DNA from: an uncultured Prevotella sp.
Lineage (GTDB): Bacteria; Bacteroidota; Bacteroidia; Bacteroidales; Bacteroidaceae
Length of the DNA: 64,000 nt
Direction of reading: 5' to 3'
Assembly: GCA_945830055.1 (NCBI GenBank)
Contig: CALZXH010000003.1
Coordinates: 1 to 64,000, forward strand
Shown: one piece after another, positions 1 through 64,000 of the stretch
Layout of the letters: every line of letters begins with the position of its first letter
Position numbering within the stretch: the first letter of the stretch is position 1
Position numbers and translations under genes: made by a program
Notes under the pieces: generated by a model
Told to the model about the DNA's origin: nothing
Database searches by the model: none
What the model saw: only the letters and a program-made list of their open reading frames with translations

Positions 1-219
1 AAAGGTCGTGCAGAAGGACTGGAGAAAGGGCGTGCGGAAGGACGTGCAGAAGGACTGGAGAAAGGACGTGCAGAAGGGCGTGCAGAAGGGCGTGCGGAAG
101 GACAAGCGGAAAAAACAATTGAAATCGCCCGAAAAATGAAGTCAAAAGGATTCTCCGTAGCTGATATTTCTGAGATGATTGGTTTGACAGAAGAGGAGAT
201 AGAGGCTTTATTCAGGTAG
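1..219 (+). CDS. C-terminal fragment of Rpn/PD-(D/E)XK nuclease-family transposase-like protein (5' end outside window)
   Basis: Frame 1 reads KGRAEGLEKGRAEGRAEGLEKGRAEGRAEGRAEGQAEKTIEIARKMKSKGFSVADISEMIGLTEEEIEALFR*. GRAEG repeats followed by a 'G.s..dIaeitGLs.eeIe.L' tail are typical of this family. Confidence 0.75.
   Translation, partial: KGRAEGLEKGRAEGRAEGLEKGRAEGRAEGRAEGQAEKTIEIARKMKSKGFSVADISEMIGLTEEEIEALFR
4..108 (+). repeat. In-frame GRAEG/GLEKGRAEG-coding tandem repeat
   Basis: Repeated units of ggacgtgcagaagg(g/a) in the first 110 bp. Confidence 0.8.
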
Positions 220-250
220 GTTCTGTTAACAGGACAGCAGGAAGTATTTT

Positions 251-332
251 AGGCACGGATTACACGGATTTTTAAGGCGCAGCCTATTACTTTTTATGCA
301 CGGAAAACACGGATTACATGGCCTCCGTGCCT
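251..332. repeat. Interspersed cacggattacacggatt-type repeat bracketed by inverted repeat AGGCACGGA / TCCGTGCCT
   Basis: aggcacggattacacggattttt ... gcacggaaaacacggattacatggcctccgtgcct. Confidence 0.5.
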
Positions 333-335
333 GAA

Positions 336-371
336 GAAGGGTGCCTCACTTATCCCGTGAGGGCACCCTTC
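336..371. terminator. Hairpin downstream of the beta-helix lipoprotein gene (possible terminator/processing site)
   Basis: GAAGGGTGCCTCAC ... GTGAGGGCACCCTTC near-perfect inverted repeat; no strong T tract on either side. Confidence 0.4.
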
Positions 372-404
372 TCGGCTACTGAATAAATCTATGATGGAAG
401 ATGC

Positions 405-2006
405 CTATTTCTTGGCTCCGAAGAACTTCTGGGGAGCATCGGCGGTATAGGTCTTGCCGCCCACGCTGAGGGAGGTCTTCACTATCGAGGTGAGGCCCGT
501 GCCGTCGGTGGCTCCGTCGGGCAGAGAGGTGGCGGTGAAATCCCACGACGGGTCATAGTCGGCATTGTCGAGCTTGTTGGTGTCGAGGGGATAGTTGGTG
601 AACTTCACCCCGAGGTCGTTGGCCGACTTGGCTATCAGACTGTGGGCATCCACAGCATCGGCGTAGTTCTTGTTGGAGACATAGTTGAGGTAGGGAACGG
701 TGGTCTTGTCGTCGATGTCCTGCTGCAACGCGCTGACGATGCTGCCGGCGGCATAGCAGTTGTAGTCGATGACCGACTTGTCGTCGCATCCATCTTTCAC
801 TCCCGGAGTGCCCCACTTGGGAGCCTGGGCGCGATACTTACAGTTGACCATGAGGTTGTTGAACAAGTTGACGAGGATGTTCTTCTCAACGTAGATGCAA
901 CCGCCCTTGGTGCCGTCGCGACGCCATCCTGCATTGATGATGGTATTGTTGTATGCCACACACTTGGCCTGGGAGCGACCGGCTGCATCGTCCTGCCCGG
1001 AACTGGAGAGCTTCAGACCATTGGTGTTGGGACTGTACATCACGTTGTACGCAATGACGGTGCTTGTTCCTGCCTTCACGTTGACTGCCTCACCGCCTGT
1101 GGCCCCGTTGCCCGAGAAGGTGTTGTGGGTGATGATGGCATTTCCGCCCTGCATATAGATACCGTCGGCAAATCCGTTGCGGATGGTGCAGTTGGTGACA
1201 ACCAACGAACCCTTGAACTGCGGACCGGTGGTTATCTGCACACCGTAATCCTCACCGGCGGTGTAAATACCCGAGGTGACGGAGGGAGAGGTCTCGATCA
1301 TCGCACTTCCCGCATATTCAATGATACAGTTGTCAAACAGAGCCTCGGCATCAGCAGCAGTGTTGTTGAGCATGAAACCTCCCCACAGATTCTTGCAATC
1401 GGTGACGTTGGAATACTTGCGCTCATTTGCCGGAACAGAGAAGATAATGGGTGCTTCGGCCTTGCCACGGCAATAGATATTGCCATCCACGGTGAACTCG
1501 ATACCGGCTCCCGAGGCATCAGACGAATTGAAGATAACCTCTACGCCCTCCTCGATGGTAAGGCTCTTGCCAGCAGGTACCTTCAGCTGACCTGTCACGG
1601 TGACAGTGGTATAGGCTTCCCATGTGCCGCTCACCTCGCCCGATGCTTTCATGGCCTTGTTGCTGACACTGATGCTGAGTGTTTTTGCCAGCGACGGCAT
1701 GGCCGACGGTGTGGCGGTGATGGTGGCAGTGCCGGGCTTGAGGGCTGTCACCACGCCATTGGCAACGGTAGCGACAGCCTCGTCGGAGGAAGTCCATGTG
1801 ACGGTCTTGTCCTTCACGTTATCGGGGAAGAACTGGGCTGTCACGCTGAGTATCTCACCCGGAGTGAGCGTAGCCGCTGTCTGGTCGATTGTAAACTTGC
1901 TGAGAGTCACATCAGCAGAATCGTCATCGCTGCTGCAAGATGTCATTGTCGCTGCAGGCATAATTGTTATTGCCATTGCAGCCAAAAATCCAAATAATTT
2001 TTTCAT
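405..2006 (-). CDS. Lipoprotein with Big_2 Ig-like domain and right-handed parallel beta-helix
   Basis: 533 aa; signal peptide plus lipobox TSCSSDDD; TVTWTSSDEAVATVANGVVTALKPGTATITAT (Big_2); CIIEYAG/TNCTIRNGFADGIYMQGGNAIITHNTFSGN beta-helix rungs. Confidence 0.8.
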   Translation of the reverse strand: MKKLFGFLAAMAITIMPAATMTSCSSDDDSADVTLSKFTIDQTAATLTPGEILSVTAQFFPDNVKDKTVTWTSSDEAVATVANGVVTALKPGTATITATPSAMPSLAKTLSISVSNKAMKASGEVSGTWEAYTTVTVTGQLKVPAGKSLTIEEGVEVIFNSSDASGAGIEFTVDGNIYCRGKAEAPIIFSVPANERKYSNVTDCKNLWGGFMLNNTAADAEALFDNCIIEYAGSAMIETSPSVTSGIYTAGEDYGVQITTGPQFKGSLVVTNCTIRNGFADGIYMQGGNAIITHNTFSGNGATGGEAVNVKAGTSTVIAYNVMYSPNTNGLKLSSSGQDDAAGRSQAKCVAYNNTIINAGWRRDGTKGGCIYVEKNILVNLFNNLMVNCKYRAQAPKWGTPGVKDGCDDKSVIDYNCYAAGSIVSALQQDIDDKTTVPYLNYVSNKNYADAVDAHSLIAKSANDLGVKFTNYPLDTNKLDNADYDPSWDFTATSLPDGATDGTGLTSIVKTSLSVGGKTYTADAPQKFFGAKK

Positions 2007-2035
2007 AATCAGTCTATTTAAATTTTACATAATTC

Positions 2036-4729
2036 CTAAAGTTTCCACCTCACTCCAGCCGTGAGGCTTATCCCGTTCTTTTCCTCGCGCTCCACCACGC
2101 CTCCGTCGTATCTGCGCACATTCTGGAGCGTGGCATTGCGATCGTTGGCATTGTAGTAGCGGATGAGCGACGAGTTGAGCAGGTTCTGGGCCTTGGCAAA
2201 TACACTCAAGCCGCACTTGAACTTCTTCTCCACACTCGCATCGAGCTGAACAAGAGGGGCATCCCAACGGTCGTTCTCATAGAAGCGTTCGATAACGGCA
2301 ATGCGCTTACCCGTGTATGAGGCAGCTATCTGTGCATCCCATCCCCGCTTGGCATCCTTGAAGAGCAGCGAGCAGTTGAAGACGTGGGCTGCCTGACCGA
2401 AGAGCGGACGGCTCTGGTCGGCATGTTCGGTGTATATACTGCCATCGGCCGCCGTCAGTTCTTGCAGTTTGGTGGTGGTGATTTTCGAGTGGGTGTAGGT
2501 ATAATTGGCCTTGATGCCAAACCAGTTGAAGTATTTCATCACATCTATCTCCACGCCCCAGTTGGTGGCATTGCCATAGTTTCCAGAGGTATAGAACGTT
2601 TCCTGTCCGATGGCAGTCATACCATATTCTATTGGGTCGTGGATATCCTTATAGAACACACACACCATGAACTGTTCGCTCTGTCTGGGGAAATACTCAT
2701 AACGCAGGTCGAAGTTGTGTGCCACGGTGTGTTGCAGCTCCGGATTTCCACATTCGTTGTAATCCTCATTGATGATGTGGTAAGGCACTATCTCAAAGAA
2801 GCTCGGTCGGTTGATGGCCTTGTAATAGGAAAGGCGGAGGTTGGCATTTCTGTGCACGTTCCATTTGACATGAGCATCGGGCAGAAGGTCGGTATAGTTC
2901 TGCTCTCCTTGGTTGGCATTGCCCTCAGTGGCATGGAAGAGGGTGTAGCCCTGATTGGTGTGTTCTGCGCGCAATCCTGCCACCACCTGCCACTTGCCTG
3001 CATTGAAAGTCAGCTTGCCATATCCCGCACCTATGCGCTCCGTGGCGTCGTAGTTCATCGGATCGGTAAGGCTGTAGCTCTTCAGACGAAAGGAAATCTC
3101 GTCGTAGTTTGTCCAATCCTTGTCCTTAAACTGGTCGTAGGGCGACTCCTTGCCTGCATCATAGGGTTGGAAGGTGTATTCGTGGTAGAAGCTGTTGCGC
3201 TTCTTGTCGCGATACATGCCTCCTGCGGCAATGTCGAGAGAGCGGTTGCCGAGCTTTAGCAGATACGAGAGGTCGAGATGTCCCGCAATGTCGCGGTCGG
3301 AATTGTGCTCCCAGCGGCGTATGGCACCCACATTCTTGTTCACCCATACGGATGTGGCGCCGCTGTTGTTGTTAAGTTGTATCTGCGTGTTGTCGGGAGT
3401 TTGCTGCCTTGCCTCGGCAATGTTGGCTCCCCACTTGATGGTGAGGGCGTCGCGGTTGAGCAGTTTATGCTCGCCGAGGAGCGAGACATTGGCAATCGAT
3501 TGGCGTTGCCATCTCAATCGGATGGTCTCGTCATTCTCACTGAAGGCATCGCGCACCTGTGCATTGCGAAAATCCATGTATCCGCCATAAAGCGCCACCT
3601 TATGCTTCTGCGTGATGTAGTAGTCGAGTTTGAGATGAGCGCCCAGCCTTGTCTGGTTTTCAGAGAAATAGCGGTTGGTGACACGCTGTATGCCGTCGTT
3701 GTCGGCGGTGGAGTCATACATGTCGCTCGTCTTTCCCTTGTTGGCATTGCGGAAACTGAGGGCAGCCATAAGACCGAGATGATTGTCGAAGAAGCGGTCG
3801 CCGTATGCGAAGCCGGCTGCAATGTCGGGCAGCGGTTTGCGTTGCTTCACGCGAAGGCTCTTCATCGAGAAGTCGCTCTCGTCGGTAGGATAGCCGTTGC
3901 CATAGCGTTCGTTAGGGCTGTCCTTGACAATGTCGCCATGGGCAAACGACTGAAAATCATTGTTAAGGAAATGGGTATTGTAACCCGTCTGCACGTTCAC
4001 GGTGAGCAGCCGCTGCTGGGGAGCATCCTTCATCACCATGTTCACTGCACCTCCGATGCCGTCGCCCTCCATATCGGCAGTGAGCGACTTGGTCACTTCG
4101 AGACGGTCGAGCAGTTCGGAAGGAAAGATGTCGAGCGGCACAAAACGGTTCTTGCTGTCAGGACTTGGAATCTTCAATCCGTTGACGAGGGTGTAGTTGT
4201 AGCGTTTGTCCATTCCACGCAGGATGGCATACTGTCCCTCGCCCGAGCTGTTGCGCTCCATCGTCACGCCGCTCATACGCTGGATGACGTTGGCCACGGT
4301 GAGGTCGGGTGAGAGTTCGATAGCCTTGGCACTCATCACGTTGACCACATTGAGCGACTGGCGTTCAAGGTCGCGGGCGCCCACCTCCGAGCATCCCGTA
4401 TTCTCAGCCACGATGACCACCTCTCCCAGCGCCACGGCATCTGCCTCCATGTCAATCCTGAGATCGTTGTCGCTGTCGCTCACCGTAATCTCCTTCGCCT
4501 TGTAACCGATACAGGTGCATACGAGGGTACAGGGAAGGCGGTTGAGCTGCAGCTGGAAACTGCCGTCGAGTCCTGTGGCTGTTCCCTTTGACTTCACGCC
4601 CTTGACCATCACCAGCGCGCCGATGATCTCCTCACCTGATTGCAGGTCTTTGATCTTTCCCTTGACGAGTCTTGCCTCCACGTGCTGAAACAGGAGCAGG
4701 AAAGACAGCAACATCAACAGTGTTCTCAT
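2036..4729 (-). CDS. TonB-dependent receptor with N-terminal carboxypeptidase-regulatory-like domain
   Basis: 897 aa; VKGKIKDLQSGEEIIGALVMVKGVKSKGTATGLDGSF; plug motif VIQRMSGVTMERNSSGEGQYAILRGMDKRYNYTLVNG; terminal beta strand GISLTAGVRWKL. Confidence 0.88.
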   Translation of the reverse strand: MRTLLMLLSFLLLFQHVEARLVKGKIKDLQSGEEIIGALVMVKGVKSKGTATGLDGSFQLQLNRLPCTLVCTCIGYKAKEITVSDSDNDLRIDMEADAVALGEVVIVAENTGCSEVGARDLERQSLNVVNVMSAKAIELSPDLTVANVIQRMSGVTMERNSSGEGQYAILRGMDKRYNYTLVNGLKIPSPDSKNRFVPLDIFPSELLDRLEVTKSLTADMEGDGIGGAVNMVMKDAPQQRLLTVNVQTGYNTHFLNNDFQSFAHGDIVKDSPNERYGNGYPTDESDFSMKSLRVKQRKPLPDIAAGFAYGDRFFDNHLGLMAALSFRNANKGKTSDMYDSTADNDGIQRVTNRYFSENQTRLGAHLKLDYYITQKHKVALYGGYMDFRNAQVRDAFSENDETIRLRWQRQSIANVSLLGEHKLLNRDALTIKWGANIAEARQQTPDNTQIQLNNNSGATSVWVNKNVGAIRRWEHNSDRDIAGHLDLSYLLKLGNRSLDIAAGGMYRDKKRNSFYHEYTFQPYDAGKESPYDQFKDKDWTNYDEISFRLKSYSLTDPMNYDATERIGAGYGKLTFNAGKWQVVAGLRAEHTNQGYTLFHATEGNANQGEQNYTDLLPDAHVKWNVHRNANLRLSYYKAINRPSFFEIVPYHIINEDYNECGNPELQHTVAHNFDLRYEYFPRQSEQFMVCVFYKDIHDPIEYGMTAIGQETFYTSGNYGNATNWGVEIDVMKYFNWFGIKANYTYTHSKITTTKLQELTAADGSIYTEHADQSRPLFGQAAHVFNCSLLFKDAKRGWDAQIAASYTGKRIAVIERFYENDRWDAPLVQLDASVEKKFKCGLSVFAKAQNLLNSSLIRYYNANDRNATLQNVRRYDGGVVEREEKNGISLTAGVRWKL

Positions 4730-5703
4730 TTCAATCTCTCAACCTTATGTATAACATTTCCCGCCTTGTCAATCATATAGAGGCAGAGCTTTTGCTTGGT
4801 GGCGCTGACCACCGAGAAGCCCTCGGAGAGAGAGCAGAACAGGGTGCCCTCGACAGGACTCACCTTGCGGGCCAACGAGGCGGAGGAGTTGACCACATAG
4901 TCGATACCGTCGGCGCCGCGGCGGATATGCTGGAAGTTGTGGATATGTCCGCATACGTACATCGCAACCTTTTGCCGGTGGCGTTGCAGAATGGGAAGCA
5001 GTTGTGCCTGCATATCCGTCTGTTCGATGATATCCTTCTTGGTCTGTGCATACATGGGGTGATGGCCCACCACGATGACCCAATCCTCCTTGGCCTCGCC
5101 GAGGGTCTTATCTATCCATGCCAACTGGGCATCCACATCCTGTGCATCGACGTCGGGATAGGTGGCGCTGTGGTGATAGCGGTTGATGAGCGGAGTGGTG
5201 TCGATGAGCACTAATCTGACGCTGACACCATTGTCTTCATACACCTTAGTATAATAACGTCCGCCCATAGTCCATCTGCGCGACACGTTGCGGTAGTCGA
5301 GCACCGCCTGCGTGTTGCCGCGGTATTCGTGATTGCCGAGAACGGGCAACCATGAAATCATAAGTTCGGGATGAGAGTAGATCAACTCGTAGTTGGTCAT
5401 CCAAAGAGGGTCTTGTGTCGAGGCCACACCTTCGAAGTGATGGATGTCGCCGGCTGCTACAACAGCCTCAGGACCAATGCTCCCTGCCATTTCGCCCATC
5501 AGTTCGGCAACGGGCTTCTGCTCGTAATAGCCGTTGCGGCCGAGGTCGTTGGCGATAAAGAGGTTGACATCGCCCTTCATGGTCCTCCACTCTCCGGGAG
5601 TCTGGGCGTGAACAGCGATATTCAGTAACACGGATGCCGCTATCGCAAGAAGGATAATCAGCATGTTGCGCTTGGCGCGTTTGGATTCGAATGTAATGTC
5701 CAT
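4726..5703 (-). CDS. Metallophosphoesterase (calcineurin/purple-acid-phosphatase-like), secreted or membrane anchored
   Basis: Motifs NDLGRNGYYEQ, AAGDIHHFEG, VLGNHEYRGN, VVGHHPMY, CGHIHNFQH. The track start at 5748 is a GTG; ATG at 5703 (MDITFESKR) is preferred. The stop overlaps the TonB-dependent receptor start by 4 bp. Confidence 0.85.
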   Translation of the reverse strand: MDITFESKRAKRNMLIILLAIAASVLLNIAVHAQTPGEWRTMKGDVNLFIANDLGRNGYYEQKPVAELMGEMAGSIGPEAVVAAGDIHHFEGVASTQDPLWMTNYELIYSHPELMISWLPVLGNHEYRGNTQAVLDYRNVSRRWTMGGRYYTKVYEDNGVSVRLVLIDTTPLINRYHHSATYPDVDAQDVDAQLAWIDKTLGEAKEDWVIVVGHHPMYAQTKKDIIEQTDMQAQLLPILQRHRQKVAMYVCGHIHNFQHIRRGADGIDYVVNSSASLARKVSPVEGTLFCSLSEGFSVVSATKQKLCLYMIDKAGNVIHKVERLK

Positions 5704-5840
5704 AAAATAACAGTCTTTTGTTTTCGGGTGCAAAGTAACTGCCTTCACATTACAACAAGACTACAAAACGGTCAAAAGGAGGATACGAAGCCGTTACAAT
5801 CCGGTAAACGATACAATCCGTCATTTTTTCGTGAAAATAT

Positions 5841-5871
5841 TTTGCAGTTTAAAACTAATTGCCTACTTTTG
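5841..5871 (+). promoter_or_regulatory. Bacteroidetes-type promoter of the trp operon: TTTG-N19-TACTTTTG
   Basis: TTTG at 5841-5844 and TACTTTTG (TAnnTTTG) at 5864-5871 with 19-nt spacing. Confidence 0.7.
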
Positions 5872-5891
5872 CCAACGAAAAGAAACAATAG

Positions 5892-5960
5892 ATGCACATG
5901 AAACAGATGAACAGCATATTTTGGTGGCACCGCTCGGAGTTAGAAACAACCGCGAGTTAA
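5892..5960 (+). CDS. trpL: trp operon leader peptide MHMKQMNSIFWWHRSELETTAS (may start at the second ATG, 5898)
   Basis: ATG CAC ATG AAA CAG ATG AAC AGC ATA TTT TGG TGG CAC ... AGT TAA: tandem Trp codons at 5922-5927, directly upstream of trpB. Confidence 0.75.
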   Translation: MHMKQMNSIFWWHRSELETTAS

Positions 5961-6032
5961 GTTGCCGTATATATATTGTTCACAGCATACCATCCATCAG
6001 GCTCGTCGGTCAACGGCGGGCCTGGTTTGTTT
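5933..6032 (+). promoter_or_regulatory. Ribosome-mediated trp attenuator (1:2, 2:3 antiterminator, 3:4 terminator)
   Basis: 1:2 CTCGGAGTT(5933-5941)/AACCGCGAG(5948-5956). 2:3 ACCGCGAG(5949-5956)/CTCG-T-CGGT(6002-6010). 3:4 AGGCTCGTCG(5999-6008)/CGGCGGGCCT(6014-6023), followed by GGTTTGTTT. Confidence 0.72.
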
Positions 6033-6071
6033 AAGACAACATACAGAACTGAAAGAAAACAACATACACAC

Positions 6072-7277
6072 ATGAAAAGCTATTTGGTTGACGACAAAGG
6101 TTTTTACGGAGAATATGGCGGGGCATACGTACCGGAAATACTGTATGCCACAGTAGAGAACCTCAGAAAACAGTATCTCGACATCCTGGAGACCAAGGAG
6201 TTTCAGGACGAGTATGCTGCCCTGCTCAGAGACTATGTGGGGCGCCCGTCGCCCCTCTACTACGCCAGGAGGATGAGCGAGAAGTACGGTTGCCACCTGT
6301 ATCTGAAGCGTGAGGACCTGAACCATACGGGTGCCCACAAGATCAACAACACCATCGGACAGATACTGCTGGCCAAGAAGATGGGCAAGACAAGAATCAT
6401 CGCCGAGACGGGTGCCGGACAGCACGGAGTGGCTACCGCCACCGTATGCGCGCTGATGGACATGCCCTGCGTGGTATATCAGGGGGCACTCGACGTGGAG
6501 CGGCAGAGCACCAACGTGGAGCGCATGAAGATGCTGGGGGCTGAGGTGAGACCCGTGACCTCGGGCAACGCAACCCTGAAAGACGCCACCAACGAAGCCA
6601 TCAGAGACTGGTGCTGCCACCCCTCTGACACGTTCTATATCATCGGTTCTACGGTGGGACCCCACCCCTACCCCGACCTGGTGGCCCGGCTGCAGAGCGT
6701 CATTTCCAAGGAAATCAAGGAACAGCTGATGGAGAAGATAGGGCGCGACTATCCCGACTACCTCATGGCTTGCGTGGGGGGCGGCTCCAACGCGGCGGGC
6801 ACGGTCTATCATTATGTAGATGACGAGCACGTGGGCATTATCCTGGCTGAGGCAGGAGGCAAGGGGGCTGACAGCGGGCATACGGCTGCCACCATACACG
6901 CAGGTAGCATGGGCATACTGCACGGGGCACGCACCCTGGTGATGCAGACGGCAGACGGACAGATAGTGGAGGCGGAGAGCATCTCGGCAGGACTGGACTA
7001 TCCGGGCATCGGTCCCATGCACGCCAATCTGGCCAAACAGCGCAGGGCAACCGTGCTGAGCATCAACGACGACGAAGCTGTAAGGGCAGCCTACGAACTG
7101 ACCCGACTGGAGGGCATCATACCCGCCTTGGAGAGTGCCCACGCCATCGCGGCGCTGGACAAGGTGAGGTTCAAGCCCGACGACGTGGTGGTGCTTACCG
7201 TCAGCGGCAGGGGCGACAAAGACGTAGAGACCTATCTGGCAAACAAGAACATGACTAACCTGACTACACGACCATGA
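6072..7277 (+). CDS. trpB: Tryptophan synthase beta chain
   Basis: MKSYLVDDKGFYGEYGGAYVPEIL; KREDLNHTGAHKINN (PLP lysine); ETGAGQHGVATAT; CVGGGSNAAG. The track ORF start at 5976 lies inside the leader; ATG at 6072 is preferred. Confidence 0.96.
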   Translation: MKSYLVDDKGFYGEYGGAYVPEILYATVENLRKQYLDILETKEFQDEYAALLRDYVGRPSPLYYARRMSEKYGCHLYLKREDLNHTGAHKINNTIGQILLAKKMGKTRIIAETGAGQHGVATATVCALMDMPCVVYQGALDVERQSTNVERMKMLGAEVRPVTSGNATLKDATNEAIRDWCCHPSDTFYIIGSTVGPHPYPDLVARLQSVISKEIKEQLMEKIGRDYPDYLMACVGGGSNAAGTVYHYVDDEHVGIILAEAGGKGADSGHTAATIHAGSMGILHGARTLVMQTADGQIVEAESISAGLDYPGIGPMHANLAKQRRATVLSINDDEAVRAAYELTRLEGIIPALESAHAIAALDKVRFKPDDVVVLTVSGRGDKDVETYLANKNMTNLTTRP

Positions 7278-8683
7278 AATTCCAATATACCACCGAGAGC
7301 CGCACCATGCTTGCCGACCTCTACACACCTGTGGGGGTATATATGCGCATGAGAGACCTCTGCGCACAGAGCATGCTGCTGGAGAGTTCAGACTATCACG
7401 AGGCGTCCAACAGCCGTTCGTTTATCGGCCTCAGTCCTATCGGCAGCGTCGCCATAGGCCACGGATATGCCGTATGCCACTACCCCGACGGGAGCACCAC
7501 GGAGAGCGAAGTGAATGCGGGGTACCCTACCGAAGAGGTGATCAACGAGTTTCTCAGCCATATCAGCATCACGGGCAGCCGGGCGGACGTGTGCGGCCTG
7601 TACGGCTATACCTCGTTCAACGCCGTGAGGTATTTTGAGAACATACCGGTGAAGGACTGCACGATGGAGAAGAACGACGCGCCCGACATGATGTACATAT
7701 TATATAAGGACGTGATCGTGTTTGACCACTACAACAACCTGCTCACCCTGGTCACCCTGAACGGCGGGAGCGACGCCACGGAGGCACAGCTGCACCTGGA
7801 CGAACTGGTGAAGCAGATGAACCGAAGCGGCGTGCACGACTACGGTTTCCATACCGTGGGCGACACCACCTCGCCGCTCACCGACGAGCAGCACAAGGCG
7901 AACATACGCAAGGGCATCGCCCACTGTCTGCGCGGCGACGTGTTCCAGATAGTGCTCTCGCGCCGCTTCGTACAGAAATACGAGGGCGACGACTTCAAAC
8001 TGTACCGTGCCCTCCGCTCCATCAACCCCTCGCCCTACCTGTTCTATTTCGACTTCGGTGGCTTCCGCATCTTCGGTTCCTCGCCTGAGACCCACTGCAG
8101 GATAGAGGGCGGCAGGGCATACATCGACCCCATCGCCGGCACGACCAAGCGCACGGGAGACGCCGAGGCTGACAGAAGGGGGGCGGAATACCTGAGAAAC
8201 GACGCCAAGGAGAACGCCGAGCACGTGATGCTGGTTGACCTGGCGAGGAACGACCTGAGCAGGAACTGCCACGGGGTGAAGGTGGATTTCTACAAGGACC
8301 TGCAATACTACTCGCACGTGATACACCTGGTGTCGAGGGTGAGCGGACAGCTCGACGAGGGGGCTGACCCCGTGAAGGCATTCATCGACACCTTCCCTGC
8401 CGGCACGCTGTCGGGAGCACCTAAGGTGAAGGCGATGCAGCTGATCAGCGAGATAGAACCGCACAACAGGGGTGCCTACGGCGGTTGCATAGGCTTTATA
8501 GGCTGCAACGGCAACCTGAACCAGGCCATCACCATACGCACCTTCGTATCGCGCAACGGCGAACTGTGGTTCCAGGCGGGCGGCGGCATCGTGGCGAAGA
8601 GCGACGAGGAGTACGAACTGCAGGAAGTGAACAACAAGCTGGGGGCGCTACGCAAAGCCATGGAAAAAGCCGAACAGATGTGA
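7274..8683 (+). CDS. trpE: Anthranilate synthase component I
   Basis: DVFQIVLSRRF, SPSPYLFYF-type motif, GSSPETHCRIEGG, DPIAGTTKRT, FPAGTLSGAPKVKAMQLI, GCIGFIG; ATGA overlap with trpB. Confidence 0.95.
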   Translation: MKFQYTTESRTMLADLYTPVGVYMRMRDLCAQSMLLESSDYHEASNSRSFIGLSPIGSVAIGHGYAVCHYPDGSTTESEVNAGYPTEEVINEFLSHISITGSRADVCGLYGYTSFNAVRYFENIPVKDCTMEKNDAPDMMYILYKDVIVFDHYNNLLTLVTLNGGSDATEAQLHLDELVKQMNRSGVHDYGFHTVGDTTSPLTDEQHKANIRKGIAHCLRGDVFQIVLSRRFVQKYEGDDFKLYRALRSINPSPYLFYFDFGGFRIFGSSPETHCRIEGGRAYIDPIAGTTKRTGDAEADRRGAEYLRNDAKENAEHVMLVDLARNDLSRNCHGVKVDFYKDLQYYSHVIHLVSRVSGQLDEGADPVKAFIDTFPAGTLSGAPKVKAMQLISEIEPHNRGAYGGCIGFIGCNGNLNQAITIRTFVSRNGELWFQAGGGIVAKSDEEYELQEVNNKLGALRKAMEKAEQM

Positions 8684-8735
8684 CGCGGGGCATCCCGGAG
8701 CATCAGCATCATCATCCACCAACAACGCTATCAAC

Positions 8736-9299
8736 ATGAAAACCGTTATCATCGACAACTACGATTCGTTTACATACAACCTGAGCCATCTGATCAAGGA
8801 ACTGGGGGCACAGGTGACCGTATTCCGCAACGACTGTTTCGAACTGTCGCAACTATTGCAGTTCGACAAGATTATTCTCAGTCCCGGTCCGGGCATCCCC
8901 AAGGAGGCAGGACTGCTGACGGAGGTAATCAGCACCTACGCGGGCATCAAGCCCATGCTGGGCGTATGTCTGGGGCACCAGGCCATCGGCGAGGTGTTCG
9001 GAGGCTCGCTGCAGAACCTGACCGACGTGTTCCACGGAGTGGCCACAGAGGGCACACACCTCGGCAACGACTATATCTTCGAGGGGGTGCCTGCACGCTT
9101 CGTCATGGGCAGATACCACTCCTGGGTGGTGGCGAAGGAAGAGTTTCCGACCTGCTTGGAGATTACCGCCGAGAGCGACGAGGGACAGATCATGGCACTC
9201 AGACACCGGCTGTACGACATCCACGGCATACAGTTCCATCCGGAAAGCGTGCTCACCCCGATGGGGAAGACCATCATACAGAATTTCCTTTCACACTAA
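8736..9299 (+). CDS. trpG: Anthranilate synthase component II (glutamine amidotransferase)
   Basis: IDNYDSFTYNLSHL, LSPGPGIPKEAG, GVCLGHQAIGEVFGG, GIQFHPESVLTPMGK. Confidence 0.95.
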   Translation: MKTVIIDNYDSFTYNLSHLIKELGAQVTVFRNDCFELSQLLQFDKIILSPGPGIPKEAGLLTEVISTYAGIKPMLGVCLGHQAIGEVFGGSLQNLTDVFHGVATEGTHLGNDYIFEGVPARFVMGRYHSWVVAKEEFPTCLEITAESDEGQIMALRHRLYDIHGIQFHPESVLTPMGKTIIQNFLSH

Positions 9300-9341
9300 A
9301 CACACGTAACAAGACACACATAAACATAAACATTTGACACC

Positions 9342-10352
9342 ATGGAAAACTCGATGAAAGAAATACTCAACCGCCTGCTCAACCACGAGGAGCTGACCAG
9401 GGAGGAGACCAAGGGCATACTGCTGGGCATCACCCGCAGCGAATATACGATAGAGCAGATTTCAGCCTTGCTCACCGCCCTGCAGATGAGGGGCATCACG
9501 GTAGATGAACTGCTGGGCTTCAGGGACGGCATACTGGAAACGGGAGTGCCCGTGCCGCTGGACTGCGACCGCTATATCGACGTGGTAGGCACGGGAGGCG
9601 ACCGCAAGAACACGTTCAACATCTCTACCACCTCGTGCTTTGTCATAGCCGGAGCGGGCTACAAGGTGGCGAAGCACGGCAACTATGCGGCGACAAGCAC
9701 CAGCGGTGCCTCCAACGTCATCGCCCGTCACGGAGTGACCTTTACCGACGACATCGACCGGCTGAACAGATGTCTGGACGAGTGCGGCATCGTGTATCTC
9801 CATGCCCAACTGTTTGCCAAGGCGATGAAGTTTGTAGGCCCTATCAGGAAGAACCTGCAGTTTCCTACCTGCTTCAACCTGCTGGGACCTATCGTGAACC
9901 CCTCGAAACCACAGTGCCAGCTGCTGGGAGTGGCCAATCTGGACCAGATGAGACTGTACCACAACGTATATCGCAAAATAGGTATTGACTTCGGCATCGT
10001 GAACAGCATCGACGGCTACGACGAGATTTCGCTCACCGGCGACTTCAAGGTGACCACCAACCAGTACGAGCGCATCTTCAGTCCGCACGACCTGGGCTTC
10101 GACATCGCCAAGCCCGAAGAACTGCAGGCGGGGGCCGACGAGGAAGAGGCTGCCAGGATATTCGACAGCGTGCTGGAGAACAGGGCGCTGCCTGCACAGA
10201 AGAACATCGTGCTTGCCAACGCCGCCTTCGGCATCCAGGTGCTGGAGGGAGGAAAGAAGGACATCGAGGAGTGCATCGCCATCGCCCGTGAGTCTATCGA
10301 CAGCGGCAGGGCGCTGCAGACCTTCAGGAAATTCGTGGAACTGATGGCATAA
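9342..10352 (+). CDS. trpD: Anthranilate phosphoribosyltransferase
   Basis: DVVGTGGDRKNTFNISTTSCFVIAGAGYKVAKHGNYAATSTSGASNV; FNLLGPIVNP. Confidence 0.95.
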   Translation: MENSMKEILNRLLNHEELTREETKGILLGITRSEYTIEQISALLTALQMRGITVDELLGFRDGILETGVPVPLDCDRYIDVVGTGGDRKNTFNISTTSCFVIAGAGYKVAKHGNYAATSTSGASNVIARHGVTFTDDIDRLNRCLDECGIVYLHAQLFAKAMKFVGPIRKNLQFPTCFNLLGPIVNPSKPQCQLLGVANLDQMRLYHNVYRKIGIDFGIVNSIDGYDEISLTGDFKVTTNQYERIFSPHDLGFDIAKPEELQAGADEEEAARIFDSVLENRALPAQKNIVLANAAFGIQVLEGGKKDIEECIAIARESIDSGRALQTFRKFVELMA

Positions 10353-10358
10353 GACGGC

Positions 10359-11153
10359 ATGAAAGACATACTGGAAGAGATTGTGGCTTACAAACGCCAC
10401 GAGGTAGAGGAATTCAAGAGGCTGAAAGACCGGCAGCTGCTGGAGCAGGAGGTGGAAGCCATGCTGCACGACAGTCCGGCACCCCCCTCCATGTCGCAGG
10501 CACTGACGGCATCTGCCACGGGCATCATCGCCGAGTTCAAGCGCAAGTCGCCCTCCAAGGGATGGATCAAGGAGGAAGGGAGTGCCGCCATCATCCCCCT
10601 GGGCTACCAGCAGCAGGGGGCTGCCGCCGTCAGCATCCTTACCGACAGCCGTTTCTTCGGCGGGGACGATGCCTTCATCACCACGGCACGCCACAGCGGG
10701 GTAACCCTGCCCATCCTCTACAAGAACTTCGTGATTGACGAATACCAGCTGTTCCAGGCACGCCGCTGCGGAGCCTCTGCCGTACTGCTCATCGCCGCCT
10801 GTCTGCCGAAGGAGGAGTGCGCCCGGCTCACCCGTCTGGCACACGGACTGCAACTGGAAGTGCTGTTGGAGATGCACCACGAAAAGGAACTGGAATATAC
10901 GGCGTGCGGCGCTGACATGTGCGGCATCAACAACCGCAGTCTGGGCACCTTCGTCACCGACGTGGACCACTCCTTCAGGATGGCGCCGCTGCTCCCTGCC
11001 GGTTGCGTCAAGGTGAGCGAGAGCGGCATATCGTCGCCCACCGTCATCAAGGAACTGAGAGCGGCAGGCTACAACGGTTTCCTCATCGGCGAGTGTTTTA
11101 TGAAACAGGAACAGCCCTCCGAGGCACTTCACCAATTCATCTTACAATTATGA
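10359..11153 (+). CDS. trpC: Indole-3-glycerol phosphate synthase
   Basis: IAEFKRKSPSKGWI, ILTDSRFFGG, LYKNFVIDEYQL, GINNRSLGTF, SESGISSP. Confidence 0.95.
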   Translation: MKDILEEIVAYKRHEVEEFKRLKDRQLLEQEVEAMLHDSPAPPSMSQALTASATGIIAEFKRKSPSKGWIKEEGSAAIIPLGYQQQGAAAVSILTDSRFFGGDDAFITTARHSGVTLPILYKNFVIDEYQLFQARRCGASAVLLIAACLPKEECARLTRLAHGLQLEVLLEMHHEKELEYTACGADMCGINNRSLGTFVTDVDHSFRMAPLLPAGCVKVSESGISSPTVIKELRAAGYNGFLIGECFMKQEQPSEALHQFILQL

Positions 11154-11827
11154 TCATCAAGGTTTGTGGCATGACCCGCCCCGACAACATCAAGGAGGTA
11201 GCGGAGGCAGGAGCAGAGTGGATAGGCATGATATTCTGGCGGAAGTCGCCGAGATATGTCCCCATGCAGGGCATCATGGCGGGCATCGTTCCCGACAGGG
11301 GCTCCATCCGGCAAGATGCGTTCGGCAGCGCACGGCGCGTGGGGGTATTTGTGGACGAAACGCCCCAAAGCATCATCACCCATGCCGTGCAGTTCCGGCT
11401 GGACTTCATCCAACTGCACGGACAGGAACCGCCCACCCTGATAAGGAACCTGAAGGAGACGCTGCACGACCTGTGTCCGGGCATCAGGTTCATCAAGGCG
11501 CTGAGCATCAAGAGCGGCGACGACCTTGCTAAATGGGAGGAATACCGCCACTGTGCCGACTACCTGCTGCTGGACACCAAATGCCCCTGTGTGGGCGGCA
11601 GCGGCAGCAAGTTCGACTGGCAGCTGCTGGAGCAATACCGGGGCGACATCCCCTTTCTGCTGAGCGGAGGCATCGGCGAGGAAGATGCGGAAGCCGTCGC
11701 TTCCCTGCGCCATCCCATGCTCTACGGCATAGATATCAACTCACGGTTCGAGACCGCACCGGGCATCAAGGACGCCCGACGAATCCAATCATTCATCCAA
11801 AAACTGCGACAACATGAACAAGATTAA
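11150..11827 (+). CDS. trpF: Phosphoribosylanthranilate isomerase
   Basis: [45 protein letters not shown] at 11150 gives a 4-bp overlap with trpC; the track ORF start at 10919 is an upstream over-extension. Confidence 0.93.
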
Positions 11828-12590
11828 CGCACTATTCCAAAACAATAGCGACAGGAAACTCCTCTCGCTGTATTTCTGTGCCGGATGCCCCACGCTGGAA
11901 GGCACCGCCGACGTAATCCTCACCCTACAGGAAGGGGGTATCGACATGATCGAGGTGGGAGTACCCTTCAGCGACCCGATGGCCGACGGACCTGTGATAC
12001 AGGATGCTGCCACCAAGGCGCTGCGCAACGGCATGACTCTGGAACTGCTCTTCTCCCAACTGGAGGCTGTCAAGGACCGGGTACACATCCCCCTGCTGCT
12101 CATGGGCTACCTCAACCCCATCATGCACTACGGCTTCGAGGCGTTCTGCAAGCGGTGTGTGGAATGTGGCGTTTCGGGGGCAATCATCCCCGACCTGCCT
12201 TTCAAGGACTATATGGAACAGGTGAAGCCTGTGGCTGACAAATACGACCTGCGCATCATCATGCTCATCACGCCCGAGACGAGCGAGGAGCGCATCCGAT
12301 TCATCGACGAGCATACCGACGGCTTCATCTACATGGTGTCTTCCGCCGCCATCACGGGCGCACAGAAGAGTTTTGACGAGCAGAAGCAGCAGTATTTCAA
12401 GAGAATCAACGCCATGCAACTGCGCCATCCCCGCATGATAGGCTTCGGCATCAGCAACCGCCAGACGCTGGAAAGTGCGTGCGACAACGCTGCGGGTGCC
12501 ATCATCGGCAGCAAGTTCGTGACCCTGCTGAGCGAGAGCAAAAACGCCCGGGAAGCACTGGATAAATTGCAGGATGCGCTGAAAAATTAA
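11814..12590 (+). CDS. trpA: Tryptophan synthase alpha chain
   Basis: [48 protein letters not shown]; 14-bp overlap with trpF. Confidence 0.95.
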
Positions 12591-12616
12591 AAAATCCGCC
12601 AAATAAGTCGTTGTTA

Positions 12617-12650
12617 TACCCCATGATTCAAAAAATTAGTCGTATCTTTG
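12617..12650 (+). promoter_or_regulatory. Candidate PUL promoter TATACCCC-N20-TATCTTTG
   Basis: TATCTTTG at 12643-12650 (TAnnTTTG); ACCCC at the -33 position instead of TTTG. Confidence 0.45.
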
Positions 12651-12744
12651 CAAAAATGAGTGAAACGCAGGCAGAGGGACTTCCCCCTTTTCCGTGGTGA
12701 CTCAGGTGCTACTACGACACAATCTATTAAACCAATAACTAATT

Positions 12745-15700
12745 ATGAAGTATCTACAATGGCTACTGCTCTTTGTATGGCTCCCCCTCACGGCAAGCGC
12801 CGACGCATGGGAGACACAGTACAAACAGATTGAGCAAAGTATCAGACAACCACAGTTTGCTGACAAGGATTTCCCCATCACGAAGTATGGTGCCAGTACA
12901 GCTGCCACTGCCGCTGTGAACCAGAAGGCTATCAACAAGGCTATCGCCGCATGCTCCAAGGCTGGCGGCGGTAGGGTCATCGTGCCTGCCGGAACCTTCA
13001 ACACGGGTGCCATCACCCTGCTGAGCAAGGTGAACCTGCACGTCGAAAAGGGGGCTGTGCTGCAGTTCGTCTTCGAGCCCGACCTCTACCCCATCGTGCT
13101 CACACGCTGGGAGGGACTGGACTGCTGGAACCTGTCGCCGCTGATCTACGCCTACAAGCAGACCGACATCGCCGTAACGGGCGAGGGTGTGATTGACGGA
13201 GGCGGCACCAACGAGACCTGGTGGAAATGGTGTGGCGCTCCCCACTACGGATGGACCGAGGGCACCATCAGCCAGCGCAACGGCAGCAGGGCACGCCTGC
13301 TGAAACAGGCGGAGGACGGTGTGGACATGAACGAACGCCGCTTCGACAAGAACGACGGATTGCGCCCGCAGATGGTGAACTTCATGCACTGTGACGGTAT
13401 CCTCATCGAGGGTGTCACCCTGTTGCGCTCTCCGTTCTGGGTGCTTCACCCCGTGCTCTCGAAGAATGTGACGGTAAGGGGTGTGAAAATCAACAACGAC
13501 GGTCCTAACGGCGACGGCTGCGACCCCGAGTCGTGCGACGGCGTGCTGATCGAGGACTGCTACTTCAACACCGGCGACGACTGTATCGCCATCAAGAGCG
13601 GACGCAACAACGACGGCCGTCTGTGGGGCAAGCCCAGCGAGAACATCATCATCCGCAACTGCGAGATGAAGAACGGACACGGCGGCGTGGTGATAGGTAG
13701 CGAGATAAGCGGTGGCTGCCGCAACGTGTTTGCCGAGAACAACAAGATGGACAGTCCCAACCTGGACCGCGTGGTACGCATCAAGACCAACACCTGTCGT
13801 GGCGGTGTGGTGGAGAACATCTACGCCCGCAATATCGAGGTGGGCCAGTGCGGCGAGTCGGTTCTGAAGATCAACCTCGACTACGACCATAACGAGATAT
13901 GCTGCCGCGGACATCTGCCCGTGGTACGCAACGTGAACATCGAGAACATCACCTGCCAGAAGAGCAAGTACGGCGTACAGGTGGTAGCCCTCGACACCTG
14001 CACCAACGTATATGACATCCATGTGAAGAACTGCAGGTTCAACGGAGTGAAGCAGGGCAACTTCTTCTCAGGCAAGACACGCAACATCACCTTGGAAAAC
14101 CTGTATATCAACGGCGGTCTGGTGCTGCAGGAAATGCCCTACAAGCATTACAGCGAGTGGCTGGTGGCATCAGAGATGAAGCGCAACCCCGAATCCTACA
14201 AACTCGACTTCAGCAAGCGTGCCAAGTGGAGTTATGTGATGGGCATCGAACTGGAATCCATGCTCGACACCTATCTTAAATACGGCAACGAGGAGATCCG
14301 CCGCTACTGCCAGTCATATACCGACACGATGATTACTGCCGAGGGCGTCATCAGAGACTACAGGCTGGATGACTACAACCTCGACCAGATACGCACGGGC
14401 CATTTCGTGGCAAGGATGTACCAGAACTATCCTGAGAAGAAGAACCTGAAGGCCATGCAGACGCTGATGAAGCAGCTGGACAAGCAGCCCCGTACCAACG
14501 AGGGTGTTTATTGGCACAAGGCCATCTACGCCTACCAGGTATGGCTCGATGGCATCTTCATGGGACTGCCTTTCCGCGCCCTTACTGCCAACATGCTGCT
14601 CAAGGGAAAGAAGGCACAGAAGATTTATGACGATGCCGTAGATCAGATTTCCAAGACCTACTACCGCACCCTGGACAAGAAGACCGGACTGAACCGCCAC
14701 GCCTGGGACGAAACCAACCACCAGTTCTGGGCTGACAAGGAGACGGGTCTGTCGCAACACTGCTGGGGAAGGGCTCAGGGATGGTACACCATGGCGCTTA
14801 TCGAACTGCTCGACGCGCTGCCCGAAGACTACGCCCGCAGGGGTGAGGTCATCGACCTGCTCAAGAAAGACCTGGATGCCGTGATCAAATGGCAGGACAA
14901 GGAATCGGGAGTGTGGTATCAGGTGATGGACAGTCCGAAGGAAAAAGGCAACTACCTGGAGGCCACCTGCTCGTCCATGTTCACCTACGCCCTGCTCAAG
15001 GCTTACCGCAAGGGATATGTGGGCGCCAAGTACCGCGATGCCGGTATCAAGGCTTACCGGGGCATCATCCACAACTTCATCCGGGTGAATCCCGACAAGA
15101 CCATCTCTCTCACCCAGTGCTGCGAGGTGGCAGGCTTGGGTCCGGGAGCCACACCTGAAGTGAATGAAGCGCTGAAGAAGATAAATCCCAACAAGAAGGC
15201 GATAAAATCGAACACACGGCGCGACGGTTCCTACGGTTATTACATCAGCGAACCCATCAGAGAGAACGATGCCAAAGGAGTAGGACCTTTCATCTGGGCC
15301 TCTCTTGAAATGGAAGCGTTAGGGTTTGACACAGAGAACACCACCTGTTCCATCGACCGACAATCAGTAGTATATAGAAACAACCCCATCTTAAGAGAAG
15401 CCAACCCCTTGGCTTCTCTTACTGTAGGTAACGGGCACTTTGCCGCTACCGTGGATGTGACAGGCTTGCAGAGCTATCCCGAGGACTACAAGCAGGGCAT
15501 TCCCCTCAACACGATGAGCGACTGGGGATGGCACAGTTTTCCCAATACCGACAACCTCAAGCAGCAGGAAACGGAGGGTAGCTTCAACCTGGGCCACGGA
15601 CATGAGGAGGTTTATGCCGTGGAATACAAGAAAGGCGGACGCCAGCAGGAAGCTACCAAGTATTTCCGTGTCAATCCCCACCGCCTGCATCTCGGTGCCA

Positions 15701-17511
15701 TCGGCATCACCCTGAAAGATACGCTGGGCAACATCGTGCCGCTGAAGGAACTGCGTGACATCCGTCAGGAACTGGTGCTCTGGGACGGCACTATCCAGTC
15801 AGTCTATACCGCTGCCGGCGAGAAAGTGGAGGTGACCACCGCCTGCATGCCCAACAGCGACGGCATCTTTGCGCGCATCAACACCCCGCTGCTCAAGAAG
15901 GGACAGGCTGCCATATCCATCCGTCTGCCCTATCCCACCGGTCAGCATGCCGACGACGCTGCCTGCTGGACAGAAGACGGAAAGCATCAGTCTGCTGTCG
16001 TCGCCTCTGACAAGCAGAGTGCCACCATCGCACACACCATCGACCAGACCACCTATTTCATCACCCTGCGCTGGGAGGGAGAAGCCTCGCTCAAGGAAGT
16101 GGCTCCCCACCACTTCATGCTGACCTCAGCTGAGGATGTGCTGGCTTTCTGTGCCGAGTATGCACAGAAGCAGAACCGCATGCGCCCTGCCCCGTTTGAG
16201 TACGACCAGGCCCTGAAAGCCGTGATCAAGAAACAGAACAAGTTCTGGCGCAGCGGTGCCTTCGTGGATTTCGGTGCCTGCACCGATCCCAGGGCTGCCG
16301 AACTGGAGCGCAGGGTTATCCTGTCGCAGTATCTTACCGCCGTGAACTGTATGGGCAACATGCCCCCACAGGAAACAGGACTGACCTATAACTCATGGTT
16401 CGGAAGACCTCATCTGGAAATGACCTGGTGGCACGCCACCCACTTCGCACTCTGGAACCGCCACGAGGCGCTGAAGCCTATGCTCGGCTGGTACAACGAC
16501 GTGGCTTTCCCCATCGCCAAGGAGATTGCCAAGCGCCAGGGATTCGAAGGTGCACGCTGGATGAAGATGACCGACCCGCAAGGCGGCGAGGCTCCTTCCA
16601 ATACGGGTTCGTTCCTTACCTGGCAGCAGCCGCATTATATCTATCTGGCAGAAGAGATGTACCGTCAGGAACCTACGGCAGAGACGCTGGCGACCTACGG
16701 CGAACAGGTGGAACAGACCGCCCTATTCATGGCTGACTTCGCCCGCTGCTGTAGCAAGGACAAGAAGACACCCATCAAACTCTTCGGACAGACTGCCATG
16801 CAGGAATCCATGTCGAAGGATTTCTCCTACCACCATCCTTTTGAACAGGTATATTGGTACTACGGAATGGCTATCGCACAGCAGTGGCGCGAGCGTCGCG
16901 GAATAGAGCGCAACGCGGAATGGGACGAACTGATGGCTCGGCTGGCTCCTCTGGCTGAGCAGGACGGCATCTATACTGCCGGCGCTCCCCTGACGGCCTT
17001 CGACAACGGCACCAAGGCGGCTGGCTTTGACCCCTACGTGAGTGCTGAGCAGACGGGCAGGAAGAGCATTTCTGAGGAGGATTTCGCCCTGAAGTCACGC
17101 AGCGACCATCCCGCAGTACTCGGAGCCTGCGGTCTGCTGCCCGCCACCGACCAGTACGAGAAAGGGAAAATGGGTACTACCCTTCAGTGGGTGATGGACA
17201 ACTGGGAATGGGGCACCACCTGGGGATGGGACTATGGCATGATAGCCACCTGTGCCGCTCGCCTAGGACAACCCGAAAAGGCTTTGCAGGCGTTGCTGAT
17301 TGACAAGGGAAAGAACACCTATCTGCCCAACGGGCACAACTTCCAGGAGCCCAAGCGTCTGCGCCTGTACCTGCCCGGCAACGGAGCCTTGCTCACCGCC
17401 GTGGCGATGATGTGCGCGGGCTGGGACGGCTGTCAGATGCCTTCCAACCCCGGTTTTCCGCAAGACGGCACATGGAACGTGCGCTGGGAGGGACTGAACA
17501 GAATGCAATAA
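12745..17511 (+). CDS. Multidomain pectinase: GH28 polygalacturonase + GH105 unsaturated galacturonyl hydrolase + C-terminal (alpha/alpha)6 glycosidase-like domain
   Basis: 1588 aa. GH28 NNDGPNGDGCDPESCDGVLIEDCYFNTGDDCIAIKSGRN / GHGGVVIGSE (about 12.8-14.15 kb). GH105 WQDKESGVWYQVMD / CWGRAQGWYTMALIELLD (about 14.25-15.33 kb). C-terminus NPLASLTVGNGHFAATVDVTGLQSYPEDY...WNRHEALKPMLGWY (about 15.36-17.5 kb). Confidence 0.88.
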   Translation: MKYLQWLLLFVWLPLTASADAWETQYKQIEQSIRQPQFADKDFPITKYGASTAATAAVNQKAINKAIAACSKAGGGRVIVPAGTFNTGAITLLSKVNLHVEKGAVLQFVFEPDLYPIVLTRWEGLDCWNLSPLIYAYKQTDIAVTGEGVIDGGGTNETWWKWCGAPHYGWTEGTISQRNGSRARLLKQAEDGVDMNERRFDKNDGLRPQMVNFMHCDGILIEGVTLLRSPFWVLHPVLSKNVTVRGVKINNDGPNGDGCDPESCDGVLIEDCYFNTGDDCIAIKSGRNNDGRLWGKPSENIIIRNCEMKNGHGGVVIGSEISGGCRNVFAENNKMDSPNLDRVVRIKTNTCRGGVVENIYARNIEVGQCGESVLKINLDYDHNEICCRGHLPVVRNVNIENITCQKSKYGVQVVALDTCTNVYDIHVKNCRFNGVKQGNFFSGKTRNITLENLYINGGLVLQEMPYKHYSEWLVASEMKRNPESYKLDFSKRAKWSYVMGIELESMLDTYLKYGNEEIRRYCQSYTDTMITAEGVIRDYRLDDYNLDQIRTGHFVARMYQNYPEKKNLKAMQTLMKQLDKQPRTNEGVYWHKAIYAYQVWLDGIFMGLPFRALTANMLLKGKKAQKIYDDAVDQISKTYYRTLDKKTGLNRHAWDETNHQFWADKETGLSQHCWGRAQGWYTMALIELLDALPEDYARRGEVIDLLKKDLDAVIKWQDKESGVWYQVMDSPKEKGNYLEATCSSMFTYALLKAYRKGYVGAKYRDAGIKAYRGIIHNFIRVNPDKTISLTQCCEVAGLGPGATPEVNEALKKINPNKKAIKSNTRRDGSYGYYISEPIRENDAKGVGPFIWASLEMEALGFDTENTTCSIDRQSVVYRNNPILREANPLASLTVGNGHFAATVDVTGLQSYPEDYKQGIPLNTMSDWGWHSFPNTDNLKQQETEGSFNLGHGHEEVYAVEYKKGGRQQEATKYFRVNPHRLHLGAIGITLKDTLGNIVPLKELRDIRQELVLWDGTIQSVYTAAGEKVEVTTACMPNSDGIFARINTPLLKKGQAAISIRLPYPTGQHADDAACWTEDGKHQSAVVASDKQSATIAHTIDQTTYFITLRWEGEASLKEVAPHHFMLTSAEDVLAFCAEYAQKQNRMRPAPFEYDQALKAVIKKQNKFWRSGAFVDFGACTDPRAAELERRVILSQYLTAVNCMGNMPPQETGLTYNSWFGRPHLEMTWWHATHFALWNRHEALKPMLGWYNDVAFPIAKEIAKRQGFEGARWMKMTDPQGGEAPSNTGSFLTWQQPHYIYLAEEMYRQEPTAETLATYGEQVEQTALFMADFARCCSKDKKTPIKLFGQTAMQESMSKDFSYHHPFEQVYWYYGMAIAQQWRERRGIERNAEWDELMARLAPLAEQDGIYTAGAPLTAFDNGTKAAGFDPYVSAEQTGRKSISEEDFALKSRSDHPAVLGACGLLPATDQYEKGKMGTTLQWVMDNWEWGTTWGWDYGMIATCAARLGQPEKALQALLIDKGKNTYLPNGHNFQEPKRLRLYLPGNGALLTAVAMMCAGWDGCQMPSNPGFPQDGTWNVRWEGLNRMQ

Positions 17512-17552
17512 TGACAAGCCATACTGAACAGCAAGATAATCCAAAAACATAA

Positions 17553-17594
17553 CTAAAACTAAAACGAAAACGAAAACGAAAAACGAAAACGAAA
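17553..17594 (+). repeat. AAAACG hexanucleotide microsatellite immediately 5' of the PL1 start codon
   Basis: ctaaaactaaaacgaaaacgaaaacgaaaaacgaaaacgaaaATGG. Confidence 0.85.
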
Positions 17595-19370
17595 ATGGAA
17601 ATGAGTAAGACTATGAGAAAATGCCTTCTGGCATTGGCGATGACACCCCTTTTTGCCATGGCACAGGACGATGTGCCTGCTTTCCCCGGAGCGGAAGGAT
17701 TCGGAAGGAACGTCACAGGCGGCAGGGGCGGCGTGGTATATCACGTCACCAATCTGAACGACAGCGGAACAGGTTCGCTGAGAGAGGCTCTTGGCAAAAG
17801 CTCTAAGCGTACCATCGTATTTGACGTAGCGGGAGAAATCCACCTGAAATCAGACCTGACCATTTCTAAAGGCAACGTGACCATCGCAGGACAGACGGCT
17901 CCCGGTGACGGTATTACTATTTGTGACTATACCGTAACGGTAAAAGCCGACAACGTGATCATGCGCTTCATCCGCATGAGACGAGGCAACGCCGTGGATA
18001 TCAACGACGGAGCGGATGCCTGCTGGGGGCGCCAGCGCAAGAACATCATCCTCGACCACTGCTCCTTCAGCTGGAGTATCGACGAGGTAGCTTCGTTCTA
18101 CGACAACCGCAACTTCACCATGCAGTGGTGTACCATCGCCGAGAGTCTGACCAACGCCGGTCATGACAAGGGTGCCCACGGATATGGCGGCATCTGGGGA
18201 GGCAAGGGTGCCTCGTTCCACCACAACCTGCTTGCCCACCTGAACAACCGTGTACCGCGCTTCAACGGCGCCCGTTATGAATGGAGCGGCTACGACACCT
18301 CCCTATATAAGAATACCGTACAGGCAGAGCGTGTAGATTTCAGAAACTGCGTGCTGTACAACTGGGGTACCGGCGGATGCTACGGAGGTCCTGGAGGCGG
18401 CTATATCAACATGGTGAACAACTACTACAAGGCGGGTCCCGGTACCAAAAACAAGGATCGCGTGACCCAGGTGACCGTAGGTGCGAGCGGCAACTCTACG
18501 AATGCGGCGCTCATAGGTTATGCCAGCCGCTACTACATCAACGGCAACTACGTGGCGAGCGGAGCGACTCCCGAGAACTACGACTGGCAGGGTGTGGTTT
18601 ATGACGACGGTCTGCAGACGCTCAACGGGGAGAAATACATCAAGGACGCAAGCCACAAGTACGGAGAGGACCAGCAATATACCTCCATCGGCGGAGTGGA
18701 CTGCATCAAACTGAAACTGAACGAGCCTATTGATGCAGGCAAGGTGACCACCCACAGCGCCGAGGAAGCCTTCAACAAGGTAGTGCTCTTTGCCGGTGCC
18801 TCTCTCTCACGCGACGGTGTGGACTCCCGCTACGCAGCCGAAGCACTTTCAGGTACAGCCACCTATACGGGTAGCGTGACTCTGCGTCCGGGTATCATCG
18901 ACAGCCAGAATGATGTAGGCGGATGGCCTGCGCTGAATCCCGGAACAGCGGTTGTAGATACCGACAAGGACGGTATTCCCGATGATTGGGAAAAAGCGAA
19001 CGGTTTAGACTACACCAGCATGTTGGACGGAGCCAAGAAGACCCTCGACCCGCTGGGCTACTATACCAACTTAGAGGTATATATCAACAGTCTGGTACAG
19101 GATATCGTGATCAGCGGAAATGCCGATGCGCTGGAGGAGGTGAAAGAGTATTTCCCTGCCTACTACAAGGCTGACGGCACCTACGTGCCTGCCATCAACG
19201 GACCAGACACAGGTATTCACGAGAGCATGGGCTATGCAGGTGAGGTGAAAAGTGTGAAATACTACAGTCTGCAAGGCACCCAGCTGGACGGTACGGCACA
19301 GGGCACCTACATCATGGTGAAGGAACTGAGCAACGGCAAACGTATGGTGACCAAGCATATAGCACGATAG
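17595..19370 (+). CDS. Polysaccharide lyase family 1 (pectate lyase)
   Basis: AFPGAEGFGRNVTGGRGGVVYHVTNLNDSGTGSLREAL; NVTIAGQTAPGDGI; DHCSFSWSIDE; HNLLAHLNNRVPR. Confidence 0.9.
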   Translation: MEMSKTMRKCLLALAMTPLFAMAQDDVPAFPGAEGFGRNVTGGRGGVVYHVTNLNDSGTGSLREALGKSSKRTIVFDVAGEIHLKSDLTISKGNVTIAGQTAPGDGITICDYTVTVKADNVIMRFIRMRRGNAVDINDGADACWGRQRKNIILDHCSFSWSIDEVASFYDNRNFTMQWCTIAESLTNAGHDKGAHGYGGIWGGKGASFHHNLLAHLNNRVPRFNGARYEWSGYDTSLYKNTVQAERVDFRNCVLYNWGTGGCYGGPGGGYINMVNNYYKAGPGTKNKDRVTQVTVGASGNSTNAALIGYASRYYINGNYVASGATPENYDWQGVVYDDGLQTLNGEKYIKDASHKYGEDQQYTSIGGVDCIKLKLNEPIDAGKVTTHSAEEAFNKVVLFAGASLSRDGVDSRYAAEALSGTATYTGSVTLRPGIIDSQNDVGGWPALNPGTAVVDTDKDGIPDDWEKANGLDYTSMLDGAKKTLDPLGYYTNLEVYINSLVQDIVISGNADALEEVKEYFPAYYKADGTYVPAINGPDTGIHESMGYAGEVKSVKYYSLQGTQLDGTAQGTYIMVKELSNGKRMVTKHIAR

Positions 19371-19407
19371 TACTGAACCTCTGAAAGGTGGAAAAATTAT
19401 TGAAAAT

Positions 19408-19441
19408 GGGGATGAAAATTATTCATCCCCGTTTTTTTTTT
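19408..19441 (+). terminator. Intrinsic terminator after the PL1 gene
   Basis: GGGGATGAA-aatta-TTCATCCCC-G followed by TTTTTTTTTT. Confidence 0.9.
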
Positions 19442-19472
19442 AATAAAACAACGACAGAATTTGAAAAAAGAC

Positions 19473-19480
19473 TATTTTTG
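19473..19480 (+). promoter_or_regulatory. Candidate -7 element TATTTTTG upstream of the CE8 gene
   Basis: TAnnTTTG match about 77 nt upstream of the ATG. Confidence 0.4.
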
Positions 19481-19556
19481 CAGTAAACAGAATCGGCATG
19501 GGCTCAGCAGGCTCATGCATATTGATAAATAACCAATAACAAATTTTTATTAACCT

Positions 19557-22500
19557 ATGACAAAAACTCTTTGGAAGTATGTCTTGATTCTGGTGTGCTT
19601 GTGTGGCGTCTCTACCGCCCAGGCTGCCTTCAAAGACATCAGGATTGATCTGACGGGGCACAACCTGCTCACAGATCAGGAAGTGACCGACAAGACGTTG
19701 GTCAACTTTGGAGTGGCTATCGCAGATGACGGAACTCCGTCGCGCGTGGCAGCCGACGATGCTTCTGCAGCCATCGTCCTCTCAGGAAAGTATCACAGTG
19801 AAGAACATGGCTGGGGCAATTTCTCTGCCACCGTGGCTGTGGAAGGCCCCGTAAGGGTAAGCATGGGCACCTGTGCATGGGGTGGCGACGTGACCGTGAA
19901 GGATGCTTCGGGCAACGTTGTGACAACCTTCAGCAGCAACAACGGTACCTGCTATCACAACAACAAGACAGAGAATATAGCATCTGCCATCTACAAGGGC
20001 ACGGAGGCTACCACGCTGACCATCAGCGGCGGTAACTACACCCCGTACATCGCGGTGGAGACTGTGGATCCGTCAGAGATTGCGGAAACCGCTACCATCA
20101 CCTACTCGCTTGGCGATGTGGTGGCTGAGGGCGAAGTGCCTGCAGCAGACAAGGTGGATGTGGGCAGCAAGTTCACCATTCCTGCCAACCGTACATTATT
20201 TATAGCAGGCAAGACGCTGACCGCATGGACCGATGGAACCAACCAATATGTAGCCGGTGAGGAGGTGACCGCAAACGAGACAAGCATCACACTCACCCCG
20301 GTATTCGCCGACAACACCGTGTCACTGGCTGACCGCACCGAGGCGGTGACTGTGAAATGGGATTTCCAGAGAAAGAACGGAGCACCCACACTGGCATGTC
20401 AGGGGAAAACGATGATTTATGTGACACAGGTCAAGGTAGGTGATGCCACCATAGACGTGAAGATGGACTGCGACGCCACATCGGGCAAGATTGCCAACGG
20501 CAACTGGACCGACTGGTGCCAGATGAACGGAGGTACCAAACTCACCATCCCCTCCTGCAAGGGAGCGGAAGTAAGTCTGGAAGCATACGGCACGATTACT
20601 ACCACCACCATCGACGGACAGACCGACTATACTCAGGGTAACGTGATTAACTACACCATCGCCAACAGCGCCGAGACCATCGACATCGTGATTGGCGACG
20701 GCTCTTATTACAGATATGTTCAGGCTGTATTGCCCGTTGTACAAGGTCCGCAGGAGTCTGTGACTTACACGAACGAGCCTGCTACAATCAACTGGCCTTG
20801 CAACAGTTCGGAAGACTACTCCACCGTGGGCACCGTACTTCCCAAGGGCGCTTTCAGTACTGTGGCGATGAATACCGGCGACCTCACCATTACCGGCACA
20901 GGCACCGGACAGGCTGTGGATGCCGACGGCAATAAGGTGAAATTCGTGAAGTTCAAGCCCGCTGGAACCACCCAGGCTGTAGAATGGATGGTGAAGCCCG
21001 TCAAAGGTGTCACCTTCACGCCGACCAAAATAAGTGCCTATATCCAGCGCTTCGGTACCGACGCTGAGAACGGTGTTACCGTAACTGCCTATACAGAGGG
21101 TGGAGAAACCATTACACTGGGCAATTATACCGCTCCCCGTGCCAACAAGACACAGGATAAGGACAAATTCGGCGCAAGCAGCAACTATACCAACCGCTTC
21201 GAAATCACCCTGACCCAAGAGCAGCAACAGCAGCTCTCTACCACAGAGAAGCTTTACGTCTCTGCCACCGTGGGCGTAGGCAGCACGAAAGAGGGCGGTT
21301 TCAGCGACATCCAAATCGAGGGTGTATTGAACGGCACCTCCGAAGCCGTGGCTTACTACACACTGACCGCAGCTGCCAATCCCGAAGAGGGAGCACAGGT
21401 GACCGTATATCCCAAGAGCGACCAATACGAAGACGGCAGCGAGGTGAAACTTACCGCCACTCCTGCCTTCGGATATGACTTCGAGAACTGGACGGATGCC
21501 GCAGGCAACGTATTGTCAGAGGAAAAGGTGTATGTACACACCGTGAAAGACAACGTGGTGATTTCCGCCAACGTGAAGAAGGTGAACACCTATGCGCTGG
21601 ATATCGCCGTAGAGGGCGGAGCCAACGACTACATGGTGAGCCTGAGTCCCGCTCCTACCGTAGTGGATGGAAAGAATATGTATGAAGAGGGAACCAAAGT
21701 GGTATTGAGCGCTTCTTCTAATGCCATCCTCACTTTCACCAACTGGAGCAACGGTGAGACGGCTTCTGAAATGGCTGTCACCATGAACGAGGACAAGAGT
21801 TTCGTGGCTTCTTATTCTGCTATCGACTATATTGCCGGTTGGGACTTCATCAAGTCTGGTGGCAATGGCCGTGCCGCTGACTTCGCCGCAGCCGACAACG
21901 ATGCCGACGCACTGGTATTGCGCAATGCCGATGGCAACGAGAGTGGCTGGCTTGACAAGAGCGAACAGAGTGGAGGCGGTTACGAAGGCAGACCTGCTGC
22001 TGTGAACTGGAGAACAGGTGCCTCCAACGGTGACGTGGGCAACTGGTACTGGCAGACATCCGTAAATGCCGCAGCCTTTACCGACCTCCAGGTAATCACC
22101 TCTATGGTATATAACTACAACGCCTATACTACCCAACTGGTAGAATACTCTTTGGACGGAACTAACTGGACCACCATCGGCAAGGTAGAACTGGAGGGTG
22201 TCAAGAACTGGAAGGATGCCACCTTCAGTGTACCTGCAGAAGCCAACAACCAGGAGAAGGTATATTTCCGTTGGATAAGCGACAAGACTTCTGCCGTAGA
22301 TGGTACGGCCTCTGCCAACGACGGTATCGCCCTGGGTGCCACCTTCATCATCGGAACCGCCAAACTGATTGACGACGGTACCGCTCCCAAACTGGTTAGC
22401 AGCGTGCCCGAGAACAATGGTACCGGTGCTTCTGCCAACGGCAAGGTAGTGCTCACCTTCGACGAGAAGATCAAACTCACCGACAAGGCTACAGCCACTA

Positions 22501-24065
22501 TCAACGGCCAACAACTCACTCCTGTAGTGAGCGGCAAGACCGTTATCTGCGAATACAAGGGTCTCGACTACGCTTCCGACGTGAAGTTTGTACTGGCAGG
22601 CGGCTCTGTGGCTGACCTCACCGACAACGTGCTCAGCGAAGACATCGTCATCAGCTTCCAGACCAAGGTGAAGCCCTTTGTGGAGAAAGCACTTTACGAC
22701 TTCATCGTGCCTGTGGACGGCAGCATCTCCAAGGCACTCGAAGCAGCCAACTCACGTGGTGCCAGCGCCACCAACCGCTACCGCATCCTGATAACCAACG
22801 GCAGCTACGTGTTCGACACCAACGGCACTACCACCGGAGGTGACGGCAAGACCTACGACGACCCGCGCTCCTACCTCACCGCTCCTTACGTATCGTTCAT
22901 CGGCGAGTCGAAGGAGGGTGTGACCATCACCAACAAGACTCCTGATGCCAACTGGGACAACGGCTATGGCCAGGCTTGTCCGCTGGAAGGTATCGGCAAG
23001 GGTGATGTGCTGATTATCCAGAAGAACGGACACGACGCCTACTTCCAGGGACTCACCATGAAGAGTTCTATGGGTGATGCCCACGGACGCGACATCGTGC
23101 TCAACGACCAGTCTAACCGCACCATCTTCAAGGATGCTTGTCTGTGGGGTTACCAAGACACCTATGTATCCAACAGCGATGCAGGCAAGTTCTACTTCGA
23201 GGGCGGTGTGATCCGCGGAAGGACCGACTACCTCTGCGGCAAGGGCGACGTATATTATAATGAAGTGACCCTGCAGCAGTGTGGCGGAGGCGGTTATCTG
23301 GCTGTACCTTCCAAGGCAAAGAAGTACGGTTATGTGTTCAACAACTGCTACATCAAGCAGGAGACCAGCGATGTGACCTTCTACTTGGGTCGTCCATGGG
23401 GTTCGGGTACACCAACCGCTTGCTTCATCAACACCAAGATGGACGTGAATGCCATAGGCAACGGCTGGGCTGACATGAGCGGCGGATGGCCGAAACGCTT
23501 TGCAGAATACAACTCGTACCTCACCACAGGTACTCCCATCGACCTCTCGGGTCGTCGTACCAGCTGGACCGACGGTAACGGTGTGGTTCACGAGAACGAC
23601 CCCATCCTTACCATCGAAGAGGTGAAGGAGATGAGTCTACAGAATGTGATGGGTCAGGACGACGACTGGGATCCCACTGCACTCACCGAACAGGCTTCGG
23701 CTCCCACCAATGTGACGATCGAGGGCAACACCCTGTCATGGGACGACAACAACTACGTGCTCTGCTGGGTACTCAGCAAGAACGGCAAGTTTGTATGCTG
23801 CACCACAACAAACTCCTACACCGTTGACGATGCTTCTGCCACATGGACAGTAAGGGCTGCCAACGAGATGGGCGGTTTGGGTGAAGCCAGCAAGGCCAAC
23901 GTTTCTAGCGGCATCAAAGAGATGAAGGCCGCAGGCACTACTGTGGTACGCACCTCCCTCTTCAACATGAGCGGCGTGCAGGTAGGCAACGGCTACAAAG
24001 GCGCTGTCATTCAGGTACAGACGCTCGACAACGGCCAGCAAGTAGTTACCAAGACCGTGAGATAG
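19557..24065 (+). CDS. Multidomain secreted pectin methylesterase (CE8), with accessory beta-sandwich, InlB-B-repeat and SbsA Ig-like modules
   Basis: 1502 aa. C-terminal CE8 signatures ITNGSYVFDTNGTT, YVSFIGESKEGVTITN, GYQDTYVSNSDAGKFYFEGGVIRGRTDYLCGKGDVYYNEVTL, YLGRPWGSG; InlB-like ATPAFGYDFENWTDAAGN; Ig-like SSVPENNGTGASANGKVVLTFDEKI. Confidence 0.88.
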   Translation: MTKTLWKYVLILVCLCGVSTAQAAFKDIRIDLTGHNLLTDQEVTDKTLVNFGVAIADDGTPSRVAADDASAAIVLSGKYHSEEHGWGNFSATVAVEGPVRVSMGTCAWGGDVTVKDASGNVVTTFSSNNGTCYHNNKTENIASAIYKGTEATTLTISGGNYTPYIAVETVDPSEIAETATITYSLGDVVAEGEVPAADKVDVGSKFTIPANRTLFIAGKTLTAWTDGTNQYVAGEEVTANETSITLTPVFADNTVSLADRTEAVTVKWDFQRKNGAPTLACQGKTMIYVTQVKVGDATIDVKMDCDATSGKIANGNWTDWCQMNGGTKLTIPSCKGAEVSLEAYGTITTTTIDGQTDYTQGNVINYTIANSAETIDIVIGDGSYYRYVQAVLPVVQGPQESVTYTNEPATINWPCNSSEDYSTVGTVLPKGAFSTVAMNTGDLTITGTGTGQAVDADGNKVKFVKFKPAGTTQAVEWMVKPVKGVTFTPTKISAYIQRFGTDAENGVTVTAYTEGGETITLGNYTAPRANKTQDKDKFGASSNYTNRFEITLTQEQQQQLSTTEKLYVSATVGVGSTKEGGFSDIQIEGVLNGTSEAVAYYTLTAAANPEEGAQVTVYPKSDQYEDGSEVKLTATPAFGYDFENWTDAAGNVLSEEKVYVHTVKDNVVISANVKKVNTYALDIAVEGGANDYMVSLSPAPTVVDGKNMYEEGTKVVLSASSNAILTFTNWSNGETASEMAVTMNEDKSFVASYSAIDYIAGWDFIKSGGNGRAADFAAADNDADALVLRNADGNESGWLDKSEQSGGGYEGRPAAVNWRTGASNGDVGNWYWQTSVNAAAFTDLQVITSMVYNYNAYTTQLVEYSLDGTNWTTIGKVELEGVKNWKDATFSVPAEANNQEKVYFRWISDKTSAVDGTASANDGIALGATFIIGTAKLIDDGTAPKLVSSVPENNGTGASANGKVVLTFDEKIKLTDKATATINGQQLTPVVSGKTVICEYKGLDYASDVKFVLAGGSVADLTDNVLSEDIVISFQTKVKPFVEKALYDFIVPVDGSISKALEAANSRGASATNRYRILITNGSYVFDTNGTTTGGDGKTYDDPRSYLTAPYVSFIGESKEGVTITNKTPDANWDNGYGQACPLEGIGKGDVLIIQKNGHDAYFQGLTMKSSMGDAHGRDIVLNDQSNRTIFKDACLWGYQDTYVSNSDAGKFYFEGGVIRGRTDYLCGKGDVYYNEVTLQQCGGGGYLAVPSKAKKYGYVFNNCYIKQETSDVTFYLGRPWGSGTPTACFINTKMDVNAIGNGWADMSGGWPKRFAEYNSYLTTGTPIDLSGRRTSWTDGNGVVHENDPILTIEEVKEMSLQNVMGQDDDWDPTALTEQASAPTNVTIEGNTLSWDDNNYVLCWVLSKNGKFVCCTTTNSYTVDDASATWTVRAANEMGGLGEASKANVSSGIKEMKAAGTTVVRTSLFNMSGVQVGNGYKGAVIQVQTLDNGQQVVTKTVR

Positions 24066-24089
24066 TGTTATAAGTTAATAATGAAGGTT

Positions 24090-24130
24090 GAGGGGCGAAG
24101 AACTTTTTTATTCTTCGCCCCTCATTTTTA
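24090..24130 (+). terminator. Intrinsic terminator after the CE8 gene
   Basis: GAGGGGCGAAGAA-N8-TTCTTCGCCCCTC perfect 13-bp stem followed by ATTTTTA. Confidence 0.9.
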
Positions 24131-24140
24131 TCCCTGCCCT

Positions 24141-24266
24141 ATTCAGTTGTCAACTGCTTGCCCGATTCAGTTGGCAGGTGCTTTTCCGACTCAGTTGGCA
24201 GGTGCTTTTCCGACTGGCTATTCATGTTGCACTAGAATAGGGCATTCATGTTGCATTAGAATACCC
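24141..24266. repeat. 24-bp-period tandem repeat block, two unit families
   Basis: ATTCAGTTGTCAACTGCTTGCCCG / ATTCAGTTGGCAGGTGCTTTTCCG / ACTCAGTTGGCAGGTGCTTTTCCG, then ATTCATGTTGCACTAGAATAGGGC / ATTCATGTTGCATTAGAATACCC. Confidence 0.85.
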
Positions 24267-24395
24267 AGTTCTAATATCACAAGAAGACGGCTTGATGCAA
24301 TTCATCTGAAAAAAGAATGAATTTGCACATGAAGATGGTTCCTGACAACAGAAAAAGGCAAAGAAAGCATTGCAAACTCCTAAATTAAACAAATT

Positions 24396-24453
24396 TTCCA
24401 CCTATATCCGTTAAATATTCTACCCTGCAAGCCAAAGATATAGTGTAACTTTG
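24396..24453 (+). promoter_or_regulatory. Candidate activator-dependent PUL promoter: TTCCACC-N15-TTCTACCC-N20-TAACTTTG
   Basis: Direct half-sites at 24396-24402 and 24418-24425 (22-bp period); TAnnTTTG at 24446-24453. Confidence 0.5.
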
Positions 24454-24628
24454 CGCCGTATTTTGGGGGAAAGCGCCGTTGTTTTGGAAACATTCCCTCA
24501 TCCACAACAAAAGGAAGAGCTTACTTCTGTACGGAAATATGAGATGGCATTTGTATATATTTTCACACACCACCTATTAAAAAAAGATAAAATGGAAGAT
24601 AAGATGCAAAATTATAAAAAGAAAAACA

Positions 24629-24636
24629 TAACTTTG
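24629..24636 (+). promoter_or_regulatory. Second candidate -7 element TAACTTTG in the same intergenic region
   Basis: TAnnTTTG match about 155 nt upstream of the FAS1 lipoprotein gene. Confidence 0.4.
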
Positions 24637-24790
24637 CATAGATTAAGGTTACAAACCGCAACCCTTTCCGGCAGGAAATATGGCGTGGTTTGAGAAAAAC
24701 CTGTAAGACTACAGACCTATACATAATGCAGAGACCGTGACATTAGGCACACAAGTGCTTGAAAAAGAAATACTAAACTAAAACAAAAAT

Positions 24791-27151
24791 ATGAAAAGAA
24801 CAACATTCGTAAGAAAAACAATTGGCATCCTTTTGTTTTCTTCTCTGCTGTCTTCTTGCTCCGATTTGGACGATTACTACGATTCGCCGAGTTGGATGGG
24901 CGGTTCCGTATATCAGGAACTGCAGGATGAAGGCAACTACAACATCTTTCTGAAAGGTGTTCAGTTATTAGGCTGGGAACCCGTGATGAACGGAAAGTCT
25001 ATCGTCACCGTGATGGCTCCCGACGACAATGCCATGACCACCTATCTGCAAGAGCACTACAACACCACCGACATCACTCAGGTGGAACTTGGGGAACTGA
25101 AGAAGCTGATTGGCTATCACATCCTTTACTACGCCTTCGACAAGAACAAACTCATCAACTTCCGCCCATTGGAAGGCGACGGAGCCACCGACGAAGAGAA
25201 GGACATCAACGCCGGACTGTTCTACAAGTTCCGCACCCGTAGTCAGGAACCCATCTCCACTGCCTATGACAAGACAAGACAGAAGGACGTGAAGGTGTAT
25301 CACAACGAGCAGATGCTGCCTGTGTTCTCCTACAGAATGTTCCAGACCAAGGGCGTTGACGCAAAAGAGAACTACGAATATTTCTTCCCACAGACGGGAT
25401 GGAAGGGCGACGGAGGCTTCAACGTGGCCAACGCAGCCGTTACGGAGTATGCCAAGATTGGGCGCAACGGATATATCTACAAGATAGACCGCGTGCTGAA
25501 ACCCATGAAAACCATCTATCAGGAGCTGAAGGCCAAGGGCAACTTCACCCGCATTCTCAGCCTGTATGACAACAGCGAGTATTACGAGGCCGACGAGGAA
25601 ATGACTCGCGAAACGGGCAGTGCCGACACCCTGTATCACCACTACCACAAGTTGCCGCTGGTGAACATCGACAGCGAATGGGGCAATGTGATGAGCTACA
25701 GCAGCGTGTATGCCTTGGCCAGCACCGCCTACTCCATCTTTGCCCCCACCGACGAGGCTTTCCAGAACTTCTTCAACGAATATTGGGGACAGGGAGGCTA
25801 CTCCAGCATCGAAGACATTGACTCTGTGACCATGCAGGAGCTGATGCGCAACTGCGTGTATCCCACCAGCATTGCCTTCCCGGGAGAAATCAAGAACGGC
25901 AAAATCAAGAACATCGACGATGAGGTGATCAGCTTCAATCCCGACGACGTGCCCGTGGAAAACCGCATGATTTGCTCCAACGGCGTGGTCTATGGATGCA
26001 CAGAACTCACGCCTCCGGCCAAGTTCCGCGCAGTGACCGGTCCGGCCTTCCAATACAAGGACTACACCAACTTCAACGAGATGCTCAGCGGATCGAACAT
26101 GGCCTCCACGCTGATACAGGACGCCGTGAAGTATGTGATGCTCTACCCCACCAACGAGCAGATGTATAACGCACAGGGCATCGAGCGCAAAGACGGCGTG
26201 CTGATTTCAAATGCAGCCCCCAAGGGCATGTCGAAGACCACGATGACCAACTATATCCTGGCCCACGTGTCGAGCCCCATCGACGACGTGACCACCCTGC
26301 CCACGAGCGGAGTGAAGGTATTGCCCACCCTCTCTGACAGGAACAAGATATATATATATGTGAAAGACGGCAAGCTGACCAACAGCATCCAGCACAACAA
26401 GAGACTGAAGTATGCCGCCAACACAGCCACCGACGACCAGATATGGGCACCCTTTGCACCCCTGCAATATTTGGGCGATGAAAACGGATGGTCGAACGGT
26501 AATGCCTACTCCTACGACAACCTGCTGCTGCCCGGAGACTATAGCACCGAACTGGAAACCAAGTTGGTGAGCCTGATGATTTCCAACAGAAACGATGCCA
26601 CCACCGAGTTCTACGGATGGATCAACCTGCTGGGCAAGGCAGAACTGACCAACAACAGCGCAGGCAAGATAACCTTTATGCTGGAAAACTGCCTGATGCT
26701 GATTCCCACCACGCAGGCATTGGAAAAGGCTATCGTGGAAAACCGCATCCCGGGCGTGCAGGCTGAAGCAACAGCCACCGTGGGCAGCGACACCTTCTTC
26801 GACAACATCACCATCACAGACAGCGAAGCACTCACCAACTACGTGAAGAACTACTTCGTGCCTCTGACCACTGCCAGCATCAACGAATATCCCTATGTGG
26901 GCTGGGGTGAGGACACCAAGGCCACCAGCGACAAGGGTTTGATCACCTATCGCCAGACAGTGGATTTTGCCACCGGCGACGTTACCGCATCCAATATCAA
27001 CATCTATGACAAGGACGGCGCACTCAGTGTGACACTGACCGACTATATTACAGGCGAAGAAGGAGCCCCCGTGAAGGTCTATGGCGGTTACGACTATCTG
27101 CCCTTTATCTTTGAAGATGGTCCGGCACAACTGTTAGAAGATGTGTTTTAA
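24791..27151 (+). CDS. Fasciclin (FAS1) domain-containing lipoprotein
   Basis: 786 aa; lipobox LLSSCSDLDD; ITVMAPDDNAM-type FAS1 box (SIVTVMAPDDNAMTTYL; YSIFAPTDEAFQNFF). Confidence 0.82.
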   Translation: MKRTTFVRKTIGILLFSSLLSSCSDLDDYYDSPSWMGGSVYQELQDEGNYNIFLKGVQLLGWEPVMNGKSIVTVMAPDDNAMTTYLQEHYNTTDITQVELGELKKLIGYHILYYAFDKNKLINFRPLEGDGATDEEKDINAGLFYKFRTRSQEPISTAYDKTRQKDVKVYHNEQMLPVFSYRMFQTKGVDAKENYEYFFPQTGWKGDGGFNVANAAVTEYAKIGRNGYIYKIDRVLKPMKTIYQELKAKGNFTRILSLYDNSEYYEADEEMTRETGSADTLYHHYHKLPLVNIDSEWGNVMSYSSVYALASTAYSIFAPTDEAFQNFFNEYWGQGGYSSIEDIDSVTMQELMRNCVYPTSIAFPGEIKNGKIKNIDDEVISFNPDDVPVENRMICSNGVVYGCTELTPPAKFRAVTGPAFQYKDYTNFNEMLSGSNMASTLIQDAVKYVMLYPTNEQMYNAQGIERKDGVLISNAAPKGMSKTTMTNYILAHVSSPIDDVTTLPTSGVKVLPTLSDRNKIYIYVKDGKLTNSIQHNKRLKYAANTATDDQIWAPFAPLQYLGDENGWSNGNAYSYDNLLLPGDYSTELETKLVSLMISNRNDATTEFYGWINLLGKAELTNNSAGKITFMLENCLMLIPTTQALEKAIVENRIPGVQAEATATVGSDTFFDNITITDSEALTNYVKNYFVPLTTASINEYPYVGWGEDTKATSDKGLITYRQTVDFATGDVTASNINIYDKDGALSVTLTDYITGEEGAPVKVYGGYDYLPFIFEDGPAQLLEDVF

Positions 27152-27176
27152 GTAAAAACCTAAGATATATACTGAA

Positions 27177-30100
27177 ATGGAGAAGATTAAAAATATAATG
27201 ATTGCACTGCTGCTGTGCCTCACCACACAAGTCATGGCGCAGAAGACAGTGAGCGGAACGGTGACCGAAGACTTCGGAGGGCAGGCAGAGCCTTGTATCG
27301 GAGTGAACGTAACGTTCCAGAATGCACAGAAACGTATCATCGCCGGTGTGGTGACCGACTTCAACGGTAACTACTCTCTCAAGGTGCCTACCAACGAGAA
27401 GGGCCAGCTCACCTTGGTGTTCTCGTACATCGGAATGAAGACCAAGTCGTTCAAATATACCGGCCAAACCACGCTGAACGTGAAGATGGAGAGCGGCGCC
27501 ACCCAGATTAAGGAGGTGACTGTGAAAGGAAAGAGAGGCAGCCGCAACGAAATGGGTGTGACCGACCGTCAGATGTCGTTCGCCACCCAAAAGATCAACA
27601 TGGACGACATTACCGCTGTGCAGCCTGTCACCTCTATCGAGGAGGCGCTGCAGGGACAACTTGGTGGTGTGGATATCGTGGCTGCCGGTGACCCGGGTGC
27701 CAAGAGCAACATCCGCATCCGTGGTACAGCCACACTGAACAGCAATGCCGACCCGCTCATCGTGATCAACGGTGTGCCCTACTCTACCGACATCGACGAC
27801 TCGTTCGACTTCAATACCGCCAACCAGGAAGACTTTGCACAGATGCTGTCGCTCAACCCCAACGACATCGAGAGCATCGAAGTGCTCAAGGATGCGGCCT
27901 CTACCGCCGTTTATGGTACGGCAGGAGCCAACGGTGTGCTGCTCATCACCACCAAGAAGGGTGCCATGGGCAAGACACGTTTCTCGTTCTCCACGAAGAA
28001 CTCCTACAAGATTGAGCCCAAGTCGATGCCCATGCTGAGCGGTAACGACTACGTGGCCTACATGCAGGATGCCATCTGGAACTCAGCCAACGCACAGGGA
28101 TTGAACAAGTCGGGCGGACTGCTGCAATACCTGTTCAACCAACCTGAAATCGGCTATTCACCCGACTGGCGCTATTTCGACGAATACAACCAGGATGTGG
28201 ATTGGCTCTCATACCTCACAAAGAACGCCTTCACCACCGACAACAGTTTCTCCATGTCGGGCGGTGGAGAGAAAGCCACCTACAGATACTCGCTCTCTTA
28301 CCTGAATGAGGGGGGTACCACAGTGGGCACAGGACTGACCCGATTGAACACCAGCCTGAACGTGGGCTACCGTTTCTCCGAGAAATTCGTGGTGGAAGCA
28401 GAATACACCTATTCAGACTCCAAGAAAAAGGCCCCCTGGACAGACAAACTGCGTGCCGAGGCCATGCGCAAGATGCCCAACAAGAGCCCCTACTACATCG
28501 ATGATGCCACAGGCGGCATGACCGACATATACTTCACACGTCAGGAGGATGACTTCCAAGGTGCATTCAACGGAAAGGATGCCAACTTCCATCCCCTCAT
28601 CATGGCAGAGGACAGCTACAACAATCTGCGCACACGCGAGCAGAAGATGACCGTGAGAGCACGCATCTATCCCACCACACACCTGCAGGTGAACGGATAT
28701 GTGTCTATGAAATACAAGACCCAGCGCACAGAGTCGTTCCTGCCACAGGGAGCCACGGGAATCAGCGCAGGAAGTACCAACACCTATTCCATCGGCGGTG
28801 TGATCTATCCTGCCAATATCTTTGCCAACCGCGCAGAGAACAACTATTCCAACAACTTCTCGCTGCAAAGCGAAATCAAGGCCATGTACAACAATGAATG
28901 GAACGACAAGATGCACCAGCTCACCGCCACCGCACTGTGGCGCACCTCGCAGAGCCGCAGTTCAAGTTCTGCAGCCGTGAGATACAACGTGGGTTCGTCC
29001 TCATTGGCCGACCCAGCATCGGGCACAGGTGCCTTGCTGTCGCAGGGTTCAGGCATCTCTGAAGTACGCAAGTTGTCGGGAATCGGAAGTATCGTATATA
29101 CCTTCATGGACAGATATACCATCAACGGAACGCTGAACTATGAAGGAAACTCCAGCATCGGCAGAGACAACCGCTGGGGCCTGTTCCCCGCAGTGGGTGT
29201 GTCATGGCAGTTTGCCGATGAGCCCTTCATGGCATGGTCGAAGAAAGTGCTGTCGGAACTGAAGTTCCGTGTGAGCTACGGTGAGAGCGGAAACACCCCG
29301 AGTGGCACCTCTCCCTACGTGGGAACCTATGTGTCGCAGGGCTCCTATATGGATGGCAACGCCGTAACGGCACAGTCCATGCAGCTGAACAAGCTGAAAT
29401 GGGAGCGTTCGGCAGAATGGAACATCGGTCTTGACTTCAATCTCTGGGACGGAGTGCTCACCGGTTCGTTCGACTATTACGACAAGAAGACCACCGACCT
29501 GTTGCAGAAGAAGTTTTACATCCCCTCATACACAGGTTTTGCCAACAACTACTTGGCCTATTACAACGCAGGTGCTCTGCGCAACAAGGGTGTGGAATTC
29601 AGGGCCGACTGGCTCGCCTTGAAGACCAAGGACTGGCAGTTGAAAGTGAACTTCAACATCAGCCGCAACGAGAACGAGATTATCGAGATGCCTGGTTACA
29701 GCGAGGAGAACTACTCTGCCAAAAACGGTGAGTATGCCACCCGCATCGTGTCGGGAACATCCGTGGGTTCTTTCTTTGGCTACCGCTACCTCGGCGTGTA
29801 TCAGAACACAGAAGACACCTACGCCAAGGATGCTGACGGCAACATCATGTACGACCTCCAGAGCAAGCCCATCGTCATGTCCAATCTTGACAAGCAGTGC
29901 TTCCCCGGCGATGCCAAATACGAGGATATCAACAAAGACGGCAAGATTGACAAGAACGACATCGTGTATCTCGGCAACTGCAACCCCATGCTCAGTGGTG
30001 GTGGCGGCTTCAACCTGAGATGGAAGGACTGGAGCGTGACAGTGTTCATGCACTACCGCCTGGGACAGAAGATTGTGAACCAGGCACGTATGAATGCAGA

Positions 30101-30479
30101 GGCCATGTACAACAGAGACAACCAATCTACCGCAGTGCTGCGCCGCTGGCGTAACGAGGGTGACGACACCGACATTCCACGTGCCCTCTACAACTATGGC
30201 TACAACTATTTGGGAAGTGACCGCTTTGTGGAGGACTGCTCGTTCCTCCGTCTCAAGACTCTGTCTTTGAGCTACAACCTGCCCAAGGAGTTCTGCAAGC
30301 ACATCGGTCTGACCTCGGCCAACGTGTTCATCACGGGCTATGACCTGTTCACCATCACCAACTACAAGGGACAAGACCCCGAGGTAAACCTGCCTTCCAA
30401 GGTGACCGACTTGGCTGTAGATAACTCACAGACACCACGTAGCCGCCGTTTCTCAATGGGAGTAACCGTGAACTTCTAA
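27177..30479 (+). CDS. SusC/RagA-family TonB-linked outer membrane protein
   Basis: VSGTVTEDFGGQAEPCIGVNVTF; IRIRGTATLNSNADPLIVINGVPYSTDI; VLKDAASTAVYGTAGANGVLLITTKKG. Confidence 0.95.
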   Translation: MEKIKNIMIALLLCLTTQVMAQKTVSGTVTEDFGGQAEPCIGVNVTFQNAQKRIIAGVVTDFNGNYSLKVPTNEKGQLTLVFSYIGMKTKSFKYTGQTTLNVKMESGATQIKEVTVKGKRGSRNEMGVTDRQMSFATQKINMDDITAVQPVTSIEEALQGQLGGVDIVAAGDPGAKSNIRIRGTATLNSNADPLIVINGVPYSTDIDDSFDFNTANQEDFAQMLSLNPNDIESIEVLKDAASTAVYGTAGANGVLLITTKKGAMGKTRFSFSTKNSYKIEPKSMPMLSGNDYVAYMQDAIWNSANAQGLNKSGGLLQYLFNQPEIGYSPDWRYFDEYNQDVDWLSYLTKNAFTTDNSFSMSGGGEKATYRYSLSYLNEGGTTVGTGLTRLNTSLNVGYRFSEKFVVEAEYTYSDSKKKAPWTDKLRAEAMRKMPNKSPYYIDDATGGMTDIYFTRQEDDFQGAFNGKDANFHPLIMAEDSYNNLRTREQKMTVRARIYPTTHLQVNGYVSMKYKTQRTESFLPQGATGISAGSTNTYSIGGVIYPANIFANRAENNYSNNFSLQSEIKAMYNNEWNDKMHQLTATALWRTSQSRSSSSAAVRYNVGSSSLADPASGTGALLSQGSGISEVRKLSGIGSIVYTFMDRYTINGTLNYEGNSSIGRDNRWGLFPAVGVSWQFADEPFMAWSKKVLSELKFRVSYGESGNTPSGTSPYVGTYVSQGSYMDGNAVTAQSMQLNKLKWERSAEWNIGLDFNLWDGVLTGSFDYYDKKTTDLLQKKFYIPSYTGFANNYLAYYNAGALRNKGVEFRADWLALKTKDWQLKVNFNISRNENEIIEMPGYSEENYSAKNGEYATRIVSGTSVGSFFGYRYLGVYQNTEDTYAKDADGNIMYDLQSKPIVMSNLDKQCFPGDAKYEDINKDGKIDKNDIVYLGNCNPMLSGGGGFNLRWKDWSVTVFMHYRLGQKIVNQARMNAEAMYNRDNQSTAVLRRWRNEGDDTDIPRALYNYGYNYLGSDRFVEDCSFLRLKTLSLSYNLPKEFCKHIGLTSANVFITGYDLFTITNYKGQDPEVNLPSKVTDLAVDNSQTPRSRRFSMGVTVNF

Positions 30480-30527
30480 TCGTGGCAGCCACGCAAATAC
30501 GAACCTATTTAGAAAGAATTGAAACGT

Positions 30528-32108
30528 ATGAAAAATATAAAGACAATCCTTATAACAGCCGCGGCTGCACTGACCTTTGCATCGTGCAACGACTATTTGG
30601 ACATCAATCCTGAGAACTCACTGCCCACAGACAAGATGTGGAGCAACAAGAGCGATGTGGAGTCGGCACTCTTTTCAGGCTACTACAACCTGCGTGAGGC
30701 CATCACCACCCACCTGCTCCCACTCGGAGAGTTAAGGGCGGGATGTATCTACAGAAACGCCAACAGCGACTTGGAAAAGTTCCAGCTCAAATCCACTTCC
30801 GGCACTTTCACCGACTGGAAGGTGTTCTACAAGATTATTGCCGATGCCAACGGTGTTATCAAGAACGTGAGAAAGGCACAGGGCAATGATGAAACCTATC
30901 GTGAATCAGAGGTAAACTCACATCTGTGTGAAGCTTATTTCCTGAGAGCCCTCTCCTATTTCTATATTGTAAAGAACTGGAGAGATGCTCCGTTGCTCAC
31001 CGAACCTTTTGAGACCGACGAGGCAAACTACTATGTGGAGAAGAGCAGCGAGGCTGCCATCATGGCACAAATCAAGCAAGACCTGAACACAGCCATCTCG
31101 CTTGGTGCCGCCAAGACCAGTTTCGACACCACATGGGAGACCAAGGGACGCGCCACCGTGTGGGCTCTCTATGCGCTGATGTCGGACGTGTGTCTGTGGA
31201 ACCACGACTACGACGAGGCCATCAAGTATGCCGACATGCTGCTGCAAAGCAAGTCTGACGAGGCACCGTCATTCATCGAGACAGCCAACCACGGAAGTTG
31301 GTTTGCCATATTCAATCCAGGCAACAGCAAGGAATCCATCTTCGAGTTGCAGTATTCTGCACTGAAGAACAATGGTACAGCGCTGCAGACCAACACCCTG
31401 CCCTACCTGTTCCCTGCCGAAAGACCCACCTCTGTTATCTACAACTATTACATGCTCAGCTCAGCATTGCTGCGCCAGATAGACTCTGATGCCAACAACA
31501 TCGGCCTGCGCTACAATGAGGATCCCGACATGTTCGTGCGCACACGCTGGGGCACCACCAATGCACTGCCCAACAGCGGCACACCGGCCTTTATCTGGAA
31601 ATACATTGGAGGAAGCACCACCTCTGAGCCGAGAACATCCAGCAACTACGATCCCAACTTCATCATCTACCGTGTGAGCGAGGTGATGCTCATCAAGGCG
31701 GAAGCCCTGCTGATGCGTGAGATGGGAAACAATGCCGGCGACAACGAACAGGTGTTGGAAATCCTCAACAAGATAAGGAAGCGCACCAACCTGCAGGAAC
31801 TAAATCTCACCTCCTCTTCCACCCTTACCGAACTGGTGGATGCACTGCTCTATGAGCGCATCATGGAGTTTGTGGCAGAGGGCAAGGCATGGTACGATCT
31901 GCTGCGCATGGGACGTTATACCGACCCAGAGGGGAACATCGACTTTGTTCAAGACGTGTTCATTACCAACGTGCAGAAGTACAACGCCATCGCCGGTGGA
32001 AGCAAGATCAAGTCAACCCTGCTTGACAAGAACGCATGGTATCTGCCCATCAACGAGACAGAAATCACGCGCAATCCGCTGTTAGTCCAGAATCCATATT
32101 ACGAATAA
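30528..32108 (+). CDS. SusD/RagB-family nutrient-binding outer membrane lipoprotein
   Basis: Lipobox FASCNDYLDINPENSLPTDKMW; AEALLMRE..NNAGDNEQVLEILNKIRKRTN; ERIMEFVAEGKAWYDLLRMGR. The track start at 30519 is TTG; ATG at 30528 is preferred. Confidence 0.93.
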   Translation: MKNIKTILITAAAALTFASCNDYLDINPENSLPTDKMWSNKSDVESALFSGYYNLREAITTHLLPLGELRAGCIYRNANSDLEKFQLKSTSGTFTDWKVFYKIIADANGVIKNVRKAQGNDETYRESEVNSHLCEAYFLRALSYFYIVKNWRDAPLLTEPFETDEANYYVEKSSEAAIMAQIKQDLNTAISLGAAKTSFDTTWETKGRATVWALYALMSDVCLWNHDYDEAIKYADMLLQSKSDEAPSFIETANHGSWFAIFNPGNSKESIFELQYSALKNNGTALQTNTLPYLFPAERPTSVIYNYYMLSSALLRQIDSDANNIGLRYNEDPDMFVRTRWGTTNALPNSGTPAFIWKYIGGSTTSEPRTSSNYDPNFIIYRVSEVMLIKAEALLMREMGNNAGDNEQVLEILNKIRKRTNLQELNLTSSSTLTELVDALLYERIMEFVAEGKAWYDLLRMGRYTDPEGNIDFVQDVFITNVQKYNAIAGGSKIKSTLLDKNAWYLPINETEITRNPLLVQNPYYE

Positions 32109-32124
32109 AACACACACGAAGAAT

Positions 32125-33954
32125 ATGAAAAAACTATTTATCAGCATAATTGCCGCCGTAGCACTGGTGGCATGCGACGATCCCAACGAGGGTAGTTTGT
32201 TTGTACAGCCTACCACGGTGGAATCGGAAATGACCATGACCACCTTCATGGAGAAGTCTCCCGAGACTTATTCACTATGGATAGAGTTGCTGAAGCATGC
32301 CAACTTCTACAATGCGATGAAGGACGCCAACGCCAACGCCACGGCATTCTGTCCCAACAATGAAGCCATGCAGAGATTCCTGCAGAGCAGAGGTGTATCG
32401 TCTGTGCAGGAGTTGGATGTGGAATATGCACGCCAAGTGGTGAAGTCACACATCATCGACTGGCAGACAGACTCAAGGATTATTACCGACTCTTCATTGG
32501 TAATCTATGCCCGCAACTACCAGGATCTTCCTGCCAAGAACCTCTATGAGCAGGATTTGTCGCTCAGCTTCGGTTATCAGAATACGGATGTGGATGATGA
32601 GTTCCGCACCGAAGAGTATCTGAGCACCGACAGTATCTTCATCAACAATCAGGCCAAGTTGGCACGTTTCACCGGCTCCTCATGTGCCAACGGCGACATC
32701 TATGTGATTAACGACGTGATACTTCCCAATGTGGAGAACATCGTGCAGAAGTTGGAAGTGCTTACCGGTACAGACAACACCTTCAAAATCTTTGCCGAAG
32801 CTATCAAGTCTGATGCAGAGGTTTACAAGATGGCCACTCAGATTTCTGACACTATCACCGGTGAGGGTGGTGTGCAGGTGGTGCGCAAATACACCTATAC
32901 ATGCTTTGCAGTGCCCGATCACGTGTTTGCCAAGGAAGGCATCAACTCTGTGGAAGACCTGAAGACCTGGTTGGTGAACAACAGCAACGGCGAGGAGACG
33001 GATGGAGCACAGGCCCTGAACCACTATCTGAAGTATCATTTCCTTTCCACCGAGCGCAAGATAAGCGAAGTGTTCAACTTCATCAACCCCGAAGATCCCG
33101 AAGAGAAACAAATTGTATCTACTCAGTTCGATGGTCAGGCTTTCATTGCCAACATGCTCGGTCAGAAACGAATTATCAACGAACAGTGTCAGGTGTTGCG
33201 CAGCGACATCAAGGCAAGCAACGGCATGATACACAAAATCGGTGGCTTGATGCCTGTTTATCATCCAGCACCTCTCACCGTGAGATGGGACTTCTTGAAC
33301 AGCAGCGACATCATCGCATGGGTGAACACTTACTCAGCCGGCAACAAGTTGGGCAATATCTTCACCTCGCCCATGACCAGCACCGCACAGCAGATAGACC
33401 TGAGCGACGAGCACATGGAGGGAGAGAACGGCGTGATTACCTCGTTCACCTATAAATATAATGAATCCAAGGCAAGCAGCAAGAACTACCGCCGAGTAGG
33501 ATTTATGAAGGAGAAATATAAGACCATCCCCAAGAAAGACGAGAACACACCCGAACATGGTGCCTACCTGAACAACTACTTGGTGCTCAATCTGGGCTTT
33601 GCAGGCTGGATAGACTTCGTCACTCCCACCATCATTGCCGGCAAGTACAAGGTGGTGCTGCACTACATCAAAGACCCTGCACTGAGCACACTCTACACCA
33701 GCGGTACACTCACGCAGTTCAACCTGGACGACACAGCCAACCAAAAGATGGCTTACTTGTATCGTGGAGAGAAGGGTAACACCATTGACCTGATGTATCA
33801 GTCCATCGAAGAGACCCTGTGGAACGAAGTGGTATTCGACAAGTCTGAACCCCATCACTTCAAGATTACCATTCGAGATATGAATGCCAAGAACTCCTCC
33901 ACCTACCACCTGCGCTTGGACTATGTGGAGTTCATCCCCATAAAAGAAGACTAA
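32125..33954 (+). CDS. Fasciclin-like lipoprotein with C-terminal carbohydrate-binding-like beta-sandwich
   Basis: 609 aa; lipobox ALVACDDPNEG; ATAFCPNNEAMQRFL FAS1 box; C-terminal YHLRLDYVEFIPI. Confidence 0.75.
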   Translation: MKKLFISIIAAVALVACDDPNEGSLFVQPTTVESEMTMTTFMEKSPETYSLWIELLKHANFYNAMKDANANATAFCPNNEAMQRFLQSRGVSSVQELDVEYARQVVKSHIIDWQTDSRIITDSSLVIYARNYQDLPAKNLYEQDLSLSFGYQNTDVDDEFRTEEYLSTDSIFINNQAKLARFTGSSCANGDIYVINDVILPNVENIVQKLEVLTGTDNTFKIFAEAIKSDAEVYKMATQISDTITGEGGVQVVRKYTYTCFAVPDHVFAKEGINSVEDLKTWLVNNSNGEETDGAQALNHYLKYHFLSTERKISEVFNFINPEDPEEKQIVSTQFDGQAFIANMLGQKRIINEQCQVLRSDIKASNGMIHKIGGLMPVYHPAPLTVRWDFLNSSDIIAWVNTYSAGNKLGNIFTSPMTSTAQQIDLSDEHMEGENGVITSFTYKYNESKASSKNYRRVGFMKEKYKTIPKKDENTPEHGAYLNNYLVLNLGFAGWIDFVTPTIIAGKYKVVLHYIKDPALSTLYTSGTLTQFNLDDTANQKMAYLYRGEKGNTIDLMYQSIEETLWNEVVFDKSEPHHFKITIRDMNAKNSSTYHLRLDYVEFIPIKED

Positions 33955-33977
33955 CAAGCAGACAACTCTAAAAAACA

Positions 33978-35819
33978 ATGTTCCGTATGAGAAACTTACA
34001 TAAAATATTCCCTTTGGTCCTGTTCATGGGTGGCATGGTGGCTGTATCGTGCTCCGGTGATTGGGACGACCACTATGACCTGCAAGATGTGACCATCGCC
34101 AACGGTGTGAATGTCAACAGTTACCAAGGTGACATCGCTACCTACTTGACTTCTGCAGGAGATGCCACAAAGGCAATGGAGGTGCTGAGCCGTCAAGGCA
34201 TCTTCAATGAAACGAAAGCTGACGGACAATACACTTTCGTGATTTGCGATGATGCCCATTTCGATGCCTCCAAGATAGCAGATGAAAACCGCTTTGCCCA
34301 ACTGAGCGTGGCGGATATGGGTGTGATGCCCTCCAAACTGGTGACCGGCTATAACATCGAGACCCGTGCAGGCAAAAGCATCTGGGTATATGATGACGGT
34401 AAACAGTTGGACAAGCACAACATCACCAAGATAGTAAAGACCAACAACGGCTATGTATATTATATCGACGGTATGCTGGAGGTTCACCCCTCTGCCTACG
34501 AGTTGCTTCAGTCATTAGGCGACAATTACTCCACATTCAAGGAGATGGTGTTGCAATACGACTCCAAGACCTTTGACCGCGAGCACAGCCAGATTATCAG
34601 CGTTTCGTCCGATGGCCGCAACATCTACGACAGTGTGTGGGTTATCAAGAACTCCATGCTGGACCGCTATGATGAGGATGGCATTGAGACATGGAACATG
34701 CGCAGCGAGAGTTACAACACCTCGATGTTCATTCCCACCAATGACCAGATCAAGAAAGCCATCGATGATGCCTGCGACAGCATCCCCGTATGGCTCAACC
34801 GCCCCGCTACCGCCGCTGATACCGCCAAGTTCAAGCAATGGATTATCCAGGCCTGCTTCTCTGACCGCAGATTAGAAGCGAGCGAGGTGAACGTCTCGGC
34901 TCCTGACTTCAAGTGCGTGGAGGGTTATCAGGAAATCATCAACATTGCCACAGATGCCGTTACCTACAAGGTGACCACACCGGCATGGTGGAGGCCCGCC
35001 GTGCAGAAGGTGGATGTGGCCAATGCCGTGACACTGAGCAACGGTATGGCCTATTACTGCCAGACACTGAAGATACCCAACCACATTGTTATCTATCGCA
35101 TCAAGTCACGCTTCTACGAACTGTGGGATGCCTGCTCTGATGCACAGAAGGAGCAATACTTCAGATGGACCAATTTCGTGGATCCGATGATCATCAAGGA
35201 TTGTCAAGGTCAGTTTGACCTCGTGGCCAGCGGAAGTGCCGAATGGCCCAGCATCTTCTATCACAACCTGTGTGCCATCCCCAGTGCCGCAGCAATGGAA
35301 GAAGGCAGCCCCTGCTCTGTGGAATACGACGGATTGCTCTACAACGAGAGCACAGGCCAGTTGGCAGAATGTCAGTTGCCCGCAGGCGAATACTATTTGC
35401 GAATGGGCTTCAAACACTCTCTGCTCTACTCGCTGAGCATCGCTTTCAACAACAGTTGGTTGGTGGAAGACATGTGTATGCACGCACAGGGATCAAACTT
35501 CCACTTCGACCGTGGAGCGGCCAGTGAGGTGCCCCACTTGGGAGAAGACGTGGGTATCGCCTATCCCGAAGGCTTTGACGTGGACTACTGGCAGACACAG
35601 AACGAGAAGGCCATTGCCTATGACACCGACGGCTATACCGTGGGCATTGTCAACATGCCGAAATCAGGCAACTTCACCATCCGTGTCACCTCCAACGACA
35701 TGTCACAGATATATAAGAACGCCTTGGACAGCGGACAAGTGCTGAACAGAGACAAGAACAACGTGAACCAACTGATGATGTATCACTGGTGCCTGCGTCC
35801 CACTCACAACAACTACTAA
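33978..35819 (+). CDS. Fasciclin-like lipoprotein with C-terminal beta-sandwich
   Basis: 613 aa; lipobox VAVSCSGDWDDHYD; YTFVICDDAHFDAS and TSMFIPTNDQIKKAI FAS1-like boxes. Confidence 0.72.
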   Translation: MFRMRNLHKIFPLVLFMGGMVAVSCSGDWDDHYDLQDVTIANGVNVNSYQGDIATYLTSAGDATKAMEVLSRQGIFNETKADGQYTFVICDDAHFDASKIADENRFAQLSVADMGVMPSKLVTGYNIETRAGKSIWVYDDGKQLDKHNITKIVKTNNGYVYYIDGMLEVHPSAYELLQSLGDNYSTFKEMVLQYDSKTFDREHSQIISVSSDGRNIYDSVWVIKNSMLDRYDEDGIETWNMRSESYNTSMFIPTNDQIKKAIDDACDSIPVWLNRPATAADTAKFKQWIIQACFSDRRLEASEVNVSAPDFKCVEGYQEIINIATDAVTYKVTTPAWWRPAVQKVDVANAVTLSNGMAYYCQTLKIPNHIVIYRIKSRFYELWDACSDAQKEQYFRWTNFVDPMIIKDCQGQFDLVASGSAEWPSIFYHNLCAIPSAAAMEEGSPCSVEYDGLLYNESTGQLAECQLPAGEYYLRMGFKHSLLYSLSIAFNNSWLVEDMCMHAQGSNFHFDRGAASEVPHLGEDVGIAYPEGFDVDYWQTQNEKAIAYDTDGYTVGIVNMPKSGNFTIRVTSNDMSQIYKNALDSGQVLNRDKNNVNQLMMYHWCLRPTHNNY

Positions 35820-35831
35820 CAGAACAGCATT

Positions 35832-38800
35832 ATGAAGAAACTGAATATACTTGTTGCAGCCTGCCTAATGGCAGTCACAGCAACAGCTCAAGGAATCAAG
35901 ATTACCTCGCACATCAAGGGCGCCAATGGTTTGCCCGTTAGCGGAGCTATCGTCTCGGTGATAGGCGAAAAGGCATCTGCACTGTCAGACGAGACAGGTG
36001 AATTTACCATTGAAGCAGGCTCTGACAACGCCGTGGTATCCATCAAGGCCGAAGGATATTATGCCAAGGAGATGCCTCTGAGTTATCTGAAAAAGCTGTC
36101 ACGCAAGAGAAACAGCGTGATTACACTGATGTCAGAAAAAGACCCTTTGTATGTGGGAGAGGTAAATACCATCCACGGCAAGGTGCTTGCAGGCAACAAG
36201 CCTACCACTGTTAGTACCGTGGCAGTGAAAGACTTTACTGAGAAACAAGACCTTGGTGCTGCCATCAGAGACAACATCGCTGGTCTGCAGGTGATAGAGA
36301 AGAGCGGAATGCCAGGCGAAGGTTCCTACATGAACATCCGCGGTATTCATACCTTTGTGGCCGAGAACAATCCGCTTATCGTAGTCAACGGCGTGCCCCA
36401 CTTCGGCAATCAGGATGTGTCGAGCGTCATCAACGGCTACTCACGCAGTATGCTTTTCGGCTATGATCCCAAGGATATCCGCAGCGTCACCGTGCTGAAA
36501 GGTGCCGATGCCGCACAATGGGGATCATTGGGAAGCAACGGTGTGATTCTGATTGAGACACAACAGGCCACCTCTGACAACCTGGACACTCGTGTCAGCT
36601 TCAGCGGTTCGTATGGTTTCAACCTCAAACCCAAGAGCGTACCCGTGCTGAACTCCTCAGAATACAAGGGCTACATGCAAGACATTGGCATGACCCTCTA
36701 TCCCACCATGAACGCTTTGGTGAGCGACTACCCCTTCCTCAACAACGGAGCTTACAGCAACTCACACCTGTTCAACGAGGATACCGACTGGATGAAAGAC
36801 ATCCAGCACACGGGCTTCACCACCGAGAACTTGTTCAGAGTGGAGGGAGGAGACGAGATTGCCAAGTACAACATTTCATTTGGATATACCGGTAATCAGG
36901 GAACCGTTCGCAACACCAACACCGACCGCTACCACACATTGATTAGTGCCAACGTGCTGGCAAGCAGAAAGGTGGATATCTTTGCCAATGTGGGACTTGC
37001 CTATATCACCGGCAACTACCAGAACATGGGTATGCAAATGGAGACCAACCCCATCCTGTCGGCATACCACACCATGCCTCTTATCCATGCCAATGAGAAG
37101 CAGAACGACGGAACGATACTGAGCAACCTTGCCGCTTACAACTTCTGGAACACATCATCCAACCCCATGTTTGCCTATGACAACGTGAGCAACCCCATGG
37201 CTTTGGTGAACACTTTGGAAGCTAAGGACAAGATATACGACGTGAACACTCAGGCTGGTATCAACTTCCGCTGGAACGAATACCTCACCCTGACGGGAAT
37301 CGTGAACCTCTATTATAATTATGTAGAGGAAACCATGTTCATCCCCGGCATGACCCGACAGACCATCATCCCACAGGTGTATGGCACCGGCAAGAACAAG
37401 GTGAGCAACAGCGTGACCACACAGGACGTGAACACCTTCATTGCCCAAGGTACCTATAAACGCATATTCAATAAGGTGCACGACCTAAACGTATTGGCTT
37501 CTGCCAAGATGATCATGAAAAAGAACGAGATTGACATCTCTGAGGGTTACAACACCGCCAGCGACGACTACCAGACACTGAACAACACCAACGACGGTAA
37601 GCGCACCTACGGCGACTTGATCGAGTGGAATTATTTAGGCTTCAACCTCTACGGAAACTACACCTACAACAACATCGTGCGCACAGCCCTCGGATTGGCC
37701 GTGGATGGAACCAGCGTATCAGGTTCTGATGCCTCACGCTGGGGATTCTTCCCCAGTGCCAGCGCCACCGTGATGCTTGCCAACATGGGCATCCTGCCCT
37801 CTTGGGTGAATCAGTTGAACCTCACTGTGGAGGGAAGTTTGACGGGTAACAGCCGCTTCTCATCCAACTACGGAAAGAATTATTACGTAGGAAACAACTA
37901 CTTCACCTACGGCTCCATCCAGCGCTCCAATATGCCCAACACCAAATTGCAGTGGGAAAAGAAGAGCCAGTTGGACTTGGGACTTGATATGGCACTGTTG
38001 GAAAACCGCATCAATGTGGGCTTCAACTTCTTCACAAGCCATGCCTATGACTTGCTTCTCAACAGCAACGTGTCGGCCGTTTATGGATCATACAACTATT
38101 ATGAGAACAGTGGAACTATCAACACCACCGGTTTCGAGGCCTCACTTCGTGTGAATCCCTTCCACACTAAGGACTGGGACATCGTATTGGGTGCCACCAT
38201 CGCCACTGCCAAGAGCACCATCAAATCGTTGGGCGGCAACAGAAGCATGGTGATTGACTACACCGGCTTCAACGATGATGACGCACAGATAATCATGGCT
38301 GTAGGCAGCAAGCCCTACGAGTTCTATGGTTATCAGACCAACGGAATCTACCGCACCACAGAGGAAGCCAAGCAGGCAGGTTTAGTGAACAGCAGCGGCG
38401 ATGCCTATCAGGCAGGTGACGTGCGCTTTGTGGATATGAACGGTGACGGTGTCATCAACGAGCAAGACAAGGTGAGCCTCGGCAGCACCATGCCCGACTT
38501 CTATGGCGGTATCAATCTCTCTGTGCGCTTCAAGCAGTTTGTGTTGGATGCCAACTTTGCATACTCTGTAGGCGGCAAGGTGTATAATGCTACCCGCCGT
38601 CAGTTGGAGTCGATGGACAACTTCTATAACCAATCCACCGCCATACTCAACCGCTGGCAGGTGGAGGGACAGGAGACCTCGATGCCCCGTGCCAACTACA
38701 ATGATCCGTTGGGCAACAACAACTTCTCTGACCGTTGGATTGAGAAAGGCGACTATCTGAAACTTCGCAGCGTGAAACTTACCTACAACTTCAAGAAACT

Positions 38801-38981
38801 GTTCAACGTGGTTCGTTCAGGTAGCGTATTCGTGGCAGCAGAAAACCTGTTCTCGCTGACCAAATATCTGGGCAGCGACCCCGAGTTTGCCTATTCCTAT
38901 TCAGAAAACCTTCGTGGCTTTGACTATGCCAAGACGGCATTGCCCATCACCATCAAGGCAGGCTTCAACATCAATCTCTAA
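35832..38981 (+). CDS. SusC/RagA-family TonB-linked outer membrane protein
   Basis: YMNIRGIHTFVAENNPLIVVNGVPHF; VLKGADAAQWGSLGSNGVILIET; terminal strand ITIKAGFNINL. Confidence 0.93.
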   Translation: MKKLNILVAACLMAVTATAQGIKITSHIKGANGLPVSGAIVSVIGEKASALSDETGEFTIEAGSDNAVVSIKAEGYYAKEMPLSYLKKLSRKRNSVITLMSEKDPLYVGEVNTIHGKVLAGNKPTTVSTVAVKDFTEKQDLGAAIRDNIAGLQVIEKSGMPGEGSYMNIRGIHTFVAENNPLIVVNGVPHFGNQDVSSVINGYSRSMLFGYDPKDIRSVTVLKGADAAQWGSLGSNGVILIETQQATSDNLDTRVSFSGSYGFNLKPKSVPVLNSSEYKGYMQDIGMTLYPTMNALVSDYPFLNNGAYSNSHLFNEDTDWMKDIQHTGFTTENLFRVEGGDEIAKYNISFGYTGNQGTVRNTNTDRYHTLISANVLASRKVDIFANVGLAYITGNYQNMGMQMETNPILSAYHTMPLIHANEKQNDGTILSNLAAYNFWNTSSNPMFAYDNVSNPMALVNTLEAKDKIYDVNTQAGINFRWNEYLTLTGIVNLYYNYVEETMFIPGMTRQTIIPQVYGTGKNKVSNSVTTQDVNTFIAQGTYKRIFNKVHDLNVLASAKMIMKKNEIDISEGYNTASDDYQTLNNTNDGKRTYGDLIEWNYLGFNLYGNYTYNNIVRTALGLAVDGTSVSGSDASRWGFFPSASATVMLANMGILPSWVNQLNLTVEGSLTGNSRFSSNYGKNYYVGNNYFTYGSIQRSNMPNTKLQWEKKSQLDLGLDMALLENRINVGFNFFTSHAYDLLLNSNVSAVYGSYNYYENSGTINTTGFEASLRVNPFHTKDWDIVLGATIATAKSTIKSLGGNRSMVIDYTGFNDDDAQIIMAVGSKPYEFYGYQTNGIYRTTEEAKQAGLVNSSGDAYQAGDVRFVDMNGDGVINEQDKVSLGSTMPDFYGGINLSVRFKQFVLDANFAYSVGGKVYNATRRQLESMDNFYNQSTAILNRWQVEGQETSMPRANYNDPLGNNNFSDRWIEKGDYLKLRSVKLTYNFKKLFNVVRSGSVFVAAENLFSLTKYLGSDPEFAYSYSENLRGFDYAKTALPITIKAGFNINL

Positions 38982-39003
38982 TCTCACCTAAACAATAGAA
39001 GAC

Positions 39004-40842
39004 ATGAAAATTTCAAGCAAAATATTGGCACTCACTCTGGTTGCATCTGCCACGATGCTCCAGTCGTGCAACGATTATTTTGATACAGACCCGAAGAACA
39101 TCATCAACACCGAGGACTATATTGCCCAGGAAGATGAGATGTATCGAGGCTACATGGGTATTCTGAACTGTGTGCAGAAAGCTGGTGACCATGCTATCTT
39201 CCTTACAGACACACGCGGTGCCGTGCTGGAGACCACAGACAATGCTCCCACCGAACTGAAGAGCATCTATAACTGGGGCACCACCAACGGCAACAGCTAT
39301 GCCGACCCCACCTGCTACTATTCCATCATCGTGTCCTGCAACGACTACATCTTCAAGATGGGCGAATACAAGCGCCGAGTTGGCAACAGCATGACAGAGA
39401 ATGGACAGAAGCAGTATTACAACCTCATCAGCGGTTCGCTGCGCCTCAAGGTGTGGGCCTACCTGATGCTGGGCAAAATCTATGGCGAAGCCTACTGGTT
39501 TGACGATCCCTTGACAGAGAAGAAAGAGCTGAGCGATGCCTCAGTGTTCACCAAGTGCAACATGAAGGAGCTGGCCGACCGCTGCATCAACCTGTTGGAG
39601 AATGGCATCACCGTCAACGACGAGCACATCAGCGCCAATCAGGAGGTGGAATGGTTCAAGTGGTTAGACCCCGAACGCGAAGACCGTGCCCTGTTCCGCC
39701 AGTGGCAGTATGTCACCCCTCCTGCCATCATCCTCAACGCCGAGTTCCGTTCATGGCGCGCCAGCTATATGGACGAAGGTGCCGCACAGGGCGACTGGCA
39801 GTGGATCCGCGACAACGTGCTCGACTACATCAGGAACACACAAGCCAGCGTGGAGGCAGACTATCAGGCAGGCACCGACTGGCGCGGCATTGTGACATCC
39901 GCCCACATTGCATCGGGCGATATGTTCCAGTTGTCACAGAAGATTCAGAGCGACATGGTGGGCTCATACTCCAATATCTTCTACACCGAGGATTTGGGCT
40001 CCACCTATCAGCTCATCAGCACCATTATCTACAACTATGACAACGACCAGAAGAACAGACTGGTGCAGTATTTCTGCCCCGAATACCCCGATGCAGAGTC
40101 GTTCTACCTGCAGCCCTCTGAGTATGGTATCAACCTGTACCCGGGCAAGGATGTGCGCAGCATGGAGCAGGGATGGATTATGACCACTCTCGGCGGCAAG
40201 AAGTGCATCGACAAGTACTATTACGGTTATGACTACACCAACCGCAGGTATTCCTATCTCGACGGTAAGGAGATATTCAAGATTCAGCCTGCCATTCCCA
40301 CATTCCGCGGACACGACCTGCACTTCCTGTTGGCAGAGGCAGAAGCCCATCTCGGACATTTTGAGGTGGCATACTATCTGCTGAATTACGGTGTGGGCAG
40401 CCGCTTTGCCGACAAGGTAATTCCCGCCGGCGGCGAATGGGATCTGCGCTATCAGGATTGGTTAGGAGGCAGCGGTGGTTACAGCAACCTCGGTATTGCA
40501 GGTGCTGCCAACGGCACTGTGCATGCACTCCCCCATCCGGGTTCAGCCGACTTCGGCCTCTACTCCACCGAGGAATTGCTGAAGAAGTATGACTGGGCAC
40601 TGGCCGATGAGAACATCAAGGAATATGTGGCTGAAGGCAAGTCATACGGCTACCTGTGCAAGATTGCCGAGCGTTACAGCAACAGTGCCTTCCGCAACGG
40701 CAACATGGAAGAGGCACGCGACAGTGTTGCCAAGCGCATTGCGCCCAAATATCCTGCTGCCAGACAAAGTCATGTAATCAGCAGCATCAAGGGTAGCGGC
40801 TATTTTGTGAACTGGGATTTACAGGGTATCAGCAACCAATGA
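39004..40842 (+). CDS. SusD/RagB-family outer membrane lipoprotein
   Basis: Lipobox MLQSCNDYFDTDPKNIINTEDYI; FRGHDLHFLLAEAEAHLG. Confidence 0.87.
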   Translation: MKISSKILALTLVASATMLQSCNDYFDTDPKNIINTEDYIAQEDEMYRGYMGILNCVQKAGDHAIFLTDTRGAVLETTDNAPTELKSIYNWGTTNGNSYADPTCYYSIIVSCNDYIFKMGEYKRRVGNSMTENGQKQYYNLISGSLRLKVWAYLMLGKIYGEAYWFDDPLTEKKELSDASVFTKCNMKELADRCINLLENGITVNDEHISANQEVEWFKWLDPEREDRALFRQWQYVTPPAIILNAEFRSWRASYMDEGAAQGDWQWIRDNVLDYIRNTQASVEADYQAGTDWRGIVTSAHIASGDMFQLSQKIQSDMVGSYSNIFYTEDLGSTYQLISTIIYNYDNDQKNRLVQYFCPEYPDAESFYLQPSEYGINLYPGKDVRSMEQGWIMTTLGGKKCIDKYYYGYDYTNRRYSYLDGKEIFKIQPAIPTFRGHDLHFLLAEAEAHLGHFEVAYYLLNYGVGSRFADKVIPAGGEWDLRYQDWLGGSGGYSNLGIAGAANGTVHALPHPGSADFGLYSTEELLKKYDWALADENIKEYVAEGKSYGYLCKIAERYSNSAFRNGNMEEARDSVAKRIAPKYPAARQSHVISSIKGSGYFVNWDLQGISNQ

Positions 40843-40946
40843 TACCCTGCCCCTGCTCCTTATGATGAGAATGAAGAGAGAAAAAATCTGAAAAACAAAC
40901 CAATTAGAGAATTATATTACCTATTTATTCATTTAAACTTAACACC

Positions 40947-43280
40947 ATGAAAAAATTTACATTTATGGCTTTAGCCGCCATGTTGCTGGCTCCTGCCACC
41001 ACCATGGCAGAAAGTTGGCAGAAGACAGTGACCAATGCCAGCGAATTCAAATCTGCATTCAATTCAGTGGGTGCCGGTGCTGCCGGTGAGACCTACGAGA
41101 TCATCTGCGATTGGGATGCCAGCGAAGTAGTTGCTGTAGGCAAACTGAAGCCCACACAGACCAACGGTCGCTTGGTTATCAGAAGTAACCAGACCGACTT
41201 TGACAAGATGCCCCAACTGCAGATGGCATTCGAGTGGGGAACCGACGCGCCCAGCCGTGGTGAGCTGGGTCAGATGATGTCTATCATCATTGAGAACATG
41301 AACATGGTGGGCACAGGTTCCTACCTGATGGACAACCGCCGTGCAATCTTTGCCGACACCATCGCCCTCCGCCACTGCGACATCCACGGACAGGCACGTT
41401 CTATCCTTCGTTTCGACGGTGACAAGGGAACTTTGACAGATGCTGACGGAAACAAATTAGTTGCCACTGACTACTTTGTAGATGTGATTGAAGTAAAGGA
41501 ATGCCGCATTCACGGTACTGCTCAGGCTTCAAATAACAACTGGAGTCCTTTCCGCACCTTCATTCCCTTCAACAACTTCACCGTTACCGACTGTATGTTC
41601 TATGACATGCCTTACACCAAGAGCATCTGGGAGACACGAAACCCCAACACTACCCCCTCACAGGTGAACTTCTCCAACAACATGGTATTGTTGGGACAGA
41701 ACAAGGCCATAGCAACAAGCGGTTTCACTCCATTGATGACAGGTGCCAACCTCCCCGCAGGAACAACCATCCAGATGCACAACAACATCTTTGCAGGTCC
41801 TCAGAAAGGTATCAATATCCTTGTCAACGACACCAGTTCATACAACAGCACAGTCATCACCAACGCACAAGGTGCAGTGATTATTGCACAGAACAACGTG
41901 GTGGATGAGGGTGTAAGCTATCTGAGTATGGATGAGTTGACCGCAAAACTTATGGGTGACGGTACCGTAGAGGGCTATGTTCCTTCTACAATGATAGCAT
42001 CTGGTACCATCAACCTCTCTACCGTAGAGGGCTTCTCTTGGGAAACAGGTGCCACCTTCCAGGATGCTTCCATCGACCAGTACAACATGCTGAACAGCAA
42101 TCCTTGGAAGACACAGGGCATTGACTACAATGCAGGTGAGGGAGTTTATTACATCGGTCCCTCCATTGCATACGTAGATGCCTTCCCCGTGGCTGCTAAC
42201 GTAAATATCACTGTTGACGGTCCTTCATACATCAAGGCCACCATCACTCCCGAGAAGAGCAAGTACTATGCAGGTGATGAGATCTCCATCAGTTTCAACG
42301 ACCACAACTCCGCTTACCGCACTTTGAGCACCTTCAAGGGATGGTCTGATGACGCTACTATCACAGAATCTACCCGTACCATCGTATTGGAAGGTGACTT
42401 GAACCTGACTGCCAAGTTTGAGACTGTAGTGGATGGTGTCGTTTCTCTGCTCGACTTCACCAACCTGCCAAGCAACAACATTGAAAACTATGCCGCTGAC
42501 GCATTCATCGACGAGGCTCACAAGGCTGTGGCTACCATGATGGTAGTTGACACCGTTGGTTTGGGCGAAGGTCTGGTAGCTTCTCCCTTCAACTATGTAC
42601 TGGCTACCGCTGCCAATAAGAACTTCCAGGCACGTCCCGCTAAGTTCGGTGAGGATGACATTGAAATGCAGATGCCTATCATCTCTCGTCGTAGTCCTGC
42701 CGTGGCTCACCACGGTGCCACTCCTCAGGTGAACTACGCTGTGTTTACTCTGTCCACCAAGGACTTGAAAGATATCAAGTTCTCTTGCTTCGTAGGTTCT
42801 GACAACTACATGTTCGCCAAGCAGATGGCAGACTACTCTGTGGATGGCGGTGCCACATGGACCAACTTTGCCTCCTATGAGTTGACTGAAGACGATGCCC
42901 GCGATGCAATTTTCGGAGCGGAGGAAACTCCTGGCAAGCTCTTCGGTTGGGTTGAGTTGAAGGGCAACCTTCCCGCTGCTGCCGAGAATGCAGAGAGCGT
43001 TCAGATCCGCGTTATCAGCGATCCCGCTTCTACTGCTCTCGTTAACGAGGCTGCAGGTACCATCGCTCTTGATGCCAACGACACCTTCGAGTACATCGGC
43101 AGCGTGCTGATTACAGCTGACTGCAGTGCCATCGACACCGGTATCAACGGCATCCAGACCAACAATAGCAAGGTGTTCAATACCAATGCTCCTATCTACA
43201 ACCTGATGGGTGTGCAGGTGAAGAACGCTTCTGCCAACGGTCTCTACATCCAGAACGGCAAGAAATTCTTCAAGAAATAA
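40947..43280 (+). CDS. Secreted beta-helix protein (DUF4957/DUF5123-like), probable surface pectin-binding protein
   Basis: 777 aa; beta-helix rungs (RAIFADTIALRHCDIHGQARSILRFDGD, FTVTDCMFYDMPYTKSIWETRN, IQMHNNIFAGPQKGINILVND); InlB-like TLSTFKGWSDDATITES; C-terminal YNLMGVQVKN..NGLYIQNGKKFFKK. Confidence 0.7.
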   Translation: MKKFTFMALAAMLLAPATTMAESWQKTVTNASEFKSAFNSVGAGAAGETYEIICDWDASEVVAVGKLKPTQTNGRLVIRSNQTDFDKMPQLQMAFEWGTDAPSRGELGQMMSIIIENMNMVGTGSYLMDNRRAIFADTIALRHCDIHGQARSILRFDGDKGTLTDADGNKLVATDYFVDVIEVKECRIHGTAQASNNNWSPFRTFIPFNNFTVTDCMFYDMPYTKSIWETRNPNTTPSQVNFSNNMVLLGQNKAIATSGFTPLMTGANLPAGTTIQMHNNIFAGPQKGINILVNDTSSYNSTVITNAQGAVIIAQNNVVDEGVSYLSMDELTAKLMGDGTVEGYVPSTMIASGTINLSTVEGFSWETGATFQDASIDQYNMLNSNPWKTQGIDYNAGEGVYYIGPSIAYVDAFPVAANVNITVDGPSYIKATITPEKSKYYAGDEISISFNDHNSAYRTLSTFKGWSDDATITESTRTIVLEGDLNLTAKFETVVDGVVSLLDFTNLPSNNIENYAADAFIDEAHKAVATMMVVDTVGLGEGLVASPFNYVLATAANKNFQARPAKFGEDDIEMQMPIISRRSPAVAHHGATPQVNYAVFTLSTKDLKDIKFSCFVGSDNYMFAKQMADYSVDGGATWTNFASYELTEDDARDAIFGAEETPGKLFGWVELKGNLPAAAENAESVQIRVISDPASTALVNEAAGTIALDANDTFEYIGSVLITADCSAIDTGINGIQTNNSKVFNTNAPIYNLMGVQVKNASANGLYIQNGKKFFKK

Positions 43281-43335
43281 GAGAACAACGTTTGAGGAAG
43301 GGTGCAACTAAACATCCTACCCTCAACTGAGCACA

Positions 43336-43375
43336 GCGGAGTTGCAAGCCAAAAATTTGCAACTCCGCTTTTTTT
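43336..43375 (+). terminator. Intrinsic terminator after the beta-helix protein gene
   Basis: GCGGAGTTGCAA-N9-TTGCAACTCCGC followed by TTTTTTT. Confidence 0.92.
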
Positions 43376-43402
43376 GTATGCTTTCCGTTTGCTTTCAAAT
43401 TA

Positions 43403-43461
43403 TTCTACCCCACAAACACCAAATTATACACCCTTTATATGGAAAATAATGCCTAACTTTG
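43403..43461 (+). promoter_or_regulatory. Candidate activator-dependent PUL promoter: TTCTACCC ... ACACCC-N20-TAACTTTG
   Basis: TTCTACCC at 43403-43410, ACCC at 43430-43433 (23-bp period), TAACTTTG at 43454-43461. Confidence 0.5.
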
Positions 43462-43486
43462 TCGCAAACAAAAATTATCCACCATT

Positions 43487-45625
43487 ATGAAATTGAAAAA
43501 AACAATTCTACTGTTTATTATGGCAATGGGTGTGAACCTTTACACCCAGGCACAGACACGTATGGTCGCCTTCCCCGGTGCTGAGGGATATGGCAAATAC
43601 GCCACTGGAGGACGCGGCGGAAAGACATACGTGGTGACATCACTGGACGACTGTGATGAGTCGAGTCTGAAAGCGGGAACCTTCCGCTGGGCGGTGAAAC
43701 AACCGGGCAAAAAGATTGTGACCTTTGCCGTAAACGGCACCATCTACCTGAAGTCGGCACTGAACCTGGACTGCGGCGACCTAACTATCCTGGGACAGAC
43801 AGCACCGGGCGAGGGTGTCTGCCTTGCCGACTATCCTGTGACTATCTCGTGCGAGAATGCCATCATCCGCTACATGCGCTTCCGTCTGGGCAACCGCCAG
43901 GTGGCAAACCACGAGGGTGACGGTTTCGGCTTCAACGGAGCCAACAACGTCATCATGGACCACTGTTCCATCAGCTGGAGCATCGACGAATGCCTGTCTA
44001 TCTCTGCTGCCACCAACTTGACCATCCAATGGTGTATGGTAGAGCAGGCACTCAACAATGCGGGACACAGCAAGGGTGCGCACGGCTATGGAGGCAACTG
44101 GGGAGGAACCAACGTATCGTTCCACCACAACCTGATTACCCAGTGCAACAGCCGCGTACCGAGACTGGGCGGTGATACCAGTCCCCTGACCGAAGACTTC
44201 TGCGACCTACGCAACAACGTATTCTACAACTGGGGCGGCAACGGATGCTATGGTGCCGAGGCGATTGACGTGAACTTCGTGAACAACTACTACAAGCCGG
44301 GACCCTCTACTGACACCCGTTCTGCCAACATCCGCAAGCGTATCTGCGGTATCGGCATACGCACCAACAGCTATATACAGACCTACCCTGCCTTTGCACA
44401 CGACCTGCATAAATGGGGACACTTCTATACCGACGGCAACGTGAATCCCGACTATGAAGACATGACCAAAGACAACTGGACCATCGGCATACTGAACCAG
44501 GTGAATGCCAGCGGCTGCGACGGCACATGGACCGCCGTGACCAAAGATACCATCCGCCTGAGAGAGCCCCGCGAATTTATGTCGGTGACCACCCATAGCG
44601 CAGAGGATGCCTACGAGAAAGTGATGACCTTGGCAGGAGCATCCCTCTACCGCGACTGTGTGGATAACCTGATGGTGGCACAAGTGATGGCACGCTTGGG
44701 CGAGGACAAATCAGGAAGCAACGGTTCCACCAAGGGACTGATAGACTGCCAGACGGACAACAACCTAAGTGCGGCAGAAGTGGAGAACGGTGCATGGCCC
44801 ATACTGAAAGCTATCACTCCCGAAAAACCCGACACCGATGGTGACGGTATCCCCGACCAATATGAAAGCAGCTGGGGACTGAACTACAAGGACGGAACCG
44901 ACGGAGCAGGCATCTACACCAGCACCAACCCAGCCTACAACGGCTACGCCTACGTGGAGATATACCAGAACCTGACCAACAAGACCAACAAGGCATGGAA
45001 CGAAGCCTGCCTCGAAGGCGGTACGTTGATGGGTGTGGAAGAGCCTACCATCCTATGCGAACGCCGCCATAGCTGGGAGCATGAGATTTCACAACTCACC
45101 TTCAAGGGCTATGACAGTAGCAAGAAGCAACAGCTCTATGCCGACGGACTCATGCTCAATGGTACAGGTGGAATCTCTGGTGGCACAGGTACAGATATGA
45201 CCCTGAAACTGAAGGCTCAGCAATATACCATCACCGTTCCTGCCGGCATCACAGCCACCAAACTGCGCATCTACGGCTACTCCAACTACACGGGCAACAA
45301 CATCTACATTTCAGAATGTGGAGGTACCAAATACGACACAACAGACTACGTGATTGATGCCACCTCGGGGGTGCGGAGTGACATCACCATTCCGCTGAGC
45401 AAGCCTGTCACCAACGGTCCTCTCACCGTAACCTTCGTGGGCAACAGTCCTACCGTGAAGTTCTATGTGATAGACGATACCGAAACCTCCGGCATCCAAG
45501 ACATACAGCAAGGGGCAGAGCAACTACCTGCCACCAACAGGTACTACACCCTGAGCGGACAGTCATGCTCACACCCGGGCAAAGGTCTGTATATCATCAA
45601 CGGCAAAAAGGTGATTATCAAATAA
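43487..45625 (+). CDS. Polysaccharide lyase family 1 (pectate lyase) with C-terminal beta-sandwich
   Basis: AFPGAEGYGKYATGGRGGKTYVVTSLDD; LTILGQTAPGEGVCLADYPV; DHCSISWSIDECLS; HNLITQCNSRVPR. Confidence 0.9.
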   Translation: MKLKKTILLFIMAMGVNLYTQAQTRMVAFPGAEGYGKYATGGRGGKTYVVTSLDDCDESSLKAGTFRWAVKQPGKKIVTFAVNGTIYLKSALNLDCGDLTILGQTAPGEGVCLADYPVTISCENAIIRYMRFRLGNRQVANHEGDGFGFNGANNVIMDHCSISWSIDECLSISAATNLTIQWCMVEQALNNAGHSKGAHGYGGNWGGTNVSFHHNLITQCNSRVPRLGGDTSPLTEDFCDLRNNVFYNWGGNGCYGAEAIDVNFVNNYYKPGPSTDTRSANIRKRICGIGIRTNSYIQTYPAFAHDLHKWGHFYTDGNVNPDYEDMTKDNWTIGILNQVNASGCDGTWTAVTKDTIRLREPREFMSVTTHSAEDAYEKVMTLAGASLYRDCVDNLMVAQVMARLGEDKSGSNGSTKGLIDCQTDNNLSAAEVENGAWPILKAITPEKPDTDGDGIPDQYESSWGLNYKDGTDGAGIYTSTNPAYNGYAYVEIYQNLTNKTNKAWNEACLEGGTLMGVEEPTILCERRHSWEHEISQLTFKGYDSSKKQQLYADGLMLNGTGGISGGTGTDMTLKLKAQQYTITVPAGITATKLRIYGYSNYTGNNIYISECGGTKYDTTDYVIDATSGVRSDITIPLSKPVTNGPLTVTFVGNSPTVKFYVIDDTETSGIQDIQQGAEQLPATNRYYTLSGQSCSHPGKGLYIINGKKVIIK

Positions 45626-45673
45626 ATGAACGAAAACTCACGTATAATCATACAATCTAAAATATTCTAACTT

Positions 45674-48220
45674 ATGAAGAAAAGCCTTATCCTTTCACTC
45701 TGCCTGAGCGGTGCGATGACGGTGATGGCACAGCCACTACCCTATCAGAACCCTAACCTCAGTGCAGAAGAGAGAGCTAACGACTTGGTGTCAAGACTGA
45801 CACTTGAAGAGAAAGTACAACTGATGATGGACGTTTCGCCTGCCATTCCCCGACTGGGCATTCCTGTCTTCCAGTGGTGGAACGAAGCACTCCATGGCAT
45901 CGGTCGCAACAGTTTTGCCACTGTATTCCCCATTACAATGGGCATGGCAGCATCATGGAACGACGGACTGGTGCAGCAGGCGTTCACTGCAGTGAGCGAC
46001 GAAGCACGCGCCAAGAACCAGATAGCAAAGAAAAGCGGTACAGTCCGCCGCTATCAAGGGCTGTCATTCTGGACACCCAATATCAACATCTTCCGTGACC
46101 CGAGATGGGGACGCGGACAGGAGACCTACGGAGAGGACCCCTATCTGACATCAAAGATGGGACTGGCCGTGGTACGCGGACTGCAGGGACCCGAAGACAG
46201 CAAGTACCGCAAACTGCTGGCCTGCGCCAAGCACTTCGCCGTACACAGCGGTCCGGAATGGAACCGCCACTCCTTCAATATCGAGAACTTGCCGGCACGT
46301 GACCTTTGGGAAACCTACATGCCTGCCTTCAAGGCACTGGTACAGGAGGGCAAGGTGGCAGAGGTGATGTGTGCCTACCAGCGTATAGACGGTGCCCCCT
46401 GCTGCGGAAACACCCGCTACGAACAGCAGATACTGCGCAACGAATGGGGTTTTGACGGTCTGATAGTGACCGACTGCGGTGCCATCAGCGACTTCTGGCA
46501 GAAAGGCAAGCACGAGGTGTCATCTGATGCGGGAGAAGCATCTGCACGTGCCGTACTGAGCGGTACCGACGTGGAATGTGGTTCCAACTACAAGAGTCTG
46601 CCCCAGGCTATCTCAGAAGGACAACTCCATGAAGAAGACCTGGACGTGAGCGTGAAGCGTCTGCTCAAGGCACGCTTCGAGCTGGGTGACTTCGACGATG
46701 ACAGCATGGTATCATGGACAGCCATCCCGGCATCGGTCATCGCCTCGGAACCTCACCGCCAACTGGCTTACCAACTGGCACAACAGAGCATCGTATTGCT
46801 GCAGAACAACAATAACCTACTACCGCTACGCAAGACCGATGCAAAGAGAATCGTGGTGATGGGACCCAATGCCAACGACTCGGTGATGATGTGGGGCAAC
46901 TACAACGGGTTCCCCGTTAGTTCCACCACCATTCTGCAAGGCATCAGGGAGAAGACGGGCAATGTGAAGTATATCGACTGTGTGGGCTACACTGACAAGC
47001 AGGTGCTGCAGAGCGTATTCTCCAAGATGAAGACTGCCGACGGCAAGAACGGCATGCAGATAACCTATTGGAACAACGAGAAGCAAGAAGGTACGCCAGC
47101 CACCGCAGTGCGAGCCACTGAGCCGCTGACCCTGAGCAACGGAGGTGCCACCGTATTTGCGCCGGGTGTGAATTTAGAACACTTCTCCGCCAAGGTAGAG
47201 GGCTACTACACTGCCACCGAGGATGAAACCATCACCCTTTCCATCGCCTGCGACGACGAGGCAGAGGTAACCGTAAACGGCAAGACAGCCATCAAAACCC
47301 GCAAGCGCAGCGACAAGTATGACTTGAAGAATCACAATGTGAGCATGAAAGCGGGTGACACCCTGCATATTGTGGTGAACTACGTACAGAAGGCGGACAT
47401 GGCGACACTCAACTTCAATCTGGGAAGACTGGTGGAACTCACCAATGCCGAGATCCTGAAAGAGGTAGGCGATGCGGATGTGGTGCTCTTTGTGGGCGGT
47501 ATCTCCCCCCGTCTGGAGGGTGAGGAGATGAAGGTGGATTACCCGGGATTCAAAGGTGGTGACCGTCTGACCATCGAACTGCCTCAGGTGCAGCGCGACA
47601 TGGTGGCAATGCTGAAGCAGGCAGGCAAGCATGTGGTGTTCATCAACTGTTCGGGCAGTGCCGTAGGTCTGTTGCCAGAGACCAAAAACTGCGAAGCTAT
47701 CCTGCAGGCATGGTATGGCGGAGAGAGCGGTGGCAAGGCCGTGGCAGATGTGCTGTTCGGCGACTACAACCCCAGCGGCAAACTGCCTGTTACCTTCTAC
47801 AAGAGCGATGCCGACCTGCCCGACTTTGAGGAATACCGCATGGCCAACCGAACTTACCGCTACTTCAAGGGAGAGCCTCTCTTTGCCTTCGGACACGGAC
47901 TGAGTTACACTACCTTTAGCTACGGTACGCCCGTATATAAGAAAGGGAAACTGACTGTCAACGTAAGCAACAGCGGAAAGTGCGACGGCGACGAGGTGGT
48001 TCAGGTATATCTGCGCAAGCACGACGATCCCGATGGTCCCAACAAGACGCTACGTGCCTACAAGCGCATCTCCCTGAAAGCCGGAGCAAGCGAGAAAGTG
48101 GAGATTGACCTGCCCAAGGAATCATTTGAATGGTGGGACTGCAAGACCAACACCATGCGGGTGCTGAAAGGCAAGTATGACGTGATGGTGGGCAACCATA
48201 CAATTACCGTGAAAATCTGA
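45674..48220 (+). CDS. Glycoside hydrolase family 3 (beta-xylosidase/glucosidase type) with inserted PA14-like domain
   Basis: VFQWWNEALHGIG; FWTPNINIFRDPRWGRGQETYGEDPYL; GFDGLIVTDCGAI; PA14-like ITYWNNEKQEG...VEGYYTATEDETITLSIACDDEAEVTVNGK; C-terminal Fn3-like. Confidence 0.9.
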   Translation: MKKSLILSLCLSGAMTVMAQPLPYQNPNLSAEERANDLVSRLTLEEKVQLMMDVSPAIPRLGIPVFQWWNEALHGIGRNSFATVFPITMGMAASWNDGLVQQAFTAVSDEARAKNQIAKKSGTVRRYQGLSFWTPNINIFRDPRWGRGQETYGEDPYLTSKMGLAVVRGLQGPEDSKYRKLLACAKHFAVHSGPEWNRHSFNIENLPARDLWETYMPAFKALVQEGKVAEVMCAYQRIDGAPCCGNTRYEQQILRNEWGFDGLIVTDCGAISDFWQKGKHEVSSDAGEASARAVLSGTDVECGSNYKSLPQAISEGQLHEEDLDVSVKRLLKARFELGDFDDDSMVSWTAIPASVIASEPHRQLAYQLAQQSIVLLQNNNNLLPLRKTDAKRIVVMGPNANDSVMMWGNYNGFPVSSTTILQGIREKTGNVKYIDCVGYTDKQVLQSVFSKMKTADGKNGMQITYWNNEKQEGTPATAVRATEPLTLSNGGATVFAPGVNLEHFSAKVEGYYTATEDETITLSIACDDEAEVTVNGKTAIKTRKRSDKYDLKNHNVSMKAGDTLHIVVNYVQKADMATLNFNLGRLVELTNAEILKEVGDADVVLFVGGISPRLEGEEMKVDYPGFKGGDRLTIELPQVQRDMVAMLKQAGKHVVFINCSGSAVGLLPETKNCEAILQAWYGGESGGKAVADVLFGDYNPSGKLPVTFYKSDADLPDFEEYRMANRTYRYFKGEPLFAFGHGLSYTTFSYGTPVYKKGKLTVNVSNSGKCDGDEVVQVYLRKHDDPDGPNKTLRAYKRISLKAGASEKVEIDLPKESFEWWDCKTNTMRVLKGKYDVMVGNHTITVKI

Positions 48221-48307
48221 TTACCCTCAAAAAACGACTGTTCTGCAAACACAGGATCTCTGTCAAATGAAGATTGTCTGACCAGGTCAGAAGACATCGC
48301 AAAAAAA

Positions 48308-48394
48308 CGAAGATACCTTCATGAACCAACGAAGATACCTTCATGAGCCAACGAAGATACCTTCATGAGCCAACGAAGGTATCTTCGTTTTTTT
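48308..48394. terminator. Bidirectional terminator between the convergent GH3 and HTCS genes, built from three 22-bp tandem 5' arms and one 3' arm
   Basis: (CGAAGATACCTTCATGARCCAA)x3 then CGAAGGTATCTTCG; 13-bp stem CGAAGATACCTTC/GAAGGTATCTTCG; A tract on the left (48301-48307), TTTTTTT on the right (48388-48394). Confidence 0.88.
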
Positions 48395-51300
48395 CGGGAC
48401 ATTTTTCCCTGTATTCCGACGGTGACATTCCTGTTTCCTTCTTAAAACACTTGCTGAAATATTTCGGGTCAGAATAGCCCACCTCGTAGGCAATCTGCGA
48501 GAAAGAATAGTTGCTCCGCCTTATCAGTTCGCCGGCACGCTGCATACGGATATGGCGCAGGAAATCGACAGGAGTCATTCCCACTATACTCTTGATTTTG
48601 CCATAGAACACCGAGCGACCCAAGTGTACGGCATCGGCAAGGTCTTCAATGCGCAGGTTCGTGTCAGAGATGTGCGTTTCAAGAAACTCCATGAGTTTCT
48701 GCATCATCTCCCTGTCGGCATCCACTATCTGCGGACTGTCCAGCTGATATGTCTCATCATTATCGGGCTTGAGTTGCTCCACATAGCTTTGTTGCAACAT
48801 GTGGCGCTGCGCGATGATGTTGCGCACCCTCAGTTTAAGATACAGCGCACTGAAAGGCTTGGTAATATAATCATCTATACCCTCTTTCAGTCCCTGCAGA
48901 CGGTCTTCGAGCGAAGCCTTGGCAGAAAGTACGATGATGGGGATATGGCAGATGTCCTTGTTCTGCTTGATCTGGTGTACCATGGTCAGTCCGTCCATCA
49001 CGGGCATCATCACATCGGTAATGATGAAATCGGGCATCATGCTTTGCGCTATCTCCAAGCCCTGCTGTCCGTTGGATGCGGTCAGCACATGGTAGTCCAT
49101 GCGGAGGATGCTCACCAGGAACGCCCTCAGGTCATCGTTGTCCTCCACAACGAGCAGTTTTTCCTTGGCGTCAGCAGCCGGCTGTTCATCCACCTGTACT
49201 TCTGTCATGCTTTCAGGCACGTCGTTATCGTTGATATACACGTCATCCGCCTTGCTGTAATGCAGCATCTTGTTCACCAGTTCCAGCATCTGACCGGTAT
49301 TGCGCTGCACCATCTCGAGCTGGGATTTCACCTGCTGCGTCAGTTTCTCCTTGTGGAGTATCTCCGTCACAGGCCCTCCTATCAGCGTGAGTGGAGTGCG
49401 TAGCTTGTGACTTATCTCGGTAAAGAACTTTGTCTTCATCTCGTTCAGTTCCTGTTCCATCTCTGCCTTTGTCTTGAGCTTGTAGATGTATATGGCGAGT
49501 ACAATCACCGCTATACCCAACAGCACATAGAGTACAATTGCCCAAGGTGTTTCCCAGAAAGTGGGATGCACATAGAGGTTGAGGGCGGTGATGTTGTCCT
49601 GCATCACGCCATCGCAGTTGCTGCTCTTCACCAACAGGCGATGATGACCGGCAGGAAGACGGTTGAACGAAGCGCTGTTCACCGTACCCACGTAATTCCA
49701 CTTATCGTCCACGCCATCCAGCTTGTAGGCATACTGCACCATGAACTTGTCGGCATATTCCAAAGCAGAGAAGAAGATGGTGAGGTTTCTCTTGTCAGCA
49801 GGAATATCCACCTCCCTGACGTTGATGATAGATTGGCGTTTTACCTCTCCCTGGTATTGCACACCCGTAAAGGCGATAGACGGCTTGTAATCACTCAGTT
49901 TCACCTTGTCGGGACAGAACGACAGGAAACAGCCGTAACCCGCTACCACCATAGTATTGTTGGAAGCGTTATAGACGGGCAGAGACTCCGTAAGTTCCAC
50001 CTCTTCTCCAATTACGCCGGGTCCAAAACAGAGCAAGCTGTCTTCATCGGGATAATAGCGGTTGATGCTGTTCTCCCTGATCATCCACAGGCAACCCTGC
50101 CTGTCCTCCACCGCAGCCTGTACCCTACCCTCATCCGTATTGAACTGCGACAAGGTAGCAAATGTAAGACTGTCTTTCAGAGGCGACGGCGAAGTCATGC
50201 GCTGCACTCCGCCCCCCAAGGTAAGCACATACACCTGTCCACGCTGAGTCACCATGGTCTGCAACACATCTGCCGTCAGCAGGTGGTCTGCCTGTCCCTT
50301 GTTGTACCGTGTGACGTAGAAGCGTATATCCTTGGGATTGTCGAATGCCGTGGAGAAAGTTATGAGTCCGTTGGTCGTAGAGAGATACAGGTTTCCCTTG
50401 TCATCGGGAGTGACGGAGCGCACCTGCGAAAAGTCTGCAATAGGATAAGTGGCAAGCCGGTTGCCAGCATGGATAAAGCGCAGGTTTCCTGAAGCATCTT
50501 CCTCCACATAATTGATGCCACCTCCATAAGTTGCTATCCATATACGGCCCCGTTCGTCGGCATTGATGCAATACACTTCATCCTTACTCAGAGAATAAGG
50601 GTTGAGGGCATCTGTCCGGTAACGCGACACTTTGTTCTTCTCTTCAATAACAAACAGTCCGTCGCCTTTGGAACCCACCCATACACGTCCCTTCTTGTCT
50701 TGATACAAGGCATATATACGCTGTGCGAACCTCGTATATTGCGAAGTGATGCTTCCCTGCGGTGTCACGTAGCCCAAAAGCTGATGTGAGTTGTCATACA
50801 CCATCAGGCAGCCCAGGTTGGTACCCACCCATGTACGTTGCCTGTTATCGGTCATCACGGAGCGCACCTCGTCGTTACGGGGCAGACGCTGGCTGTGGAA
50901 CTGATGGTACTTGAAATTGATGCAGTTCATATCCCTGAAGTTGGTGAACCACACATTCTTTTCACGATCCACAAACGCGCGGTTAAGTTCAGATACGTCA
51001 GTCACCTGGTGGGTAGAGGTGGACAGACGGTAAGACTCCAGTCTCCCCGCTGCCTCATCATAATAGGCAAAGACTCCCTTGTTGGGTATCAGCCACACCA
51101 CCTCCTGCCTGTCTTGATGGAAGAAGGGAATTTTGCTTCGCGTATAGGAGGGGTCTCCCGTATCGGTAGTGTTCATCCACTTCAGCATACCGGCAGCAGG
51201 CAGGAACAGCTGCACTCCGGGAGAGTCGGTGAATATCCACACCCGCTGCCTGCTGTCCACAAACAGTTTCTTCACCTCCGCCAAAGGCTGTTCGGGAGTC

Positions 51301-52169
51301 TGCACAGAGTGCATCTGCACCTTGTGCGACAGCATCTCAACCATTGCAATACCCTTTTCCGTGGCAACAAGCACCTGCCGGTCGTTCAGGGCTACCATAT
51401 CGTTGATACGCTCAACCCCCTTTGGCAAAGGCAGTTCAGCAAAGCTGTCCTTGGCAGTATTGTATATCATCATCCTGCCGTGAAGCGTAGCCAGCAGCAC
51501 ATTGTCGCCTTGCTGTACCAGATACTCGTAATTGCCCTTCAGGTGGTGTTTGCTCCCATACAGTTTCAGTCCGCCCTGGTAGAACACCCATTCCCTACCG
51601 TCATTGTCGAGCATCACCTTTTTGAGATGCCTCCCCTTCCCCACCTGTGCCGGTACAGGACAAGGGTGCATGGCTTGGGCATATTGCAGACTGTCATCGT
51701 TCACTCGGTAGGAATTACCGCAATCGGCATCCACCACCCACGTATATCCATTTGTCAGTGGATATACATTCCTCACCTTGGCATGATGCTGATAGCGTTC
51801 GGAAATGAGTCGGTTAACGTCTGTAAAGTCGCAGGTAGAGGTATTGAAAAGGTAGGCACGGTGGTCGGGAGTGACACACCACAGGTTGCCGGTAGCCGAC
51901 TTTTTCAGACTGGTGATACGATTGGTGGTAATACCCTGACTTCCTGACAACTCGTTGCGGAACGAAAAGAACTGATACCCGTCGTAATAGCTCAGTCCGT
52001 TCCAGGTACCAAACCACATCAGTCCGTTTATATCCTGCGTGATGGCAGAAATCTTATTGGCTGCAAGACCATCACGCACGGTATAGGTATTCAGTTCGCA
52101 ATAGGGTTGAGCGTTGGCGGAAACACACCACAGCAACGACAGTAACAGAAGGTGGATAGCCTTGTTCAT
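48363..52169 (-). CDS. Hybrid two-component system (HTCS)-type regulator: Reg_prop propeller, Y_Y_Y, TM, HisKA, [HATPase_c absent], receiver, AraC-type HTH
   Basis: NKISAITQDINGLMWFGTWNGLSYYDGYQF; FFTEISHKLRTPLTLIGGPV; LVVEDNDDLRAFL..PDFIITDVMMPVMDGL..VLSAKAS..GIDDYITKPF; IEDLADAVHLGRSVFYGKIKSIVGMTPVDFLRHIRM. The track start at 52205 would lie inside a terminator hairpin; ATG at 52169 (MNKAIHLLLLS) or 52175 is preferred. Confidence 0.9.
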   Translation of the reverse strand: MNKAIHLLLLSLLWCVSANAQPYCELNTYTVRDGLAANKISAITQDINGLMWFGTWNGLSYYDGYQFFSFRNELSGSQGITTNRITSLKKSATGNLWCVTPDHRAYLFNTSTCDFTDVNRLISERYQHHAKVRNVYPLTNGYTWVVDADCGNSYRVNDDSLQYAQAMHPCPVPAQVGKGRHLKKVMLDNDGREWVFYQGGLKLYGSKHHLKGNYEYLVQQGDNVLLATLHGRMMIYNTAKDSFAELPLPKGVERINDMVALNDRQVLVATEKGIAMVEMLSHKVQMHSVQTPEQPLAEVKKLFVDSRQRVWIFTDSPGVQLFLPAAGMLKWMNTTDTGDPSYTRSKIPFFHQDRQEVVWLIPNKGVFAYYDEAAGRLESYRLSTSTHQVTDVSELNRAFVDREKNVWFTNFRDMNCINFKYHQFHSQRLPRNDEVRSVMTDNRQRTWVGTNLGCLMVYDNSHQLLGYVTPQGSITSQYTRFAQRIYALYQDKKGRVWVGSKGDGLFVIEEKNKVSRYRTDALNPYSLSKDEVYCINADERGRIWIATYGGGINYVEEDASGNLRFIHAGNRLATYPIADFSQVRSVTPDDKGNLYLSTTNGLITFSTAFDNPKDIRFYVTRYNKGQADHLLTADVLQTMVTQRGQVYVLTLGGGVQRMTSPSPLKDSLTFATLSQFNTDEGRVQAAVEDRQGCLWMIRENSINRYYPDEDSLLCFGPGVIGEEVELTESLPVYNASNNTMVVAGYGCFLSFCPDKVKLSDYKPSIAFTGVQYQGEVKRQSIINVREVDIPADKRNLTIFFSALEYADKFMVQYAYKLDGVDDKWNYVGTVNSASFNRLPAGHHRLLVKSSNCDGVMQDNITALNLYVHPTFWETPWAIVLYVLLGIAVIVLAIYIYKLKTKAEMEQELNEMKTKFFTEISHKLRTPLTLIGGPVTEILHKEKLTQQVKSQLEMVQRNTGQMLELVNKMLHYSKADDVYINDNDVPESMTEVQVDEQPAADAKEKLLVVEDNDDLRAFLVSILRMDYHVLTASNGQQGLEIAQSMMPDFIITDVMMPVMDGLTMVHQIKQNKDICHIPIIVLSAKASLEDRLQGLKEGIDDYITKPFSALYLKLRVRNIIAQRHMLQQSYVEQLKPDNDETYQLDSPQIVDADREMMQKLMEFLETHISDTNLRIEDLADAVHLGRSVFYGKIKSIVGMTPVDFLRHIRMQRAGELIRRSNYSFSQIAYEVGYSDPKYFSKCFKKETGMSPSEYREKCPEKNEDTFVGS

Positions 52170-52176
52170 TATCATT

Positions 52177-52217
52177 AAAAAGGGGGTTGTACACCATAGA
52201 AGCACAGGTACAACCCC
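52177..52217 (-). terminator. Intrinsic terminator of the GH57 (glycogen) operon, abutting the HTCS start codon
   Basis: Minus strand: GGGGTTGTAC-N15-GTACAACCCC-C-TTTTT. Confidence 0.85.
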
Positions 52218-52234
52218 TTGTCAGGTTTCAACAG

Positions 52235-53560
52235 TTATTTCTTTGTCTTCTTGGTTTCTGCAGCCTCCATCTTTTCTATCTTGGTCTTGAGGCGGCTTAT
52301 CTCCTTGTCTTTCATCTCAATCTCCTCACCCTGGTTGCGTATGGTGGTAAGCAGACTGTTGAGTTCCTCGTTATCAATCTCTTCAGGATAGAGACTGTTC
52401 ACGCGGTTGATGAAGTCGCCAAGGATATTCATATAGTTGGTAAAGGCATCAAACGGATTGCTGTAGATACCCCTGTCAAGCCCAACATTAGAGGGTTTGG
52501 TGGTCATGAAGCGGAAGTTGTTGCTTGCCTGCAGGTAATCCCAGTCCTGACTGATACGCGGGTCTTTGGCGATGCGCACACGGTCGGCCACGCTATACAG
52601 CTTGTTGAACGCCTCACGCTGCATGGCGTTACCCAGCCAGCAGCTCACGTCGCGCTCCTCATCTACCCACGACAGGGTGTCGGGCACAGTCACGCTGTCC
52701 ACGCTCTTGGTCATCTTGCAAATCTCGGTAGGTGTAGAGAACGAGATGCCCTTTGCCTTGGCACAAGCGGGGAGTGCCTGGATGAAGTCGAGGATATTGG
52801 AAGACAGCGGCTGTGCGATACCCAGGGCCGACAGTTCCATGAAGATATTGATAATCTGCTCCTCTTCGGGCAGCGAAGCGATACGGTCGATATAGGTATC
52901 GGCAAACAGAGGATAGCCGTCCCAGTCGGGATTGTTGAAGCGCAGTGAGATATCATCGCTGAGATCCACATCACGCAACAGCAACTTGAGGTTGGGAGCC
53001 AGATTGCAGTGGTACACATAGTGGGGCGACTTCCATCCCAGCACATGCTTGGCACCTTCGGTCAACATTCCCTTGAAACCCATGGCTGCCACCTGTGCGC
53101 CGATATCGTCGCTGTAGATAAGCGAAGAGTTGCGCAATACGGTAGGCTTCTTGCCGAAGTATTCCTCCACCTTCTCACACTGCTTCCTCACATCGGCAGC
53201 AAAGCACTCTTCGTTTGCCAGCGACGACAAGCCGTGAGAATAAGGCTCAGCCAAGAACTCCACACATCCCGTGGCATTGAGTTCCTGCAGCTTTTCGAGC
53301 ACCTGCGGAGCGTGCATCTCCAGCTGCTCCATGCCCACTCCCGAGAGTGAGAACGCCACCTTGAAGGCACCGTTGTTTTCCTTGATCATCTGCAGCAGTA
53401 CATCGAGTGCAGGCATGTAGGAACGTGCTGCGATATCGCTGATGCTACGCTCGTTTTCAAAATCGTCGTAATAATAGTGATCGGTTCCTATGTCAAAGAA
53501 GCGATACCTTTTCAGATGGATGATCTGATGTATTTCAAAATAAAGACATATTGTTTTCAT
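52235..53560 (-). CDS. Glycoside hydrolase family 57 (alpha-amylase-like)
   Basis: MKTICLYFEIHQIIHLKRYRFFDIG..YYYDDF; FSLSGVGMEQLE; FLAEPYSHGLSSL; RNSSLIYSDDIG. The track start at 53611 is upstream of the natural ATG at 53560. Confidence 0.88.
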   Translation of the reverse strand: MKTICLYFEIHQIIHLKRYRFFDIGTDHYYYDDFENERSISDIAARSYMPALDVLLQMIKENNGAFKVAFSLSGVGMEQLEMHAPQVLEKLQELNATGCVEFLAEPYSHGLSSLANEECFAADVRKQCEKVEEYFGKKPTVLRNSSLIYSDDIGAQVAAMGFKGMLTEGAKHVLGWKSPHYVYHCNLAPNLKLLLRDVDLSDDISLRFNNPDWDGYPLFADTYIDRIASLPEEEQIINIFMELSALGIAQPLSSNILDFIQALPACAKAKGISFSTPTEICKMTKSVDSVTVPDTLSWVDEERDVSCWLGNAMQREAFNKLYSVADRVRIAKDPRISQDWDYLQASNNFRFMTTKPSNVGLDRGIYSNPFDAFTNYMNILGDFINRVNSLYPEEIDNEELNSLLTTIRNQGEEIEMKDKEISRLKTKIEKMEAAETKKTKK

Positions 53561-53688
53561 AATGAATCTGCCCCCTTTTATTCCGTTTCGGGAACGACCT
53601 TTTCCGGGCATCGGGTCGATTGTTTGTTGTTATGACGGCGTGAGGTAAAGGAAAACACGCCTTGGTTAGTAATAGGGTGCGGCGGAAC

Positions 53689-54957
53689 TCAATCCCAGCC
53701 CAGTGTCTTGCGATACAGGTTACGGATGCGTGCTCCCACCTTTTCCCATGTTATCTGGTCCACTTCGCGCTTGCCCTCTACCTGCAGGTAGTTGAACAGG
53801 CTCTCGTTGGCACAGATGGAGTAGATGGCGTCTGCCATGGCGTGAATATCCCAGTAGTCCACCTTGATACAGTTGGTCAGGATTTCGGCACATCCACTCT
53901 GCTTGGAGATGATAGACGGTGTACCGCACTGCATGGCCTCAAGGGGTGAGATACCGAAGGGTTCGCTCACCGAAGGCATCACATATACATCCGAGTCTTT
54001 CAGACACTCATAAACCTGCTTGCCTCTCATGAATCCCGGGAAGTGGAACCTGTCGGCAATACCTCTCTGTGCAGCCAGATAGATCATGGCATCCATCATG
54101 TCGCCCGAGCCAGCCATGCAGAAGCGCACGTTGCGGGTACGGTGCAACACCATGTTGGCAGCCTCGACGAAATACTCCGGTCCTTTCTGCATGGTAATAC
54201 GTCCGAGGAAGGTGACCACCTTTTCCTTGTTGGTATGGTCGGGACGCGGAATGTCGGCATACTCCTGTGGTAGCGGATACACGGCGTTGTGCATGGTGAA
54301 GCACTTGCGCGGATCCTGATGGTACTGGTTGATGACCGTCTGTCGGGTCAGTTCGCTCACGCACATGATGCAGTCGGCCCAGTCCATTCCGTTCTTCTCG
54401 ATAGAGTACACGGTAGGGTTCACCTTTCCGCGGCTACGGTCAAAATCGGTGGCATGTACGTGGATGCACAGCGGTTTGCCGCTTACCTGCTTGGCATGTA
54501 TGCCTGCAGGGAAGGTCAGCCAGTCGTGTGCGTGGATGATGTCAAAGTCAAGGGTTCTTGCCACCTGTCCTGCAATGATGGAGTAGTTGTTTATCTCCTC
54601 GTGCAGGTTGCCGGGATAGCCGCCGGCAAACTCCATACATCCCAGATCGTTGACGTGCATGTAGTTGAAATCTGCATAGATATGGTCACGCAACTTGAAG
54701 TAGAGGTCGGGGTCCATGATATGGCCCACGCGCTCCTTCACGTAGTCATAACTCACGTCGCGCCATGCGATAGGTACGGCATTCATCGCCAGCAGGTTGG
54801 CGGCATGTCGGTCTTCATCACCCCATGGTTTAGGCAGACAAAGCGTGATGTCCATATCACCCTGTGCCTTCAGTCCCTCTGTAATTCCGAAATTGGCAGT
54901 GGCAAGTCCGCCATATACATGAGGAGGATACTCCCATCCAAACATTAAAACTTTCAT
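53689..54957 (-). CDS. Glycosyltransferase family 4/5 (glycogen synthase-like)
   Basis: MKVLMFGWEYPPHVYGGLATA; DIIHAHDWLTFPAG; FLGRITMQKGPEYF; MPSVSEPFGISPLEAMQCGTPSI. Confidence 0.9.
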   Translation of the reverse strand: MKVLMFGWEYPPHVYGGLATANFGITEGLKAQGDMDITLCLPKPWGDEDRHAANLLAMNAVPIAWRDVSYDYVKERVGHIMDPDLYFKLRDHIYADFNYMHVNDLGCMEFAGGYPGNLHEEINNYSIIAGQVARTLDFDIIHAHDWLTFPAGIHAKQVSGKPLCIHVHATDFDRSRGKVNPTVYSIEKNGMDWADCIMCVSELTRQTVINQYHQDPRKCFTMHNAVYPLPQEYADIPRPDHTNKEKVVTFLGRITMQKGPEYFVEAANMVLHRTRNVRFCMAGSGDMMDAMIYLAAQRGIADRFHFPGFMRGKQVYECLKDSDVYVMPSVSEPFGISPLEAMQCGTPSIISKQSGCAEILTNCIKVDYWDIHAMADAIYSICANESLFNYLQVEGKREVDQITWEKVGARIRNLYRKTLGWD

Positions 54958-54972
54958 AGATTCTCCTCCTTA

Positions 54973-56922
54973 TTATTTTTGATAGGTGTATTTTTCCAAC
55001 AACTTCAGTGTGCGCAATATCTCCGCCACATTCATGGCAAACGACATGCCTCCCCTTCCGTGGAAAGGCGGATTGCCGTCAAAGAGTTCCGAGATAGTGC
55101 CCAGCACGTGATAATTCATCTCGTCTTCATAACCCACCATCTGGCGCTCGATGAAGCTGAGGCGCGTGCGGCGGTAGAGCTTGAGACACGCCTCCATGTA
55201 AAAGCCTCCCAGCCAGGGCCATGCGGTACCCTGATGATAGGCATAGTCGCGCTGCGACTGGGTGCCCACATACATCGGGTTATAGCCTCCGCTCTTGGGT
55301 GAGAGCGAACGCAGTCCCTTGGGGGTAAGTAGCTCGCGCGTACATACATCGAGCACGCTCTTCTTCTGGTCTTGCGACAGCGGCGAGTAGTCGAATGCCA
55401 CGGCGAAGATCATGTTGGGGCGCACGCTCCAGTCCATCAGGTTGCCGTCAACATAGTCGAGCAGATAGCCGTACTCGTTGAGGAAGGTATGGATAAACGC
55501 CTCCTTGCACAGTTCAGCCCGCTGCTCCAAGGCAGTAGCCTTGTCTGCCTGTCCGTTCTCTGCCAGCATAGATGCCACAAAGCGCAGGGCGTTGTACCAC
55601 AAGGCGTTGAACTCCACTATAAATCCTGTACGCGGCACTACGGGATGCCCGTTCACGGTAGAGTTCATCCAGGTCACCGCCTTGTCGCGCCCGTTGGAAT
55701 AGAGCAGTCCGTTGCTGTCGGGATGCAGGTTGGGGTGTTTGTCGTCGCAGATATAGTCGATGATATCGGTCATCAGATTGCCGTACAGCTGCCAGCAACG
55801 CTCCTTGCCTGCTTCCTTGGCATACTGCTGCACAGCCCATATAGCCCACAGGGGCACATCAGGCTGTTCCATCTCGTAGATTTCCACCGTGAGCGGCTTT
55901 TCCTCCATAAACTCACGCAGCCCGCGCTCAGCCGTCTTCATCACCAGTTCGAAATAGTCTTGCTCTTCGATGGCAAGTGTCAGACCAGGCAGAGAGATGA
56001 AGGTGTCGCGGGCACGGCACTTGAACCAGGGATAGCCTGCCAGCAGGTAGCGCTCGTCGTTCTTCTCGCGCTTGTGGAACTGATGGGCGGCATTCACCAG
56101 ACAGTGGAAGAAGTTGTCGCGTGGAGCTCTGTCAGCCACCTCTTGTTCGAAGAGGTTCTTCAGCGAGGTGGTGCTGATGGAAGAAGTGGAAGCGGCAAAC
56201 ACCACGCTCTCGCCCTTCTTGATGTTCATCTCGAAATAGCCGGGCACGTAGAGGTCTTCGTTGGAAGCATATCCGCGCTCCTGCTCCTTGGGATATTCCA
56301 CTCCCCTGTACCAGTCGGGATGGAATACAAACTCGTTTTTCTTGCTGAACTGCATGAACAGTTCGGGATAGCCGGCATACATGCGGGTGCGTATACCGTT
56401 GGTCACGGGGAAGTACTCCCTGCTTGCCACTGCATTCTCGTGCGTAAACTGCCTGACGCTGCGGAAGGCGAGGAAGGGTCTGAAGCGCAAGGTGGTGGCA
56501 GAATGGGCATCCACCAGCGTGTAGCGGATGAGGATCCTGTCCTCATAATGCTGGAATACCACCTCTTTCTTCAGCAGTACTCCACCCACACGATACAAGG
56601 TAGTAGGCACCTTGTCACAATCAAACTCACGGATGTACTTGTGTCCGTTAGGACTGAAATTGTTGCCTTGATACTTGTGCAATCCCAGGTTGAACTCGGC
56701 TCCGTGCTGTATTACGGTAACGTCAAGCGAAGAGAGCAGCACATGGTTGTCGTCGTCCAGTTCGGGCACGGGCACCACCAGCAAACCATGATACTTACGG
56801 GTGTTGCAATCTACGATGGTAGAGCAAGAATAGGCACCCGAACGGTTTGTGCGCAGCAACTCCTTTTTCAAGGATTCCTCCAAGTTAGTCATTACGGCTT
56901 TTTCAAATCGCAAATAACTCAT
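54973..56922 (-). CDS. Glycogen debranching enzyme (amylo-alpha-1,6-glucosidase, GH133-like)
   Basis: TNRSGAYSCSTIVDCNTRKYHGLLV; AGYPWFKCRARDTFISLPGLTL; TWMNSTVNGHPVVPRTGFIVEFNALWYNAL; HQGTAWPWLGGFYMEA. Confidence 0.92.
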   Translation of the reverse strand: MSYLRFEKAVMTNLEESLKKELLRTNRSGAYSCSTIVDCNTRKYHGLLVVPVPELDDDNHVLLSSLDVTVIQHGAEFNLGLHKYQGNNFSPNGHKYIREFDCDKVPTTLYRVGGVLLKKEVVFQHYEDRILIRYTLVDAHSATTLRFRPFLAFRSVRQFTHENAVASREYFPVTNGIRTRMYAGYPELFMQFSKKNEFVFHPDWYRGVEYPKEQERGYASNEDLYVPGYFEMNIKKGESVVFAASTSSISTTSLKNLFEQEVADRAPRDNFFHCLVNAAHQFHKREKNDERYLLAGYPWFKCRARDTFISLPGLTLAIEEQDYFELVMKTAERGLREFMEEKPLTVEIYEMEQPDVPLWAIWAVQQYAKEAGKERCWQLYGNLMTDIIDYICDDKHPNLHPDSNGLLYSNGRDKAVTWMNSTVNGHPVVPRTGFIVEFNALWYNALRFVASMLAENGQADKATALEQRAELCKEAFIHTFLNEYGYLLDYVDGNLMDWSVRPNMIFAVAFDYSPLSQDQKKSVLDVCTRELLTPKGLRSLSPKSGGYNPMYVGTQSQRDYAYHQGTAWPWLGGFYMEACLKLYRRTRLSFIERQMVGYEDEMNYHVLGTISELFDGNPPFHGRGGMSFAMNVAEILRTLKLLEKYTYQK

Positions 56923-57126
56923 AGTTCCTATTTTAAGGTTTCAAATGTTCGGTTAACAAGAATAAGTGCGTGTGTTTAGTCGCACTGATATTGAGACACC
57001 TCAAAATTATATAATTTACTTGTGTTGGCAAAAAAAAAGTATAAAAAATTTGCATCCTCTTCTGTTTTTAAGGTATTTGAAGCCTTTTAGACATGATATT
57101 TCACCCGTTTTTCAGAAATTATTTCG

Positions 57127-57134
57127 TATCTTTG
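57127..57134 (+). promoter_or_regulatory. Candidate -7 element TATCTTTG for the Crp/Fnr gene
   Basis: TAnnTTTG about 45 nt upstream of the ATG. Confidence 0.5.
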
Positions 57135-57178
57135 CCGACGGTAATAAAGGTAAAAGGATTGGTAATTGCGCCTAACTT

Positions 57179-57883
57179 ATGATAACAGATAATGGATGTG
57201 ATTTGAGAAAGATTGCAGAAAGCATTTCTGTGCTGTGGGACCCGCTTACCGATACACAGAGAAACTACCTCGTTGACAGCATCGAGGTGAGGGTGTACGA
57301 GAAGAACGAGGCTATATACCGCGAGCACGAGGAACCGCGCTTTCTGATGTGCCTGCTCGACGGCAAGGTAAAGGTGCACAAAGAGGGTGTGGGCAACGGC
57401 GCCCAGATCGTCCGTATGATCAAGGAACAGAGTCTGTTCGGCTACCGCGCCGCCTTTGTGGAAGAGAACTATCAGACCAGCGCTACCGCCCTGGAAAACT
57501 GCACTATGTGCCTCATCCCCTTTGAAACCGTCTTTTGCCTGATAAGAGAGAACAACCGCGTGGCCATTTTCTTCATCAAACAGCTTGCCATGGCACTGGG
57601 CGATGCCGACACGCTGACAGTAAACCTTACGCAGAAGCATCTGCGGGGCAGACTGGCTGAAGCTTTGGTGGCGCTGAAAGACAAATACGGTGTGGAAGAA
57701 GACGGTGCTACGCTGAGCATCTATATGAGCCGTGAAGACATGGCGTGCATGTCGAATATGACCACCAGCAACGCCATACGTACCCTCTCCGCCTTTGCAA
57801 CAGAGAACCTGGTGGCGATAGACGGCAAGAAAATAAAGATACTGGAGGACGGCAAACTGCGCAAGATATCCAAAATGGGATAG
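57179..57883 (+). CDS. Crp/Fnr-family transcriptional regulator
   Basis: cNMP-binding fold (IYREHEEPRFLMCLLDGKVKVHKEG) and HTH_Crp (MSREDMACMSNMTTSNAIRTLSAFATENLVAIDGKKIKILE). Confidence 0.88.
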   Translation: MITDNGCDLRKIAESISVLWDPLTDTQRNYLVDSIEVRVYEKNEAIYREHEEPRFLMCLLDGKVKVHKEGVGNGAQIVRMIKEQSLFGYRAAFVEENYQTSATALENCTMCLIPFETVFCLIRENNRVAIFFIKQLAMALGDADTLTVNLTQKHLRGRLAEALVALKDKYGVEEDGATLSIYMSREDMACMSNMTTSNAIRTLSAFATENLVAIDGKKIKILEDGKLRKISKMG

Positions 57884-57925
57884 TCCTCTCCTACCCTATG
57901 GGCAAGCCCAAGCAACACTCCCTTT

Positions 57926-58867
57926 TTATTCCGGAATGAGAAAACGGATAACCTCCTTGTCTATGGTTATCCTGAACGCCCCTTTGGGACTGGCGAGCAC
58001 CTTGCCGTCGAGCGACACCAAGGCATGGGGAGCTTCCTGTATCTCTACGCAACGGGTACGGTAGGGAAACACGTTCTTGTGATTGAGGAAACGTCCCGAA
58101 ATCAGCAGCCACAACCCAGCAAAGAACTGAAGCAGCGCCGGCTGGCACACCAGCGAGGCGTCGAGCCAACCGTTGTAGGGCACGGCATTGGGAGTCTGTC
58201 CGTAACCCGGACCGTTGCCCACACACAGGTTCATCACCCTTCGCTGAACGGTCTCGCTGTTGATGGTGAGCCGCATCTTGTAGTCCATCCTGTGAAACAC
58301 CATGAGCAGCAGCGAAAGCATCCACGAAAGCCTGCGCGAACCGATGATACTGCGTGTCTGTCGGCGCAGGTTCATCATGTCGGCGATAAACCCGATGTTG
58401 ACACAGTTGACGAAGTAGCGGTGGCACTCCTTGTCGAACTTGTCGCGATAGCGGATGCAGCCCAGGTCGATGGCACGCACCCTGTGTGCCGTGAGCCAAT
58501 CCACCGTCTGCTCGATATTGGCCTCCCGGTAGTTCCAGAACTTGGCAAAGTCGTTGAGGATGCCGTGGGGAATCAGTCCCAACGCTACACGCTCGCGCAC
58601 GCTCTTCTCCATGTCCATCAGACAGTTCACTGCATCGTTGAGAGCCGTGTCCCCTCCCACGATGACGATGGTGGAATAGCCGTTGTTGATGAGCATACGG
58701 GTGAGTCGCTGCACGCCCTCCACGCTCTCGCTCTGCACCAAATCGTACGACACGCCCTTGGAATCCAGCACCCGCACCAGTCGCTCACGGTGCTTGCTGT
58801 TGCTCTTGAAGCCTCGTTTCGGGCAGTACAGGATGCCCCATCTTGTGTCTTTTTCTGAAAAACTCAT
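57926..58867 (-). CDS. Diacylglycerol/lipid kinase family protein
   Basis: VIVGGDTALNDAVNCLM; LIPHGILNDFAKFW; NLCVGNGPGYGQTPNAVPYNGWLD. Confidence 0.85.
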   Translation of the reverse strand: MSFSEKDTRWGILYCPKRGFKSNSKHRERLVRVLDSKGVSYDLVQSESVEGVQRLTRMLINNGYSTIVIVGGDTALNDAVNCLMDMEKSVRERVALGLIPHGILNDFAKFWNYREANIEQTVDWLTAHRVRAIDLGCIRYRDKFDKECHRYFVNCVNIGFIADMMNLRRQTRSIIGSRRLSWMLSLLLMVFHRMDYKMRLTINSETVQRRVMNLCVGNGPGYGQTPNAVPYNGWLDASLVCQPALLQFFAGLWLLISGRFLNHKNVFPYRTRCVEIQEAPHALVSLDGKVLASPKGAFRITIDKEVIRFLIPE

Positions 58868-58945
58868 GCGGTATAATGCTGTTTAAGTGTCTTGGTGGAT
58901 GTTATAGTTGTACCGGAGCGATAGAAAGATTCGCACAGACGGCGG

Positions 58946-59881
58946 TCAGAGAGCCTCCTGCTGCCTGCAGAGGGCCAGTATCTGCTCCACCTTGTCTGAC
59001 AGGGGCAGCATGGCATCGATCCAATGGATGTCAAATCCCCTGCGCTCCATGCCCCTGAACCAGGTCATCTGCCGCTTGGCAAACTGGTGGATGGCTATCT
59101 CCAGACGGCTGAACATCTCCTGGTAGGAGCACTTCCCCGTCACATATTCCGTAACGAACTTGTATTCCAGTCCGTAGTATATTAGGTCCTCGGCGGGAAT
59201 GCCTTCCGCCAGCAGGCCACGTATCTCGTCAGCCATCCCCTCGTCGAGCCTCTGCTTCAGCCTGCAGGTTATCTTACGCCGACGCTCCTCACGGTCGATG
59301 CTTACACCTACCACCAGGGCGTCCATCTTGGGCAGTACCGCCGCCTCCGGGGCATGCTGTCCGTTGAAGGTCTCTATCTCTATGGCACGTATGGCACGCT
59401 GGGCGGTATCCACGTCGGTGGTGTTGTGCATGCAACTGCCGTTCTTCTGCTTCAGCTCCCTGAGCATCTCTGTGAGCTGCTCCATTGACAGGCTTTCCAG
59501 CTCTTTTCTCAACGCGGGATTCTCGGGCACTGCCGACAGCCGGTAACCCTTGAGCACCGCCTCGATATACAGTCCCGTACCGCCGCACAGTATGGGCTGG
59601 CGACCACGCTCTACGATGCTGTTATAGACAGCCAGAAAATCATGCTGGTAGCGGAAGAGGTTGTACTTGGTACCGGGCTCCGCGATATCTATCAGATGGT
59701 AGGCTATTTGCTCGCCTTCCACCACATAATCCTGCAGGTCCTTGCCCGTACCTATGTCCATGCGCCTATACACCTGGCGCGAGTCGGCACTGATAATCTC
59801 ACCGCCCGTACGGTGTGCCAAAGCCGCTGCAAGTGCCGTCTTGCCGCTTGCTGTAGGTCCGAGAATAGTCAACAGCTTCAT
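58946..59881 (-). CDS. miaA: tRNA dimethylallyltransferase
   Basis: MKLLTILGPTASGKTALAAALA; ISADSRQVYRRMDIGTGK; YHLIDIAEP; GGTGLYIEA; RAIRAIEI. Confidence 0.95.
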   Translation of the reverse strand: MKLLTILGPTASGKTALAAALAHRTGGEIISADSRQVYRRMDIGTGKDLQDYVVEGEQIAYHLIDIAEPGTKYNLFRYQHDFLAVYNSIVERGRQPILCGGTGLYIEAVLKGYRLSAVPENPALRKELESLSMEQLTEMLRELKQKNGSCMHNTTDVDTAQRAIRAIEIETFNGQHAPEAAVLPKMDALVVGVSIDREERRRKITCRLKQRLDEGMADEIRGLLAEGIPAEDLIYYGLEYKFVTEYVTGKCSYQEMFSRLEIAIHQFAKRQMTWFRGMERRGFDIHWIDAMLPLSDKVEQILALCRQQEAL

Positions 59882-60049
59882 GGCTGCAAATGTACAAAAA
59901 ATAAATCATCTACAGCCATGAAGCGCGAAAATTCAGCATCAGAAGCTGATACGGTAAAGATAATGAAAACAGTTTGCTTAGGATAAAGGCACAGGAATGT
60001 TTAGACAGACGTCACGTATTATCGGACAACAGAACGGGAAAACGAGCGT

Positions 60050-60086
60050 ACAAGAAAAGAGGACAGACCTTCACAGGCATGTCCTC
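60050..60086 (-). terminator. Intrinsic terminator downstream of gapA
   Basis: Minus strand: GAGGACA-N14-TGTCCTC-TTTTCTTG. Confidence 0.7.
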
Positions 60087-60130
60087 AAACAAAAAAATAA
60101 TTACTATATTGGATAAATGTAATCTAACGA

Positions 60131-61294
<1,164 letters not shown>

Positions 61295-61305
61295 GTAATT
61301 TTTTC

Positions 61306-61313
61306 TATATTTG
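61306..61313 (+). promoter_or_regulatory. -7 element TATATTTG for mscL
   Basis: TAnnTTTG about 40 nt upstream of the mscL ATG. Confidence 0.6.
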
Positions 61314-61353
61314 CAGCAAACTTAAGTATAAAAATTATCAAAAAAATCAAGAC

Positions 61354-61782
61354 ATGGGAAAATTCATCAATGAATTCAAGGAGTTCGCAGTGAAAGGAAA
61401 TGCTGTGGATATGGCTGTCGGTGTGATCATCGGCGGTGCCTTCGGCAAGATTGTCACCTCCATAGTAAACGACATCATCATGCCTCCCATCGGCTACCTC
61501 ATTGGCGGAGTGAAGTTTACCGACTTGAAGGCTGAACTGCCTGCCGTGAACATTGAGGGCGTGGCCCTGGAGCCCGTAACCATCAACTACGGCAACTTCC
61601 TACAGACCACCTTCGACTTCATCATCATCGCCTTCTGCGTATTCATGCTGGTGAAGGGCATCAACAGTCTGGCAAAGAAAAAGAAGAAGGAAGAGGAAGC
61701 CGCTCCTGCCCCTCCCCCACAGCCCAGCAAGGAAGAAGTGTTGCTCACCGAAATCCGTGACCTACTGAAGAACAAGGATTAG
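61354..61782 (+). CDS. mscL: Large-conductance mechanosensitive channel
   Basis: [42 protein letters not shown]. Confidence 0.96.
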
Positions 61783-61806
61783 TCTTCAGAGCCAGTAGCT
61801 CGCTTT

Positions 61807-62271
61807 TCACTGTTTTTTAAAATACAGTCTCAGCAGCTCGCTGCGTAGCACCAGGGTGCTGCCGGTGAGCTGTTCTATTTGGAAGGTCTCTTCGGTAGCG
61901 TTGATGCCATAGGGGCGCAGGTCGTCCAGATTGTCCACTTTAGGGTCGCCATTGGGACGGTCGTTATGATAGATATCGTACACGCGCAACTGCGCATTGG
62001 CATGCTCAAAGTGCATGACAAATGCCGGCAGGGGATCGATTTCAAAATCAGACGTCTGCAGCAAGGTGCCCTGTACCGCCCAGTACAGAAGCCTTTCGGA
62101 ATAGTCGCCCGACGCACCCGTGGCGATAGTATCGATACGCTGCAGATGCCAGAAGCCGTCCAGACTGCCGTTCTCGGAATGTTCTATGGTGCAGGCGGAA
62201 AGACAGGCGGCGAGCACCAGCGCCCACACACCCCTTGCCAGCCATCCGCCAGGATAATGTATTTTGTTCAT
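61807..62271 (-). CDS. Small lipocalin-like lipoprotein
   Basis: 154 aa; lipobox LAACLSACTIEHSENGSLDGFWHLQRIDT; lipocalin-like strands. Confidence 0.65.
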   Translation of the reverse strand: MNKIHYPGGWLARGVWALVLAACLSACTIEHSENGSLDGFWHLQRIDTIATGASGDYSERLLYWAVQGTLLQTSDFEIDPLPAFVMHFEHANAQLRVYDIYHNDRPNGDPKVDNLDDLRPYGINATEETFQIEQLTGSTLVLRSELLRLYFKKQ

Positions 62272-62322
62272 GATTGTTTCGGGTATTAGTGTATTATGGA
62301 AGGATAACTCTCGGGAGGATAC

Positions 62323-63894
62323 CTATCTGCTGCCGCTGAGCACACCGCATTTCGTCACCGTGATTTGCGCGCCGCAGTTATTGCCTATGAGTTGTCCGTC
62401 ATCAAGTCCCCAAGCCACCTTGACATCCCATCCGCGCAGCTCCTTGCAGGCAAAGCGGTAATCGGCCTCTACCATCACGCTACGGTTGTAGCGAGGCTTC
62501 GCATAAGGCATCTTGTACGTGCCGAAGCCCTCTTGCCAGGACCCCAGCAAGCGGTAGGAGAGCCTGCTGTTTACAGCCCCTACCACGCCCACATGGACCG
62601 CCTGCATACGGTTGTTCTGCACGTAGATGTCTCCATTGGTATTGTATATGGGCGAACGGTAGAGGGGGTTGCCCATCACCTGTCCCCAGTGCTGCCATCC
62701 CGTATATATATAATGGTTATAGAACTCGTCACGACCGCAGATATGATCTTTGAGGGCAGGCGTATGGTCGTGATAGACCGGTCCGCTCTGGTATTTGGAA
62801 TAGAGATACTCCACCACCACATTCTTCAGCCATGTGCCCCGCTTCAGCTGCAGTTCGGCACCCAGCAGGATGTCGCGGAAGTCATAGAGGAAGTACTTGC
62901 TGTCTTTCTTCACATTCCATTCGTCTCCAGTGCCATAGCCGTTATAGTCGAGCTGGAACATAGACGAATGGTCCTCGAAGTACTTGTCGGCATACACACC
63001 GAGCTTCCACGAGGGGGCATCATAGTTGACCCTAATCATCCAGCTGCCCAACTGGTTGCCCTCGGCATTGCGGTAGGTGGTCTCCACCTGCTCTCCTCCA
63101 CTGGGAATAAAGGCGTTCCAGAAGTCGCGCAGACCGCTTGAGTTCTCTATTATGGTCATTGTCCCGTTGCCGTTCGGCTGGTAGGACGTACCGCCGAAGA
63201 CGCAAGCCATCTCAAGTCCCAGTTCCACCGAAAGGGGATGTTTCCCATCATCTTTTCCAATCTTCAGATAGCCCGCCTTGGCGTGGTAGAGGGCACCGTC
63301 CACATACTTGTTCTTACGGTCGGTAAACTCATGCTGCCAGCGCTGGTCGGTAAGCATGCCGTAAGCCACAAAGCCCTTGAGATGCACCCAGCCGGCAAGC
63401 AGGGGCACCTGCCAGTATTCGGGCAGGGAGAGACGCACCTGCGGCACAGGGCGCGCATTGATGCCAAAGGTCTGTCCGCCCGACGACAACAGCTGGTTTT
63501 TCAGCTCCATGGGGTATTCCCTGCTGCCCACGGTAAGCTCTCCCTTGAGCCAGCGCAGGGTGGCATAACACTGCTGCACCACCACATTCGACGTATAATG
63601 GTGCACCACTGCCATATCCAAGCCGTAGCCCCAAGCCCACCTGCGCATAGAGTCAGCCTGCAAGGACCGCTCCACGCCCGCCATCAGATAGCCGTTGGCC
63701 GACTGCAGCGAACTGAGTCCGTACTTGTTGGCATTCAGCCACAGCGGAGTGTTCCCTTCCGACAGGGATGCCTGCATCTGCACGCGGTACTTCACGTCAG
63801 AAGTCATCCTGTCCGCCCAGTTCTGCGCCGCCGTATTCAGCACGCACCACACGCCCGTCAGCATCCAGCACAATAAAAATATCCTGTATTTCAT
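62323..63894 (-). CDS. Capsule assembly Wzi-family protein
   Basis: 523 aa; signal peptide; ASLSEGNTPLWLNANKYGLSS..NGYL; MELKNQLLSSGGQTFGINARPVPQVRLSLPEYW; outer-membrane beta-barrel pattern. Confidence 0.8.
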   Translation of the reverse strand: MKYRIFLLCWMLTGVWCVLNTAAQNWADRMTSDVKYRVQMQASLSEGNTPLWLNANKYGLSSLQSANGYLMAGVERSLQADSMRRWAWGYGLDMAVVHHYTSNVVVQQCYATLRWLKGELTVGSREYPMELKNQLLSSGGQTFGINARPVPQVRLSLPEYWQVPLLAGWVHLKGFVAYGMLTDQRWQHEFTDRKNKYVDGALYHAKAGYLKIGKDDGKHPLSVELGLEMACVFGGTSYQPNGNGTMTIIENSSGLRDFWNAFIPSGGEQVETTYRNAEGNQLGSWMIRVNYDAPSWKLGVYADKYFEDHSSMFQLDYNGYGTGDEWNVKKDSKYFLYDFRDILLGAELQLKRGTWLKNVVVEYLYSKYQSGPVYHDHTPALKDHICGRDEFYNHYIYTGWQHWGQVMGNPLYRSPIYNTNGDIYVQNNRMQAVHVGVVGAVNSRLSYRLLGSWQEGFGTYKMPYAKPRYNRSVMVEADYRFACKELRGWDVKVAWGLDDGQLIGNNCGAQITVTKCGVLSGSR

Positions 63895-64000
63895 TCATCA
63901 TCTTAATATATTCACACTCCTGCTTCAGCATACTCCATAGCGGCATGGAATGCCGTCTGAAAAAAATTGGAGGGCATCCTACACTTCACAGCGACAGGTG

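Follow-up and report, generated by a model that had tools for sequence, protein, structure and literature searches.

How is transcription of the trp operon in the window, the whole stretch of 64,000 nucleotides from a Prevotella-type gut bacterium analysed here, adjusted to the supply of Trp? The operon is complete, its first gene, trpB, starts at position 6072, and the region directly upstream of trpBEGDCFA had been described by the first-pass annotation as a ribosome-mediated attenuator, with a promoter, a leader peptide carrying tandem Trp codons, and RNA segments 1 to 4 that pair in mutually exclusive ways. The features found there are collected in Table 1. Direct reading bears out the proposed promoter TTTG-N19-TAnnTTTG and the position of the two Trp codons 5 nt before segment 1. 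The open reading frame of 22 codons is also present as read, but translation probably starts at its second in-frame ATG (5898) and would yield a peptide of 20 codons, because the leaders of relatives read MKQLMNAWWW and MNTMNNNIWWW. The 3:4 terminator hairpin is present with 13 pairs, not the 10 that had been claimed, and lies with its tail between the putative leader frame and the first gene. It is GC-rich, has a 5-nt loop and folds alone at -23.1 kcal/mol (z ~ -5). It is followed by TTGTTT, and its U tract (GGUUUGUUUAA) is interrupted and weaker than that of most relatives. When positions 5750-6071 (322 bases) were shuffled 2000 times with dinucleotides preserved, a short frame with two adjacent Trp codons arose four times, a comparable terminator never and the two together never; the observation is therefore real and beyond chance.

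Table 1 Features of the trp leader region and operon in the window
Feature	Position	Strand	Description and basis
Bacteroidota-type promoter	5840..5871	+	TTTTG 5840-5844, 19-nt spacer, TACTTTTG (TAnnTTTG) 5864-5871; read from sequence
Putative leader-peptide ORF MHMKQMNSIFWWHRSELETTAS (then stop)	5892..5960	+	ATG 5892, tandem TGG 5922-5927, stop TAA 5958-5960; direct reading, shuffles, homologues
Segment 1 CTCGGAGT	5933..5940	+	Partner of segment 2; 5 nt past last Trp codon; A1 columns 45-52
Segment 2 ACCGCGAG	5949..5956	+	Family motif [AG]TCG[TC][GA][AG]G; overlapped by end of leader ORF; A1 columns 61-68
Segment 2b TGCC (family mostly AGCC)	5963..5966	+	Can pair with base of terminator 5' arm
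Predicted antiterminator of the window copy	5949..6010	+	Pairs 5949-5958 to 6000-6010 around a single bulge at 6006; about -12 kcal/mol if segment 1 is masked
Intrinsic terminator	5996..6034	+	5' arm 5996-6008, loop 6009-6013, 3' arm 6014-6026, tail TTGTTTAA
Predicted-regulated operon trpB-trpE-trpG-trpD-trpC-trpF-trpA	6072..12590	+	NCBIfam matches in order; ORFs

Directly 3' of trpA lies a single frame of 1588 aa (window 12745-17511), whose N-terminal part matches alpha-galacturonidase/polygalacturonase, with a weaker glycosidase match at residues 493-777; by these matches it is a multi-domain pectin-degradation protein. In the genus of the window genome, TrpB was matched at E <= 1e-100 in 15 of the sampled genomes, including that of the window, but not in another 18, each of which is about 99% complete. 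The 18 genomes without TrpB suggest that Trp synthesis is frequently lost in this genus, giving auxotrophy.

A search with the trpB protein gathered 80 named loci from Prevotellaceae and relatives, together with further genomes of the same family. A W-rich leader with the segment-2 motif was matched in 134 of the 148 usable trpB upstream regions; 133 (90%) were analysed as complete leaders, and terminators were parsed in 125 of these and in the window (126 in total). Several exceptions have another gene directly 5' of trpB, such as an apparent trpA in L046, L048, L059 and L065. The TAnnTTTG element stands upstream of the leader in 123 of the 133 homologues, versus 3% of shuffles. The tandem TGG of the 20-22-codon frame thus has its counterparts in 133 of 148 homologous leaders: three Trp codons are found in 106 of the 133 and two, as in the window copy, in 22. 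Most leaders read ...WWWRNSR(F/L), and WRW takes the place of WWW in some genomes (e.g. L103, L107, L108).

The spacing between codons and RNA segments is kept as well. Segment 1 starts 5 nt past the last Trp codon in 111 of the 133 leaders, so that a ribosome stalled there would cover it. The leader stop lies at -2 relative to segment 2 in 36 loci and at +4 in 76, and therefore a ribosome at the stop would cover segment 2; in the window the stop is 9 nt 3' of the segment 2 start. The masking of segment 1 by a stall at the Trp codons and of segment 2 by a ribosome at the stop, both predicted by the first-pass annotation, would fit the geometry of nearly all copies. Segment 1 is retained as RNA even though the reading frame through it differs (RNSRF, RSRD and LEIN versions, as in WWWRSRD and WWWRLEIN). 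Selection beyond the Trp codons therefore appears to act on RNA pairing and not on the peptide, which argues that the peptide would matter for its Trp codons only.

An alignment of trpB upstream regions had been named by the first-pass annotation as the check to make; it reveals a conserved Trp-codon frame and compensatory substitutions in both 1:2 and 3:4. In alignment A1, which consists of 55 divergent copies including the window, 95.8% of cells in the 1:2 helix are paired, five of its seven pairs have changed on both sides, and 45 double-change cells are counted versus 11.7 expected from shuffles. For the terminator, 96.7% of cells are paired, seven of ten 3:4 pairs have changed on both sides, and 56 double-change cells compare with 12 expected. 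When either helix is slid out of register, only 25-52% of cells pair, far fewer than in the native register. The window copy carries a compensatory change of its own in 1:2, from A-U to G-C at columns 51/62, found in no other copy.

Homology of the window copy to these leaders was assessed with two models, whose E-values are rough owing to a short calibration. Because model R1 contained the window sequence and would be circular, model R2 was built without it. R2 recovers the window copy at E = 1e-16 with 76 bits, a score as high as that of good relatives, and nowhere else in the window; it is the sole match at E <= 0.01 in its genome. Of 294 Bacteroidales genomes, about 105 have an R1 match at E <= 1e-7 and 198 at E <= 0.01. 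Only matches at E <= 1e-7 were counted, because generic terminators (such as L195, L196, L199) are common among the weaker ones (E ~1e-6 to 1e-2). In other Bacteroidota, R1 likewise finds clear W-rich leaders, here upstream of trpE or trpD.

This kind of leader is already known: it is Rfam RF01692 "Bacteroid-trp", the 'Bacteroidete tryptophan peptide leader RNA'. Weinberg et al. 2010 report it in their Table 1 and mark it as cis-regulatory and not a riboswitch (PMC2864571). Bacteroid-trp RNA has been described as a structured Trp-peptide leader that resembles its E. coli counterpart and is conserved in Flavobacterium psychrophilum (PMC6414381), a species in which clues to leader-peptide attenuation precede amino-acid operons (PMC9723704). 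Leader-like short frames also occur in 5' UTRs of B. thetaiotaomicron (PMC7366714). A search of the open-access literature found no laboratory test of attenuation in Prevotella or Bacteroides relatives. An Rfam scan of 10 kb around the element and of its 241 bases alone returned no trp leader, with RF01692 absent even at E <= 10, and RF01692 has no match elsewhere in the window's own genome either. The absent match first suggested an undescribed family, an idea that was dropped once relatives matched RF01692. The window copy does not reach the curated gathering score of 49 bits and is therefore not filed as a member by Rfam's criterion; it is too divergent for the model to report, with two instead of three Trp codons, an interrupted U tract and most of the pairing between segment 2 and the terminator 3' arm lost. 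The R2 alignment includes an RF01692-positive locus (L112, 52.6 bits), and since R2 finds the window copy, the two are joined by homology. RF01692 and R1 match the same loci (e.g. G502, G685, G032, G674), but RF01692 finds only 27 of the 294 genomes, 16 of them over its cut-off, versus the R1 count given above. The RF01692 consensus ends with GGCUUGUC, inside the terminator 5' arm, and therefore holds neither terminator nor antiterminator.

The window element is thus very probably a transcription attenuator of the Bacteroidota trp operon, orthologous to Bacteroid-trp. Ribosome-mediated attenuation is well supported by comparison because the architecture is conserved in 133 of 148 upstream regions, the 1:2 helix and the terminator show compensatory changes, and R2 finds the window. 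Sequence comparison shows that the Trp codons, the 1:2 helix, the terminator and a competing pairing of segment 2 are conserved; leader translation, stalling, termination and a response to Trp, which we infer, would proceed as follows. RNA polymerase would start just 3' of TACTTTTG, and a ribosome would begin to translate the short leader frame. With little charged tRNA-Trp available, that ribosome would stall at the tandem Trp codons and cover segment 1. This would allow segment 2 to pair with the terminator region, and the polymerase to continue into trpB. In the window copy, segment 2 would then lie on the terminator 5' arm; in most relatives it would lie on the loop and 3' arm, with help from segment 2b on the 5' arm. 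If Trp is abundant, the ribosome would cover segment 2 at the stop codon, or depart so that 1:2 pairs. With segment 2 unavailable in either case, the 13-bp terminator would form and transcription would end before trpB. The 1:2 helix, the pairing of segment 2 with the terminator region and the 3:4 hairpin are mutually exclusive.

The identity of the antiterminator has to be considered separately for the window copy and for the family. The 2:3 pairing put forward by the first-pass annotation stands as the best fold of the window copy, but the conserved alternative of the family is a pairing between segment 2 and the loop plus 3' arm of the terminator. In a co-transcriptional folding series with segment 1 masked, the window 2:3 fold of 10 pairs persists in transcripts whose 3' end lies at 6010-6018, after which the terminator prevails. 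Because the terminator (-26.5 kcal/mol) is thermodynamically more stable than any antiterminator (-12.3 kcal/mol), regulation in the window would have to be kinetic. Kinetic regulation is usual for attenuators. As a conserved family pairing, 2:3 was rejected: 88% of its cells pair, but no pair has changed on both sides, and swapped or shuffled partners pair at least as well as the native ones; it was kept for the window copy.

Across the family, segment 2 is complementary to the terminator loop and the start of the 3' arm (e.g. GTCGTAAG with CTTACGAC). The mean duplex energy of segment 2 is -10.4 kcal/mol with the loop and 3' arm and -4.5 kcal/mol with the 5' arm, and the former pairing is the stronger in 123 of 126 leaders. 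Swapping partners between species weakens both 1:2 (-7.1 to -5.5) and the 3'-arm pairing (-10.4 to -8.7) and leaves the 5'-arm pairing unweakened (-4.5 to -5.1). In A1, segment 2 and the 3' arm share 27 double-change cells versus 5.8 expected, and segment 2 and the 5' arm share none. When the terminator was disallowed through soft constraints, 112 of 126 leaders adopted a nested fold, with the loop and 3' arm taken up by segment 2 and the 5' arm by segment 2b (AGCC). Segment 2b pairs in 124 of the 126 predicted antiterminator folds, but its pairing with the 5' arm is suggestive only, because its own covariation is weak; in the window, only GCC:GGC is left of this pairing. In the window copy, segment 2 pairs with the 3' arm in only 4 of 8 columns, and in the family register the match with the loop and 3' arm is lost. 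This complementarity is kept in the close relatives L003 and L084, which also have one Trp codon more; Xylanibacter rodentium (L022/L087), of the same genus as the window genome, was compared as well. From sequence and energies only, there is about an even chance that Bacteroidota trp attenuators use a non-classical clamp, in which segment 2 would invade the loop and then the 3' arm (e.g. GUCGUAAG with CUUACGAC) and AGCC would hold the 5' arm, so that both arms are sequestered, and that the window's lineage has switched to the classical 2:3 pairing.

These losses raise the question of whether the window copy is a relic, an attenuator of the Bacteroid-trp kind that in this strain terminates constitutively or never. 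The missing 3'-arm pairing, the lower number of Trp codons, the weaker U tract and the failure of RF01692 to report the copy all point that way. However, the 1:2 helix is intact and even bears the compensatory change unique to the window, the 13-bp terminator is intact, a 2:3 antiterminator with its full 10 pairs exists in place of the lost one, the trp operon is complete, and the R2 score is on a par with good relatives. Decay is accordingly improbable. Because the hairpin lies about 45 nt 5' of the trpB ATG, it could in principle sequester the start of trpB instead of ending transcription. Such translational control is less probable still: the trpB start is not within the hairpin, and in most relatives a U run follows the stem immediately, at a distance from the gene that varies from about 16 to 190 nt, which fits termination and not masking of a start site.

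A structured leader before an amino-acid operon could also work without leader translation, as a T-box or as a riboswitch or protein switch that binds Trp. Rfam gives neither a T-box nor a riboswitch match in the 10 kb or the 241 bases scanned, the in-frame Trp codons are the most conserved element of the leader, and nearly every copy places its stop codon at segment 2; this reading is thus highly improbable. Short open reading frames are common, and one could fall by chance before an ordinary terminator. None of the 2000 shuffles produced the combination, however, and its conservation in 133 of 148 homologous leaders already refutes coincidence, whose probability is negligible. A ribosome-mediated attenuator orthologous to Bacteroid-trp is the reading retained here.

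In the E. coli trpL leader studied by Yanofsky, tandem Trp codons lie by segment 1, the stop codon lies at segment 2, and the 1:2 helix, antiterminator and terminator exclude one another. The window element is predicted to share this working logic. Unlike trpL, the Bacteroidota family appears to use mainly the loop and 3' arm, and not the 5' arm, as the partner of segment 2, and the first gene is trpB or trpE. With RF01692 the window element shares its position before Bacteroidota trp genes, a leader peptide with Trp codons and a homologous 1:2 hairpin; the differences are the terminator and antiterminator missing from the Rfam model and the unreported status of the window copy. Classical trp attenuators have also been predicted in Actinobacteria (PMC1262725). 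They likewise combine a Trp-codon leader peptide with conserved complementary triples common to antiterminator and terminator, but belong to another phylum and use another triplet motif, gGCC-rGCy-GGCC.

Other leaders were seen alongside. Tandem leader-peptide attenuators precede trpE or trpB at six loci from six different Bacteroidales families (L185 in G595, L186 in G405, L187 in G583, L188 in G611, L189 in G581 and L201 in G573). The two attenuators lie about 140 nt apart, both having Trp codons and a terminator of their own; the first leader of L201 (MKKLNTIWLPWWGLLT) was spotted by eye only and is not matched by the model. The only tandem attenuators found in a search of the open-access literature are those of Salmonella mgtCBR, which respond to different signals, ATP and proline (PMC3641672). 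Both systems have two successive leader attenuators, but two signals are read in Salmonella, whereas both attenuators of the Bacteroidales tandems read Trp codons; the window copy is single. Similar leaders occur before a hisG-like gene (L194, G563:C2; MIFVTLHHTHHHYLTL then stop, His) and an ilvD-like gene (L191, G436:C17; MKLLNTVLVVVVVVVLKNIE then stop, Val/Leu), both genes named by reading the protein sequence. By eye, segment 2 of these two pairs classically, with the terminator 5' arm. Trp-rich leaders also precede a trpB-like gene whose product differs at its N-terminus and may be TrpB2 (L198, G437:C41; MNSLVHVWWWRWFWFVRTKKSSMPGTDQ then stop), and before a trpG-like gene (L190, G668:C25; MNMFNVNNEYWWNSFYKNE then stop).

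The current Rfam model misses most copies of this leader and ends inside the terminator. The comparison yields an explicit antiterminator, predicted and testable, that is unlike the textbook one. A complete and conserved trp attenuator would be the standard control of Trp synthesis in Prevotella and Bacteroides relatives, which are dominant bacteria of the gut and rumen.
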